DNA of 61,075 nucleotides, from contig JAUNUI010000009.1 in the NCBI GenBank assembly GCA_030538255.1, positions 40,524 through 101,598 of the forward strand. Reading direction: 5' to 3'. The first letter of the stretch is position 1, and each line of letters starts with the position of its first letter. The position numbers and the translations under genes are program-made. Under the pieces are notes generated by a model, which saw only the letters and a program-made list of their open reading frames with translations, made no database searches and was not told where the DNA came from. Origin of the DNA: Pelistega sp. Lineage in GTDB: Bacteria > Pseudomonadota > Gammaproteobacteria > Burkholderiales > Burkholderiaceae_B. Positions 1 through 61,075 of the stretch are shown here, piece by piece.

Positions 1-51
1 TATGGTTAGCTAAATATCAATTCAATAAGCTTGGCTTAGGGCGGTGACACC

Positions 52-79
52 GAAGGCTTCTAGTGGAAGGCTTCTAGTT
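52..79. repeat. 14-bp tandem duplication upstream of the efflux operon
   Basis: Two adjacent copies of GAAGGCTTCTAGT(G/T) with period 14. Each copy contains the palindrome GAAGGCTTC. It lies about 170 bp upstream of the adaptor start. An operator role is possible but unsupported. The rest of the first 248 bases shows no gene and no convincing promoter. Confidence 0.6.
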
Positions 80-248
80 CTGGCGTTTGATAAGTATCAT
101 CTTAGCTAGGATGGCCTAGGGTTTACGAGGATTTCTTGTTTCATAAAATTACTGTTTGACGAGATTTGCTACTACATGGGTAATAATACCGTCGGTAAAG
201 TAAAATATTCATACGTCCTTACAAAAATAACCCTCATAAGATATCCCG

Positions 249-1577
249 ATGCGTGCTTTCTCTAAATTTTTGCTCCTGATACTTCTGCTAGGGCTTGGTG
301 CAGGTGCTTATTACTATTGGCCTCAACTTAGCCAGGCCCTGGGCATTACTCCAGCGAATCAGTCGACTCCAGCAACTACGCCTAATGGGGCGAACTCAGC
401 GAGCACAGGTGCTGGTTCAGCAGGAGGCTCAAGAGCCGATTCCCCAGGCACATTAGGCTCAGGAAACGCATCAAGCTCAGAAAACGTATCAAGTCGTTCT
501 GGAGCAGGAAGTACTGGTGGCCAAGCGGGCCCCACAGGTGCTGGTGGCGGGCGTAGCGGCGCAGGTATGCGAACAGCCGTTAAAGCCGTGACCGTCCAAG
601 AGAAAACTATCCAAGCGAATGCCTCAAGTATTGGTACAGTCTTACCATCGCAGACCGTGATTGTGCGTAGCCAAGTGGATGGTCCGATTGTCTCGATTCA
701 TTTTGAAGAAGGGCAGATGGTGAAGCAAGGGGATGTCCTTTTCACCATTGATAAGCGCCCATTTGAGGTGGCTCTAAGTCAAGCGCAAGGCTCGCTGACT
801 CAAAATAGCGCGCGTTTAAATAATGCCCGCCAAGATCTTAAGCGCTATCAGACACTCTTTAAGCAAGATTCTATCGCGCGTCAGCAAGTTGATTCGCAGC
901 AGGCGCTAGTGCGAGAATATGAAGGAACGCATAAGAGCCTGCAAGCGGCGGTTGATCAAGCGAAGTTAAATCTAGAATATACCGAGGTCGTTGCGCCCAT
1001 GGATGGTCGTGTGGGTCTACGTAATGTTGATGTGGGTAACTTAACGAATGCGAGCAATACAGATGGTCTGGTGACGATTACCAAGACACAACCGATTGAT
1101 GTCAGCTTTGCCTTACCGCAACAATATATTGCCCAAGTGGCAGGGCGCTTCTATCAAGACCAACCCTTAGCTGTCAGTATTCTTAATCGTGATAATACCC
1201 AAGTACTCGCCGAAGGCACGCTGTTCTCGATGGACAATCAAATTGATGTCAGCACGGGGACCGTCAAGTTGAAGGCGCGATTTGCGAACCAAGACTACAG
1301 CCTTTTTCCTAATCAGTTTGTTAATGCACGCATTATTATTGAGCGAATTGAGAACGCTTTGGTGATTCCAAGTGATGCGATTCAATATGGTAATTTGGGT
1401 ACTTTCGTCTTCTTAATCAATCCTGAAGATAATAAAGTGCAGATGCAGACCATTCAGACCGGTGTGGTGGATAATGGCACGACCCAAGTGATCGAGGGCC
1501 TTAAGCTTGGCGACAAGATCGTGATTGAGGGTGTGGACCGACTGCGTAATGGCTCAACGGTAGAGATTATCCCGTGA
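249..1577 (+). CDS. mdtA: RND efflux periplasmic adaptor (MdtA-like, HlyD/MFP family)
   Basis: Periplasmic adaptor that links inner-membrane RND pumps to an outer-membrane channel. Residues 5-24 form one hydrophobic N-terminal anchor. Residues about 36-106 are a Gly/Ser/Ala/Thr-rich linker, unusually long for the family. From about residue 110 the lipoyl-like, alpha-hairpin and beta-barrel parts follow; recognisable segments are VIVRSQVDGPIVSIHFEEGQ and LNLEYTEVVAPMDGRVGLRN. The stop overlaps the GTG start of the first pump gene (GTGA), so the two are translationally coupled. Two RND genes follow in tandem, as in MdtABC systems. The substrate cannot be read from the sequence; the mdt name is by architecture. 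Confidence 0.88.
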   Translation: MRAFSKFLLLILLLGLGAGAYYYWPQLSQALGITPANQSTPATTPNGANSASTGAGSAGGSRADSPGTLGSGNASSSENVSSRSGAGSTGGQAGPTGAGGGRSGAGMRTAVKAVTVQEKTIQANASSIGTVLPSQTVIVRSQVDGPIVSIHFEEGQMVKQGDVLFTIDKRPFEVALSQAQGSLTQNSARLNNARQDLKRYQTLFKQDSIARQQVDSQQALVREYEGTHKSLQAAVDQAKLNLEYTEVVAPMDGRVGLRNVDVGNLTNASNTDGLVTITKTQPIDVSFALPQQYIAQVAGRFYQDQPLAVSILNRDNTQVLAEGTLFSMDNQIDVSTGTVKLKARFANQDYSLFPNQFVNARIIIERIENALVIPSDAIQYGNLGTFVFLINPEDNKVQMQTIQTGVVDNGTTQVIEGLKLGDKIVIEGVDRLRNGSTVEIIP

Positions 1578-4500
1578 ATTTTTCGCGCCAATTTATCCTT
1601 CGTCCAGTAGCCACGACTTTGCTGATGATTGCATTGGTCATCGGAGGTTTTTTAGGTTATAAACAACTGCCCGTATCGGCGCTACCTCAGGTAGACTATC
1701 CAACCATTCAAGTCTTAACGTATTACCCAGGCGCGGGACCCGAGGTCATGGAGTCTTTGGTGACGAGCCCATTGGAGCGGCAGTTCGCCCAGATGCCTGG
1801 TTTAAGCTTAATGCGATCGTCCAGCTCAGCAGGGATTTCGGTGATTACCTTACAATTCTCCTTGAATTTAGAGATGAGTGTGGCCGAGCAACAAGTACAG
1901 GCTTCTATGGATGGTGCGCGCAACCTCTTGCCTTCGGACTTACCCAGCCCGCCCGTGTATAACAAGGTGAATCCCGCTGATACGCCCGTCATGACGCTAG
2001 CGATTACTTCGCCTACCTTGCCCTTATATGAAGCGCGTGACTTGGTCGAGACACGGGTAGCGCAGAAAATTGCTCAAATTGAAGGAGTGGGTCTCGTCAG
2101 TATTTCTGGGGGGCAAAAGCCAGCGATTCGGGTTCAAGTCAATCCGCAAGCACTTGCGGCGAATAACTTAAGCTTGAATGATATTCGTAGTGCGATTAAT
2201 TCTGGCAATATTAATGCCCCTACGGGAACCTTCGATGGGCCACAGCGTTCGACCACGATTTATACCGATGGGCAATTGCGTAGCCCAGAACAATACAAAG
2301 AGTTAATCCTGCGCTATCAGGATGGCACCGCCTTGCGTCTACAGGATGTGGCGGATGTGGTGAATGATGCCGAAGATATTCGCCAAGCGGCTTGGGTGGG
2401 TACTACTTCAGCTATCTTATTAAATATTCAACGTCAGCCGAATGCGAATGTGATTCAGGTAGCGGAGCAAGTACATAGTCTATTGCCCAGCTTACAACAA
2501 AGTCTCCCTAGTTCCATTGGTCTAGAGGTCGTCTCAGATCGTACCGTCTCAGTTAAGCAATCCATTCAACATGTGCAGAATGAGATGCTGATGGCGATTG
2601 GCTTAGTGGTCTTGGTGACATTTGTATTCTTACGCAGCTTTAGTGCCACTGTGATTCCATCGGTAGTGGTGCCTTTATCGATTGTGGGCACCTTCGCCAT
2701 TATGTATTTCTTGGGCTTTAGCCTAAATAATCTGTCCTTAATGGCGCTGACCATTGCCACTGGTTTTGTGGTGGATGATGCGATTGTGATGATTGAGAAT
2801 ATTGCTCGTCATGTGGAGGAGGGTGAGTCACCCATGCAGGCGGCACTCAAGGGTGCGAAGGAAATAGGTTTCACCTTGATTTCATTAACCGTCTCTTTAG
2901 TGGCGGTTCTGATTCCCTTATTATTTATGGGGGATGTGATTGGTCGCTTATTTCGAGAGTTTGCCGTGACCTTAGCGATGGCGATTATGCTCTCCCTAGT
3001 CATTTCCTTGACCCTTACGCCGATGATGTGCGCACGTATGCTCAAACCTGAGCATGAGCAGAAGCAATCAGCGCTCGCCCGCTTCTTATCGCGCCAAATT
3101 GATCATGTGATTGTTGGCTATGACAAGTTACTCCAAGTGGTTTTGCGCCATCGCTTTCTGACGCTGATGGTGGCCATTGCGACGCTTGTGCTCACGGCAT
3201 TCATGTATATCGCCATTCCTAAGGGCTTCTTCCCCTCACAAGATGCAGGCATGATTCAGATTATTACTGAGTCACCGCAATCGGCTTCTTTCCGTAATGT
3301 TTCTGAGCGTCAGTTAAAAGTAGTCGAGGTGATTCAGCAAGACCCCGCGGTCGCGAGTGTTTCTTCGTTTGTTGGCGTGGATAGTAATAATGCTACCTTG
3401 AATACGGGACGTATCTTAGTGCAATTGCATACCGACCAAGCACGCGATGAGATGAGTGTGGTGATGCAGCGCTTAGAGGAAAGCTTAAGTCAGATTGATG
3501 GTATTCAGAGCTTTATGCAGGCGGTGCAAGACTTAACCATTGATACCCAACTCTCCAGAACCCAGTATCAGATGACCATGGGGGCAGTCGATAATCATCT
3601 CCTAGAGACCTGGGTGCCACGCTTTGTTGATGAAATTAAGCAAATCCCCGGGCTTTGGGGGGTAACTGATAATTTCCAGACCAATGCGGCCCAGTTGAAT
3701 GTGGTGCTAAATCGTGATCGTGCCAGTCAGCTAGGCGTGAGTATGTCGGCGGTGGACGAGGCTTTATATAATGCCTTCGGTCAGCGCTTGATTTCGACGA
3801 TTTTTACTCAGTCGGCACAATATCGTGTGATTCTTGAAGTGGCACCAAATTTCCGTCAAAGTCCCGCTGACTTAGAGTCAGTCTATGTACAAGGTCGCGA
3901 TGGCTTGATTCAATTGACGCAAATTGCCAGCATTGAACCTAGTCGTGCGCAATTAGAGATGCAGCGCTTACAGCAATTTCCAGCCGCTCTGATTTCATTT
4001 AATATTGAACCAGGTTATTCTTTATCGGAAATTACACCGCAGTTATTTGAAGTCGCCAAGCAGATTCAGATGCCTGCGACGATTGATTTGCAACTCCAGG
4101 GTTCTGCCTTAGCATTCGAGCAGTCTTTAAGTAATACCTTATGGTTATTATTGGCCGCCATCTTCACTATGTATATTGTCTTGGGCGTATTGTACGAGAG
4201 CTATATACATCCCGTCACGATTCTCTCTACCTTACCATCAGCCGCTGTCGGCGCCTTATTAGCCTTAATGCTAACCGACCGTGACCTTGATATGATTGGC
4301 ATTATCGGTATTATTCTCTTAATCGGTATTGTGAAGAAGAATGCGATTATGATGATTGACTTTGCCTTGCATGCTGAGCGAGAGCAAGGTTTGGCGCCAT
4401 TAGAGGCGATTCATCAAGCAGCGCTTTTGCGTTTTCGACCTATCTTAATGACCACTTTAGCGGCACTATTTGGGGCGATTCCGCTGATGCTTTCCACAGG

Positions 4501-4681
4501 AATGGGTTCGGAATTACGTCAACCCTTAGGTTTGGTTTTAGTGGGTGGCTTGCTCTGTAGTCAGTTGTTGACGATATTCACGACCCCAGTGATTTATTTA
4601 TACTTCGACCAATTGAGCCAACGCTTCAGGAGAACAGATTCATCTTCTCTATCGCCTGACGAGCCCGATAGAGGAGCATAG
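1574..4681 (+). CDS. mdtB: RND multidrug efflux permease, first subunit (MdtB-like)
   Basis: Inner-membrane RND transporter of 1035 aa, the usual length of the family. It has an N-terminal transmembrane helix, two large periplasmic loops and two groups of membrane helices. The proton-relay aspartates are present in GFVVDDAIVMIEN (D401/D402), and the conserved GIVKKNAIMMIDFA lies near the end. Translation starts at GTG, 4 nt inside the adaptor gene. The next RND gene begins 2 nt after this stop. MdtBC pumps work as heteromultimers, which the tandem arrangement suggests here. Substrate unknown. Confidence 0.9.
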   Translation: MNFSRQFILRPVATTLLMIALVIGGFLGYKQLPVSALPQVDYPTIQVLTYYPGAGPEVMESLVTSPLERQFAQMPGLSLMRSSSSAGISVITLQFSLNLEMSVAEQQVQASMDGARNLLPSDLPSPPVYNKVNPADTPVMTLAITSPTLPLYEARDLVETRVAQKIAQIEGVGLVSISGGQKPAIRVQVNPQALAANNLSLNDIRSAINSGNINAPTGTFDGPQRSTTIYTDGQLRSPEQYKELILRYQDGTALRLQDVADVVNDAEDIRQAAWVGTTSAILLNIQRQPNANVIQVAEQVHSLLPSLQQSLPSSIGLEVVSDRTVSVKQSIQHVQNEMLMAIGLVVLVTFVFLRSFSATVIPSVVVPLSIVGTFAIMYFLGFSLNNLSLMALTIATGFVVDDAIVMIENIARHVEEGESPMQAALKGAKEIGFTLISLTVSLVAVLIPLLFMGDVIGRLFREFAVTLAMAIMLSLVISLTLTPMMCARMLKPEHEQKQSALARFLSRQIDHVIVGYDKLLQVVLRHRFLTLMVAIATLVLTAFMYIAIPKGFFPSQDAGMIQIITESPQSASFRNVSERQLKVVEVIQQDPAVASVSSFVGVDSNNATLNTGRILVQLHTDQARDEMSVVMQRLEESLSQIDGIQSFMQAVQDLTIDTQLSRTQYQMTMGAVDNHLLETWVPRFVDEIKQIPGLWGVTDNFQTNAAQLNVVLNRDRASQLGVSMSAVDEALYNAFGQRLISTIFTQSAQYRVILEVAPNFRQSPADLESVYVQGRDGLIQLTQIASIEPSRAQLEMQRLQQFPAALISFNIEPGYSLSEITPQLFEVAKQIQMPATIDLQLQGSALAFEQSLSNTLWLLLAAIFTMYIVLGVLYESYIHPVTILSTLPSAAVGALLALMLTDRDLDMIGIIGIILLIGIVKKNAIMMIDFALHAEREQGLAPLEAIHQAALLRFRPILMTTLAALFGAIPLMLSTGMGSELRQPLGLVLVGGLLCSQLLTIFTTPVIYLYFDQLSQRFRRTDSSSLSPDEPDRGA

Positions 4682-4683
4682 AG

Positions 4684-7600
4684 ATGAGTTTCTCGCGGCC
4701 ATTTATCTATCGTCCTATTGCTACTGTCTTATTGGCATTTGCCATTAGTGTGATGGGGGTGTTTAGCTACATCTTCTTGCCCGTCGCACCCTTGCCGCAG
4801 ATGTCGATTCCCATGATTACGGTGAATGCCACGCTATCAGGAGCGAGTCCTGAGACCATGGCCTCTAGTGTGGCTACGCCGCTTGAGCGATCGTTGGGAA
4901 GCATTTCAGGTTTAAACTCTATGAGCTCTAATAGCTCTGAGGGGAGTAGCCGAATCTTCCTTGAATTCGCCATGAATAAGAACATTGACGATGCTGCCCG
5001 TGAGGTGCAAGGCGCGATTAATGCGGCTAGGCCTTTATTACCCAGTAGCATGCGTAATCCGCCTTCGTATCGGAAGATGAATCCTTCCTCCATGCCGGTG
5101 ATGGCCTTGGCCTTGACCTCAGATAGCCTAGATCAAGGTGTTCTCTACGATCTGGCTAGTTCAATTTTACAACCTAAAATCTCCCAGGTCGAAGGTGTGG
5201 GAGAGGTGACCATTGGTGGCGGATCTCTGCCTGCCGTTCGCGTCGATATTAATCCTTATGCTTTAGCTTCGTACAATATTACGGTTGAGCAATTACGCAG
5301 TACGATTCAACGCGCCAATACCCTTTTACCCAATGGTTTTATTGAGAACGATGAGCTACGATGGCAGATTAAATCCAATGGTAAGCTTGAGAAAGCGCGT
5401 GACTTTCGTGACTTGATTATTCATTGGGATAATGGCCAAGCCTTGCGCCTGAAAGATGTGGCGAATGTTTATGATTATATTGAGAGCGAGTTTAATAGCG
5501 GCTTCTTTAATGATAAGAAAGCCGTGATTATGATGATTCGCCGAGAAGAATCGGCGAATATTATTAAGACCGTTGATACGATTAAGGCGGACCTTGATGC
5601 CTATCGTGAGTTGCTACCGCCACAAGCAGAGTTAAGCTTAGTGCAAGACCGTACCCCCAGTATTCGCGCTACTTTGTATGAAGCTGAATTAACCTTATTG
5701 ATTGCGATTGGCTTAGTGATTGGGGTGGTATGGCTGTTCTTAGGGAGAATGCGGGCGACCTTAATTCCTGCCATCTCAGTGCCCGTCTCCTTGCTGGGTA
5801 CCTTTATCATTATTTATTTTCTCGGCTATTCACTCAATACGATTTCCCTTATGGCCTTTATTGTGGCGACGGGTTTTGTGGTGGATGATTCAATCGTCGT
5901 GCTAGAAAATATTATGCGGCATATTGAGAAGGGTGAACGACCCTTAGCGGCCGCTTTAAAGGGTGCGCGAGAAGTGGGTTTCACTGTGATTAGTATGAGT
6001 TTGTCGCTGATTGCTGTATTTATACCCTTGCTCCTAATGCAAAATCTCTTAGGGCAATTGTTTAAAGAGTTTGCCGTGACCTTATCCGTGGCAATTTTAG
6101 TTTCCTTAGTCGTGTCTTTAACGCTGACGCCTAGTTTATGTGCGCGTTGGTTACGTGCGGAAGACGAGGAGACGCCGCGTAAAAATTTTATTATCCGTGG
6201 CTTTGATTATTTCTTTAGTCGGCTATTAAGTGGCTATAGAAAAACCTTAGCTTGGGCTTTACGCTTTAAATTTCTTACGCTCTTGGTGTTTTTCATTACT
6301 ATCGGCTTAAATATATTTATGTTTATAGCGATACCTAAGGGTTTCTTTCCGCAACAAGATACGGGTATGGTAATGGGCTTCTTCCGGGTAGACCAGGGTA
6401 CTTCTTATCAGGCGATGGTGAGTAAACTCGATTACTATCGTGAAGTGATTATGCAAGATCCGAATGTGGAACGCGTGATGGGTTATGCGGGTGGTCGTGG
6501 TGGCTCTAATACAAGTTTTTTAATGCTTCAACTAAAGCCCGTTGAGGAGCGCGATCTTAACGCACAGCAAGTGATTGATAATTTGCGGCGTAAATTTGGT
6601 CCTGTTCCTGGTGTTCAGCTCTCCTTAGTCGCTCAGCAAGATATTCGGGCCGGCGGCGGTCCACCTGGTGGCTCAAGTGGTTCTTACGACTTAAGTTTGC
6701 GTGCTAGTGACTTAGATGTGCTGCGCGAATGGGCACCGCGGGTGCAACAGGCGATGGCGCAATTACCAGAGTTGAATGATGTGATGCAAGCCGCTGAGGA
6801 TAGGGGTAGGCGGATTGAGTTATTCGTTGACCGTGAAGCAGCCAAGCGTCTTGGCATAGAGATGAATTTAATTACCCAGACCTTGGGTTCTTACTTTGGG
6901 CGTGCGCAAGTGTCGACGCTGTATAGTGATCTGAATCAATACTATGTGATTATGAGTGTGGCACGTGATTATTCACAAGATCCCGAGATTCTGAATGAGA
7001 TTACCTTGGTCAATAATCAGGGTATACAAGTGCCCTTAAGTGCTGTCGCCCAGTTAGGTCTAGGCAATGCCCCCTTAAGTGTGCGTCACCAGGGTTTAAT
7101 GGTCTCCGACTCGATTTCCTATAACTTAGCGCCTGATGTCACCTTAGACCAAGCGCTGCAGGCAGTTAATCGGGCAGTGGAGAGAATTTCCTTACCGACC
7201 AATTTAATTCAGGCAGACCCTAGCGGCAATGCGATGATGTTCCAACAAAGTACTGCCCAGATGCCTTGGTTAATTCTGGGCGCGATTGTGGTGATGTATT
7301 TAGTGCTCGGTGTACTCTATGAAAGTTATATCTTACCGCTCACTATCCTCTCTACCTTACCCTCAGCGGGCCTAGGCGCATTGTTGGCCTTAATGATGGT
7401 GAATATGGAGTTCAGCCTGATTGCCTTAATTGGGGTATTCTTATTAATTGGTATTGTGAAGAAAAATGCGATTATGATGGTGGACTTTGCGGCGACGCGT
7501 GAACGAGAGTTTGGTGATAGTCCAGAAGAGGCGATTTATCAAGCTTGTTTAGTGCGCTTTAGGCCGATTATGATGACTACCGTAGCAGCGATTTTTGGTG

Positions 7601-7800
7601 CTGTGCCATTGGTTGTAGCAACTGGGGCTGGGGTTGAGTTGCGTCAACCCTTAGGTGTGGCGATTGTCGGTGGCTTAGTCTTGAGTCAACTGTTGACTTT
7701 GTATTCCACGCCCGTGATTTATTTGTTTTTAGAAAAAATGCGTCGTCGCTTTAAGCGTAAATCAGTGGCGACAAGTATAGCGACAAGTGAAACGGTATGA
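4684..7800 (+). CDS. mdtC: RND multidrug efflux permease, second subunit (MdtC-like)
   Basis: Second RND permease, 1038 aa, paralogous to the preceding gene. The relay pair is retained in GFVVDDSIVVLEN (D401/D402), and GIVKKNAIMMVDFA is present. The periplasmic loop near residues 655-665 contains a Gly-rich stretch (AGGGPPGGSSGS). The upstream gap is only 2 nt and an outer-membrane factor follows after 67 nt, so all four genes probably form one transcript. Likely forms a mixed trimer with the first permease. Confidence 0.9.
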   Translation: MSFSRPFIYRPIATVLLAFAISVMGVFSYIFLPVAPLPQMSIPMITVNATLSGASPETMASSVATPLERSLGSISGLNSMSSNSSEGSSRIFLEFAMNKNIDDAAREVQGAINAARPLLPSSMRNPPSYRKMNPSSMPVMALALTSDSLDQGVLYDLASSILQPKISQVEGVGEVTIGGGSLPAVRVDINPYALASYNITVEQLRSTIQRANTLLPNGFIENDELRWQIKSNGKLEKARDFRDLIIHWDNGQALRLKDVANVYDYIESEFNSGFFNDKKAVIMMIRREESANIIKTVDTIKADLDAYRELLPPQAELSLVQDRTPSIRATLYEAELTLLIAIGLVIGVVWLFLGRMRATLIPAISVPVSLLGTFIIIYFLGYSLNTISLMAFIVATGFVVDDSIVVLENIMRHIEKGERPLAAALKGAREVGFTVISMSLSLIAVFIPLLLMQNLLGQLFKEFAVTLSVAILVSLVVSLTLTPSLCARWLRAEDEETPRKNFIIRGFDYFFSRLLSGYRKTLAWALRFKFLTLLVFFITIGLNIFMFIAIPKGFFPQQDTGMVMGFFRVDQGTSYQAMVSKLDYYREVIMQDPNVERVMGYAGGRGGSNTSFLMLQLKPVEERDLNAQQVIDNLRRKFGPVPGVQLSLVAQQDIRAGGGPPGGSSGSYDLSLRASDLDVLREWAPRVQQAMAQLPELNDVMQAAEDRGRRIELFVDREAAKRLGIEMNLITQTLGSYFGRAQVSTLYSDLNQYYVIMSVARDYSQDPEILNEITLVNNQGIQVPLSAVAQLGLGNAPLSVRHQGLMVSDSISYNLAPDVTLDQALQAVNRAVERISLPTNLIQADPSGNAMMFQQSTAQMPWLILGAIVVMYLVLGVLYESYILPLTILSTLPSAGLGALLALMMVNMEFSLIALIGVFLLIGIVKKNAIMMVDFAATREREFGDSPEEAIYQACLVRFRPIMMTTVAAIFGAVPLVVATGAGVELRQPLGVAIVGGLVLSQLLTLYSTPVIYLFLEKMRRRFKRKSVATSIATSETV

Positions 7801-7867
7801 GTTATCTCGAGTCTCATCGTCGCTCAGCACTGCATATTAGCCATTAGGTAGAGAGCAGAAGGATTAT

Positions 7868-9418
7868 ATGGATTTTCTAAGATTCCCTCGCAGGACTATG
7901 AGTAATGTTAGCCAATCTGGCATTGAGACTAAGAGTCGTCTGAACGTATTACCATTTCCGCGCAGTACGGCAAGTGTTGCTTTAAGTCTGATCTTAAGTG
8001 CCTGTGCGGTGGGGCCTGACTATGTGCAAGCCCCTCCACTTGAAATTGGTACTGACTATAAAGCGACTCAGTTAAGCGATTGGCAGCAAGTCTCAGTACC
8101 TGATGACTTACGTTATAAAGACTGGTGGCTACGCTTTCAAGACGAGCAATTAAACCAGTTAATGCAAGAGTTAAATAGCTCCAACTTGCGCATTGCTCAA
8201 GCCTTAGCGCAGTTTGAGGCTGCTGTGGCAGGTGCACGTGGGGCTCGCGCTAATTTATTTCCAAGCCTAGGCACGAATGCGAATTTGAATCGCGCTGGTG
8301 GTTCAGGCCAAGACCCAGCGAATACCTATACTGCCAGTGGCACCTTAAGTTGGGAAGTGGATCTCTGGGGGCGGGTGCGGCGTCAAGTAGAGTCTGGTAA
8401 TTATACTGCCCAAGCCGCCGCAGCAGACCTCGCTGATATGCGCTTAAGCATGCAAGCTCAATTAGCTAAAGACTACTTTAGCTTGCGTATGACGGATGAG
8501 CAGAGTGCGCTCTTAGGACGTATTGTTCAAGCCTATGAACGTTCGGTGCGCATGAACCAAAATCGTTATGAGCAAGGGGTTGCTGCACGTGCCGATGTCG
8601 TCAGTGCCACGGCTCAGTTGGAGAATGCCCGTGCCCAAGCAATTAATATTCGTGCTCAACGACAACAATTAGAGAGCTCAATTGCGGTCTTATTGGGCCG
8701 TGCGCCAGTGAATTTCTCCTTACCTGCACAAGCTTTCAGTGTGCAAGTGCCAGCCGTGCCTACGGTCCTACCTAGCAGCTTATTGGTACGTCGCCCAGAT
8801 ATTGCCTCGGCCGAGCGCCGAGTCGCCAGTGCCAATGCTGATATCGGTGTGGCGCAAGCGGCCTGGTTCCCTAGTCTGAATCTCTCAGCCAATGGCGGTC
8901 TGCGCCATAGTAATTTTGCTGATTGGTTATCTTCACCGCTGAATTTCTGGTCGCTCGGACCCCAATTAGCCTTGGCTATTTTCGATGGTGGTGCGCGACA
9001 AGCCTCAGTCGATACGAGCAAGGCCCAGTATCGTGCCCAAGTGGCTAATTATCGCCAAACTGTCTTAACCGCCCTGAAAGAAGTTGAGGATGGTATGACC
9101 TTGATGAGCGTATTAAGAGAGCAACAAGCGGTACAAAGCCGAGCCTTGGCTGCTGCACGAGAGTCGCTAACGATTACACGCAATCAGTATCAAGCTGGTT
9201 TAATTGATTACTTAAGTGTGACTCAAGTCGAAAATACTGCTTATAATACAGAAATCACCGCCTTGCAATTAATGAGTCAGCGCTTAAATGCGGCTGTCGA
9301 TTTGCTAATGGCCTTAGGTGGTGGGTGGGAAGTCCCTGGTACCTCGCCGTATAGCGTAGTGAGTGCAGCTGCGGCAAGTAGTGAGGCAAGTGAATTGCCT
9401 AGTGAGCAGGCGCAATAA
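7868..9418 (+). CDS. Outer-membrane efflux lipoprotein (NodT/OprM family)
   Basis: Outer-membrane channel subunit of the efflux system. The N-terminus carries a signal with lipobox LSAC, Cys46 being the predicted lipidated residue. The mature protein has the two TolC-type coiled-coil repeats, with the NodT hallmarks SLLVRRPDIASAERR and GVAQAAWFPSLNLSANG. The chosen ATG has AGAAGGA a few bases upstream (7857-7863); Met11 is an alternative that gives a more normal signal peptide. The end is Ala/Ser/Glu-rich. Last gene of the operon. Confidence 0.88.
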   Translation: MDFLRFPRRTMSNVSQSGIETKSRLNVLPFPRSTASVALSLILSACAVGPDYVQAPPLEIGTDYKATQLSDWQQVSVPDDLRYKDWWLRFQDEQLNQLMQELNSSNLRIAQALAQFEAAVAGARGARANLFPSLGTNANLNRAGGSGQDPANTYTASGTLSWEVDLWGRVRRQVESGNYTAQAAAADLADMRLSMQAQLAKDYFSLRMTDEQSALLGRIVQAYERSVRMNQNRYEQGVAARADVVSATAQLENARAQAINIRAQRQQLESSIAVLLGRAPVNFSLPAQAFSVQVPAVPTVLPSSLLVRRPDIASAERRVASANADIGVAQAAWFPSLNLSANGGLRHSNFADWLSSPLNFWSLGPQLALAIFDGGARQASVDTSKAQYRAQVANYRQTVLTALKEVEDGMTLMSVLREQQAVQSRALAAARESLTITRNQYQAGLIDYLSVTQVENTAYNTEITALQLMSQRLNAAVDLLMALGGGWEVPGTSPYSVVSAAAASSEASELPSEQAQ

Positions 9419-9562
9419 TTTTCGAGAATTTGTTGCATGTATTCGTGCAACATAATGACCGAAGTATTCAGTATATAAGTGCTTGAGCGTACAATGGCTT
9501 ATGCCGTTTAGCAAATACTCACGCCGCGACGCCAATGAATAATATTTTTATAGTGAAAGATC

Positions 9563-10501
9563 ATGCCATTTTTTAAATGTGAATCTAATCATCCGATCAG
9601 CTTCGACCAAGAGGAAATCGTCTGTGGTCTGCGTGAGGCGCGTCGCAAGTGGCGTACTCAGCAAGATCGCTTACACGAGGTGGGAGGGCGTCATCTGCCT
9701 TCACCGAGTATGATTGATGAGGCGATGTCACAATTAAGTGGTGCTCTATTCCCGATGCGCTTGGGGCCTGATGATCTGCTCCTGGAGAACGAAGATTTCT
9801 ATGTGGGTTATACCATTGGTCTAGCCCTCAACACCTTATTGACCCAAGTGAAATATGAGGTGCATCACCATAATCGTAATAAAGAAATCGACTCCGAAGA
9901 GTTGAATGCGCAAGCCTCAGATATTGTACGCACCTTCGCCAAGTCCTTACCACGTATCCGTACCTTACTCGATACCGATGTTTTGGCGGCCTATGCGGGC
10001 GACCCAGCCGCACGTAGTGTGGATGAGATTTTGCTCTGCTATCCAGGCATTCGCGCCATGATTTATCACCGTATTGCGCATGAGTTCTATCGCTTGGGGG
10101 CAACCTTAACCGCACGTATTATTTCTGAACTCTCGCATAGTGCGACGGGTATTGATATTCATCCAGGCGCACAAATTGGTGCGGGCTTTTTTATCGACCA
10201 TGGCACAGGTGTCGTGATTGGTGAAACATGTATTATTGGTGAGCGTGTGCGTGTGTATCAGGCCGTGACCTTAGGCGCCAAGAGTTTCTCAGCGGATGAT
10301 GATGGTAATCTACATAAGGGCCTACCACGTCACCCGATTGTTGAAGATGATGTGGTGATTTACGCTAGCGCGACGATTCTAGGCCGTATCACGATTGGTA
10401 AGGGCGCGATTATTGGCGGCAATACCTGGATTACTAAGGATGTGCCTCCAGGTGAATTCGTCACTGTACTGAGTGGATCTGCGAAGAATGGTAGTTTTTA
10501 A
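9563..10501 (+). CDS. cysE: Serine O-acetyltransferase
   Basis: Acetylates L-serine with acetyl-CoA to O-acetylserine, the first step of cysteine synthesis. The 312-aa protein has an N-terminal helical domain and a C-terminal left-handed beta-helix with hexapeptide repeats. Visible motifs are IDIHPGAQIGAGFFIDHGTG and GVVIGET, with the catalytic-type His/Asp in the first. It is longer than the E. coli enzyme (273 aa) because of the N-terminal part, as in the EpsC-type long form. It stands alone between the efflux operon and a minus-strand cluster. A small hairpin (9431-9437 with 9446-9452) precedes it, without a T-tract. Confidence 0.88.
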   Translation: MPFFKCESNHPISFDQEEIVCGLREARRKWRTQQDRLHEVGGRHLPSPSMIDEAMSQLSGALFPMRLGPDDLLLENEDFYVGYTIGLALNTLLTQVKYEVHHHNRNKEIDSEELNAQASDIVRTFAKSLPRIRTLLDTDVLAAYAGDPAARSVDEILLCYPGIRAMIYHRIAHEFYRLGATLTARIISELSHSATGIDIHPGAQIGAGFFIDHGTGVVIGETCIIGERVRVYQAVTLGAKSFSADDDGNLHKGLPRHPIVEDDVVIYASATILGRITIGKGAIIGGNTWITKDVPPGEFVTVLSGSAKNGSF

Positions 10502-10650
10502 GGGGTGTTAGGAGCTAGTGGGCTCCTATTACTCTACTTTGACGTCATCACCGCCCTAACGGTGATGAGAATACGACTATCACAGTGATTGCAGGGCTCA
10601 TTGGAACAGGGGTAGGTAGCTAGTACAGGCAACCCTCCCTTGCTACTCAA

Positions 10651-11607
10651 TCATATCGCCCTCAGCACCGCCACCCCATGCGCTCCATGCGCTTGTGCCT
10701 GCTCTAAACTTTCAAGTGATTGACCACCGATGGCAAATACAGGGCGGCCAGCCTCTTGGGCTAATTGGGTAAACTGTTCCCAACCGAGTGGCTCAGCATC
10801 AGGATGTGAAGGAGTCGGCAAAACGTGACCGAGCACCATAAAGTCCGCGTTCAATTGCTGAGCGTACAATAAATCGCCTAAGTGGTGACAAGAGACGCCC
10901 ACTAATTTATCGTCTGGCAGTGGGCGCTCTTCAAGTTGCACGGCATCCTCAGCACGTAATTGAATCCCGTCGGCTTTTTTCGCCCATGCTCTTGGATGCA
11001 CACTATTCACGATCAATTTCGCACCATGCTCATGACAACGCTCTAACATGTACTCAAACAGGCTCTGTAGTGATTTCGCTCCCACACCCTCTGGCCAAGC
11101 GGGTTCACGCAATTGGAATAAGCGTACGCCTTGAGCCAGCGCGGCTTCAAAGCGGGTTTTATAGGCGTCTGCTTGCTCAGGACTCTGCCATTGGCTCAGA
11201 GCGTAAACAGTCGGGATTTGCAACCAGCGAATAGGCGCGACTGAAGCGGGTAGCAACTCACCTAAATCACTCGCCTGCTCAGGTAGCGTCCAAGCGAAGG
11301 CTTGATTTTCCAGTCCCTTAGGCTCACCTTGCCACTCAGTCACTTGGCAGAACCAAAGCTCTACGATATTTTTAGGGTATTCATAAATAAAGCGCACCCA
11401 TTTACGTGCCCCCGCAATCTGAATCCCTAGTTCTTCTTCTAATTCGCGTGCCAAGGCCGACTCGACCGATTCATTCTCTTCAATTTTCCCACCAGGAAAT
11501 TCCCACCAGCCGCTCCATGGCTTGCCTTCTGGGCGCTGAGCCAGTAGAACCTGATGCTCTTTATTTAAAATCACACCAGCGGCGACTCGAATATACGGTT
11601 TGCTCAT
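10651..11607 (-). CDS. Nudix hydrolase fused to a thiamine-phosphate-synthase-like (ThiE/TenI) domain
   Basis: Two-domain protein. The N-terminal half (about 1-130) is a MutT-type Nudix domain with an intact Nudix box beginning GGKIEENE and ending RELEEELGI; MutT-type enzymes hydrolyse oxidised nucleotides such as 8-oxo-dGTP. The C-terminal half (about 140-318) resembles the ThiE/TenI barrel (LFQLREP, GVSCHH, FAIGGQS) but lacks several ThiE catalytic positions. This fusion is typical of beta/gamma-proteobacteria; the role of the second domain is unsettled. I chose ATG 11605-11607 (MSKPYIRV) over an upstream in-frame ATG because AGGA sits 5 nt before it and the extra 22 residues are not Nudix-like. 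Confidence 0.85.
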   Translation of the reverse strand: MSKPYIRVAAGVILNKEHQVLLAQRPEGKPWSGWWEFPGGKIEENESVESALARELEEELGIQIAGARKWVRFIYEYPKNIVELWFCQVTEWQGEPKGLENQAFAWTLPEQASDLGELLPASVAPIRWLQIPTVYALSQWQSPEQADAYKTRFEAALAQGVRLFQLREPAWPEGVGAKSLQSLFEYMLERCHEHGAKLIVNSVHPRAWAKKADGIQLRAEDAVQLEERPLPDDKLVGVSCHHLGDLLYAQQLNADFMVLGHVLPTPSHPDAEPLGWEQFTQLAQEAGRPVFAIGGQSLESLEQAQAHGAHGVAVLRAI

Positions 11608-11710
11608 ATTAAAATCCTGTTTAGGGTAAAAGGCGCTGTGCTTGCTAAATCTGTGTTTACTAAGTATTAGCACTGCTTGTTAGCGATCGTTGACGCTTTC
11701 TAACATATAC

Positions 11711-11830
11711 CTAAGTATCTAAAGCTAAAGCTCAACTAAGTATCTAAGCATCTAAAGCTAAAGTTCAATAAAGCATCTAAAGCGCACCTAAGTATCTAAA
11801 GTAAAGTACACCTAAGTATCTAAAGCGTAC
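11711..11830. repeat. Degenerate intergenic repeats with core CTAAGTATCTAA
   Basis: The core CTAAGTATCTAA occurs four times, starting at 11711, 11736, 11788 and 11812, embedded in AAAGC/AAAGT-rich spacers. A shortened copy (AAGCATCTAAAGC) is near 11771. The block fills the gap between the DUF815 and Nudix-ThiE genes up to the DUF815 stop. Similar AGCACCTAAAG words occur near the histone-like gene end (about 60492). No protein or hairpin explains it. Confidence 0.7.
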
Positions 11831-12703
11831 TTACTTATCCAAATGTCGTGCAGTCCAATCACGGGCAAAGTGGCGCGCCACACGACCAGAACGTGAGCCG
11901 CGCTCAATCGTCCACTGTAAGGCTTCGGTGCGACTCGCTTCAATATGCTCTTCGGGACAGCCTAGCTGACGCAACCAATAGTACACGATGGCTAAGTAAT
12001 CATCTTGACGGAATGGATAGAAGGATAGCCAGAGACCGAAGCGTTCAGATAAGGAGATTTTCTCCTCAATCGCTTCGCCTGGGTGCACTTCACCATCATC
12101 ACGATACGTCGTCTTTAAGTTTTCCTGCATATATTCAGGCATCAGATGACGACGATTTGAGGTAGCATAAATCAGGATATTCTCACCACTGGCCGCGATA
12201 GAGCCATCCAAGACTGATTTCAGGGCTTTATAACCGACTTCGCCCTCGTCAAATGACAAATCATCACAGAAAATCAGAAAGCGTTCTGGTCGCTGATTCA
12301 CTAAATCGACAATATCACCCAGATCATTTAAATCGGTTTTATCGACCTCAATTAAGCGCAGACCCTGGTCGGCATATTTATTCAACATGGCTTTCACCAA
12401 AGAACTCTTACCTGTGCCGCGAGAACCGGTCATTAAGACATTATTTGCAGGCTTACCAGACATGAAAAAGCGGGTATTACGGTCTATGATTTCTTTCTGA
12501 CGTTCAATATGCAGTAAATCTTCAGGTTCAATATTGTCGGTGATATGAATGGCTTCTAACCAGGCAGTAGCGCCTTTTTTACGCCAACGAAATGCCTTAG
12601 CCGACCAGTCAACGGGTTTAGGTGCGGCAGGGAGCCAGGCCTCTAATTGTTCTAACACGCCTAAGGCTCGCGTAATCAATAAAGAGAGATCAGGATTTGA
12701 CAC
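11831..12703 (-). CDS. DUF815 family AAA-type ATP-binding protein
   Basis: P-loop ATPase of unknown cellular role. Walker A is TGSRGTGKSSLV in the middle of the protein; a Walker B-like FLIFCDDLSFDE follows, with the sensor-like IYATSNRRHL after that. The 290-aa length is normal for DUF815. It starts with GTG preceded by GGAAA. In relatives this gene is often next to the Nudix-ThiE gene, as here, which suggests a conserved but unexplained association. It is divergent from ispB. Confidence 0.8.
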   Translation of the reverse strand: MSNPDLSLLITRALGVLEQLEAWLPAAPKPVDWSAKAFRWRKKGATAWLEAIHITDNIEPEDLLHIERQKEIIDRNTRFFMSGKPANNVLMTGSRGTGKSSLVKAMLNKYADQGLRLIEVDKTDLNDLGDIVDLVNQRPERFLIFCDDLSFDEGEVGYKALKSVLDGSIAASGENILIYATSNRRHLMPEYMQENLKTTYRDDGEVHPGEAIEEKISLSERFGLWLSFYPFRQDDYLAIVYYWLRQLGCPEEHIEASRTEALQWTIERGSRSGRVARHFARDWTARHLDK

Positions 12704-12760
12704 AAGATTTCCAATTAAACAATCAAAAACAATACATTATCATTTAAGTTAGCAAATTTC

Positions 12761-12790
12761 TTCATTTTGCAATGGTGTTTCCAATATAAT
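12761..12790 (+). promoter_or_regulatory. Candidate promoter for ispB
   Basis: A perfect -10 hexamer TATAAT at 12785-12790 lies 41 nt before the GTG start. The best -35 at 18-bp spacing is TTCATT (12761-12766), which is weak. The region between the divergent DUF815 and ispB genes holds nothing else obvious. Confidence 0.45.
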
Positions 12791-12831
12791 GGTGCACAAT
12801 CAATCCTCAAAATTTGAATACTAGGTAAGTT

Positions 12832-13797
12832 GTGAGCATAAACGAAATTATTAGTCCGATTGCGGAAGATATGAAGGCGCTAGATAGCGTGATTCGTGCA
12901 CGATTGAACTCTGAAGTTGTTCTGATTCGTACCATTGGTGAATATATCATCGGTGCTGGTGGCAAGCGTATGCGCCCCGCTATGGTGTTAATGATGGCCA
13001 ATGCCTTGGGCTATCAGGGCGATAAGCATCATATCTTGGCTGCCGTAGTTGAATTTATTCATACCTCAACTTTATTGCATGATGATGTAGTGGATGAATC
13101 GGATATGCGCCGTGGTCGCGAAACCGCCAACGAAGTATTCGGCAATGCAGCGAGTGTTCTCGTCGGCGACTATCTATACTCACGTTCATTCGAGATGATG
13201 GTTGAAGTCGATACCATGCGTATTATGCAGATTCTTTCACAAGCAACCACCGTGATTGCTGAGGGTGAAGTCCTACAACTATTGAACGTACACGACCCTG
13301 ATGTCTCGGTTGAGCGCTATATGCAAGTGGTGCGTTATAAGACCGCTAAGTTATTCGAGGCCGCCACCCAGATTGCCGCGGTGATTGCCGAAGTGCCGCA
13401 AGAAATAGAAGAGGCGGCCGCCGCCTATGGACGTCATGTCGGTACTGCTTTCCAATTGATTGATGATGTCTTAGACTACTCTGGCTCAGCGGAGAATTTA
13501 GGTAAGAGCGTGGGTGATGATTTACGTGAAGGCAAGCCAACCTTGCCACTGATTCGTGTTATGCAAGTAGGTACACCTGAGGAACAAGCGTTGATTCGCC
13601 AAGCTATTGAGACAGGTGAGGCGGATTTTGACGCGGTTGCCGCTGCCATCAAGAACACTGACGCGCTCGAATACACCCGTGAAATTGCCGTACAAGAAGC
13701 GCAGATTGCTCTTGATGCCTTAGACAAGTTGCCAGACTCAATCTACAAAACTTCATTACGCAATTTCTGCACCTTCGCCATTGAGCGCGATCGCTAA
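12832..13797 (+). CDS. ispB: Octaprenyl (polyprenyl) diphosphate synthase
   Basis: Builds the long isoprenoid side chain of ubiquinone by condensing IPP onto FPP. The 321-aa protein shows both Asp-rich motifs: LLHDDVVDESDMRRG (D84, D85, D88) and QLIDDVLDYSG (D211, D212, D215). It starts with GTG preceded by AGG. In many betaproteobacteria ispB is divergent from rplU-rpmA-obgE; here those genes are 17 kb away, so the usual arrangement has been broken. Confidence 0.9.
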   Translation: MSINEIISPIAEDMKALDSVIRARLNSEVVLIRTIGEYIIGAGGKRMRPAMVLMMANALGYQGDKHHILAAVVEFIHTSTLLHDDVVDESDMRRGRETANEVFGNAASVLVGDYLYSRSFEMMVEVDTMRIMQILSQATTVIAEGEVLQLLNVHDPDVSVERYMQVVRYKTAKLFEAATQIAAVIAEVPQEIEEAAAAYGRHVGTAFQLIDDVLDYSGSAENLGKSVGDDLREGKPTLPLIRVMQVGTPEEQALIRQAIETGEADFDAVAAAIKNTDALEYTREIAVQEAQIALDALDKLPDSIYKTSLRNFCTFAIERDR

Positions 13798-13805
13798 TTT
13801 TGGCT

Positions 13806-13848
13806 TTAACCTAGGGTTAATGAGATTTGTATCTTCGCTTTAAAGCGA
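13806..13848 (+). promoter_or_regulatory. Two palindromes in the glnH upstream region
   Basis: TTAACC-TAG-GGTTAA (13806-13820) and TCGCTTTAAAGCGA (13835-13848) are perfect palindromes between the ispB stop and glnH. A third, weaker inverted repeat GCTGT/ACAGC is at 13863-13878. None has a T-tract that would make it a clear terminator, so operator or mRNA-structure roles are possible. Confidence 0.4.
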
Positions 13849-13910
13849 GTAAGATATTTAGAGCTGTTTGCTGACAGCAAGATATTTTACTCACTTTCGA
13901 GGTATACACT

Positions 13911-14672
13911 ATGCTAAAAAATAAATTAAAAGCCGTATTATTTGGTTTGTCGATTGCCCTAGCCGTACCCGCAGCACAGACTGCAATGGCTCAAGATAAA
14001 GAATTAATCGTGGCGACTGACACAGGTTTTGTACCGTTTGAGTTTAAAGATGGTGACAAATACACTGGCTTTGATATCGATCTATTCGAAGCCATTGCCA
14101 AAGAAGCGGGTCTTAAATTTAAATGGCAGCCAATGGACTTCAACGGCATTATTCCAGGCCTACAAACCAAGAATCTCGACGCCGCAATTGCGGGCATGAC
14201 GATTCGTGAAGACCGCAAAGAAGTGGTGGACTTCTCTGATCCCTACTACGATAGTGGTTTAGCGATTCTTGTGATGGCTAAAGACGCAGACAAGATTAAG
14301 TCAGTTGAAGACTTAGCGAATAAGGAAATCGCTGTTAAAACCGGCACAGGTTCTGTGGACTTCGTGAAAGAGCACGTGCCAACCGCGAAGATGAAACTCT
14401 TCCCGAATATCGATAACGCCTTCTTAGATTTGCAAACTGGTCGTGTTGATGCTGTTGTGCATGACACACCTAACGTTCAATACTATGCTAACACGGCAGG
14501 TAAGGGTCGCGTAGCGGTAACTGCCAAACTACGTAGTGGCGACTTCTACGGTATTGCTTTCCCGAAAGGCAGTGATTTAGTAGAAAAAGTCAATGCGGCA
14601 CTAAAAACCTTACGTGACAATGGTGAGTACGACAAGATTCACGCTAAGTGGTTCGGTGAAGGCGCACAATAA
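13911..14672 (+). CDS. glnH: Glutamine ABC transporter, periplasmic binding protein
   Basis: Type II periplasmic amino-acid binding protein, 253 aa. Residues 1-27 form a Sec signal ending in AMA. The mature start KELIVATDTGFVPFEFK and the segment MDFNGIIPGLQTKN are close to GlnH. The Arg of the ligand-binding region lies in MTIREDRK. It is the first gene of glnHPQ. A long hairpin and a terminator separate it from glnP, which should make the binding protein more abundant than the membrane parts. Confidence 0.88.
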   Translation: MLKNKLKAVLFGLSIALAVPAAQTAMAQDKELIVATDTGFVPFEFKDGDKYTGFDIDLFEAIAKEAGLKFKWQPMDFNGIIPGLQTKNLDAAIAGMTIREDRKEVVDFSDPYYDSGLAILVMAKDADKIKSVEDLANKEIAVKTGTGSVDFVKEHVPTAKMKLFPNIDNAFLDLQTGRVDAVVHDTPNVQYYANTAGKGRVAVTAKLRSGDFYGIAFPKGSDLVEKVNAALKTLRDNGEYDKIHAKWFGEGAQ

Positions 14673-14703
14673 GCTCGCCTGATACTGAGTTTTTTATAAT
14701 TTC

Positions 14704-14746
14704 GGTGTTATAGGGTTTCGCTCTGAGCCTAGAGACCCAAAACACC
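14704..14746 (+). other. Long imperfect hairpin downstream of glnH
   Basis: The outer stem is GGTGTT (14704-14709) with AACACC (14741-14746). The inner stem is GGGTTTC (14713-14719) with GAGACCC (14732-14738), with one G-T pair. There is no T-tract. The position, 32 nt after the glnH stop and before a separate terminator, suggests a 3'-end stabilising structure. Confidence 0.55.
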
Positions 14747-14758
14747 CGTGATAAAATA

Positions 14759-14791
14759 GGCGGTGGTGGCATAGTACGCCATCGCCTTTTT
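14759..14791 (+). terminator. Intrinsic terminator between glnH and glnP
   Basis: Ten-pair stem (14759-14768 with 14777-14786, two G-T pairs), 8-nt loop, then TTTTT. It ends 26 nt before glnP. It probably terminates most glnH transcripts and lets a fraction continue into glnPQ-ilvD. Confidence 0.75.
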
Positions 14792-14817
14792 ACGAATAAG
14801 TACCACTTAGGTTTTAT

Positions 14818-15528
14818 ATGGATTTTGATTTTCAAGCGGTTTTGGATGCCATGCCGCGACTATGGGAAGGTGCCTGGGTCACCATAAAAATTACGTTTTA
14901 TGGTTTAGTGGGCGGAGCTATTCTTGGTGCCTTAGCAGGCGTTGTCCGCGCCTATGTACCGGCCTGGTTTGATAAGCAGATGATTGCGCATCGCCCGATT
15001 AGCGGTATCTTATTGCCGATTCTTTCTTGGATTGCGCAGCTCTATATCTTGATTATTCGCGGCACACCGATTGTGGTGCAAGTGATGTTTATTTACTTCG
15101 CGCTACCCTTAGCCTTTGGCCTGCGAGTCGATGCTATGACAGCGGCGATTGCCACGCTGATTATTAACTCTGGCGCCTATATTGCCGAGATTGTACGTGG
15201 TTCCTTACAATCTGTATCGCGTGGTCTGTACGAAGCCGGTTTAGCGATGGGCCTGCCATTTCATAAGATTATCCTCAAAATTATTGGCCCGGTGGCCTTT
15301 CGCCGAATGATTCCCGCTTTGGGCAATCAATGCATTATTAGCCTGAAAGACTCCTCTTTGTTTATTGTGATTGGTGTGGCTGAGTTAACTCGCCAAGGTC
15401 AAGAAATTATGTCCATGAACTATAAGGCGGTTGAGATTTGGGGCGCGGTGGCTTTTATCTATCTCATCCTAACAGGTACCTTAGCATTGCTCCTGAAGCT
15501 GCTTGAAAAGAAAATGAGGATTCTATAA
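14818..15528 (+). CDS. glnP: Glutamine ABC transporter, permease
   Basis: Inner-membrane permease of the HisMQ type, 236 aa with about five membrane helices. The EAA-like loop is visible as LYEAGLAMGLPFHKIILKI, and the segment IRGTPIVVQVMFIYFALP is typical of polar amino acid permeases. An extra stretch of about 20 residues (around 45-65) makes it longer than E. coli GlnP (219 aa). The stop overlaps the glnQ start in TAATG. Confidence 0.88.
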   Translation: MDFDFQAVLDAMPRLWEGAWVTIKITFYGLVGGAILGALAGVVRAYVPAWFDKQMIAHRPISGILLPILSWIAQLYILIIRGTPIVVQVMFIYFALPLAFGLRVDAMTAAIATLIINSGAYIAEIVRGSLQSVSRGLYEAGLAMGLPFHKIILKIIGPVAFRRMIPALGNQCIISLKDSSLFIVIGVAELTRQGQEIMSMNYKAVEIWGAVAFIYLILTGTLALLLKLLEKKMRIL

Positions 15529-16325
15529 TGACTGAGGCAAGCACAATCACACAAGCAACAAAGGGACCAGCCTCAGCGATGAATGTTAATGCACCGACAG
15601 CTATGGTGACGTTTAAGAACGTGACCAAGCGCTTTGGCAATAATACAATTCTTGACGATATTAGCCTCACCATTAATAAGGGTGAGGTCGTGGTGGTGGT
15701 GGGGCCATCAGGCTCAGGTAAGTCGACTTTCCTGCGCTGTATTAATGCCTTGGAAACTATCCAAGGTGGTGACATTATTGTTGGTAAGCACAGCGTTCTG
15801 GGTAAGCCTGCTGAAGTTCGTGAGCTGCGTCGTGAAGCGGGCATGGTGTTTCAGCAATTTAATCTCTTCCCGCAATTAACCGCCTTAGAGAATGTCATGT
15901 TCGGCCCGATTCAGACTCGAGGCACATCCAGCAAACAAGCACGTGCCGCTGCTGCTATTCTGTTAGAGAAAGTCGGTCTTAGTGAGCGTATGAATCATTA
16001 CCCAAGCGAGTTATCCGGCGGTCAACAACAGCGTGTTGCGATTGCTCGAGCTTTGGCGATTAAGCCGCATCTAATGCTGTTTGACGAGCCAACCTCGGCG
16101 CTTGACCCTGAACTTCGTCATGAAGTTTTGAAGGTGATGCAAGATTTAGCGCAAGAGGGCATGACCATGATTGTGGTCACGCACGAAATTAGCTTTGCGG
16201 AAAAAGTGGGTACTCGCCTACTTTTCATAGATAAGGGTAAAATAGCTCATGATGGCGTGCCAAGTGAGTTACTCCGTAATCCACCGAGCCAACGTCTGAC
16301 CGATTTTCTACAACACGTAAAATAA
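15528..16325 (+). CDS. glnQ: Glutamine ABC transporter, ATPase
   Basis: ABC ATPase that powers the glutamine importer. The first about 25 residues are an extra Ala/Thr-rich tail before the domain starts at [12 protein letters not shown]. Walker A is GPSGSGKST, the Q-loop [12 protein letters not shown], the signature [15 protein letters not shown] and Walker [15 protein letters not shown], all intact. It is coupled to glnP by a 1-nt overlap. ilvD follows after 19 nt, so the two are probably cotranscribed. Confidence 0.9.
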
Positions 16326-16344
16326 ATTTTTTGTTGGAATAATT

Positions 16345-18210
16345 ATGCCTGCATATCGTTCAAAAACCTCGACCCATGGTCGCAATATGGCTGGTGCGCG
16401 CGCTTTATGGCGTGCCACTGGTATGAAAGAAACTGACTTTGGTAAACCCATTATTGCTGTGGTCAACTCGTTTACCCAATTTGTGCCTGGTCATGTGCAC
16501 CTTAAGGACTTGGGCCAATTGGTTGCCCGTCAAATTGAGAAAGCGGGTGGTGTAGCCAAGGAATTTAATACGATTGCAGTTGATGATGGTATCGCTATGG
16601 GTCATGGCGGTATGTTGTACTCTTTACCCTCACGTGATTTGATTGCAGACTCGGTTGAGTATATGGTGAATGCGCACTGTGCTGATGCCATGGTATGTAT
16701 CTCTAACTGTGACAAAATCACCCCAGGAATGTTAATGGCGGCGATGCGTCTGAATATTCCGGTGATTTTTGTCTCTGGCGGTCCTATGGAAGCGGGTAAG
16801 GTTGTCTTACCAGGCGAAGAGAAAGTCATCTCAATTGACCTGATTGATGCCATGATTAAGTCGGCGGACCCAAGCGTGAGTGATGAGGTGAGTGAGCTGG
16901 TTGAGCAGAATGCCTGCCCAACCTGTGGTTCATGTTCAGGTATGTTTACCGCCAACTCAATGAACTGCTTGACCGAAGCGCTGGGCCTATCATTACCTGG
17001 TAACGGTACTGTGGTGGCAACCCATGCTGCGCGTCGTACCCTATTTGAGCGCGCAGGTGACTTAATTGTAGAAATTACCCGTCGCTATTACGAGCAAGAT
17101 GATAGCAGCGTGCTCCCACGCAGTATTGCGACGAAAACCGCTTTCGAGAATGCCATGGTTTTGGATGTGGCTATGGGTGGTTCAACCAATACCGTGTTGC
17201 ACTTATTAGCCGCAGCCCAAGAAGCTGAAGTTGACTTCACCATGAGCGATATTGATGCCATCTCGCGTCGTGTGCCTTGTTTAAGTAAGTTGGCACCGAT
17301 GACAGATAAATACCATATCGAAGACGTGCACCGTGCGGGTGGTATTATCGGTATCCTAGCGGAGCTTAATCGTGCAGGCTTACTCAATACCGATGTCTAT
17401 AATGTCCATAGCGGCACCTTAGCGAAGGCGATCGAGAAGTGGGATGTACGTGGCGAGAATGTCAGCGAAGAGGTACAACACTTCTTTAAAGTGGCACCAG
17501 GTGGTGTTCGAACCGAGGTGGCTTTTAGCCAAGATAAATACTATCCAAGCCTAGACTTAGATCGTGCCAATGGCTGTATCCGTGATAAGGCCCATGCCTA
17601 TTCACAAGATGGTGGTCTTGCTGTGTTGTACGGTAATATCGCCTTGAATGGTTGTATTGTTAAAACCGCGGGTGTGGATGAAAGCATCTTGAAGTTTACG
17701 GGCAAGGCAATTGTGTATGAAAGCCAAGAAGACGCTACCGCCGGTATCTTAGGTGATGAAGTGAAAGAAGGCCATGTTGTGATCGTGCGCTACGAAGGCC
17801 CGAAAGGCGGCCCTGGTATGCAAGAGATGCTTTACCCAACTTCCTACCTGAAATCCAAAGGCCTAGGCGCTAAAGCGGCGCTCTTAACCGATGGACGCTT
17901 CTCTGGCGGCTCATCAGGTCTAGTGATTGGTCACGCTTCGCCTGAAGCGGCTGAAGGCGGTAATATTGGTCTGGTTGAGAATGGTGATGAAATCCAAATC
18001 GACATTCCAAATCGTACCATTCACTTAGTGGTGAGCGATGAGGAACTCGCTAAGCGTCGCCAAGCGATGGATGCTAAGGGTGCTAAAGCCTGGCAGCCAG
18101 TTGCGCGTGACCGCTATGTATCCCAAGCTTTACAAGCCTATGCATTGATGGCCACATCAGCGGACCGTGGTGCGGTGCGTGATATCAGTCAGTTAAAGCG
18201 TGGTAAGTAA
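16345..18210 (+). CDS. ilvD: Dihydroxy-acid dehydratase
   Basis: Fe-S enzyme of valine/isoleucine (and pantothenate) synthesis that dehydrates 2,3-dihydroxy acids. 621 aa, the E. coli-like length. Cluster-binding cysteines lie in [10 protein letters not shown] and [17 protein letters not shown]. The typical end [12 protein letters not shown] is present. It begins 19 nt after glnQ and ends before a strong terminator, so it appears to be the last gene of the glnHPQ transcript, an unusual pairing. Confidence 0.94.
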
Positions 18211-18244
18211 TCACGGCGCAACTTGCTGAATCTACGCTATAAAG

Positions 18245-18288
18245 AATAACGGTGTACTGAGTGATTAACTTAGTACACCGTTATTTTG
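18245..18288 (+). terminator. Terminator after ilvD
   Basis: A perfect 14-bp stem (18245-18258 with 18272-18285) is followed by a TTATTTTG tract. It closes the ilvD transcript. The remaining 200 bases up to the HicB gene show no gene. Confidence 0.88.
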
Positions 18289-18497
18289 CTTTGGGTGCTT
18301 GATGTTTTTTAATTAAACGCTGAGGTTTGGTAAGTATTGTGTTTCAGTATTATGCTTATCAAGTTTGTCTGCAGGTAAATTTGCGTTATTGATTTACAGA
18401 TAAGAACGCCCTGAGATTAAGAAAAATAGCTGCTCTTTGGGGGCTGCTTGTTCTCAAGGCAGCGCTGATTATTATTATCATTCTCCAGATAGTTCCA

Positions 18498-18890
18498 TTA
18501 ATTAGTTAGCGCCATATGGGCAATATAAGCAGAGCGACTTTCGCCAGCCTCTTTAGCTTTAGCGTCGATTCTCGCCAAAATACGTCTTGGTAAGGTGATA
18601 TTAACTCTTTCTATTTTGTCATCAAAGAAGTCTGGGTTGATTTCAACGATAGCCCAAATCCAGCCTTGATAGTCAGGGTCGTCTTTATAAACATCTATAG
18701 AGCTAGGTTTAGGAATAGACTCCCCGTTATCCAAGGCTTCTTCAATCCACAATTCAATTGCTTCCTTAGCATTCTCAATAGCCTGATTAATGCCTTCATC
18801 GGCAGCAGAAAAACAACCAGGCAGATCAGGAACAACAACCCCCCAAGCTGTTTTCTCATTACCTGGCTCAATAACAATTGGATATTTCAT
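18498..18890 (-). CDS. hicB: HicB family antitoxin
   Basis: Antitoxin of the HicAB type II system. The N-terminal partial RNase H-like fold is visible in WGVVVPDLPGCFSAADEG, and a C-terminal ribbon-helix-helix-type DNA-binding tail in VNITLPRRILARIDAKAKE (residues about 95-115). 130 aa is normal. It lies 10 nt downstream of hicA in one operon and should both neutralise HicA and repress the operon. Confidence 0.88.
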   Translation of the reverse strand: MKYPIVIEPGNEKTAWGVVVPDLPGCFSAADEGINQAIENAKEAIELWIEEALDNGESIPKPSSIDVYKDDPDYQGWIWAIVEINPDFFDDKIERVNITLPRRILARIDAKAKEAGESRSAYIAHMALTN

Positions 18891-18900
18891 ACATTACTCC

Positions 18901-19083
18901 TTATTTAAGACCAGCTTGCTTAAGCAGTTTATTAACTAGACCCACCCCTAAGTCCTTCTTAGGGTGAGGCACACTAATGTGACCTGGTAATATGGAATGG
19001 CGAAATACGTGATGAGATCCCTTCACGTTTTTAAGTTGCCATCCATTTGCTTCAAGTAGCTTAATAAGGTCTTTACTATTCAT
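18901..19083 (-). CDS. hicA: HicA family mRNA interferase toxin
   Basis: Small RNA-cleaving toxin with a dsRBD-like fold. The key segment KGSHHVFRH holds the catalytic-type His; HISVPHPKKDLGVGLVNKLLKQAGL is the standard C-terminal half. I placed the start at ATG 19081-19083 (MNSKDLIK, 60 aa) because an upstream in-frame ATG at 19101 lies inside the predicted -10 region. It precedes hicB, the usual order. Confidence 0.86.
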   Translation of the reverse strand: MNSKDLIKLLEANGWQLKNVKGSHHVFRHSILPGHISVPHPKKDLGVGLVNKLLKQAGLK

Positions 19084-19118
19084 AATGTGTATTATACACA
19101 CTTTACTGGTGTTGGCAA
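19084..19118 (-). promoter_or_regulatory. hicAB promoter with palindromic operator over the -10
   Basis: Read on the minus strand: -35 TTGCCA (19118-19113), 16-bp spacer, -10 TATAAT (19096-19091). The -10 is the centre of the perfect palindrome GTGTATAATACAC (19099-19087), a plausible HicB operator. The predicted start of transcription is about 19084, next to the hicA ATG. Confidence 0.65.
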
Positions 19119-19173
19119 GACAGCTTATCTGCCCTTGAGCGTGAGTTGAATCATTATGCTGTGAGTAGTGTAA

Positions 19174-19217
19174 AAAGAGAGCCCCAGAATTAGAGGTTTT
19201 ATATCCAATTCCGGGGC
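19174..19217 (-). terminator. Terminator after ppc
   Basis: On the minus strand the arms GCCCCGGAATT and AATTCTGGGGC form a 10-pair stem with one mismatch, followed by TCTCTTTTT. It lies 37 nt beyond the ppc stop and separates ppc from hicA. Confidence 0.8.
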
Positions 19218-19253
19218 GTGATTATTTCGCTTATGTACTAGATTAAAATTCTA

Positions 19254-22079
19254 TTAACCCGAGTTACGTAAGCCTGAAGCAATACCATTAATCGTCAAGT
19301 GAATACTGCGCTCATTGCGTAGCGAATCATAACGACTTTGTGTGTGCTTGGCTGCTGCACTCGCGCCCTTACGTACCCGGTCAATCACTTCAACTTGTAA
19401 GTAATTTAAGGGGTCAATATAGGCAAAGCGAGCTTGCAGGGCTTTCTCTAAGATAGGATTACAAGCGAGCAGTTCTGTACCCAGAATAAGTTTAAGAATC
19501 CGTACGGTACGCTCATGCTCTTCTAAAATTAAGCCGAAGATCTTAATTCTTAAGGCCTCATCTTTTACTAGCGTACTGTATTGCTTCGCAATTTCCATAT
19601 CGGATTTCGCTAACACCATCTCCATATTTGATAAGAGGGTGGTAAAGAAAGGCCATTCATGGCGCATCTCTTGTAAGAAGGCGATACGTTGTTCAGCACT
19701 TAAATTGTCACCCTCAAGACCTTGCTCAATATAGGTCTCTAAGGCAGTGCCTACACCATACCAACCAGGCAATAAGATGCGGCATTGCGCCCATGAGAAG
19801 GTCCAAGGAATGGCGCGTAAATCTTCAATTCTTTGCCCCTTCTTGCGTGAAGCAGGGCGTGAGCCAATATTCAGGCCAGCAATCTCATTAATTGGGGTGG
19901 CGGCAAAGAAGTACTCCGCAAAACCAGGGGTCTCGTAAACCAGATGACGATATGCTTGCTGTGAAATATTCGAAATATGCTGCATCGCTGAGCTGTACTT
20001 CTGCATATAGTCATCACCCTGCTTATATTGCTGGCTGAGTGAAGCTTGCATCGTAGCACTGACTAAGCGCTCTAGATTCCATAAACCAATGACAGGGGAT
20101 TTGTACTTGGTTTGAATCACTTCACCTTGTTCGGTTAAGCGAATCTGACCCGCAACTGTACCTGGTGGCTGAGCCAGAATCGCTTCAAAACTAGAGCCAC
20201 CACCACGACCAACTGAGCCACCACGGCCGTGGAACATACGCAGGCGCACTTGATGCTTTTTAAAGACTTCAAGTAAGTCTAATTCTGTCTTGTATAAGGA
20301 CCAATTCGAGGTGAGGTAGCCACCATCCTTATTACTATCGGAATAGCCCAACATGACCTCTTGTAAGCCATCTTGTGCATGAATAATGCGTTGCTTAACA
20401 ATATCAATGTTAAACCACTTATCCATGATCTGCGCGCCCGCTTCTAAGTCGGGGATGGTTTCGAATAGAGGCACAACAATTAAACCATCACCAGGCTGAA
20501 TCGGTAATAGTTCACCTTGCTCATTGGTTTCTAAGGAAATCAACCCTGTCTCTTGCTGGAGCACTAGGATTTCGAGTAAGTCACTTAAGGTCTCTGTGTG
20601 TGAAACAATCGTCTGTACAATCGCCTGTTGACCATAGCGCTTACGAATCTTAGCAGCGGTTTGCAGAATGCTCAATTCCTTGGCGGTCTGCTCACTATAG
20701 TGTTGCCAAGGAGAGACTAAGGGGCGTGAGTTCTTCAATTCTGATAAGAGTAGCTCAACCTTGTCCTCTTCACTTAATTGTGCATAGTTAAATATTTCAC
20801 CCTTAAAGTGAGTCATGCTGCGGGTATAAAGCTCAGCCAATACGGCCTCATGCACATCCGAGCTTTGGCGTAAATCGACTGTAGCTAAGTGAAAACCGAA
20901 AATCTCGACGGCTTGAATTAATTGATTTAAGCGTAAATCAGCAATTGAGCTGGCATCGTTCTGGCGTAAAGACTCGGCGACGATACGTAAATCAGCTAGG
21001 AAATCAGCAGGACTGGCATAGGAAGTGGCTGGTTTGACATTGCTAATCTGTAATAAGCCATCGCTTAACTCACGTGCAGTCGCCGCTAAGCGGGCGTAGA
21101 TATTAATTAATACACGTCGATACGGTTCATCAGCACGATGCGGGGAGGTGTCGATACTGGCATCCGATAGCTCTTGTAGTGGACGTGATACTTCCGTGAG
21201 GAAGGTGCTCACAGACAGCGCTGTACCTAATTCATGAACCTCATGCAAATAAAAGCGTAGCACGGTCATGGACTGCTGCTGGAACGCTACTTTCAAGGTA
21301 TTGGCATTGACATTCGGGTTACCATCGCGGTCACCACCAATCCAAGAGCCCATGCGTAAGAAAGCGGGCAAAGTGCGGTCCACTTCTTCTTTGCCTAAGG
21401 AACGACGCAGGCGCTTATACAGAGTAGGGATAGCTTTTAAAAAAGTTGTTTGGAAATAATTGTTCGCATTATCGATTTCATTCTCGACCGTTAATTTGGT
21501 AAAGCGCAGCATACGAGTTAGCCAGAGTAACTTGATATGGGCTTCAAGGCGCTCTAGGCTATCTTCCTTATTATCTTCATCATGACTGCTTAGAAAGCTG
21601 ACTAGATCATCAGCAATCATCTGGTGCGCGTCTAAAGTACTCTTGCGTTGCACTTCAGTCGGGTGAGCTGTCAGCACAGGCACTATTTGCATTTGGGTTA
21701 AGGCTTCTTGAATGGCTTCACTGGATAAGCCTTCCTTGTGTAGCAATTCCACCGTGGCTTTCAGACTGCCTTCTGGATTATCGGTATCCTTATGGCGTTG
21801 TTGATCTAAGTCTTCGGCAATATTCGAGAGGTGCATAAAATAACTGAAGGCACGCGACATGGTGTTGGCCATATCATCGTCCATGGCTGCAATGGTATCG
21901 GCCAAAATATGGTTCTGTCCAACTAAGCCTTCACGACGAATCTTCACGGCCGAGCGTCGCAGGGATTCAATTGAGTCAAAGGCCTTCTGGCCTTCAGTGT
22001 CAAGGATGGCTTTACCTAATAGGCGCCCTAATAGACGAATGTCTTCATTCATTGCATTGGTTTCAACGGCTTGATTCAC
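19254..22079 (-). CDS. ppc: Phosphoenolpyruvate carboxylase
   Basis: Carboxylates PEP to oxaloacetate to refill the TCA cycle. 941 aa. Active-site regions seen are VLTAHPTEVQRKS near residue 137 (catalytic His), MLGYSDSNKDGGYLTSNW, FHGRGGSVGRGGG, and a C-terminus that ends LTINGIASGLRNSG, the normal PEPC end. The start is GTG with GGAGG 4 nt upstream (22083-22087). A downstream in-frame ATG eight codons in is an alternative. It is monocistronic with its own terminator. Confidence 0.95.
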   Translation of the reverse strand: MNQAVETNAMNEDIRLLGRLLGKAILDTEGQKAFDSIESLRRSAVKIRREGLVGQNHILADTIAAMDDDMANTMSRAFSYFMHLSNIAEDLDQQRHKDTDNPEGSLKATVELLHKEGLSSEAIQEALTQMQIVPVLTAHPTEVQRKSTLDAHQMIADDLVSFLSSHDEDNKEDSLERLEAHIKLLWLTRMLRFTKLTVENEIDNANNYFQTTFLKAIPTLYKRLRRSLGKEEVDRTLPAFLRMGSWIGGDRDGNPNVNANTLKVAFQQQSMTVLRFYLHEVHELGTALSVSTFLTEVSRPLQELSDASIDTSPHRADEPYRRVLINIYARLAATARELSDGLLQISNVKPATSYASPADFLADLRIVAESLRQNDASSIADLRLNQLIQAVEIFGFHLATVDLRQSSDVHEAVLAELYTRSMTHFKGEIFNYAQLSEEDKVELLLSELKNSRPLVSPWQHYSEQTAKELSILQTAAKIRKRYGQQAIVQTIVSHTETLSDLLEILVLQQETGLISLETNEQGELLPIQPGDGLIVVPLFETIPDLEAGAQIMDKWFNIDIVKQRIIHAQDGLQEVMLGYSDSNKDGGYLTSNWSLYKTELDLLEVFKKHQVRLRMFHGRGGSVGRGGGSSFEAILAQPPGTVAGQIRLTEQGEVIQTKYKSPVIGLWNLERLVSATMQASLSQQYKQGDDYMQKYSSAMQHISNISQQAYRHLVYETPGFAEYFFAATPINEIAGLNIGSRPASRKKGQRIEDLRAIPWTFSWAQCRILLPGWYGVGTALETYIEQGLEGDNLSAEQRIAFLQEMRHEWPFFTTLLSNMEMVLAKSDMEIAKQYSTLVKDEALRIKIFGLILEEHERTVRILKLILGTELLACNPILEKALQARFAYIDPLNYLQVEVIDRVRKGASAAAKHTQSRYDSLRNERSIHLTINGIASGLRNSG

Positions 22080-22185
22080 AAGGCCTCCAGCATTTATTAA
22101 TCAATAATACGTCGTTAAGTATAGTAAATTTTTATGACTTGTAAGCATAGCATTTACTTTTTAATTTATTAAGTCTGTCTTGTTG

Positions 22186-22353
22186 CGTGATTTATAGCGC
22201 ACAACATATAGCCGCTTATGTCCGACAGTGTTGCTGAGGAAAAAGCCTGAGTCATGCTTTATTACTAGCAGGCGAAATACAGCCGCTTATGTCCGACAGT
22301 GTTGCTGAAGAAAAAGCCAGCGTCGTGCTTTATAATAAGGCGCAAAATAAAAC
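22186..22353. repeat. 71-bp tandem repeat between ppc and the ABC importer
   Basis: Two copies of a block starting GCCGCTTATGTCCGACAGTG occur at 22211 and 22282 (period 71), nearly identical for about 42 bases; the flanks show a further decayed part-copy on either side. The 329-base gap from 22080 to 22408 otherwise contains no gene. The block lies just downstream of the importer ATPase gene. Confidence 0.75.
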
Positions 22354-22408
22354 CGCCAGAACCAGATTCAAAATCAGTGCTGACGGCTATTGCTAGATTG
22401 GCTACAAC

Positions 22409-23209
22409 TTAACGGCTTGCCGTTGTTTGTTGAGCAATCTGGGCTTCGACACGAATCTCTTCGGTGAGTCGAGCTTTAATTTCCATAAACTCGGGCGTAG
22501 TTTTCACTGTGTAGTGACGCGGGTGCGGGAGATTCACCTCAAGCTCTGTCTTGATGCGACCAGGACGGGCACTAAATACCGCAATTCGATTACCTAAGAA
22601 AATTGATTCATCAATATCGTGAGTAACGAAGAGAACCGTCTTCTTGGCTGATTCCCAAATTCCTAATAAGAGCTCTTGCATTAAGATACGCGTCTGATTA
22701 TCTAAGGCACCGAACGGCTCGTCTAATAATAAGATCTTCGGGTCATTCGCGAGCGCGCGGGCAATCGCTACGCGTTGCTGCATACCACCCGATAACTGCT
22801 TGGGATAATGCTGTTCAAAACCACGTAGCCCTACGCGATCAACAAAGTAAGCACAACGCTCGGCTTGCTCTGCCGCAGACATCCCTTGCTCACGCAGACC
22901 AAAGCAAATATTCTGCGCAACATTCAGCCAAGGGAATAGGGTATAGCTTTGAAAGACCATGCCACGGTCTGGTCCAGGGCCTGTAATTGTCTTGCCCTCA
23001 AGCGAAACATGGCCAGTTGTTGGCGTATCTAAGCCCGCAATAATACGCAATAAGGTGGACTTACCGCAGCCTGAGGGACCCAGAATGGTGACGAAATCAT
23101 TCTGCGCAATGTCCAAGTTAATCGGTGTCAGCGCATGCGTCACTTGGCCTTTTTTACCCGGGAAGTCGCGGCTGACATTAGCAATATGCAGATAAGAATC
23201 AGCTTTCAT
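22409..23209 (-). CDS. ABC importer ATPase (nitrate/sulfonate/taurine type)
   Basis: ATPase of an SsuB/TauB/NrtC-type importer. Walker A GPSGCGKST, Q-loop VFQSYTLFPWL, signature [15 protein letters not shown] and Walker B ILLLDEPFGALDNQTR are intact. The start at ATG 23207-23209 overlaps the permease stop in TAATG, with GGAG upstream; an ATG 15 nt earlier is less likely. The substrate is not defined by the ATPase. Confidence 0.85.
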   Translation of the reverse strand: MKADSYLHIANVSRDFPGKKGQVTHALTPINLDIAQNDFVTILGPSGCGKSTLLRIIAGLDTPTTGHVSLEGKTITGPGPDRGMVFQSYTLFPWLNVAQNICFGLREQGMSAAEQAERCAYFVDRVGLRGFEQHYPKQLSGGMQQRVAIARALANDPKILLLDEPFGALDNQTRILMQELLLGIWESAKKTVLFVTHDIDESIFLGNRIAVFSARPGRIKTELEVNLPHPRHYTVKTTPEFMEIKARLTEEIRVEAQIAQQTTASR

Positions 23210-24000
23210 TAGAGCAGGCTCCACGCAAATAGACGGCGGTTGATTAGCTTAAAGACATAGTCAGAGATTAAACCAATCACACCAATCGTAATAATGCCAA
23301 AGATAATCTGTCCGGTATTCAGGAGCGATTGACTATTGGTAATCATATGGCCAATCCCTGATGAAGCGCCAATCAGCTCGGCCACGATGACATAAGTCCA
23401 GGCCCAACCTAGCACCAAGCGTAAGATTTCAGCAATTTCAGGGGCGGCTAAGGGAATCAATACGCGGCGCACAACACCACGGTTATTGGCACCTAGCGTA
23501 TAGGCCGCTTCAACCAAGTCGTGACGAGAGCCACCGACAATCACAGCCACCATGAGAATAATTTGGAATACCGAACCGATGAAGATGACTAAGATCTTCT
23601 GAGTTTCACCCACACCAGCCCATAGAATGAGTAAGGGGATAAAAGCCGATGCCGGTAAGTAACGGCAGAAAGAAACAAAAGGCTCCAAGAACGCCTCATA
23701 GCTCTTATAAGCGCCCATCGCAATCCCAATTGGCACCGCAATAATACAGGCCAGAATGAAGCCGACCATCACGCGCATCACGGTAATGCCAATATCGTAG
23801 AGGAAGTTATACTCGGTGAAAAGTAGATATCCCTCATGCAGCATGGTGATTGGGCTAGCTAAGAAGGTCGGTGAAACAAAGCCACCTAAGGTGAACACCG
23901 CCCAAGCCGCCACAAAAAGGGCAAAGAACAATAGCCCGTAAGCCCATTTAAGCCCATTATTGATGGGCTTTAAGGGTCTTGTTTCTATCAGTTTACTCAT
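23209..24000 (-). CDS. ABC importer permease (SsuC/TauC type)
   Basis: BPD-type membrane permease, 263 aa with about six helices. The conserved EAA-type loop is DLVEAAYTLGANNRGVVRRV. The segment SFCRYLPASAFIPLLILWAG is typical of nitrate/sulfonate/taurine permeases. It lies 11 nt downstream of the binding-protein gene, in one operon. Confidence 0.85.
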   Translation of the reverse strand: MSKLIETRPLKPINNGLKWAYGLLFFALFVAAWAVFTLGGFVSPTFLASPITMLHEGYLLFTEYNFLYDIGITVMRVMVGFILACIIAVPIGIAMGAYKSYEAFLEPFVSFCRYLPASAFIPLLILWAGVGETQKILVIFIGSVFQIILMVAVIVGGSRHDLVEAAYTLGANNRGVVRRVLIPLAAPEIAEILRLVLGWAWTYVIVAELIGASSGIGHMITNSQSLLNTGQIIFGIITIGVIGLISDYVFKLINRRLFAWSLL

Positions 24001-24011
24001 TGACTCTATAT

Positions 24012-24971
24012 TTAGTTTACATAAGAAGCATCGTACATGGCCTCAAGGTTATCAGGCTTAGTACGAATCACTTTCGTGTCGAATAAAATCTCAACGGTTT
24101 CTTGCATGAATGGCAAGATATCGTTGGCAAAGTAGGCTTTGCTATCTTCTTTGGTTTTCCAAGTAAGGAATGAAGCCGATTGCTTAAATTGCTCCGCGCT
24201 TTGTTTGACCTTAGCACCCATGATTGTGAAGGCTTCAGTTTCATCAGACTTGATGAAATTTAAAGCATCTTGATAACCATTCACCAGAGCTGTTCCTACT
24301 TTAGGATTCGCTTTAAGGAACTCAGGCTCACAACCTAAGAAGTCAATAATCGCAGGGTAATCAACCGTAGTGGCTAAGATTTTACCTGCTTGTGGATTGT
24401 CACGGATGGTGCTTAAGTAAGGCTCATAGGTTGAGGCCGCAACGCCTTGACCCGCCACAAATGCTTGCGCAGCTGCTTGTGGTGATAAGGTATTGGTCTT
24501 AATTTCGCTCATCTTAATGCCATTCTTATGCATGATATAGGAGAGCAAGAAGTACGGTGAGGCACCAGGTGTCTCAACCGCAATAGTTTGACCCTTAAGG
24601 TCGGCAATCGAGTTAATGTCATTGCGCACAGCAATACCATCAGCACCATGAGACATATCTAACAAGAAAATCATGCTAATAGGTACTTTATTGGTATTCC
24701 AAGCCACGAAGGTATCGATAGTCGTGGCCGCACATTGCAATGAGCCAGCGGCATAAGCAAGTAGGCGGTCCTTCACAGGGATGAACTTAATCTCTACATC
24801 GAGACCATGATTCTTAAAAAATCCTTTGTCAACGGCAAGGTTTAAGGGGGCAAATCCCGTCCAGCCAGAAGAGCCGATAACGACCTTAGTGAGGGATTCT
24901 GCTTGCGCAGGAGCTTGAGCAAGTAGCAGACCTAAACTAGCGGCTAATAATGATTTTTTAACGATTGACAT
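24012..24971 (-). CDS. ABC importer substrate-binding protein (NrtA/SsuA/TauA family)
   Basis: Secreted binding protein, 319 aa, signal peptide 1-24 ending AQA. The domain starts KVVIGSSGWTGFAPLNLAVD and contains AAGSLQCAATTIDTFVAW, a form seen in nitrate/sulfonate-like and urea-carboxylase-associated binding proteins. I cannot decide between an organosulfur, an amide or another ligand: no sulfonatase, urea carboxylase or regulator is adjacent. First gene of a three-gene operon (binding protein, permease, ATPase). Confidence 0.82.
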   Translation of the reverse strand: MSIVKKSLLAASLGLLLAQAPAQAESLTKVVIGSSGWTGFAPLNLAVDKGFFKNHGLDVEIKFIPVKDRLLAYAAGSLQCAATTIDTFVAWNTNKVPISMIFLLDMSHGADGIAVRNDINSIADLKGQTIAVETPGASPYFLLSYIMHKNGIKMSEIKTNTLSPQAAAQAFVAGQGVAASTYEPYLSTIRDNPQAGKILATTVDYPAIIDFLGCEPEFLKANPKVGTALVNGYQDALNFIKSDETEAFTIMGAKVKQSAEQFKQSASFLTWKTKEDSKAYFANDILPFMQETVEILFDTKVIRTKPDNLEAMYDASYVN

Positions 24972-25140
24972 ACTAATTTCCTTAGACCGATAAGGGGGGT
25001 TAAAGGGGGAGTTTTAAAGACGCAATCGCCATTTTAGAATACCTTAGGGCTCGGTTTCAGAATATTACAAAATAAATGAAAAAAACCTGCTTTTAGGACG
25101 CCAAGATTGTGTATGTGGCGAGATGATGCTTCTCTAGTAA

Positions 25141-25200
25141 ATTAGAAAATTATCTAATATCTTATTGACATTAACAAGAATAAAGCATATTATCTAATAA
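25141..25200 (+). promoter_or_regulatory. Promoter and repeated operator of the RelE/Xre pair
   Basis: -35 TTGACA (25165-25170), 17-bp spacer, -10 TATTAT (25188-25193). ATTATCTAATA occurs twice (25150-25160 and 25189-25199), before the -35 and over the -10. The first copy also forms an inverted repeat ATTAGA-N6-TCTAAT (25141-25158). This fits an operator bound by the downstream Xre antitoxin. Confidence 0.65.
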
Positions 25201-25225
25201 AATTTCTTATGAATAGTGGATATAT

Positions 25226-25486
25226 ATGAATGAAATAGTATGGACTAGGAGAGCACTTAAGCAGTTAATGTCAATAGACCAAAGATATATTCATCGCATT
25301 AAGAATAAGGTTAGCAAGTTATCCGACTTTCCGGATGTTGATTTAGATATTAAGAAAATATCTGGCGAGTCAAATCAATTTCGTTTAAGGGTGGGAATTT
25401 ATAGGATTCTCTTTGATGTTATCGATGGAAAACCTGTAATAATCAATATACAAGCCGTGATGCGCAGAACCTCAACCACCTATTAG
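25226..25486 (+). CDS. RelE/ParE-family toxin
   Basis: 86-aa toxin of the RelE/ParE superfamily. It begins IVWTRRALKQL and carries the typical core FRLRVGIYRILFDV, where the Arg residues are those expected for RelE-like ribonucleases. An antitoxin gene follows after 24 nt, giving a toxin-first (HigBA-like) order. The local sequence is AT-rich compared with neighbours. RelE versus ParE activity cannot be told apart from sequence. Confidence 0.82.
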   Translation: MNEIVWTRRALKQLMSIDQRYIHRIKNKVSKLSDFPDVDLDIKKISGESNQFRLRVGIYRILFDVIDGKPVIINIQAVMRRTSTTY

Positions 25487-25510
25487 ACGACTCACATCAC
25501 TAGGAAGACC

Positions 25511-25882
25511 ATGAACAAAATTCAATTCATTAATGATTCCGCAGGACAAGCTGAATATGTCGTTATGCCTGTTGCCGAATACAAGCGCTTAGTGGCCCTT
25601 GAAGATGAGCTGGAATTTCAAGACATTGCTTATCATGCTGATGAGCATGATGATGTGACTATCCCGCATGAAGTCGTTAATTTAATGCTCGATCAAGATG
25701 TCAGCCTACTTGCCGCGTGGCGCATCTTTCGCGGCATGTCTCAGCAAGAAGTTGCTCAAATCACAGGCTTAACACAATCTTCAATTTCTCAAGCGGAGAA
25801 AAAGGCATCCAAGCCCCAGTCCAAGACCTGCGAACGCTTAGCCGCTGTGTATCAGTGCGAGCCTAGTCAATTAATACTCTAG
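25511..25882 (+). CDS. Xre-family HTH antitoxin
   Basis: 123-aa protein with an N-terminal part resembling Phd-like antitoxins (VVMPVAEYKRLVALEDE) and a C-terminal helix-turn-helix (MSQQEVAQITGLTQSSISQA, residues about 77-96). It probably neutralises the preceding toxin and represses the operon through the ATTATCTAATA repeats. AGGA precedes the ATG. The 200 bases after it hold no gene; an 11-bp inverted repeat (26041-26051 with 26076-26086) lies before the thiC stop. Confidence 0.85.
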   Translation: MNKIQFINDSAGQAEYVVMPVAEYKRLVALEDELEFQDIAYHADEHDDVTIPHEVVNLMLDQDVSLLAAWRIFRGMSQQEVAQITGLTQSSISQAEKKASKPQSKTCERLAAVYQCEPSQLIL

Positions 25883-26100
25883 AGGGATATGCCATAACGT
25901 TGTTTGCTAAGGCATTATTCCTCTTTTATCAGAGCTTGCCGTAAAACTGGTCCATTAGGGCAGAGAGTTAGGCAGAGAGGCCGCTTTGGCCTAGGGAGGC
26001 CGTTAAGAGTCGTAATTGATAAGCCATTAAAAGGCTCAGTGCTTAAGTGGCATTATAAATTGCCCTTATAAATTGGCCACTTAAGCAGTCCTCTAAACGA

Positions 26101-28150
<2,050 letters not shown>

Positions 28151-28300
28151 TGAAGTCGTAGTGTATGAAATTTGCTATGCGAATGCAATAGGTGCTAGTG
28201 CCTAGTTACGCGTAAGTAGAGCGTAAGGTTTATCGAATGGAGGACGAATTGTCAAGGTAAGCGTATAGAAGGCTATCCTTTAAGTTTGTACGTTAAGGAA

Positions 28301-28342
28301 GTAGAAGCGCACTTTAAGATAGTGGAAGCGCACTTTAAAGTA
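28301..28342. repeat. 21-bp tandem duplication after proB
   Basis: Two copies of GT(A/G)GAAGCGCACTTTAA plus four variable bases, period 21. It lies just beyond the proB stop, in the gap before the thiC leader. Confidence 0.65.
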
Positions 28343-28356
28343 GTTAAAGCATGGTA

Positions 28357-29508
28357 TTAGTTACGCTCGAACTTTTTCAAGATCACCATATTGTTGCGGT
28401 GAATCAGTTCTTCATTTAAAAAGCTGCTGCCGAGTACTTCAGCGACCTGTGCGGTACTTTGGCGTAGGATGCGGCGTACGTCTGATGAAGCATAATTCAC
28501 TAGACCACGCGCGTATTCCACACCTTGCTCATCGATACAGGCGACCACATCGCCACGCTTGAAGGTGCCTTGTGCGTCAATAACACCCACTGGCAGAAGG
28601 CTCTTTCCTTGCTGTGTGAGTGCGTACAAAGCACCTGCATCAAGTACGACTTTGCCACGTACCCGCAGATGGTCAGCTAACCATTGTTTTCGTGCTGAGC
28701 GTAGCGGGACACTGGCGCGTAACTCCGTGCCAATACGCTCACCGCTAGCCAGACGTACCAAGACATTGTCTTCATGGCCAGAGACAATCACCGTATGTGC
28801 TCCACTACTGGCAGCGCGCTTAGCCGCAAAGACCTTCGTCGCCATGCCACCCGTGCCGACCATGGAGCCACTACCACCCGCCATCTCTTCTAGAGCAGGA
28901 TCACCCGCTGTCGCTTGCTCAACCAGTTTCGCGTCGGGATTCTTACGTGGGTCACTATCATAGAGACCAGATTGATCGGTGAGGATGACTAAGGTATCCG
29001 CTTCCATCAAATTGGCGACGAGTGCACCTAGGGTGTCATTATCACCCAGACGAATTTCATCGGTAACCACGGTATCGTTCTCATTCACAATCGGCACAAC
29101 ACCGAGATCTAATAAGGTGAATAGAGTAGAGCGAGCATTCAGATAACGGTGGCGATCAGCCAAGTCTTCATGCGTAAGCAGAATCTGTGAGGCCAGAATA
29201 TTATGAGTGGAGAAGGCCTTCTCGTAGGCTTGAATCACCCCCATCTGTCCCACGGAGGCCGCCGCTTGTTGCTTATTCACTTCTTTGGGGCGGGTTTTCC
29301 AGCCTAGGCGCGCCATGCCTTCAGCAATTGCACCGCTGGAGACTAAAATAACTTGTTTACCTTGAGCACGTAAGGCGGCAATTTGGTTGGCCCAATGTGT
29401 GACTGCCTCAAAATCTACCCCCTTGCCATAGTTGGTCACCAGCGATGAGCCGACTTTAAGAACAAGACGATGCGATGACTTAACAACAGAAGAGGTAGAG
29501 GCTGTCAT
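28357..29508 (-). CDS. proB: Glutamate 5-kinase
   Basis: Phosphorylates glutamate, first step of proline synthesis. 383 aa with an N-terminal amino-acid kinase domain ([48 protein letters not shown]) and a C-terminal PUA domain (about 285-375), as in the E. coli enzyme. No proA neighbour here. It lies downstream of obgE with a gap of about 200 bases. Confidence 0.93.
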
Positions 29509-29705
29509 GTGCGTATAGAGAAAATAAATGGTTAATGGGTCTGGCTAGTAAGGCTTTCCTGCTCAAATAGACCCCGTGTAACCGCTGCGTAAATCCCTGT
29601 GTATTCCTAACTCATCGTTAATTGATAAGGGATACGCAGCAGGAGGCAGGAGTAGCAATCAGCAATAAGCCCGCTAAGATGATTTAGCTATAAAACCTTT
29701 CTATT

Positions 29706-30818
<1,113 letters not shown>

Positions 30819-30841
30819 TTACCACGCCTGTCGCGTGGAGT

Positions 30842-30874
30842 AAAAAAAACGCCGCTCACAAGTCATGAGCGGCG
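30842..30874 (-). terminator. Terminator after rpmA
   Basis: On the minus strand CGCCGCTCA pairs with TGAGCGGCG (30874-30866 with 30858-30850), then TTTTTTTT. It separates the ribosomal protein genes from obgE. Confidence 0.88.
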
Positions 30875-30897
30875 ATTTTATATGTTTCTAATTGCGC

Positions 30898-31158
30898 TTA
30901 TTCAGCAGCAATCACTGAAACTGTTTGCTTGTTAAGCGCACCACCAATAGAGAACTTAACACTGCCATCAACCAATGCGAATAGCGTATGGTCTTTACCC
31001 ATGCCGACGTTAGCGCCAGGATGGAAACGTGTACCACGCTGACGAACAATGATTGAACCAGCTGGGATTGTTTGGCCGCCGTAAACTTTAACGCCTAGAC
31101 GCTTAGCTTCTGAGTCACGACCGTTACGGGTTGAACCGCCACCTTTTTTCTGTGCCAT
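30898..31158 (-). CDS. rpmA: 50S ribosomal protein L27
   Basis: 86-aa basic ribosomal protein. The N-terminus [21 protein letters not shown] and [20 protein letters not shown] are diagnostic. It has the proteobacterial form with no cleaved N-terminal extension. 18 nt downstream of rplU. Confidence 0.97.
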
Positions 31159-31176
31159 GATATAACTCCTGCAATA

Positions 31177-31488
31177 TTAAGCTGTGATAGCTTCGATAAC
31201 GATTTGAGTGTAATTTTGGCGATGGCCTTGGCTCTTGCGATAGTGCTTACGGCGACGCATTTTGAAAATTTTCACTTTATCGTGACGACCATGTGCAAGA
31301 ACCTTAGCTTTCACCACAGCACCAGCGACTAAAGGAGTGCCCACTTGAAGTGATTCACCTTCGCCTACTGATAATACTTGATCTAGCGAGATTTCTTGCC
31401 CGATGTCTGCTGGTATCTGTTCTACCTTAAGTTTTTGACCTTGGGCAACGCGATATTGCTTGCCGCCGGTTTTTATGACCGCGTACAT
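31177..31488 (-). CDS. rplU: 50S ribosomal protein L21
   Basis: 103-aa ribosomal protein starting [14 protein letters not shown] and carrying [20 protein letters not shown]. First gene of rplU-rpmA. A leader of about 185 nt lies upstream with a strong promoter at its far end. Confidence 0.97.
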
Positions 31489-31648
31489 ATGGGTAACCTC
31501 TAAATTTAAAAGAAAGAGTACTCGAGTTTACTGTGATAAATTAAGGGCGCGATTTCATTTCGCACAACTTTCAATCACTGGTTTCAATTACAAGAGTACT
31601 AGTTTGCTTATTGCAATTTATCGCAATGAATATATTGCAACGTAATGA

Positions 31649-31673
31649 CTTACTAGGGAAATTCACTAGTAAG
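31649..31673 (-). other. Hairpin at the 5' end of the rplU leader
   Basis: CTTACTAG (31649-31656) and CTAGTAAG (31666-31673) form a perfect 8-bp stem at or next to the predicted transcription start. The leader also has repeated TTGCAAT/ATTGCGA elements around 31610-31640 that could pair. Confidence 0.5.
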
Positions 31674-31679
31674 CCTTGC

Positions 31680-31709
31680 ATTATAACCATTAATTTGGCA
31701 AAAAGTCAA
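31680..31709 (-). promoter_or_regulatory. Promoter of rplU-rpmA
   Basis: On the minus strand -35 TTGACT (31709-31704), 18-bp spacer, -10 TATAAT (31685-31680). Predicted transcription start is near 31673. Confidence 0.7.
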
Positions 31710-31846
31710 ACAAATCAATTCCTTGGCTTCAGAGGTGTGGTTTTTTGGAGGTATCAGTGACTAACAAGTGAAGGCGTATTTTTAGCAAATAGCGGGAATA
31801 GACCACTTACCTAAACCAGGAGCTATGGGAGATTATCTAGATATTA

Positions 31847-32200
31847 GCGTAAACCAGCGATTGTTTATGGGGTTAAAGTGCCAGATGAAACGGGTCAGCT
31901 GATAACATATAGCCTACGTAATGGCTTGTTAATAAGAATAGATTTGCAAAAAAAGTCACATTGTTTCAATCTCAATATGGTCGCTATTTGTCGAATCATA
32001 CCTATACGATTAATGGCTATATCTATAAGACCGATGCGCAAGGTCGGGTTGTGTCTGTAGAAGGGCAGCTGAGCTTGAAGACGCAGAAAAACCCAAGTAC
32101 TCGTCATCAGACAGCACAATGCGCACACGCCAAGCAAGATGGAAGCAGAGTATCAACCTCACTTGAAAGAAAGCCGCGAATCAGACAGACTCCACAATAA
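31847..32200 (+). pseudogene. Frameshifted remnant resembling a polymorphic-toxin nuclease domain
   Basis: One frame reads YGVKVPDETGQLITYSLRNG and then, at an A7 run (31947-31953), continuity moves to another frame reading SNHTYTINGYIYKTDAQGRV followed by VSVEGQLSLK. The second part resembles the entry of DNA/RNA non-specific endonuclease domains (Endonuclea_NS_2 type) found at the C-terminus of secreted toxins. No start codon, export domain or intact catalytic core is present. The call of a decayed toxin tip is inference. The bases from 31741 to 31846 show no gene. Confidence 0.4.
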
Positions 32201-32208
32201 GTCTTAGC

Positions 32209-32370
32209 TTAATTAGTCAACTTCATTAATCGACCCTGACCATCAAACTCAGCATGAATCGTCTCTTGCCCCTGAGTTCCAATGATGGAATTAGCATCGC
32301 TGCTTGAGAGCTTATAGCCCTTAGCAAGTAAGTAATGCTTTAAAGCGGATTTGTGATTCAGGTCAAACTG
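32209..32370 (-). pseudogene. Start-less open fragment, possible gene remnant
   Basis: A 53-codon open stretch on the minus strand reads KSALKHYLLAKGYKLSSSDA and ends ETIHAEFDGQGRLMKLTN. A TGA lies directly in front and no usable start codon is found, so it is not expressed as such. I do not recognise the family. It lies directly behind the toxin-like remnant, so a lost immunity or toxin piece is possible. The bases from 32371 to 32569 hold nothing recognisable. Confidence 0.25.
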
Positions 32371-32569
32371 TCATATATTTGAAACATATTAAGGGGCTAA
32401 GCGGATTGCTATTAGTAGATTTGAGGAGCTAGTATCTTTGCTCGCTTCTTAGTGTGTAATGGGTTTTGCCAATCTCTGTATTGTTAGCAAGTCTTGTATC
32501 GGAGAAAGTTATCCTAGCTAATTTAATAAATCTCAATTCATCTACATCAATATTAAAGTTTGTTTTATT

Positions 32570-32604
32570 CAATAGATAATCTGCTTTTTGTGGATTATCT
32601 ATTG
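32570..32604. repeat. Inverted repeat upstream of abiE (putative AbiEi operator)
   Basis: Perfect 12-bp arms CAATAGATAATC (32570-32581) and GATTATCTATTG (32593-32604) with an 11-nt spacer. The right arm overlaps the predicted -35 of abiEi. The same core reappears downstream of the toxin gene. Confidence 0.8.
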
Positions 32605-32637
32605 TAAATAATGAGTATTTGAGTTAAAATAAAGCGT
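32602..32637 (+). promoter_or_regulatory. abiE promoter, immediately before the start codon
   Basis: -35 TTGTAA (32602-32607), 17-bp spacer, -10 TAAAAT (32625-32630), only 7 bases before the ATG at 32638. No Shine-Dalgarno sequence fits between, so the transcript may be leaderless. Confidence 0.55.
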
Positions 32638-33276
32638 ATGAAAACCATAGAACTGAGAAACGCTCTGCCGCTATCGCTTATTACCCATGATATGCTTGCT
32701 GGCCTACTGGGAAACGAGCTGAGTAACGTTAACGATAAGATCTTCAAACTTGTCAATAACGGTGACTTAATTCGTCTTAAAAAAGGCTTCTATGTTTTTG
32801 CTAAGCACTATCAAGCTCATCCCTTTGACCTGATTGCCATCGCTAATGGTTTATATGCGCCTTCGTATGTGTCATTCGAGTATGCTTTAAGTTTATACGG
32901 AATGATTCCAGAGCGAGTATATGAGATAACATCCGCCACCTATAAGCATAATAAAATTTTTGATACGCCTGTAGGTCGATTTAGTTATCAGAAAATCCCT
33001 CTTAACGCATATGCATTAGGGGTGGATTGGGATTATGATGAAGTGGAAGGAGGTCGATTTATCGCTACCGCCGAGAAAGCTTTATGCGACAAGATTAGAT
33101 ACGATAAGGGCATTGGTACCTTATCGCAGAAAGCAATGTTGGAGTATCTATACGAAGATCTACGAATTGAGTTTCTTAAGCCATTAAATATAGAATGGAT
33201 ACGTCACATTGCTCAAGCCTATGGTTCTCGCAACTTAAGAACCTTAGCCACTGTCATCGAAAAGGAACAACAATGA
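32638..33276 (+). CDS. abiEi: AbiEi family antitoxin / transcriptional regulator
   Basis: Antitoxin of a type IV (AbiE) system, 212 aa. The N-terminal winged helix-turn-helix (about 10-60, with NDKIFKLVNNGDLIRLKKGF) should bind the operator repeats. The C-terminal antitoxin domain contains PSYVSFEYALSLYGMIPERV and TAEKALCDKI, typical of AbiEi_4-like proteins. The stop overlaps the toxin start in ATGA, so the pair is translationally coupled. The module is AT-richer than its surroundings, suggesting acquisition. Confidence 0.87.
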   Translation: MKTIELRNALPLSLITHDMLAGLLGNELSNVNDKIFKLVNNGDLIRLKKGFYVFAKHYQAHPFDLIAIANGLYAPSYVSFEYALSLYGMIPERVYEITSATYKHNKIFDTPVGRFSYQKIPLNAYALGVDWDYDEVEGGRFIATAEKALCDKIRYDKGIGTLSQKAMLEYLYEDLRIEFLKPLNIEWIRHIAQAYGSRNLRTLATVIEKEQQ

Positions 33277-34160
33277 GTTATCGTGCGCTGACTAAGATGC
33301 TTGAAAAATATGATTTATCGAGTGCAGATGGTAGCTATGATGCATTACGCGAAGTCTTGCAAGAAATAGTCTTGCTTGGTCTTTATGATGCTGGATTCTT
33401 TAAACATGCGGCTTTTTACGGTGGTACGGCTTTACGGATTTTGCACCAGCTACCTCGATTCTCTGAAGACCTAGACTTTTCATTGATGAAGGCGGATGAA
33501 GAGTTTAATTTAACGTCCTATCAAGAGGCCATTATCGATGCCCTTAGATCTTATGGTTTTGAGGCGAGTATAGAGATTAAGAAGAATGCGGAGAATAGTG
33601 CCATTGCTTCAGCTTTTGTAAAGAGTAATACCTTAAAAAACTTGATTAATATTAATGCGCCAGCGACAATAAGCAATAAAGTCCATAGAGATCAAACCAT
33701 CAAAATAAAGCTTGAAGTTGATACGAATCCGCCGCTATCCTTCACGACAGAAAATATCATCAGATTAAGCCCCAGAGCGTATAGTATTAATGCTTTTACC
33801 TTAAATAGTTTATATGCAGGAAAAATGCACGCTATATTGTGCCGTGCTTGGGGGAATCGACCAAAAGGTCGCGATTGGTATGACTTGGTTTGGTACGTCG
33901 CCAATGGTGTAAAGCTCGACCTAACTCATCTTCAAGCCAGATTAGAGCAAAGTTGCAAGTATTTAGAAAGTCAGGATATCAGTATTCCAATTAATCTGGA
34001 TAGGCAGAAAGTGCTCGTCTTATTAAGGCAGAGACTAACAACGCTTGATATTGCTAAAGCGAAAACAGATGTTCAACCTTTTATCAAGGACATGCGTGAG
34101 CTAGATCTGTGGTCGCATGCGTTTTTCAATACGGTCATTAATGAGTTGCAGACTGATTAA
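33273..34160 (+). CDS. abiEii: AbiEii/AbiGii family nucleotidyltransferase toxin
   Basis: 295-aa toxin of the DUF1814/AbiEii family, a nucleotidyltransferase fold. Motif I is YGGTALRIL and the catalytic acidic motif RFSEDLDFSL; the conserved third motif is RPKGRDWYDLVWY. All are intact, so the toxin looks functional. The start is ATG 33273 (MSYRALTK), overlapping the antitoxin stop; a longer in-frame start inside abiEi is unlikely. AbiE systems give phage exclusion in other bacteria. Directly after the stop there is a 24-bp perfect hairpin. Confidence 0.87.
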   Translation: MSYRALTKMLEKYDLSSADGSYDALREVLQEIVLLGLYDAGFFKHAAFYGGTALRILHQLPRFSEDLDFSLMKADEEFNLTSYQEAIIDALRSYGFEASIEIKKNAENSAIASAFVKSNTLKNLININAPATISNKVHRDQTIKIKLEVDTNPPLSFTTENIIRLSPRAYSINAFTLNSLYAGKMHAILCRAWGNRPKGRDWYDLVWYVANGVKLDLTHLQARLEQSCKYLESQDISIPINLDRQKVLVLLRQRLTTLDIAKAKTDVQPFIKDMRELDLWSHAFFNTVINELQTD

Positions 34161-34163
34161 GCC

Positions 34164-34216
34164 CATTATTTGAAATAGATAATCTGCAAAAAGCAGATTA
34201 TCTATTTCAAATAATG
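34164..34216. repeat. Perfect 24-bp hairpin downstream of abiEii, matching the upstream operator
   Basis: Arms 34164-34187 and 34193-34216 are exact reverse complements with an AAAAA loop. The central AATAGATAATCTGC and GATTATCTATT equal those in the repeat before abiEi. No T-tract follows on the plus strand. It ends 5 nt before the stop of the converging DUF1853 gene. Confidence 0.9.
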
Positions 34217-34221
34217 ACATT

Positions 34222-35514
34222 CTACCACTCGCTTGGCACCACAAACCCTCTATGAACTTCATGCCATTGCCCCGATGTCTGCTTATCTTCTTGTAACGCC
34301 ACGACTAATTGCGGTTGTGGGGTTTCTTCTTTTTCTTTAAAAAAGGTCCAGTTCTCTTGGATGGTCTCCCATAACTTAGTCCCCGTTAAGGTTTCCGCAT
34401 AGGCGCAACGATGCGGGCTTAACCACTGTAGGCGCGGCAGGATTTTCCAGCGCCAGGGCTGATTTGCCTGTTCCTGCTGCGCAAGATGTTGCTCAAACTC
34501 ATCTTGTAATAACCACCAACCACGCAAATGGTGTGGGTTCAGTAAAGCGCTTACTTGAGACTCAGGTAAATAATAGCTGCTCCAGTCTTCTGCGTGTTGT
34601 GGGCGCAAGGGATAGAATAGCCACCCTTTAATGTAGTAGGCGGATTGATGTATCTCTTGCTGTAGGGTTGCTCTGACTTGCGGGTGTTGCGCTAACGGGA
34701 GTTGACGCTCTTGAAGATGATTTAATTTGCGATAGAGTGTGTCAATTCTTTGGGTACCCACAAAGCGGTCTAATGGGGTGAGGATAGATGCTGCCTCTAT
34801 GCTTACTTGAAAGTCACTTGTCCCTGAGCCACTTAAGATAATCTCGCTAAGCTCCACTGGACTTGCTTGAGTTGCACTTAACTCAGTCTTGCTTAACTCT
34901 ACACGACTACTTTTGGACGGTAATAATTGAATCGGCCGTTCGGGGGGGAAATTAGGTGGAATATACAGATACAGCTTAACGGCTAATTCCCAATGATGCA
35001 CTTCACCGCTTAAGGTGTCACGCCAGACATAATCTAATTCACCAATGGTACGCTTGCCTTTGTTCTTATGTTTAGCCTTATGTTGCTTGTCGTGCTGAGG
35101 TTCTGTGCTTATCTCTTCATGAGCGGGCTTGCAGCCAACTTGCTTAAGTTGATTATCCGCGTGATCAGTGCTCTGCTGACTATCTGACGCGCACGCTAAG
35201 TCCTCTTGTAGGGGGAAGTGCTGTAGCAGCAATTCGGTCTGTGCGCTATGCTCTAGGGCTAGGCGTAGCAAGGATTCTGCATATAAGCCCAAGCGGCGAT
35301 AAGTTGTGGCAAAGTCATTGGTTAAAAGCCTAGGTTCACGCGCTTCTTGTTTAAGCCAATGATGGATTGCCGCGGCTTGTGTGGGGGTAAACTCTGCAGC
35401 ACCGTAGCCGGCAAGTTCTTCAACTAGACTGGGTGAATTCAGCAGCCAGTGAAGATCTCGCCAAGCTTGTGTGTCGTAGTCTCTACGAGCGGTAGTCGGC
35501 ATTAATGCTGACAT
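34222..35514 (-). CDS. DUF1853 family protein
   Basis: 430-aa protein of unknown function. Conserved DUF1853 parts are GELDYVWRD (about 158-166) with [12 protein letters not shown] (173-184), and FYPLRPQ further on. The acidic D161 and E176/K180 spacing resembles a PD-(D/E)XK nuclease core, but this is inference. Residues about 103-156 (charged, Gln/His/Lys-rich) and 200-232 (repeated VELS/TELS) are low-complexity insertions. It overlaps the argJ end by 32 nt. Met5 is an equally possible start. Confidence 0.75.
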
Positions 35515-36706
35515 ACTCGTGGGAGAAATCGCAGGTGTAGACGGTTTCGCTCACTTCACCGCGGCCCAATACGACATGGACGAGGATTTCAGGTTTTTGC
35601 ATCACGGCTTGACCTTGCTCTTCCTTGTATTCTGGGTTGCGGCCGCCATTGACAGCGACTAAGACATCATCTAAATACAAGTTTAAAGTATTTGTGTCTA
35701 GATCTTCTACGCCAGCATAACCAATCGCTGCCAAGATACGGCCAAGGTTAGGGTCTGAGGCAAAGAACGCGGTTTTCACTAAGGGTGAGTGCGCAATCGC
35801 ATAAGCAATCTTCAAGGCTTCTTCAGAATTCTTCGCTTGCTCTACTTTAATGGTGATGAATTTGGTCGCGCCTTCTGCATCACGTACGATCTTCTGCGCT
35901 AACTCACGTGCAATGGTGATTAAGGTCTCGCGTACGGCGTCATAAGTCGCCGTGCCTTTTTCTACGTTCACACCACTTTGACCTGTGGCCGCAATAATGA
36001 AGGAATCATTAGTTGAGGTATCGCCATCCACCGTGATTCGGTTGAAGGAGAAATTCGCCACTTCAAGCGTGAGCTCATCCAAGAGTTCGCGTGAAATTTG
36101 CGCATCGGTCGCGACATAGCCAAGCATGGTCGCCATATTCGGACGAATCATACCTGCGCCCTTACTAATGCCCGTGAAGGTCACCGCTTTACCGTCAATT
36201 TCAATCTGTGTCGATGAAATCTTCGGCACCGTGTCGGTGGTCATAATGCTGTAGGCGGCATTCATCCACTCATTAGCAGCAAGATTCTTCACGGCATCAG
36301 GAATGGCGGCATTAATTTTATCAACGGGTAGTGGTTCAAGAATCACGCCTGTGGAAAAAGGCAGCACTTGACCTTCGCTCAAGCCAAGTTCTTGCGCTAA
36401 GGTTGCTGAGGCGAGCAGTGCGCGGTCCATGCCGTCTTGGCCTGTGCCTGCATTCGCATTGCCCGTATTGATGAGGAGCGCACGGATGTCATTGCCTGCT
36501 TGCAAGCGTTGTTGGCAAATCTGCACAGGTGCTGCGCAGAAGCGATTCTTGGTGAACACACCAGCGACTTGTGTGCCGGGGCTAAACGAGAATACCGTGA
36601 GGTCTTTTTTGCCAGCTTTCTTAATGCCAGCAGAAGCAATACCAATTTTGACGCCGCTGACGGCTTTAATTTCACTGGCCTCAGGGATATGGAAATTAAC
36701 GGGCAT
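35483..36706 (-). CDS. argJ: Bifunctional ornithine acetyltransferase / N-acetylglutamate synthase
   Basis: Recycles the acetyl group in arginine synthesis. The 407-aa precursor cleaves itself before a Thr; the site is visible in [16 protein letters not shown], Thr193 being the new N-terminus and nucleophile of the beta chain. NTGNANAGTG marks the alpha chain, and the protein ends in [17 protein letters not shown] lies upstream of the ATG. Confidence 0.95.
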
Positions 36707-36733
36707 AGCAAATTCCTAGAAGAAGAGTCTTGG

Positions 36734-36762
36734 AAAAACTCCCTGTCATTTAGGCAGGGAGT
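36734..36762 (-). terminator. Terminator after hemL
   Basis: On the minus strand ACTCCCTG (36762-36755) pairs with CAGGGAGT (36745-36738), followed by TTTTT. It separates hemL from argJ. Confidence 0.8.
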
Positions 36763-36780
36763 CGGTATGGATGTAAAATA

Positions 36781-38076
36781 TTATTTCGCTTGTGCTTGTT
36801 TCACTTTAGCAAAAGCCTTATCCGCTGCGGCGAAGGTGGCTTCTAAAATCTCATCACTATGGCATGCCGAGACAAATCCTGCCTCAAAAGCTGAAGGTGC
36901 TAAGTGCACGCCTTCGTCTAACATGGCATGGAAGAATACATTGAAAGCCGCGGTATCGCTATCTTGCACTTCAACAAAACTTGTCGGTACCGTAGCACGG
37001 AAGTAGATGCCGAACATGCCACCAATAGAGTCGGCGCAGAAGACCACATCGTGTTTCTTGGCGAGAGCGCTTAAACCTTCAACCAGTTTCTGAGTACTCG
37101 CTGTTAGCGCCTCATAGAAACCTGGGCGACCTAAGATCTCTAAGGTCTTCAGGCCAGCAGCGACAGAGACTGGGTTACCAGATAGCGTGCCGGCTTGGTA
37201 TACCGCACCAAGCGGAGCGATATGCTGCATGATTTCTTTACGGCCACCGAAAGCACCGACTGGCATACCACCACCGATGACTTTCGCCAAGGTGGTGAGG
37301 TCAGGCGTGACGCCTGAGAAGCCTTGCACCCCGGTTGGGCCGGCACGAAAACCTGTCATGACTTCATCAAAAATCAATAAAGCACCATGTTCAGTACATA
37401 AGGCACGTAGGCCTTCGAGGTAGCCTGCCTTAGGTTTAACCAAGTTCATATTGCCAGCCACTGGCTCAACAATCACACAAGCAATATCTTGACCATGCTC
37501 TTTGAAGGCTGTTTCAATCGCGTTCAGATTATTGAACTCTAAAACAATCGTATGTGAGACAAACTCTTCAGGAACACCTGCTGATGAGGGGTTGCCGAAG
37601 GTCAATAAACCCGAGCCCGCTTTCACCAATAGGCTATCTGAGTGACCATGATAGCAACCTTCAAATTTAATAATCTTATTGCGACCTGTGGCACCGCGGG
37701 CTAGGCGAATGGCACTCATGGTGGCTTCGGTGCCTGAGCTCACCAAGCGTACTTGCTCGATAGAAGGCAGGCGCTCGCAGATAAGCTCGGCAAGTTTTAC
37801 TTCGGCCTCCGTGGGTGCACCGAATGAGAGCCCATTCAAGGCTGCTTGTTGCACGGCTTCAACCACTTCAGGGTGGGCGTGACCGACAATAGCCGGGCCC
37901 CAAGAACCAAGATAGTCAATATATCGCTTGCCTTCAACATCCCAGATATGGGCATCTTTCGCTTTAGCGATAAAGCGGGGTGTGCCACCGACAGATTTAA
38001 AAGCACGAACAGGGGAGTTAACACCACCAGGAATGGTGAGTTGTGCACGTTCAAAAATTTCTTTATTGCTTAACAT
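36781..38076 (-). CDS. hemL: Glutamate-1-semialdehyde 2,1-aminomutase
   Basis: PLP enzyme that forms 5-aminolevulinate for heme. 431 aa from the chosen start [12 protein letters not shown]; an upstream in-frame ATG adds 20 residues that do not fit the family. Motifs: [37 protein letters not shown], and the PLP-lysine region [18 protein letters not shown]. The start lies 14 nt inside the end of thiE, so the genes are coupled. Confidence 0.95.
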
Positions 38077-38815
38077 AGTATTGATTAAATAAATCGATAA
38101 ATTGGCGTGTGGTGGCGCCAATATCATCTTGTTCAAAAAGACCCGAAATCACGGCCAGGCTTTCGCATCCCGCTTGGATGACTTGCTGTGCATTAGCCAG
38201 TGTAATGCCACCAATCCCTACTAAGGTAGGGCGCTGAGCTGCAGTGAGTTCGGCTTGGGTAAAATAGTTGCGCGCTTGAGCAAAAAGCTCAAGGGGTGCA
38301 TTCACCGCTTCAGGTTTCACCGTTGAGCTGAAGAGGGCGCCGAAAGCAAAATAATCAACGCCATCTTGCACCGCTTGTTGCGCTAAATCCAGTCTATTGT
38401 AACAGCTGACGCCGATAAAGAAGGGTTCCGTAAGCGTGTGCTGATTCAGTGCTTGACGCACGGTAGCGACATCCTCATCATCACGGCCTAAGTGTACGCC
38501 ATCCGCACCAATCGTCAAGGCTAAGCGCCAATCATCGTTAATCATTAAGAGCGTGCCATAACGACGACAGAGCGCCAAGATCTGCGTGGCTTGATCTAGG
38601 GCTTGCTCTTCGCTTAAATGTTTGCGGCGCCATTGTAAGACAGGTAAACCTGCTTGGCAGGCTTGTTCAATCGCTTGATAGAGTCGCTCAAAATCATCCC
38701 AATCTGGGTTAATGCCATATAAGCCAACAGGGAAGCGGGGAGTGTTGAGTGTGGTGCTTTTCACTGTTGGCTTCGTGTCCATAATCGCGGCGTCTTTTTC
38801 TTCTCTATTACTCAT
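38063..38815 (-). CDS. thiE: Thiamine-phosphate synthase
   Basis: Couples HMP-PP and THZ-P to thiamin phosphate. The 250-aa TIM-barrel protein retains the ThiE motifs: [40 protein letters not shown] and GIGGI. The first about 28 residues are an extra hydrophilic tail. It overlaps the ThiD-like gene upstream by 8 nt and hemL downstream by 14 nt. Confidence 0.87.
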
Positions 38816-39794
38816 GGCGATTCGCTCCCGTAGATTCAGTATCGTGCTCTACATTAGTTCCTGCTTCAGTCGTCCCAGCCTCTGCGATCGTTCTAGTCTC
38901 TGCCGACGTTTCATCAACAGTCGTCTCATCCTCTGTGCTCGCTTCAGCTTCAGTCGCCTCATCCTCAACAGTTGTTTCTTCTGCAGCATAAGTCGTCGTG
39001 TATGTCATCAATCGATTGACTTGCGGTCGGCCCATGCCGAGCGGGATTTGATTGGCGAATTGATTTAAGCTTAAGATTATAGCTTGTTTGCACGCTTCAC
39101 TCATCGGTAATTGTTGTGCGATTAAGCAGCTGAGTGAGGTGCTGAAGATATCGGCAAACTCCGCTTGGCGTAATGCCGGCGGGTCATAAGTGAAGTGTTC
39201 TACCGTGCCTAACGTATGATACAGGCTGTTATATACCAGCTCCTTATCTTGCGTGTTCGAGAGTAAGAAGCAATATTCAACACCAGCCGCAAAACAATGA
39301 TTGATAATGTCCTCGGCATTCTCTAACTGACTATCGGAGCTGAGCCATTGTTCGGCATAGGTCATATCAAGAATAACCGTATGCACATGGGGCGCTAAGA
39401 CCTCGAGGTAGGAGTCAAGTAATTGATCAACATCATCCTCATATAGGCTCGCCAAATAATGTGCGCCTAGGGTCAATACCATGGGGACATCTTCATAGTC
39501 TGCCGCCACTTGAGCCACGACCGTAAGGGCCTCAAGCGAATATAGATGATTGACCTTAATCGCTTGCACGCGGATATCTTCCAAGACACAACGTGCTTGC
39601 TCTTCAATGGCATCAGGCGTCAAGGGGTAAATCTCGTGAATTCCCGAAGAGTCTTGTATGCTAATCGCCGTAATCACGCTTAATGGCTGACATTGCAATT
39701 GACTTGCATGCGCCGCTTCCGCTGGTAAATACGCGCGATAGCTCGGATCATGCAGATTAAAAAATAAAACAGAAGGAGGTAATTGCTCAGACAC
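38808..39794 (-). CDS. Degenerate ThiD-like (HMP kinase family) protein
   Basis: 328-aa protein whose backbone follows the HMP/HMP-P kinase ThiD: VLFFNLHDPS, CQPLSVITAISIQDSSGI, CVLEDIRVQAIKVNHLYSLE, VPMVLTLG. But the N-terminal glycine-rich loop (GSDxSGGAG in active enzymes) is replaced by NLHDPSYRAYL, and the C-terminal catalytic GSGC loop is replaced by FSTSLSCLIA. The last about 55 residues are a Glu/Thr/Ala low-complexity tail. It sits where betaproteobacteria normally keep thiD, upstream of thiE with 8-nt overlap and divergent from rubredoxin. It is probably catalytically inactive or changed in function. Confidence 0.7.
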   Translation of the reverse strand: MSEQLPPSVLFFNLHDPSYRAYLPAEAAHASQLQCQPLSVITAISIQDSSGIHEIYPLTPDAIEEQARCVLEDIRVQAIKVNHLYSLEALTVVAQVAADYEDVPMVLTLGAHYLASLYEDDVDQLLDSYLEVLAPHVHTVILDMTYAEQWLSSDSQLENAEDIINHCFAAGVEYCFLLSNTQDKELVYNSLYHTLGTVEHFTYDPPALRQAEFADIFSTSLSCLIAQQLPMSEACKQAIILSLNQFANQIPLGMGRPQVNRLMTYTTTYAAEETTVEDEATEAEASTEDETTVDETSAETRTIAEAGTTEAGTNVEHDTESTGANRHE

Positions 39795-39985
39795 GGTTAA
39801 TCAAGCTTAGTTACGGTAAAATACATAATATGATTGTAGCGATTTTTCTAGGGACTTAAGGATATCAAGGGCCTAAGATTTGATTTAGCTATAGGCAATG
39901 TAAACTTGACGCGCTGGTTGGATGCTAGAAATTGTCTCGCCAAGGCGTCGCTAGTCGATAATTAGAGATAAGGATTTTAGTCGTT

Positions 39986-40150
39986 ATGCGTACTTGGATG
40001 TGTTTAATTTGTGGTTGGGTTTATGACGAAGAAGCGGGCTGTCCCGAAGAAGGTATCCCACCAGGTACTAAGTGGGAAGATGTGCCACCTAACTGGGTCT
40101 GCCCAGAGTGCGGTGCACGCAAAGAAGATTTTGAGATGATGGCGCTTTAA
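39986..40150 (+). CDS. Rubredoxin
   Basis: 54-aa iron protein with both CxxCG knuckles: MCLICGWVYDEE (C6, C9) and WVCPECGARKEDF (C39, C42); the spacing and the conserved PPNWVCP are diagnostic. It carries electrons by a single Fe(Cys)4 site. First gene of a plus-strand run that ends with plsC; divergent from the ThiD-like gene. Confidence 0.95.
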   Translation: MRTWMCLICGWVYDEEAGCPEEGIPPGTKWEDVPPNWVCPECGARKEDFEMMAL

Positions 40151-40329
40151 TGTGGGCGGCAAGTAGCACTTGGTCTCATGGGCGTCTTAGCTTTCATGTG
40201 CCTAGCAGCTATCAAGGCTTTCTCTGCTATCGTGAGTATCACAATGCAGTTGCGCTTGAAATTCTAAGCATAAGTGATGCCTTACTTCAAGTGCTCGGCA
40301 ATCTCTACAGGAGGTATTGGCATGACTGA
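40150..40329 (+). CDS. Possible 59-aa ORF coupled to rubredoxin and yqgE
   Basis: Begins in TAATG at the rubredoxin stop and ends in ATGACTGA at the yqgE start, so both junctions are overlapping. The product starts MWAASSTWSHGRLSFHVPSS and has no domain I recognise. The yqgE Shine-Dalgarno AGGAGG lies inside it. It could be a real coupled small protein or chance. Confidence 0.3.
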   Translation: MWAASSTWSHGRLSFHVPSSYQGFLCYREYHNAVALEILSISDALLQVLGNLYRRYWHD

Positions 40330-40894
40330 AATACAGCAAGAATTACAATTAACGGGACATTTTCTGATTGCGATGCCGAGCCTAGAGTCTGATTTATTTG
40401 ATGGCGGGGTGATTTATCTATTTGATCACTCCGAGGAAGGTGCTGTGGGTCTCTTAATTAACCATCCTTACGATATCTCATTCGCCGAGGTGGTGAATGA
40501 TCTGGAAGTAGAGCCTAACCCAAGCATGGACCTGAGCGAGAAGATGGTATTCTTCGGCGGTCCAGTGCATTCTGATAAGGGCTTTGTCTTACATAGCCCA
40601 AGTCGTGAGTATCGCTCTTCACTGCAAAGTGGGGAGTTAGTCATGACTTCATCACGTGATGTCTTGGAGGATTATGTGATGGGCCAAGGACCTGAGAATT
40701 TGCTACTCGCTTTAGGCTATTCAGGCTGGGCGCCAGGCCAGCTAGAAGACGAACTCGCACGCAATGTATGGCTCACCGTTCAAGCAGACCCGAAAATTAT
40801 TTTCGACTGTCCGATTGCTGAACGCTATGCGCGGGCGATTAAGCTCTTAGGCTTTGATCCTAGTCTATTACAGGGTGACGCTGGACATGCCTGA
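40322..40894 (+). CDS. yqgE: YqgE/AlgH family protein
   Basis: 190-aa conserved cytosolic protein of unclear molecular function, known as AlgH in Pseudomonas. Family segments: LTGHFLIAMPSLESDLFDGG, VGLLINHP, FFGGPVHSDKGFVLH and ALGYSGWAPGQLEDELARN. I chose ATG 40322 because of the strong AGGAGGT 7 nt upstream. It precedes ruvX with 8-nt overlap, the common proteobacterial order. Confidence 0.92.
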   Translation: MTEIQQELQLTGHFLIAMPSLESDLFDGGVIYLFDHSEEGAVGLLINHPYDISFAEVVNDLEVEPNPSMDLSEKMVFFGGPVHSDKGFVLHSPSREYRSSLQSGELVMTSSRDVLEDYVMGQGPENLLLALGYSGWAPGQLEDELARNVWLTVQADPKIIFDCPIAERYARAIKLLGFDPSLLQGDAGHA

Positions 40895-41279
40895 GCAAAC
40901 CATCTTAGCGTTTGACTTTGGTTTGAAAAAAGTCGGTGTCGCCCTAGGGAACACCGTGCTTAAGCAAGCGCAGCCACTGACCATTATTCGGGCAATCACA
41001 CGCCAGGAGCGGTTTGCGCAGATTGAGGCCTTGCTGACGACTTGGCAGCCCGATATTTTAGTGGTTGGTTTGCCACTCACCACTGAGGGGCAGGAACAAT
41101 ATGCTTCAGCGCATAGTCGCCGATTTGCCAATCAATTACATGGGCGGTTTAATAAACCCGTGGTATTAGTTGATGAGCGCGGCTCGAGTTTAGAGGCGCA
41201 AGCACTTCTGGGCACACATGCTGATGATGACGCTGTTGCAGCAGCGGTCATATTACAGCGTTATTTCGATCAGGCTTAG
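40887..41279 (+). CDS. ruvX: Holliday junction resolvase-like protein YqgF/RuvX
   Basis: 130-aa RNase H-fold protein implicated in pre-16S rRNA 5'-end processing. Motifs: ILAFDFGLKKVGVALGN (first catalytic Asp), ILVVGLPLTTEG and VDERGSSLEA; the last acidic pair is HADDDAVAAAVIL. The start MPEQTIL overlaps the yqgE stop by 8 nt. Confidence 0.92.
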   Translation: MPEQTILAFDFGLKKVGVALGNTVLKQAQPLTIIRAITRQERFAQIEALLTTWQPDILVVGLPLTTEGQEQYASAHSRRFANQLHGRFNKPVVLVDERGSSLEAQALLGTHADDDAVAAAVILQRYFDQA

Positions 41280-41314
41280 GGTAAAATAAGCAAACTTCAA
41301 AAAGAGGAAATCTA

Positions 41315-41857
41315 ATGGGTGTAATGGGTGTAAACAATAGTCAAGATTTACCGACAGCCGAACAGCTCTATAGCCAGATGAAAGCCGGTATTGAACAGTT
41401 AATGCAAGACAAGCCCGCGGATAAGGTGCACTTGGTGGGAATTTACTCAGGTGGTGCCTGGTTGGTGAAGCGTTTGCAGAAAGACTTAGCCTTACAGAAC
41501 GAGGTTGGCTTTTTAAGTACTAGCTTCTATCGTGATGACTTTCATCAGATTGGTTTGCACGCCCAGAAACAAAGCACTCAGATTCCTTTTGACGTGAATG
41601 ATAAACATATTATTGTGGTGGATGACATTCTTTATACAGGACGCACGATTCGCGCAACCATGAATGAGTTGTTCGACTATGGTCGTCCTGCCAGCATTGA
41701 ACTTGCTGTATTAATCGACCGTGGAGGTCGTCAATTACCCATTGCTGCGAATGTAGTGGGTGGCGTTATTCATTTAGAGCCTGGCACCAGTTTTGTGCTC
41801 TCTCAGAATGAACAGCATTTATTCGATATCGAGATTAAGGACAAAGCTAGTGCATAA
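41315..41857 (+). CDS. pyrR: PyrR bifunctional regulator / uracil phosphoribosyltransferase family
   Basis: 180-aa PRTase-fold protein. The PRPP-binding loop is [16 protein letters not shown], and the family signature [15 protein letters not shown] is present. In Bacillus PyrR is an mRNA-binding attenuator; in proteobacteria its role is less clear and no attenuator hairpin is seen before pyrB here. GAGGAA precedes the ATG. It overlaps pyrB by 8 nt. Confidence 0.92.
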
Positions 41858-42803
41858 TCCTCAGTTAAATAAACATGGTGAATTAACTCACTTATTGAGT
41901 ACCGAAGGTTTATCCAGAGAAATTATCACGCACATTCTAGATACGGCACAGTCTTTTGTGCCACTAGCTGAGCGCGAAGTTAAGAAAGTGCCCTTGCTAC
42001 GTGGTAAGAGCGTTTTTAACTTGTTCTTTGAGAATTCAACCCGTACGCGTACAACCTTTGAAATTGCCGCTAAGCGCTTGTCGGCGGACGTATTTAACCT
42101 GAATATTAATGCGTCTTCGACCTCTAAGGGTGAGACCTTATTGGATACGATTAGCAATTTGGCAGCCATGCAGGCGGATATATTTGTGGTGCGCCATGAA
42201 GCCAGTGGTGCGCCTTATTTAATTGCTCAGCATGTGGCGCCGCATATCCATGTGGTGAATGCGGGTGATGGGCGTCATGCTCACCCGACTCAAGGTTTAT
42301 TGGATATGTACACGATTCGTCACTTCAAGAAAGATTTCTCAAATCTGGTGGTGGCGATTGTTGGTGATGTACTGCATTCGCGTGTGGCACGTTCGGATAT
42401 TCATGCCTTAACGACATTGGGTGCGGCGCAGATTCGTGTGATTGCGCCACTAACCCTATTGCCAGGCGGCTTAGAGCAGATGGGTGTGCGTGTCTTTACC
42501 GATATGCGCCAAGGCCTTAAAGACGTGGATGTGATTATTAATTTACGCTTACAGAACGAACGTATGAAGGGGGCCTTACTGCCTTCCTCACAAGAATACT
42601 TTAAGCATTATGGTTTAACTGAGGAAAAACTTGCCTTAGCCAAGGATGATGCAATTGTGATGCACCCGGGTCCGATGAACCGTGGCGTGGAAATTGATAC
42701 CCCCGTAGCTGACGGCCCGAGCTCGGTGATTCTTAATCAAGTGACTTTCGGGATTGCTGTGCGGATGGCGGTGATGAGTATTGTGGCGGGAGCGAGTGTA
42801 TGA
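41850..42803 (+). CDS. pyrB: Aspartate carbamoyltransferase catalytic chain
   Basis: Makes carbamoyl aspartate for pyrimidine synthesis. 317 aa from GTG 41850, which overlaps the pyrR stop; an ATG upstream in this frame lies deep in pyrR and is rejected. Active-site motifs: [12 protein letters not shown] (carbamoyl phosphate), HPTQGLLD and [11 protein letters not shown]. No pyrI follows; instead a DHOase-like gene overlaps by 4 nt, as in the class A ATCase complexes of Pseudomonas. Confidence 0.95.
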
Positions 42804-44092
42804 AATTACGAATAATGAATGGTCGCTTATTGGACCCCGCCAATCAACAAGATAAATTGGCGACGGTGACGGTTGCTGCTGGTCGTATTGTGGGTATTGA
42901 TAGTACGGCAGACTTTCAAGCAGATATGGAAATTGATGCTAAGGGCTTGACCTTAGTGCCAGGCTTAATTGATTTATCCGTGCGCTTACGTGAGCCAGGT
43001 AATGAGCATCGCGCCACGCTCGAAAGTGAGATGATAGCGGCCTTGGCAGGTGGGGTGACAAGCTTGGTCCTACCACCAGATACAGAGCCAAGTCTTGATG
43101 AGCCAGGTTTAGTCGAGATGCTTAAGCACCGTGCACGCAAGATGCACCAAGCGAATCTCTACCCCCTGGGCGCAACGACCTTAGGTCTTAAGGGCGAGGC
43201 CTTGACCGAGATGGCCGAACTCACCGAAGCAGGTTGTGTGGCCTTCTCACAAGCGAACTATGGCATTCCAAATCTGTCGATTCTGAATCGTGCCATGTTG
43301 TATGCCAAGACTTTCGACTACACACTTTGGTTTCAGCCTTCAGAGCCTAGCTTAAGCTCGGGTGGCGTGGCGGCCAGTGGACCCTTTGCCAGTCGCTTAG
43401 GTTTAGCGGGTGTGCCGGTACAGGCTGAGACGATTGCCTTACATGCTCTATTTGAGTTGCAACGTAGCAATCAAGTGCGCTTACATCTATGTCGTCTCAG
43501 CAGTGCTGAGGGTATTGAATTGGTGCGTCAAGCTAAGGCTCGTGGCTTGCCCGTGACATGTGATGTGTCGATTAATCACTTACATCTGATTGATCAAGAT
43601 ATCGGCTTTTTTGATAGTAATTATAATTTAACCCCACCCTTACGTTCACAACGTGACCGTGAGGCGATTACTCAGGGTTTATTGGATGGGACGATTGATG
43701 CGATTTGTTCTGATCATACACCCATCGATGATGATGATAAATTAATGCCTTTTGCTCAGGCAGACTCGGGTGCGGTTGGTGTTGAATTATTATTTAGCTT
43801 AGTCTACAAGTGGGCGCTTGAGAATAAGGTGCCAGTATTAGATGCCTTAAGTAAAATTACCGTCAATCCTTACCTGATTCTTAAGGCGGGTGCGCCAGCG
43901 CTACCTCCGTGCGGTCAATTAGGAGTAGGTGCTCCAGCAGATATTGCTTTAATCGATCTTGATGAATATTGGCAGGTTTCACGTAAAAACTTACTCAGCC
44001 AGAGTAGTCATACGCCATTTAATCAGTACGAAGTGCCAGGACGAGTCATGAAGACTCTGGTCGGTGGGCGTCTGGTCTGGGAAAGGGAGTAG
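42800..44092 (+). CDS. pyrC': Inactive dihydroorotase-like subunit (PyrC'/PyrX)
   Basis: 430-aa amidohydrolase-fold protein in the position of the Pseudomonas pyrC' gene, whose product supports ATCase assembly without DHOase activity. Metal ligands of type I DHOase are missing: the HxH is SVR in [12 protein letters not shown] (S60, R62), the usual His in the HLCH segment is R232 ([11 protein letters not shown]), and the FSDDG Asp is lost ([10 protein letters not shown]). CSDHTP (D305) is kept. A functional pyrC must lie elsewhere. It overlaps pyrB by ATGA. Confidence 0.88.
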
Positions 44093-44096
44093 TTGT

Positions 44097-44843
44097 TTGT
44101 CATATATTCGATTTTTTTTCCGTGTAATCGGTTTATTGTCATTATTGGCAGTTGGACTATTTATCGCCTTCGCATTTTACCCTTGGCTAAGTAAACCCAA
44201 GAAAGACTGGCTATTGAAATTCTGGTCAGCGTGCTTGATGTTTATTACTGGTGTGCGACTTGAGCAAGAAGGGGAGCCATTGCATAATCAAGCAGTGATG
44301 CTAGTGGCTAACCATGTCTCTTGGATTGATATATTTATTATTAATGCGCAGCGCGCGACCTCTTTTGTCGCGAAGGCAGAGATTCGCTCTTGGCCCGTGG
44401 TGGGGTGGTTAGTTCATCAAGTCGGAACTATTTTTATTGTGCGCGGTCATCGTCAAGCAGCGGTAGAGATTAATAAGAAGATGGCCGAACTTTTTGAACA
44501 AGGGGTGGCGGTTGGTTTATTCCCTGAGGGGACAACCAGCGAAGGTTTCTCTTTATTGCCGATTAAATATGGTCTGCTTGAGGGTGCACTGCGTGCGCGA
44601 GTGCCAATTCAACCCGTGTGCTTAATCTTTAAATATAAGGGCGAGCGCAGTGGTCACGTGGCCTTTGTCGGCGAGCAAACCTTAGTCGCGAATATTTGGA
44701 TTCTCCTAAGTAGTCGTGATGTTTCTGTGACCGTGCGCTTCTTGCCACCGGTGACGCAAGCGGGTGTAGAGTCTACTGAAGGCCGTAATATTATTGGTGC
44801 GCGTGTTGAGGCGGCGATTTCAGCTGAGTTAGCGCGCGGTTAA
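44097..44843 (+). CDS. plsC: 1-acyl-sn-glycerol-3-phosphate acyltransferase
   Basis: Membrane acyltransferase of phospholipid synthesis that forms phosphatidic acid. An N-terminal membrane helix (about 5-25) precedes the HX4D motif NHVSWID and the FPEGTTS motif. I chose TTG 44097 (MSYIRFFFRV), with AAAGGGAG upstream; the ATG at 44064 lies inside pyrC'. It is the last gene of the rubredoxin-to-plsC run. Confidence 0.88.
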   Translation: MSYIRFFFRVIGLLSLLAVGLFIAFAFYPWLSKPKKDWLLKFWSACLMFITGVRLEQEGEPLHNQAVMLVANHVSWIDIFIINAQRATSFVAKAEIRSWPVVGWLVHQVGTIFIVRGHRQAAVEINKKMAELFEQGVAVGLFPEGTTSEGFSLLPIKYGLLEGALRARVPIQPVCLIFKYKGERSGHVAFVGEQTLVANIWILLSSRDVSVTVRFLPPVTQAGVESTEGRNIIGARVEAAISAELARG

Positions 44844-44860
44844 TTTCGCGCGCTAGTTTT
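44830..44860 (+). terminator. Terminator overlapping the plsC stop codon
   Basis: TAGCGCGCG (44830-44838) pairs perfectly with CGCGCGCTA (44847-44855), followed by GTTTT. The plsC stop TAA lies in the loop. Confidence 0.75.
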
Positions 44861-44937
44861 AAACTGGCGCTAAGTCTTAGCCGAGCCTTAAGCAAGTCTC
44901 GGCCAAGTGCTACCATATGTCGATCAACAATAATGGT

Positions 44938-45786
44938 TTATACCGGTGCCAAGCGATGCTCGGTATGACAGTCGACTTGTAAAACTTTGCGATCTTGCAA
45001 GCGAATGGCGGTGAGCTTGCCGCCCCAGACGCAGCCTGTATCAAGTGCTAATAAGTTCTTCTTAACCATCAAGCCTAGGGTAGACCAGTGGCCAAAAATC
45101 ACCGTCACTTCCTCAGTCTTACGGCCAGGCATATCAAACCACGGTAATAAATTCACATTTTTAGAGTAAGTTGGCGCTTCTTTCGAGCCGAAATCCATAG
45201 CGCCGTCAGGTGTGCACATGCGCATACGCGTTAGGGCATTAATAATGACGCGACGACGCTTGGCGCCACTTAAGTCATCGTTCCACTTATTCGGTTCATT
45301 ACCATACATCTTCTGTAGGTATTTCTTCCAATTCTTATCACGCAAGGAACTGCCAATTTCTTCGGCGAGCTTGAGTGTCTTCTTGGTGCTCCATTCAGGC
45401 AAGATGCCCGCATGCACCATCAGGTAACCGTCTTCATAATAGGCTAAGGGGCGATGGCGTAGCCAATCAATAATGGTATCTACATCAGCAGAGCAAAGAA
45501 TATCATCAATCGTATCTGAGCGGTTCTCGCGACGAATACCTGCATATACCGCTAATAGGTGGAGATCATGATTGCCTAGAATGCACTTGGCTCGATCACC
45601 GAGTGACATAATCAGTCGTAGTGCCCGCAGAGAGTTGGGTCCACGGTTAATTAAATCACCGGCAAACCATAATTCGCAATCTGGGTCATTCTTAATATCA
45701 GGTAAATTTAATAAGGCTTCCAAGGAAACACAGCATCCTTGGACATCGCCAATCACCCAAATATTTTTAGAGTTGTTATTTTGCAT
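44938..45786 (-). CDS. apaH: Symmetrical diadenosine tetraphosphatase
   Basis: Hydrolyses Ap4A to two ADP (and removes Np4 caps). Calcineurin-like metallophosphatase motifs: VIGDVQGCCVSLEALL, FAGDLINRGPNSLR, ILGNHDLHLLAV and VHAGILPEW. 282 aa, the usual length. The start overlaps the lptG end by 11 nt. Confidence 0.94.
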   Translation of the reverse strand: MQNNNSKNIWVIGDVQGCCVSLEALLNLPDIKNDPDCELWFAGDLINRGPNSLRALRLIMSLGDRAKCILGNHDLHLLAVYAGIRRENRSDTIDDILCSADVDTIIDWLRHRPLAYYEDGYLMVHAGILPEWSTKKTLKLAEEIGSSLRDKNWKKYLQKMYGNEPNKWNDDLSGAKRRRVIINALTRMRMCTPDGAMDFGSKEAPTYSKNVNLLPWFDMPGRKTEEVTVIFGHWSTLGLMVKKNLLALDTGCVWGGKLTAIRLQDRKVLQVDCHTEHRLAPV

Positions 45787-47086
45787 GAATAAACTGTTTC
45801 GGTTTGGCGCGTAGCTCCATCAGGAAGAGCGCCGCAAAAGCTAGTAATAAAGCAACTATATTGGGCAGTAAAGCCGTCATCCATGGCGGTAAGTTATTCA
45901 ACATGCCGACATTGAGGGCTAACTGATTAATCATAAAGAACACAATCCCAATGAGAATGCCTAGGAATATTTTAGCACCAACTCCACCCTTGCGTATCTG
46001 CACAAAGCCAATCGGCGCAGCCAAAGTAATCATCACCAGTAAGGTGAAGGGATAACTGCCCTTGCGCCAGAGTGCGACGACGTGACGATTCGTCTGCAGG
46101 TGGTTGGTATCAAGATAGTCAATATAGTCCAATAAGGCCACGGTCGACATGCGGTCCGGTTGCAGCTCAGTGGCAATTAAGCGCTCGTTGCTTAAGCTAG
46201 TGGCAAGCACCACTTCTTTATGGCGCAGGCGACTAGAGACATTCTCCACCGGCATATCAGGATTACTTAAGGTCTTATCAATATCGATAAGGCTGGTGAC
46301 TTCGAGAGTATTCGGCAACGTTAGCTTGCCATCCTTAAGCGTGCCCTTGGCTGCTTGCAACATACGAGAGAATTGATTGGTTTCAATATTGTAGATAAGC
46401 ACCCGTACGTTCTCAACTTCAGTTTCAGAGTTGAGTTTTTGGATATTAATAATGCGGTAATAATCGCTCTCAGGCGCCCCATGCTTCACATCAGGATTAG
46501 CCTCACTACTGAGTAAAGCCTGGCTTGACTCCTGCTTGGCTACGCTTGATCCATCACTGTTCGCCACGGCGGTAGTGGGTGTTGCTGCTTGTGCCGTGGG
46601 CTTGTTGTCACTCGTATCAAAAGCGCGATCGGGCTCACGAAACCAATAGCCGCTCGCCATGCGATTACTGCTTTTGCCCAAGAGACTTAAACTAATTTCA
46701 CTGGTTTTAACTTCAGCGATAGGGGTAATGATTTCGGAGAGTAGCGCCGCAAAAACCATCACGGGAATGGTAATCACCCAAAGCATTGCCAAGAGTCGCT
46801 TACTACTGACGCCCGAGACGCGCAAAATAACTAATTCATTGCGCTGTGCGAGGCTCGCTAAGCTAATCACCGCACCAATCAATAAGCCAATCGGCAAGAG
46901 GTCGTATAAGCGAGTGGGCAATTGCAATGCCTGCATATACAACATCGAGGCGAAAGAGAACTTCTCGCTTAAGTCATCAAGCGCATCAATGAGCTCAAAG
47001 AAAGTAAAAAGGCCAAGCAAGACTAAGAGAACCGCCGTAGTGGTTCGATAAATTTCGCTGGCAAGATAACGACGCGCAGTTCTCAT
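45776..47086 (-). CDS. lptG: LPS export system permease LptG
   Basis: Inner-membrane permease of the LptBFG transporter that extracts lipopolysaccharide. N-terminal helices with RLYDLLPIGLLIGAVISLAS and LVILRVSGVSSKRL are typical of LptG; the C-terminal helices begin at SYPFTLLVMITLAAPIGFV. It is 436 aa, about 75 longer than E. coli LptG. The excess is mainly a Ser/Thr/Ala/Gln-rich insert (about residues 152-215) within the periplasmic jellyroll, between FREPDRAF and YYRIINI. lptF, normally just upstream, is missing. Confidence 0.87.
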   Translation of the reverse strand: MRTARRYLASEIYRTTTAVLLVLLGLFTFFELIDALDDLSEKFSFASMLYMQALQLPTRLYDLLPIGLLIGAVISLASLAQRNELVILRVSGVSSKRLLAMLWVITIPVMVFAALLSEIITPIAEVKTSEISLSLLGKSSNRMASGYWFREPDRAFDTSDNKPTAQAATPTTAVANSDGSSVAKQESSQALLSSEANPDVKHGAPESDYYRIINIQKLNSETEVENVRVLIYNIETNQFSRMLQAAKGTLKDGKLTLPNTLEVTSLIDIDKTLSNPDMPVENVSSRLRHKEVVLATSLSNERLIATELQPDRMSTVALLDYIDYLDTNHLQTNRHVVALWRKGSYPFTLLVMITLAAPIGFVQIRKGGVGAKIFLGILIGIVFFMINQLALNVGMLNNLPPWMTALLPNIVALLLAFAALFLMELRAKPKQFIHAK

Positions 47087-47230
47087 TTCTGGAGAGGCTT
47101 ATGGGTAGAAAAAAGTAACACCATTATAAACGTATTTATGCGCCTAAGTATTTTCGCTCGCCAAACTTCGTTTAAGCAAGTGTTACAAAATCCAGCCGCC
47201 CCTGATGCGCACCATGATGTCGCTCAAGTC

Positions 47231-47323
47231 TTAATGGTCTATGAGCTGTATGAATTATTTCTTTATGGTCTATGAGCTGTATGAATTATTTCTTAATGGT
47301 CTATGAACTGCATGAAGTATGAC
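47231..47323. repeat. 31-bp tandem repeat, three copies
   Basis: Copies start at 47231, 47262 and 47293. The first two differ at a single base near the start (TTAATGGTC versus TTTATGGTC); the third has decayed at its end. They lie in the 263-base gap between lptG and mtgA, the place where lptF would be expected. A 45-aa plus-strand ORF (47138-47275) runs into the repeat and is probably not a gene. Confidence 0.85.
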
Positions 47324-47349
47324 GAGCATTAATCAGGTATGAGTGACCA

Positions 47350-48159
47350 TTAAGGAGGTGTTACAAGACGCATACGCTGGCTAATCGTATGCGCCCTAGA
47401 ATTCATAAAGCGCCCATTCATCTGTTGCGAGTAGCGCGTAGGATTCGGCAATAAGGCGGCGAGTTTTGCGGCTTCCATCGCCGTTAAGCGACTGGCAGGC
47501 TTTTTAAAATAGCTTTGGCTCGCTTGCTCAATACCGAAGATATTTGGCCCGAACTGTGCGACATTCAAATACAGCTCTAAAATTCTCTGCTTGGACATCA
47601 CCCCTTCGAGCATATAGGTAATGATCAGCTCCTGCCCCTTACGGATATACGAACGGTTGTGACTGAGAAAGAGATTCTTCGCCAATTGTTGGCTAATCGT
47701 AGAACCACCGCGACGTCGCGCTGTGCCTTTCTCCTCTTGGCGTTGATTGTATTCGTACGCATCCCAGATGGCGCCCCACTCAACCCCTGAGTGCTGTAAG
47801 AAATTACTATCCTCGGAGGCAATTACCGCACGCTTGACGCTATCGCTAATATGCTCGTAATCCACCCAACTGTAGCGGATAAGCGATGTGGGCTTGTTGT
47901 CTTGGCTGGAGGATTTGGTTTGTGCCTGTGCTTGTGCTGCTAAGACGCGCTCTTGCGCTCGCATAATCGCGCTCGACGAAGGATTAAATACGCTGTAATA
48001 AGTCACACTCAAGAACAAGTACATCTGATAGGTCACGATCAAGAGTAGAGCTAATAGAAGTAAGCGCAACCCTTTTTGCCAGTACGTACCCGCTCGCAGC
48101 GGATTGATTAGGCCTAGTGCTGGGCGGATTCGCTCGAAACTCTGCGCGGGCAAGAACAT
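47350..48159 (-). CDS. mtgA: Monofunctional biosynthetic peptidoglycan transglycosylase
   Basis: Polymerises lipid II glycan strands (GT51 family). One N-terminal membrane anchor (about 35-52), then catalytic motifs VIASEDSNFLQHSG, RRGGSTISQQLAKNLFLS and KQRILELYLNVAQFG. 269 aa from ATG 48159, which lies 4 nt after the aroE stop; an upstream in-frame ATG inside aroE is less likely. Confidence 0.92.
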   Translation of the reverse strand: MFLPAQSFERIRPALGLINPLRAGTYWQKGLRLLLLALLLIVTYQMYLFLSVTYYSVFNPSSSAIMRAQERVLAAQAQAQTKSSSQDNKPTSLIRYSWVDYEHISDSVKRAVIASEDSNFLQHSGVEWGAIWDAYEYNQRQEEKGTARRRGGSTISQQLAKNLFLSHNRSYIRKGQELIITYMLEGVMSKQRILELYLNVAQFGPNIFGIEQASQSYFKKPASRLTAMEAAKLAALLPNPTRYSQQMNGRFMNSRAHTISQRMRLVTPP

Positions 48160-48163
48160 CTTG

Positions 48164-49015
48164 CTAAGCCTGTTGCAATGCTTGACGCAAGGTCTCCAAG
48201 ACCGGTAGACCATCAGGCAATTGTTGATGCCAGATGCGGAAAGCCTCGGCGCCTTGATACACCAACATCCCTAAGCCGTCGCTCACTCGCTCAACCCCAG
48301 CCTCTTGCGCCTGCTTGAGGAATGCTGTCTGCCCACTGGCGGCATACAACATATCGTAAACGAAGCTTTGTGGCGTGAAGACACTCGCAGGAATATCAAT
48401 CGGCGCATCACTTAAGCTACTTGAACTCGCATTAATAATCACATCCCAGGCGCCAGGAATTGCATCCAAGGCGCTAGCCGTTAAGCCTTGCTCTGGACTA
48501 AGCACCTGCAAGTCCTGCATGAGATGAACTAATTCTTCTGCCTTGCTCACTGTGCGATTAGCAATATGCAAAGCAGCACATTGACGTTGAAGTAGGGGTA
48601 AAAGGGCACCACGACTCGCGCCACCCGCCCCAATTAAGAGGATACGTTGCTGACTTAAATTCACCCCGAGGCGCTCTAAATCACGCACCAAACCAATGCC
48701 ATCAGTATTGTCACCATGAATGATGCCTTGCTCTTGCCATAAGGTATTCACAGAGCCCGCGGCACGAGCGCGTGGGCTTAAACCTTGCTTAGCAATCTCA
48801 TAAGCTTCAAGCTTGAATGGAACCGTAATATTTAAACCTGTACCTCCTTGGGCGAAGAAATCCCCTACTGTGCTAGCAAAACTATCAAGCGGCACGAGCT
48901 GCTTATCGTAGCGTAAATCAATGCCAAATTGCTGAGCAAATAAGCTATGCATCAGCGGCGAGTAACTATGCTTAATCGGGTTACCAAAAACCGCAAAACG
49001 TAGAGGAATAGACAT
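48164..49015 (-). CDS. aroE: Shikimate dehydrogenase
   Basis: NADP-dependent reduction of 3-dehydroshikimate. 283 aa. Motifs: FGNPIKHSYSPLMH (shikimate binding), LNITVPFK (catalytic Lys), NTDGIGLVRDL, and NADP loop LIGAGGASRGALLPL with NRTVSKAEEL. It is 2 nt downstream of the RNase II-like gene. Confidence 0.94.
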   Translation of the reverse strand: MSIPLRFAVFGNPIKHSYSPLMHSLFAQQFGIDLRYDKQLVPLDSFASTVGDFFAQGGTGLNITVPFKLEAYEIAKQGLSPRARAAGSVNTLWQEQGIIHGDNTDGIGLVRDLERLGVNLSQQRILLIGAGGASRGALLPLLQRQCAALHIANRTVSKAEELVHLMQDLQVLSPEQGLTASALDAIPGAWDVIINASSSSLSDAPIDIPASVFTPQSFVYDMLYAASGQTAFLKQAQEAGVERVSDGLGMLVYQGAEAFRIWHQQLPDGLPVLETLRQALQQA

Positions 49016-49017
49016 AA

Positions 49018-50910
49018 TTAGGCCTCGTCTTCACTTAAGGTGCGAATATAGCGACAAGTGAGGGTAAGATTGAGTAGGTCAGCCTCATAGAGTTCAAGCT
49101 CGACCTTATCGCCACGCTCTAACTCAGGCATACCATTCACGGTGGTGACGAAAGGCGCATTATCAAAGCGCACCAAATCATCACGTAAAATTGTCGCGGT
49201 GACTTGCTTGACGTGATTTTGTTCAAACCAACGCAAGCACCAATAACGCTCCATATTGCTTTGATATTCTGACCATAAGGTGTATTGCGATTCGAAACCA
49301 CTGATAATCGCAAATAAATCCGCATCCCTGGGTTTAAATGGCGCCACTAAGCGTGCTGAAACCCCATGCTTAACCGCCGCAATTAACTGCCCTTGATTAA
49401 TCAAGTCGACATAGCGACGTAGTGGCGAAGTACTCCACATATAGTGACTTACACCAATCGCATCATGAGATTGGGCATGAGTAGACATGCGGACACGACC
49501 AAATTGTTGTGAACGGAAAATACCAGGTAGACCGTACTCATCCAAGAGCTTAGCCCATTCACTATTGACCAGAACCATAAACTCAGCGACCAATAAATCT
49601 AATGGCGCATTCCGACGGCGTGGTGTGAGGATGACCTTGGCATTAGGGTCATCAGACTGACCATCTAGACTGAAGAGAAATTCAATCCGATCCAACTGCT
49701 CAGGCTTGCCACGAAACTCATCACGTGCGCGACGCAGATGCTTAGACAATTGCCACATCGGGCGCAACAATTGCGCATGCGGTAAATCAGCTTGGGGATC
49801 CTCTAAGGCTTCAAGCGTGACTAAGGCATCAAGATGATTGCTACGTAAATTCTCTTTAATAAAGACTTGTTCAAGTTTGTTCTGGCGTTCCAGAATCTCG
49901 CCCGTCTCAATATTCGCCCGCACATAGAAAGAAAGACAAGGATTTAGGCGCCCCTCATTCAGAGAGAAGCGCTCAATTAGTTGGTCCGATTGCATCGGAA
50001 TCTTTTCACCAGGAATATAGACTGTGGACATACGCTGGCGTGCGGCCTTATCCAAATCCGTATCGCGCTCAACCACAAGCGCTGGGCAGGCAATATGGAT
50101 ACCGATAATATATTCCTGCTCACTAATCGCTTGGATACTGAAGGCATCATCAATTTCGGTAGTGCTGATATCGTCGATGGAGTAAGCCTCAACCGCTGCG
50201 GTTTCAAGAGCTTCATATTCAGGAATTGGTATTTCAGGCGCTGCGGTGCCCTTAGGAAAGTGTTGAGATAAAAAGGCATAGCGGTGTAGCGCCAGCTCAT
50301 GTGGAAAGATTTTAAGCTTTAAGAGTAGCTCAGCGACATTGTTGCCTGTCACTTCCATGGCTTTTTCGAAAGCCTTCCAGGCCATGGTGTTCTTATCTGG
50401 GCGGCCTAAGAAACTCGGTAACTGACTGGCAATCTCTTCAGGAGCCGTGCCTGCTACTAGGCTATCAGTCCACGCTTGTTGCTGCTCGGCTTGCTTTTGC
50501 TTCTTTTCTAAAGCCGCTAGGGCTGCCGTGAGAATCTCTAGGGGAGCGGCACGGTAATTGCCCTTGCCCTTGCGGTGAAAGTACACTGGATTTTCATGTA
50601 GACGCAATAAGAGCGCCATCTTGTCTAGGCTACTTGGCTTTTCGCCGTAGTATTCAATCGCCAGTTGCTCAACCGAGAAGTCTTCGCTTGGGCAGATTTC
50701 CCAGAGAAACTGTACATCAATCTCTTGCGCCAGAGCTTGTGCTTCTTGAACCATGCCCTCAGGCTCGCGATCACTGAAGGTAAATAAGACATTATTACGC
50801 TTAATCTTGCTGCGCTTACCGCTCGCTGATTCGACCTGTAGCGTGGTGTCCGCTTCAGATAAGATTTTCTCGGCTTTAAACTGACTATTTTCTTCAAATA
50901 CAACAAACAT
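49018..50910 (-). CDS. RNase II/RNase R-family exoribonuclease (RNB domain)
   Basis: 630-aa 3'-5' exoribonuclease-type protein. The RNB catalytic domain shows YSIDDISTTEIDDAFSI with the metal-binding Asp cluster, YIPGEKIPMQSDQLIERFSL and the later WSTSPLRRYVDLINQ. The N-terminus (1-60) looks like a small beta domain; the C-terminus is short with no clear basic S1 tail, unlike RNase R. This form is common in betaproteobacteria. The start is ATG 50910 with AGGA upstream. Confidence 0.82.
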   Translation of the reverse strand: MFVVFEENSQFKAEKILSEADTTLQVESASGKRSKIKRNNVLFTFSDREPEGMVQEAQALAQEIDVQFLWEICPSEDFSVEQLAIEYYGEKPSSLDKMALLLRLHENPVYFHRKGKGNYRAAPLEILTAALAALEKKQKQAEQQQAWTDSLVAGTAPEEIASQLPSFLGRPDKNTMAWKAFEKAMEVTGNNVAELLLKLKIFPHELALHRYAFLSQHFPKGTAAPEIPIPEYEALETAAVEAYSIDDISTTEIDDAFSIQAISEQEYIIGIHIACPALVVERDTDLDKAARQRMSTVYIPGEKIPMQSDQLIERFSLNEGRLNPCLSFYVRANIETGEILERQNKLEQVFIKENLRSNHLDALVTLEALEDPQADLPHAQLLRPMWQLSKHLRRARDEFRGKPEQLDRIEFLFSLDGQSDDPNAKVILTPRRRNAPLDLLVAEFMVLVNSEWAKLLDEYGLPGIFRSQQFGRVRMSTHAQSHDAIGVSHYMWSTSPLRRYVDLINQGQLIAAVKHGVSARLVAPFKPRDADLFAIISGFESQYTLWSEYQSNMERYWCLRWFEQNHVKQVTATILRDDLVRFDNAPFVTTVNGMPELERGDKVELELYEADLLNLTLTCRYIRTLSEDEA

Positions 50911-50922
50911 CAAGCGTCTTTT

Positions 50923-51060
50923 CCTGGATTAAAAATAAACTTAAATACTGCGGGTGTTATCGTTCTTGTGGGAGGCATTAAGCATTATTCCCTGGATTAA
51001 AAATAAACTTAAATACTGCGGGTGTTATCGTTCTTGCGGGAGGCATTAAGCGTTATTCCC
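50923..51060. repeat. 68-bp tandem repeat between yqiA and the RNase II-like gene
   Basis: CCTGGATTAAAAATAAACTT recurs at 50923 and 50991 and, changed, at 51059 inside the end of yqiA. Two full 68-bp units are nearly identical. Each includes a copy of the last few yqiA codons and stop, so the block seems to come from duplication of the yqiA 3' end. Confidence 0.85.
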
Positions 51061-51624
51061 TAGCTTAAAAATAAACTCAAATACCTCAGGCAGGTAAGTC
51101 TCGATAGCGGCGAAGGCATGGTCTTGATCATCAACAATAATTTGCTGAGCTCCCAGATAACGCGCTTGCATCTCTTGCCAATCCAACACTTCATCGCGCT
51201 TGCCTGCAAGCAGTAAGTAGCGCTCGGGCTTGTTGAGTTGCGGGATGAAGAGCTCAGCCAATTGCTTCACATGCTCTGCTTTAAAGTGAAACGGCTCATC
51301 CGAATAGAAAGTGGTACGCACATCTAATTGCGTCGATAAATCACGCGCTGCATAGATGCTCGGATTAATCAGCACAGCACGACAGTCCAACACTTGGGCT
51401 AGATAGGTCGCGTAGTAACCACCGAGTGAAGAGCCCATAATACATAACTCACCTTGCGCCTGTTTAGCTAAGTCTAGGCAGAGTGCAATCGCATCACGCG
51501 GCGCCACGGGTAATTGTGGTGCCACAAATAAATCCCCTTGACCGCGCGCTTGTAGAGCATGAGCAACAATTTGTGCCTTAGCAGATTGTGGACTAGAACG
51601 AAAACCGTGTAGATAGAGAATCAT
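51046..51624 (-). CDS. YqiA-type esterase/hydrolase
   Basis: 192-aa alpha/beta hydrolase of the YqiA/UPF0227 type. It starts ILYLHGFRSSPQSAKAQ, has nucleophile elbow IMGSSLGGYYATYLA, Asp in LAGKRDEVLDW and His in QDHAFA, so the triad is complete. Substrate unknown. The start overlaps the mpl stop (4 nt). Confidence 0.87.
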   Translation of the reverse strand: MILYLHGFRSSPQSAKAQIVAHALQARGQGDLFVAPQLPVAPRDAIALCLDLAKQAQGELCIMGSSLGGYYATYLAQVLDCRAVLINPSIYAARDLSTQLDVRTTFYSDEPFHFKAEHVKQLAELFIPQLNKPERYLLLAGKRDEVLDWQEMQARYLGAQQIIVDDQDHAFAAIETYLPEVFEFIFKLGNNA

Positions 51625-52994
51625 GCCATATCCCTTAAGGCTTCAAGCAGTTTGCCATGTAGCCCACCAAAACTACCATTACTCATGATGAGGACATGGT
51701 CGCCTGGCTGCACCACTTGGCAGATACGCTCGCGTAGGGCGTCGAGGTCGTGGAAGGTTTGCACCTTGGCCGCTTCTTCACCGAAAATATCCTCTGGCAC
51801 CCAACCTAGCGCATGCTTACCATGGGTTTCACCAAAGCAAAAGGCTAAGTCAGCTTCTTTCAGCGCCTCCGGTAAGCGCGCCGCCATGGTACCGAGTTTC
51901 ATGGTGTTCGAGCGTGGCTCCAACACGGCAATAATACGCGCATTACCCACTTGTTTACGCAGACCATCTAAGGTGGTAGCAATCGCCGTCGGGTGGTGGG
52001 CAAAGTCGTCATAGACACGAATTTGATTGATTTCGCCACGCAATTCCATACGACGACGAATGCCTTGGAAAAGGGCAAGCGCGGCAATTGCACGCGCGGG
52101 CTCTAAGCCAATCGCATGGGCCGCAGCAATAGCGGCTAAGGCATTATTAATATTATGCGTACCTGTCAGAGACCAGTTAACTTGGCCCATTGATTCACCC
52201 TGGTAGAGCACTTCAAATACCTGACCACTTTCATCGCGTGCACCACATTGCCAGTCACCCTCAGCACCGAAGCTACGGTGCTGTGACCATAGACCACGCG
52301 CCAATACTCGCTTGAGGGCTTCATCATGGGCCGGGGCAATTACCGTGCCACTTTGAGGAATTACGCGCACCATATGGTGAAACTGCGTCTCGATCGCTTG
52401 CAAATCAGGGAAGATGTCAGCGTGATCATATTCTAGATTATTGAGAATCGCTGTGCGTGCATGGTAGTGCACAAACTTAGAGCGCTTATCAAAGAAGGCT
52501 GTATCATACTCATCTGCCTCAATCACAAAGAATTTCTGCGCGGGGTCAAAGCGCGCCGACACTTTAAGGTCAGTGGCAATTCCACCAATTAAGAAGTTCG
52601 GTTGCCAGCCTGCATGTTCAAGAATCCAGGCTAACATAGAGCTAGTTGAGGTTTTACCATGCGTGCCCGCGACCGCCAAGACATGCTGTTGACGCAAGAC
52701 ATGGTCACCCAACCATTGAGGCCCTGAGGTATACGGTAAACCTTGCTCTAAGATCGCCTCCATCAAGGGGTTGCCACGCGTGACGACATTACCAATAATA
52801 TATAAATCAGGTTTGAGCTCAGTCTGCTCGGCACCAAAGCCTTCGATAAACGCAATACCTTGCTCTTCCAATTGCGTGCTCATTGGCGGGTAAACTCCCG
52901 CATCGCAACCCGTGACTGTATGGCCCGCTGAGCGAGCAATAAGAGCGAGTCCACCCATAAAGGTGCCGCCAATACCTAGAATATGAATATGCAT
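51621..52994 (-). CDS. mpl: UDP-N-acetylmuramate:L-Ala-gamma-D-Glu-meso-DAP ligase
   Basis: Mur ligase for murein tripeptide recycling. 457 aa. It begins HIHILGIGGTFMGGLALIAR (UDP-binding), ATP loop AGTHGKTSTSSMLAW, then AILNNLEYDHADIFPDL and VYDDFAHHPTAI typical of Mpl rather than MurC. It is the first gene of the minus-strand mpl-yqiA-RNase group. Confidence 0.94.
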   Translation of the reverse strand: MHIHILGIGGTFMGGLALIARSAGHTVTGCDAGVYPPMSTQLEEQGIAFIEGFGAEQTELKPDLYIIGNVVTRGNPLMEAILEQGLPYTSGPQWLGDHVLRQQHVLAVAGTHGKTSTSSMLAWILEHAGWQPNFLIGGIATDLKVSARFDPAQKFFVIEADEYDTAFFDKRSKFVHYHARTAILNNLEYDHADIFPDLQAIETQFHHMVRVIPQSGTVIAPAHDEALKRVLARGLWSQHRSFGAEGDWQCGARDESGQVFEVLYQGESMGQVNWSLTGTHNINNALAAIAAAHAIGLEPARAIAALALFQGIRRRMELRGEINQIRVYDDFAHHPTAIATTLDGLRKQVGNARIIAVLEPRSNTMKLGTMAARLPEALKEADLAFCFGETHGKHALGWVPEDIFGEEAAKVQTFHDLDALRERICQVVQPGDHVLIMSNGSFGGLHGKLLEALRDMA

Positions 52995-53131
52995 AAATTT
53001 CTCCTGGCGCTATTTTAAGCGTAATCGCCCTAAGGTATTCAGTGAATTGGGGTAAACTAGAGAAATTACTAGAATGAAAGAGATGATTCGCATGCGCCCT
53101 TTGTCAGGGCCTTGTGCTAATCGGTTAAATT

Positions 53132-53824
53132 ATGCTCATTAATTGGATTCGTCGCGCCTTCTTGGGTTCGCATACACCTCGCACCTTCTTAGGTTCGTTG
53201 ACATATTCTTTGCTGCCGTTCTTAGCTTGCTTGTTGCGTGCTTTGTGGCGACCGTTGCGGTATCAACCTGCGGCGCTGAGCCGAGGCCCCGCGGCGATTG
53301 GCTTTAGCTTCGCCATCCTCGGTCTGAGTTTAGCGATGTTCTGGTCCAGTTCAGCGCTTGCTAAAGCCGTCATCACCGAGCGTCCCGCCTTAAATCCCGA
53401 AGCCTTGGCGCAGTTATGGGCTTTAGAGTTACCGCGCTACGATGGAGAGGTGATTTCGCTTGCCAGTCTACGCGGAGAGAAACCCTTGGTCTTGAATTTC
53501 TGGGCAACTTGGTGCGCTCCTTGCGTGCGCGAGATGCCGCTACTGGATGAGTTTGCCAAAAAGCACCCGGATATACAATTTATCGGCTTCACGATTGATA
53601 GCCTCAAAAACATGCAGAAATTTGAGCAGAGCGTTCAAGTCAGCTATCCCTTACTTGTCGCCGGCAGTCGATACCTACGCTTAATCAAGCAGTTAGGCAA
53701 CCCAAGAGGGGGCTTGCCCTTCACCTTGGTGTTTGATGAAAAAGGCGAAGTGCATAGTTTATTGCTCGGTGAAATCGAAAAAGAGCAGCTTCAAAGTCTT
53801 ATAGATGACTTCGATTTTAATTAA
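53132..53824 (+). CDS. TlpA-like thioredoxin-family protein
   Basis: Membrane-anchored or exported thiol-disulfide protein. The thioredoxin-like fold has active site NFWATWCAPC (WCAPC, residues 127-131) and cis-Pro region GGLPFTLVFDEKG. The first 80 residues contain two hydrophobic stretches (about 24-37 and 54-77), the second resembling a signal peptide, so the true start may be further in, though no nearby ATG exists. Likely a periplasmic reductant. It lies 86 nt before aroQ. Confidence 0.82.
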   Translation: MLINWIRRAFLGSHTPRTFLGSLTYSLLPFLACLLRALWRPLRYQPAALSRGPAAIGFSFAILGLSLAMFWSSSALAKAVITERPALNPEALAQLWALELPRYDGEVISLASLRGEKPLVLNFWATWCAPCVREMPLLDEFAKKHPDIQFIGFTIDSLKNMQKFEQSVQVSYPLLVAGSRYLRLIKQLGNPRGGLPFTLVFDEKGEVHSLLLGEIEKEQLQSLIDDFDFN

Positions 53825-53910
53825 AAAAACCGTAAAATTTCGAGATTTTAATAGACAAAAGCGCCTTTTTAGCGTTAAATAGAGTTTTATTTGATTGCAA
53901 AAATAAGTCA

Positions 53911-54342
53911 ATGACAAAAAAATTGCTCGTAATTAACGGACCGAATCTGAATTTATTAGGGCAGCGTGAGCCTGACATCTATGGCAAGCTCACCCTAACT
54001 GATATTGAACAGAACCTTGCCGCTAAGGCACAGGAGCTTGGTGCGCAGTGCGATTTTTTCCAAAGTAATCATGAGGGAGAGCTAGTTGACCGTATTCACC
54101 AAGCGATGGCTAAGGTTGATTGGATCATCATTAACGCGGGTGCCTATACGCACACTAGCGTGGCTTTACGTGATGCCTTGAGTGGGGTGAATATACCCTT
54201 TATTGAAGTGCATATTTCGAATGTCCATCAACGTGAGAGCTTTCGTCATTTTTCTTATCTATCCGATAAAGCCGTTGCCGTGATTTGTGGCTTAGGAGCC
54301 TTTGGTTACGAAGCGGCTTTATTGTATGCAATCAATCATTAA
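53911..54342 (+). CDS. aroQ: Type II 3-dehydroquinate dehydratase
   Basis: Dehydrates 3-dehydroquinate in the shikimate pathway. 143 aa. Motifs: [20 protein letters not shown] (catalytic Tyr), [33 protein letters not shown]. It sits before accBC, a common proteobacterial order. Confidence 0.96.
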
Positions 54343-54414
54343 TAATTTGGGCTTTGTGTGACCGATATCGTTGCACAAGCTTGTGTTTAAAACATTGTCC
54401 AATCGGAATGCCTT

Positions 54415-54876
54415 ATGGATCTTAGAAAATTAAAAACATTAATTGACCTCGTTGCTGAGTCAGGCATTGCAGAGCTTGAAATCACTGAAGGTGATGGTAA
54501 AGTTCGCATTGTAAAATTCTCTGAACAAGCCCCAGTAGTACAGCATGTTGCTGCACCAGCTCCTATGTATGCTGCTGCACCAGTAGCCGCTGCCCCAGCC
54601 CCTGCCGCCGCACCTGTGGCAGCTGCAGAACCGGTGATTTCTGGTCACGTGGTGAAAGCACCTATGGTGGGTACTTTCTATCGTGCACCGAACCCGAGCT
54701 CACCAGCTTTTGTTGAGGTGGGTACCGCGGTGAAAGAGGGCGATTCACTTTGCATTATTGAAGCGATGAAGTTGCTTAACGAAATTGAAGCCGATAAGAC
54801 CGGCGTTATTAAAGAGATTCTTGTTGAGAATGGTGAGCCCGTTGAATACGGCCAGCCTTTATTCGTGATTGCCTAA
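54415..54876 (+). CDS. accB: Biotin carboxyl carrier protein of acetyl-CoA carboxylase
   Basis: Carries biotin for acetyl-CoA carboxylase. 153 aa: N-terminal [20 protein letters not shown], an Ala/Pro-rich linker (about 45-75), and the biotinyl domain with [14 protein letters not shown], Lys119 being the biotinylated residue. 18 nt before accC. Confidence 0.96.
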
Positions 54877-54894
54877 AACAGCGAAGCCAAAATT

Positions 54895-56262
54895 ATGTTC
54901 GAAAAAATTCTTATTGCTAATAGGGGTGAAATCGCGCTGCGGATTCAACGTGCTTGTCGTGAGATGGGTATTAAGACCGTTGTGGTTCACTCTGAGGCAG
55001 ATAGCGATGCCAAATACGTAAGACTCGCTGATGAGTCGGTGTGTATTGGTCCAGCCGCTCCCCAACTCAGCTACTTACATATGCCCGCCATTATTGCGGC
55101 GGCTGAAGTGACCGATGCTGAGGCGATTCACCCAGGTTACGGCTTCTTGGCCGAGAATGCCGATTTTGCCGAGCGCGTTGAGCGTAGCGGTTTTGTCTTT
55201 ATTGGTCCACGTGCTGAGACGATTCACACTATGGGCGATAAGGTCAGTGCCAAGAAAGCCATGATTGAAGCCGGTGTACCTGTAGTGCCAGGCTCTGAGG
55301 GTGCATTACCCGATGATCCAGAAGAAATCTTAGCCACTGCACAGAAAGTCGGTTTTCCAGTAATCATTAAAGCCGCAGGTGGTGGTGGTGGTCGTGGTAT
55401 GCGCGTTGTGCATACCGAAGCCGCACTATTAACAGCGGTACAGATGACCAAAGCGGAAGCCAGTGTTGCCTTCGGTAATCCTGAAGTGTATATGGAGAAA
55501 TACCTCGAGAATCCGCGTCACATCGAAATCCAAGTCTTGGGTGATGGTAATGGTGAAGCGATTTGGTTAGGAGAGCGTGATTGCTCGATGCAGCGTCGCC
55601 ACCAGAAAGTGATTGAAGAGGCGCCAGCTCCAGGAATTCCCCGCAAATTAATAGAGAAAATCGGTGACCGTTGTGTGGCTGCATGTCGTCGACTGCGCTA
55701 CCGTGGTGCTGGTACTTTCGAATTCTTATACGAGAACGGTGAATTCTACTTTATTGAGATGAATACCCGTATTCAAGTTGAGCATACCATCACGGAATGT
55801 GTGACTGGGGTTGACTTAGTACAACAGCAAATCCGTATCGCTGCTGGTTTACCACTGGAAATCAAACAGAAAGACATTGAGATTCGTGGTCATGCGATTG
55901 AGTGCCGTATTAATGCCGAAGACCCATATACCTTTATCCCATCGCCTGGTTTAATTACTGGTTGGCACACGCCAGGTGGCCCAGGGGTTCGCCTTGACTC
56001 GCATGCATTTACGGGTTATCGCGTGCCACCTAACTACGACTCCATGATTGCTAAGTTGATTACCTATGGTGCAACGCGTGAGCAAGCGCTAGCACGTATG
56101 CGCTTGGCCTTGTCTGAGATGGTAGTGGAAGGAATTAAGACCAATATTGAGTTACATCGTGATTTGATGAGCGATGCGAACTTCATTGAGGGTGGTACGA
56201 CGATTCACTACTTAGAGAATAAGTTAAACGAAACGGGTAAATCAGCGAAGTCCGCTAAATAG
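54895..56262 (+). CDS. accC: Biotin carboxylase subunit of acetyl-CoA carboxylase
   Basis: ATP-grasp enzyme that carboxylates biotin on AccB. 455 aa: [20 protein letters not shown], glycine-rich ATP loop [33 protein letters not shown], and [14 protein letters not shown]. The 290 bases that follow, up to prmA, hold no credible gene, only a terminator-like hairpin. Confidence 0.97.
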
Positions 56263-56489
56263 TTGGCTTGGCAGAGTTTGCTAGATTGTACAGTGAGACG
56301 GGGCGCTGTCGCGGCATTAAGTCTAGATGGCGTGCTGTCTATCTATACAGCGTCGCTTAATAGCGCAGTCTTGGCCCAAGCGAGTATCTACGATACAACT
56401 CAAGTGGTGATGTGTTCGTCGTATTATTCAACGTTCTTATCGAGGCGGATCAAGGACTCTGTACACGAGCGATGCTAATGTATTCTACT

Positions 56490-56529
56490 CAGCAACCCCG
56501 TCCTCTGGACGGGGTTGTTGTTGATTTAA
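56490..56529 (+). terminator. Terminator-like hairpin after accC
   Basis: CAGCAACCCCGTCC (56490-56503) pairs with GGACGGGGTTGTTG (56507-56520), one G-T pair, 3-nt loop, followed by a short T-rich stretch (TTGATTT). It probably terminates accBC before prmA. Confidence 0.6.
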
Positions 56530-56555
56530 ACCTAAAATTTCATAGAGGTATTCAT

Positions 56556-57467
56556 ATGCGCGAGCTAGTCTTACTCAGCGTTGAAAGCGAAACCGAAGCC
56601 TTATCAGATCATCTATTAGAAATCGGTGCCTTATCGGTTTCGGTTGAAGATGCCGACAATAACACCGAGAGCGAGCGCCCATTATTTGGCGAGCCAGGCA
56701 CAGAGCCTGAAGTGCAAGCCTGGGAGCGCAACTATGTGGTGGCTTTATTGCCCGATGAACTTAGCGCTGATGAAGTGCTAAGCCTATTACACAATTTAAG
56801 TGGCACGGACTATCGTGACGTGGCACATGTGCGTGAAGTGGCCGATGAAGATTGGGTACGCTTAACGCAAGCGCAATTTGACCCAATCCAAATTGCCGAA
56901 CGAATTTGGATTGTGCCGAGTTGGCACAAAGAGAATCCTGATGTTGTGCATGCTCAAGCACAGGACGAGAATATTTTTATTGAATTAGACCCAGGCTTAG
57001 CTTTCGGCACAGGAAGCCATCCGACTACTCACTTGTGTTCGGAATGGTTAGCACAAAGCCATTATGCAGGTCAGCGAGTGCTTGATTATGGTGCTGGCTC
57101 TGGAATTCTGGCGATTATTGCCAAGAAACTAGGCGCACAAGAAGTACTAGGTGTTGATATTGATGCCCAGGCGGTTACCACCGCTCAGCATAATGCTAGC
57201 ATTAATCATGTCGACATTGACTTTATGTTGCCCGATGCGCTTGCCGCTGGACAATTTGATGTGGTGCTTGCTAATATTCTGTCAAACCCATTGAAGATGC
57301 TTGCACCCATGCTAAGTGCACGCGTTCAAGAGGATGGTCATTTAGTGCTATCAGGCGTGCTAGAGCGACAAGCGGATGAGGTCATTGCAGCTTATGCGCC
57401 CTATATCCAACTCTCCGTCTGGCGAGCACAAGAAGGTTGGGTTTGCTTACATGGACAGAAAAAATAG
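56556..57467 (+). CDS. prmA: Ribosomal protein L11 methyltransferase
   Basis: SAM-dependent methyltransferase that modifies L11. 303 aa from ATG 56556 (MRELVLLS), preceded by AGAGG; a longer in-frame start would cross the terminator-like hairpin. Motifs: LDPGLAFGTGSHPTTHL, VLDYGAGSGILAIIA and LANILSNPLKMLAP. Confidence 0.95.
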   Translation: MRELVLLSVESETEALSDHLLEIGALSVSVEDADNNTESERPLFGEPGTEPEVQAWERNYVVALLPDELSADEVLSLLHNLSGTDYRDVAHVREVADEDWVRLTQAQFDPIQIAERIWIVPSWHKENPDVVHAQAQDENIFIELDPGLAFGTGSHPTTHLCSEWLAQSHYAGQRVLDYGAGSGILAIIAKKLGAQEVLGVDIDAQAVTTAQHNASINHVDIDFMLPDALAAGQFDVVLANILSNPLKMLAPMLSARVQEDGHLVLSGVLERQADEVIAAYAPYIQLSVWRAQEGWVCLHGQKK

Positions 57468-57482
57468 CGACGAGGCTTATAC

Positions 57483-58724
57483 ATGAAGACAGCATGTCCG
57501 CATTGCGACAGTCTACTTACCTTAACTGAAGAACAGATTCAACAGCGCCAAGGCATGGTGCGTTGTGGTGTTTGTCGCCAGGTATTTAATGCACTTGAAT
57601 ACTTGGTGGAAGATGATTATCCTGTGCTTCAAGAACAGGATGATGAACCTGTTTTGATGCCGAATCAGTCAGGGCCAGCGTCCTTTAGATCAAGCACCGT
57701 GGCGCTAAGTTCAGCGGTACCAAGCTCGGCCTCAGTGTCGATTAAGGGTGGCTCGGGTAGTCCCGTCAGTGCGACTCCTTCTCAAGGAATGAGGACGGCT
57801 GCGACCGCACAGATCAGGTCGACATCGAGCTCTACAGTCTCTCATACTGGGTATGAGACAAGCGATGCCCAGCAGATGTCCGCACATAGAAGTCATCAGT
57901 CAGAGCCAAGAACATCCTCTGCCTCGGTGCATGCCTCCTCATCAGCTCCGATGTCGACACCGATGCGAGAACCCGCTCAGGGTCACGCAGCTACACCAAG
58001 CACAGCGCCGACTGCAGTGCATATCCACCTTAATCAAGGAACGATGATGTCGGGTGCTCACAAGAGTAGCGTGACGCATGAAATTGGTTCGCACGCCAGT
58101 CACGATAGCTATGAGGATGAGTACTACATAGACCAAGCTTCAGCGCGTCGAGGCAGTAAGGATGCGAACTTCTCCATTCAATCAGACTCATCTTATGAAG
58201 AAGACTATAGTGACTATGTGCCTAGTCGTTCAGGTGGTGGTGGTCTGTTTTGGTTCTTCTTGGTGCTGGTGGCGATTGCTCTGTTCGCGGGCCAGTTTAT
58301 GTATGTCTTTCGTAATCAGATCAGCACGATCTTGCCATCTTCGCGCCCCTTATTAATTCAGATGTGCGGCTTTTTAAAGTGCAATCTTGGCTTTAGTAAA
58401 TCCATTGAGGATTTAGAGCTGAGCCAAGTGAATGTGGGCGTAGATTCAAGTCTAAAACCGAATGCCGGCGAACATGGCTTACGCTTACAGGCCAATTTAT
58501 TGAACAAGGGTACTGTTGCCAGTGAATGGCCTTCATTGATTCTCACCTTGAAAAATGCCACCGGCTCTGTGAGCAACCGCAAAGTGATTGAGCCAAAGCA
58601 GTATGTATTGCCAGAGATGCTGATGCAGAACTTTCAGCCGGGCGCACAAGTCTTGATTAATTTGCCCTTTATCCTGAGCGGTGATGCGGTGAGTAATTAT
58701 GAGCTCGGTCTCTTTTTCCCATAG
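57483..58724 (+). CDS. Zinc-ribbon and DUF3426 domain membrane protein
   Basis: 413-aa protein of unknown function. An N-terminal MJ0042-type zinc ribbon (C5, C8, C28, C31 in ACPHC and RCGVC) is followed by a long Ser/Thr/His-rich low-complexity linker (about 60-250), one membrane helix (about 257-277, LFWFFLVLVAIALFAGQFMY) and the extracytoplasmic DUF3426 domain with its Cys pair MCGFLKC. The order accBC-prmA-this gene is typical of betaproteobacteria. Confidence 0.83.
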   Translation: MKTACPHCDSLLTLTEEQIQQRQGMVRCGVCRQVFNALEYLVEDDYPVLQEQDDEPVLMPNQSGPASFRSSTVALSSAVPSSASVSIKGGSGSPVSATPSQGMRTAATAQIRSTSSSTVSHTGYETSDAQQMSAHRSHQSEPRTSSASVHASSSAPMSTPMREPAQGHAATPSTAPTAVHIHLNQGTMMSGAHKSSVTHEIGSHASHDSYEDEYYIDQASARRGSKDANFSIQSDSSYEEDYSDYVPSRSGGGGLFWFFLVLVAIALFAGQFMYVFRNQISTILPSSRPLLIQMCGFLKCNLGFSKSIEDLELSQVNVGVDSSLKPNAGEHGLRLQANLLNKGTVASEWPSLILTLKNATGSVSNRKVIEPKQYVLPEMLMQNFQPGAQVLINLPFILSGDAVSNYELGLFFP

Positions 58725-58766
58725 TTTAATTTTTTATTTGCTATATTTCCTAGAGGTTTTATCCTA

Positions 58767-59702
58767 ATGTCTTCCCCCGTCCTAATTTGTGGCTCAGTGG
58801 CTTTTGATACGATTACACTTTTTGAAGGCTATTTTAAAGAGCATATTCTGCCAGAACATATTAAGTCTTTAAGTGTGTCTTTCTTTGTGCCAACTATGCG
58901 CAAGGAGTTTGGCGGTTGTGCGGGTAATATCGCGTATAGCCTAAATATGTTGGGTGGTCAGCCGGTTCCAGTGGCCAGCGTAGGTAAGGATAGTGCCGAC
59001 TATATGGCACGCTTTAAAGACTTGGGAATTGCTACTGACGGTATGTTGGTCTTAGAAGATGAGTTCACTGCGCAATGCCATATCACTACCGACCTTGATG
59101 GCAATCAAATTACTGCCTTCCATCCTGGCGCAATGAGTCGTTCGGCTAGCAATGATATTTCAAGCTTAGAAGGTGGTTGGGCAATTGTGGCGCCAGATGC
59201 TAAGGATGGTATGTTCACACATGCGGAGCGCTTACAAGCCAAGGGCATCCCATTTATCTTTGATTTGGGCCAGGCCATGCCATTATTCGATAAGGATGAT
59301 CTCGAGCGTATGTTGAGCATGGCTCAAGCCTTAACCGTGAATGATTATGAGGCTTCGGTGATTGAGCAACGTTTGGGCCGTAGTATGGCGGAGCTTTCAC
59401 ATTTGCTTGAAGCGGTCTTAGTGACACAAGGTGCACAAGGCGCACATCTATATCAAGACGGTGAACTGACGCAGATTGCGCCGATTGAACCAGCGTCGGT
59501 GCAAGACCCTACCGGTTGTGGTGATGCACACCGTGGCGGCCTATTGTATGGCTTAACTCAAGGCTGGTCATGGCACGATAGCGCATGCTTGGCGAATGTG
59601 ATGGGTTCCTTGAAGATTGCGGTACAAGGTCCGCAGAATTATAACCATAGCCGTGAAGAAATTTCTGAACTTTTAAATAAGGCCTATGGCTTAAGTTTGT
59701 AG
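58767..59702 (+). CDS. PfkB-family carbohydrate/nucleoside kinase (adenosine kinase-like)
   Basis: 311-aa ribokinase-fold kinase. It begins LICGSVAFDTITLFEGYF, and the substrate loop is EFGGCAGNIAYSLNMLGG. The C-terminal anion-hole motif reads DPTGCGDAHRGGLLYG, with the catalytic Asp kept and Ala of the usual GAGD changed to Cys, as in a group of proteobacterial adenosine-kinase-like proteins. The exact substrate is not settled. Confidence 0.82.
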   Translation: MSSPVLICGSVAFDTITLFEGYFKEHILPEHIKSLSVSFFVPTMRKEFGGCAGNIAYSLNMLGGQPVPVASVGKDSADYMARFKDLGIATDGMLVLEDEFTAQCHITTDLDGNQITAFHPGAMSRSASNDISSLEGGWAIVAPDAKDGMFTHAERLQAKGIPFIFDLGQAMPLFDKDDLERMLSMAQALTVNDYEASVIEQRLGRSMAELSHLLEAVLVTQGAQGAHLYQDGELTQIAPIEPASVQDPTGCGDAHRGGLLYGLTQGWSWHDSACLANVMGSLKIAVQGPQNYNHSREEISELLNKAYGLSL

Positions 59703-59802
59703 TTATCGCAAGTCCATATGTAGTAAGCATCGCTTTAGTATGGATGTAGACTCTATATTCAACTTAAGCGTAGAAAGTGCGCTTAGCTTATGAGCAATGA
59801 GT

Positions 59803-59846
59803 AGCGAAAAATAAAGCCCAGGTCATAATGTCCCTGGGCTTTGTGT
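59803..59846. terminator. Bidirectional terminator between the PfkB kinase and YggT genes
   Basis: AAAGCCCAGG (59813-59822) pairs with CCTGGGCTTT (59833-59842). A T-rich tract follows on the minus side (TTTATTTTT) and a weaker one on the plus side. It serves two convergent genes. Confidence 0.8.
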
Positions 59847-59849
59847 TAT

Positions 59850-60410
59850 TTAAGCAATACCAAGAAGCGAAGGTAGGGCCATTTGTAAAGCAATAATGAG
59901 GATCATCATCAGCATTAAGGAGAGATCAATACCTGATTGCTTGAGTGAGTTAGGCAAGATTTGACGGATAGGATTCTGCAGTGGCTCAATCAGGGCACGC
60001 AGGAATGGCACGAATGGCGCCATGGGATTAATCCATGTCATCAAGGCAAAGATAATCGACATCCATAAAATCAGGGTGAGCATGTTTTGCAAGAGCGTAT
60101 GCAAGGCATACACGAAAACATAGAAGATATTGATGGGATAGACCTCATTAATTTGAGCGATATAAGTAGTCAAGAAAATCTGTAATACACAGACTAAGAA
60201 AGCCACTAATAAACTCGGCCAATCAATATGTTGAGAGGAAGGAATAATCTTGCGCACTGGCACAATAATGAAATCAGTTAAGGCGTAAATAAATTTACTA
60301 TAAGGATTAAAGGGTGGAATTCGACGCCAAAAAATCCATGCGCGCATAATCAACGCGGCGCAAAACAAGGTAGCAAATGTGGTAATCAAAAAACTTAATG
60401 CATCACTCAT
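59850..60410 (-). CDS. YggT family membrane protein
   Basis: 186-aa integral membrane protein with two YggT repeats: helix starts near 5-25 and 65-85, then 105-125 and 160-182. Typical words are FNPYSKFIYALTDFIIVPVR and INPMAPFVPFLRALIEPLQN. Function unknown; relatives are linked to osmotic tolerance and cell division in other organisms. Confidence 0.86.
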   Translation of the reverse strand: MSDALSFLITTFATLFCAALIMRAWIFWRRIPPFNPYSKFIYALTDFIIVPVRKIIPSSQHIDWPSLLVAFLVCVLQIFLTTYIAQINEVYPINIFYVFVYALHTLLQNMLTLILWMSIIFALMTWINPMAPFVPFLRALIEPLQNPIRQILPNSLKQSGIDLSLMLMMILIIALQMALPSLLGIA

Positions 60411-60424
60411 AATGTCTCAGAAAT

Positions 60425-60465
60425 ATAAAAAAGCCGTCTAAACATTGTACACATTTAGACGGCTT
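60425..60465 (-). terminator. Terminator after the H1-like histone gene
   Basis: A perfect 12-bp stem (60431-60442 with 60454-60465), followed on the minus strand by TTTT. It lies 60 bases beyond the histone-like stop and before YggT. Confidence 0.85.
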
Positions 60466-60527
60466 AATTTGCCAATTTAAGTACCTATAGAGCACCTAAA
60501 GAATGCTTAAGGATGGCTTAAAATGAC

Positions 60528-61075
60528 TTAAGGGCGAGTAGAACCCGTTGGGAAAGGCCAAGAGCTATTCACCGATTTCTTCGCGTTGGCACTCGCTTTG
60601 CTCGCTGTCTTAGCAGCTGGGCTCGCTGTCTTGCTGGCGCTTGGTTTGCTACTCGACTTAACCGCAGTCACAACGTTCTTCTTCGCGGCTGCGGCACTAG
60701 ACTTTTTTGCGGCGGCTTTCTTCGCAGGCGCTGCCGCTTTCTTGGCAACAACTTTCTTGGCGGGTGTTGCTTTGGTGGCAGCAGCTTTCTTAGCCGGTGC
60801 AGCTGCTTTAGTGGCTACCGCTTTCTTAGCGACTACTTTCTTAGCAGGCGCGGCGGCTTTTTTAGCAACGACTTTCTTGGCTGGCGCTGCGGCTTTCTTA
60901 GCGACTACTTTCTTGGCTGGAGCTGCTGCTTTGGTAGCTACCGCTTTCTTGGCGACTACTTTCTTGGCGGGTGCTGCGGCTTTCTTCGCAACGACCTTCT
61001 TGGCTGGCGCCGCTGCTTTAGTGGCTACGACTTTCTTGGCAGGTGCTGCCGCTTTCTTGGCAACAACTTTCTTAG
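60528..61075 (-). CDS. Histone H1-like Ala/Lys-repeat protein (5' end outside the window)
   Basis: The minus strand stays open from the right edge to TAA at 60528-60530, giving 181 residues. Most are near-perfect repeats built from KKVVAKKAAAPA and KKAVATKAAAPA units. A Ser-rich stretch follows, and the protein ends SWPFPTGSTRP, an ending seen in betaproteobacterial H1-like proteins such as Bordetella BpH1. It should be a DNA-binding nucleoid protein similar to the C-terminus of eukaryotic H1. The N-terminal part is beyond the window. Confidence 0.85.
   Translation of the reverse strand, partial: KKVVAKKAAAPAKKVVATKAAAPAKKVVAKKAAAPAKKVVAKKAVATKAAAPAKKVVAKKAAAPAKKVVAKKAAAPAKKVVAKKAVATKAAAPAKKAAATKATPAKKVVAKKAAAPAKKAAAKKSSAAAAKKNVVTAVKSSSKPSASKTASPAAKTASKASANAKKSVNSSWPFPTGSTRP

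Follow-up and report, generated by a model that had tools for sequence, protein, structure and literature searches.

The window, by which we mean the whole 61,075-nucleotide stretch of Pelistega sp. DNA that was analysed, encodes an AbiE type IV toxin-antitoxin pair between rplU, identified by Pfam L21, and a convergent DUF1853 gene. The module itself is ordinary; what is unusual is a duplicated, possibly functional operator behind the toxin gene. The features are as follows.

31510..34234, no strand: stretch that cannot be aligned to the same-genus genome G006; contains abiE and both palindromes
32571..32603, no strand: putative AbiEi operator core, AATAGATAATC-N11-GATTATCTATT; the same 22 fixed bases occur at Bacteroidota abiEi genes and the same 20 inner bases in a genome of the same family
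32602..32630, plus strand: putative abiE promoter, TTGTAA, 17-nt spacer, TAAAAT; a consensus match only
32604..32613, no strand: right flank of the operator, GTAAATAATG, the outer dyad arm on the promoter side; 8 of 10 bases common to the downstream copy
32638..33276, plus strand: abiEi, antitoxin/repressor, 212 aa
33273..34160, plus strand: abiEii, nucleotidyltransferase toxin, 295 aa (Pfam AbiEii 1e-30; PADLOC AbiEii 6.8e-106)
34164..34216, no strand: perfect 24-5-24 palindrome resembling the operator, downstream of abiEii and in inverted orientation to the upstream copy
34222..35514, minus strand: DUF1853 gene, convergent with abiEii (Pfam PF08907, 6.8e-52)

The AbiE module named in the original prediction was confirmed by the Pfam score of AbiEii, 107.9 bits against a cut-off of 22.5, by its PADLOC match, and by the fold of AbiEi, which combines an N-terminal winged helix with a C-terminal antitoxin domain. 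A fold search of the PDB with the predicted AbiEi model had as its top match 6y8q, the AbiEi of S. agalactiae, whereas phmmer returned no match to PDB sequences for AbiEi or AbiEii. The genes overlap at ATGA (33273-33276), in an apparently bicistronic antitoxin-toxin order, and the inverted repeats expected of an abiE promoter are represented by a conserved dyad in the sequence. The -35 box of the putative promoter overlaps the end of the operator and its -10 box ends 7 nt before the ATG, but promoter-like pairs at the operator end are no commoner there than in shuffled sequences.

The upstream copy of the palindrome (32571-32613) and the reverse complement of the downstream copy (34164-34206) were found on recomputation to be identical at 39 of 43 bases, 20 of them consecutive, just as first described, and because the element is palindromic the copies also match at 35 of 44 bases in direct orientation. 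The description of the downstream copy as a perfect 24-bp hairpin held as well: its arms (34164-34187 and 34193-34216) pair at 24 of 24 positions around a 5-nt loop, compared with 17 of 24 arm pairs in the promoter copy, and it lies between the stop codons of abiEii and the DUF1853 gene, 3 nt from the first and 5 nt from the second. In a scan for arms of at least 13 pairs, loops of 3-15 nt and at most one mismatch it was the longest hairpin in the window, the runner-up having 18-bp arms with one mismatch. Common to both copies is a 33-bp operator core, beyond which the 24-bp arms of the downstream hairpin extend into the AAATAATG flank. Outside the two copies, no stretch of the window matched the 43-mer at more than 27 of 43 positions, and the 14-mer AATAGATAATCTGC, with up to one mismatch allowed, occurred at four places in the whole 2.95-Mb genome, three of them exact and inside the two copies and the fourth elsewhere with one mismatch.

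The variable spacer between the half-sites is common to both copies at 9 of its 11 positions, which favours duplication over convergence. The copies differ at four positions, none of them among the 22 half-site bases (P = 0.048 when counted as four events, 0.23 as two), a weak test because the differences form two adjacent pairs. We read the match as far too good for chance and the copies as a lineage-specific duplication rather than a coincidence.

Comparison with other genomes strongly supported the proposal that the upstream copy is an AbiEi operator, and we assign it that role because its fixed bases recur at abiEi genes. A search of 84,980 species genomes for the exact pattern of 22 fixed bases gave 12 places, all of them in organisms that we take to be Bacteroidota. 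Ten of these adjoin an AbiEi homologue with 38-43% identity, although in one (L016) the gene is interrupted, and another (L020) adjoins a truncated abiEi; beside the exact operator of L017 (653-685) no abiEi remnant was visible, and that genome had no AbiEii match. The L017 operator adjoins an N-terminal fragment of HipA. When the pattern was relaxed, 20 sites were found in 18 of 395 Bacteroidota genomes, and all 18 sites whose neighbourhoods were examined adjoin the N-terminus of an abiEi gene, intact or decayed. The operator palindrome is kept beside a truncated or decayed abiEi in L077, L078, L084, L088, L090, L091 and L020 of the Bacteroidota, with one base changed in L077.

In 268 genomes of the window's own family, the 20-base inner site had exact matches at just two loci, this one and the abiEi of G904, the closest homologue found (AbiEi 73% identity), which has the same inner bases and perfect arms of 26 bp. 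Among 49 relatives, 40 carried the core operator upstream of abiEi within 5 of 20 mismatches and the remaining nine had no recognisable core there (more than 5 of 20); this set leaves out L046 and L072, where the AbiEi or AbiEii match was missing, and L043, which is the same locus as L041. An orphan antitoxin was seen in L110 (3060-4009), where an AbiEi homologue (73%) retains an intact operator and abiEii is lost after about 12 codons; it lies between two similar terminator-like hairpins (2859-2898 and 3759-3797).

The dyad axis and the inner box TAGATAATC are conserved from locus to locus. In 20 representatives the outer arms were symmetric within a locus at 7.9 of 14 positions, against 5.5 of 14 when arms were swapped between loci (0 of 10,000 permutations), which fits two half-sites that would be read by one co-evolving repressor; an alternative is correction of one arm by the other during replication. 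Five Arcobacter/Aliarcobacter plasmids, among the closest relatives by protein, all keep the axis and an outer CATTATTT on the left, and four of the five have an outer ATATAATG on the right. Because these operators also keep outer boxes, the downstream copy in the window, in which all four boxes are present, inner and outer, seems to be the operator at its most complete. In the window (32625-32640) and in all five of these plasmids (L021-L025, before 3366), 7 nt separate the end of TAAAAT from the abiEi ATG, a spacing that suggests a nearly leaderless abiEi mRNA. In three of them (L021, L023 and L024) a gene annotated as a helicase or as hypothetical begins 6 bp past abiEii on the same strand. 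The outcome is a precise prediction of the sequence recognised by AbiEi in a little-studied branch of AbiE, near-identical in Bacteroidota and in the window's family and degenerate in the Arcobacter relatives.

The closest described system is the AbiE of S. agalactiae, which, in the portions of the published accounts available, shares with the window the bicistronic antitoxin-toxin order, the wHTH antitoxin fold and a dyad with 23-24 bp arms over the promoter (PMC3985639, PMC7319586). S. agalactiae AbiEi is described there as binding 23-N3-23 repeats (PMC3985639, PMC7319586), to which the 24-N5-24 dyad of the window is close, but the conserved boxes are the inner ones in the window (11-N11-11) and the perfect boxes are the outer ones in S. 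agalactiae (11-N27-11). The same portions make no mention of a second operator behind the toxin gene (PMC3985639, PMC7319586). For Rv2827c/Rv2826c of M. tuberculosis, both repeat pairs are placed in tandem in the promoter, unlike the copy behind the toxin gene in the window (PMC7319586, in the part available).

Since the upstream copy has this comparative support as an AbiEi operator, the downstream copy is best described as a promoterless inverted duplicate of that operator, and not as an unrelated hairpin. It appears not to be a regular part of the AbiE family. No core operator was found within 300 bp behind abiEii in any of the 48 relatives whose 3' flank could be used (L049, lacking such a flank, was left out), the best candidate having 6 of 20 mismatches; a flank match of 27/33 in L040 was unrelated. 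It follows that no conserved function requires the downstream copy. The plasmid loci tested were 15 of 35 matches, 8 closer and 7 more distant, and the seven more distant ones had no bracket. Two distant loci on viral contigs, L118 and L119, recovered by an AbiEi alignment search, had no core operator upstream or downstream; the exact operator pattern occurred on no viral contig, a single-sequence AbiEii search of viral contigs gave no match, and AbiEi had no match in phages. Searched against plasmids, the downstream hairpin gave weak matches only, the best with an E value of 1.

A sequence-independent test, in which each locus's own best dyad was looked for behind abiEii in 58 loci, found a downstream operator copy in two of them, the window locus (0.81 identity) and L027 (0.92), the next value being 0.58. 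L027 is an abiE locus on a Phocaeicola massiliensis plasmid (OY726007.1), where a 355-bp piece from in front of abiEi is repeated directly, starting 118 bp past abiEii, and carries the second operator in direct orientation. In this second copy the promoter box after the operator is altered, and 21 of 24 arm pairs are formed, against 19 of 24 in the promoter copy. Both loci thus have a promoterless, more symmetric second copy of their own operator behind abiEii, but L027 differs from the window in operator sequence, in the direct orientation, in the 355-bp duplication and in the hipBA-like pair that follows. The L027 second operator precedes this hipBA-like pair. From these comparisons the downstream-operator arrangement seems to have arisen at least twice, by different routes.

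The original prediction proposed searching the genome and relatives for the repeat unit and held that the bracket would be coincidental if the hairpin were widespread without abiE or if relatives kept only the upstream copy. The hairpin is not widespread without abiE; relatives do keep only the upstream copy (0/48), so a conserved arrangement has to be given up. Coincidence does not follow, and there is one parallel, L027, with a different operator. In the portions of the literature consulted we found no AbiE system described with a copy of its operator past the toxin gene, which is not proof of absence.

Taken as a whole, the best explanation of the downstream copy is that it is a second AbiEi site acting with the promoter operator, to which we assign a probability of about 0.6. 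AbiEi, a winged-helix repressor as well as an antitoxin, would bind the dyad at 32571-32603 over the -35 box and repress abiEi-abiEii, and it would also bind the downstream palindrome. Binding at both sites is the most likely case because the downstream copy keeps both half-sites in a fuller dyad, and the preservation of half-sites between the copies weakly favours the same conclusion. The computations establish what the module is, which sequence is its promoter operator (through conservation), that this operator is duplicated and that such duplication is rare. We infer both the binding at 34164-34216 and its effect: the second site would add to the sites that AbiEi must fill before repression is complete, either as a sink or by forming a loop across 1.6 kb, and once filled it might block antisense transcription entering from the convergent DUF1853 gene. 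The second binding site for looping that was first suggested has thus become, as an operator copy, the leading reading, with looping, a sink and a roadblock as its candidate roles. S. suis AbiEi, in the available part of the report, is said to bind IR-like sites outside its own promoter, at oriT and the sezAT promoter, which makes binding at the downstream copy plausible (PMC11062541). The AbiE of S. suis ICESsuHN105 resembles the window in that AbiEi is reported on promoter IRs and at further sites elsewhere, but those further sites, oriT and another TA promoter, are unlike a copy behind abiEii (PMC11062541, in part).

Only tentatively would we generalise to the proposal that AbiE modules can acquire a promoterless, more symmetric auxiliary operator behind the toxin gene, arisen independently at least twice, which would give two-site control through looping or titration together with shielding from convergent transcription. 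If AbiEi uses the second site, type IV toxin-antitoxin autoregulation would be less uniform than the single-promoter model holds.

The main rival, conceivable although we consider it unlikely, is that the downstream copy is a relic without a role today, left behind passively by a duplication or rearrangement when the module was acquired, for example after loss of a second abiE unit. The absence of a downstream core from 48 of 48 relatives agrees with this, as does the L027 operator, whose place within the 355-bp direct duplication looks like tandem duplication and loss. A relic, however, would be expected to lose symmetry, and at both loci it is the promoter copy that is the less symmetric; moreover, the copy in the window is a perfect palindrome set 3 nt and 5 nt from the flanking stop codons with no gene remnant around it.

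Quite improbable is a role for the hairpin as RNA, in which an operator copy would have been built into a bidirectional transcript end or a stabiliser between the convergent genes. The hairpin lies exactly between convergent stop codons, a terminator scan lists no site between abiEii and the DUF1853 gene, and the predicted fold is very stable in both directions (-33.2 and -34.1 kcal/mol; z -13.6 for the -33.2 kcal/mol fold). It lacks, however, the make-up of an intrinsic terminator, a G+C-rich stem with T-run: neither strand has a T-run, which is why the hairpin is missing from the terminator scan. Two other long hairpins in the window (18245-18285 and 30845-30879) do open with A runs and close with T runs, the pattern of bidirectional terminators. 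The three Rfam matches, to microRNAs, scored far under the respective gathering thresholds.

The earlier suggestion of a mobile cassette, with abiE inside and the two copies as its terminal inverted repeats, is hardly credible: it would explain the inverted orientation (39/43) and the absence of the module from the same site in G006, but both copies are abiEi-operator sequence, none of the 48 relatives has such ends, the genome has no other exact copies, the only additional exact site in the family belongs to an abiEi promoter, the candidate target duplication is only 2 bp, and no transposase or integrase lies between the copies, where the frames of at least 70 aa are abiEi, abiEii and one 70-aa antisense frame. 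A mobile element with terminal repeats was rejected on the finding of a single copy in the genome, with no repeats at both ends of several copies there, in the 48 relatives or in the family scan. A dispersed repeat was likewise rejected, the palindrome being spread neither in this genome nor in the 268 family genomes.

In G006 the alignment breaks off near rplU and resumes in the DUF1853 gene after 117 bp that contain neither abiE nor the palindrome, and the best explanation appears to be acquisition of the abiE operon between these two genes. DNA may have entered this site on more than one occasion, because the extra 2.7 kb in the window also includes a nuclease-like gene fragment. This remnant (31961-32200) is a 79-aa fragment that matches Endonuclea_NS_2 (PF13930, 7.5e-7).

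Comparison of 1-kb flanks found a flank-to-flank repeat of at least 40 bits at 18 of 55 abiE sites, or 16 of 53 once L139 and L153 were dropped as contig-end artefacts (self-matches), and at 15 of 52 without the window locus. Control positions in the same stretches gave 17 of 864, but these positions overlap and come mostly from other chromosomal stretches, hence are not independent, and 8 control stretches had a match at 40 bits; some abiE sites, moreover, come from the same genome or are similar to one another (L135, L137). A cruder test of own against cross-locus flanks gave 13 of 56 with 0.5 expected, the L028 repeat being inverted and A/T-rich. That unrelated repeats bracket abiE modules at this rate adds to the case for a relic, and the enrichment may hold for accessory genes generally. 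The frequent flank duplications may tell how abiE modules enter genomes. The repeats (loci L120-L169 and L021-L027) are locus-specific, and the best repeat is direct in all except the window, which stands apart from the other sites: there the operator itself is what is repeated, in inverted orientation. Some of these repeats are located at the 3' end of a convergent host gene, namely relA/spoT in L133 and Ppx/GppA in L135 and L137.
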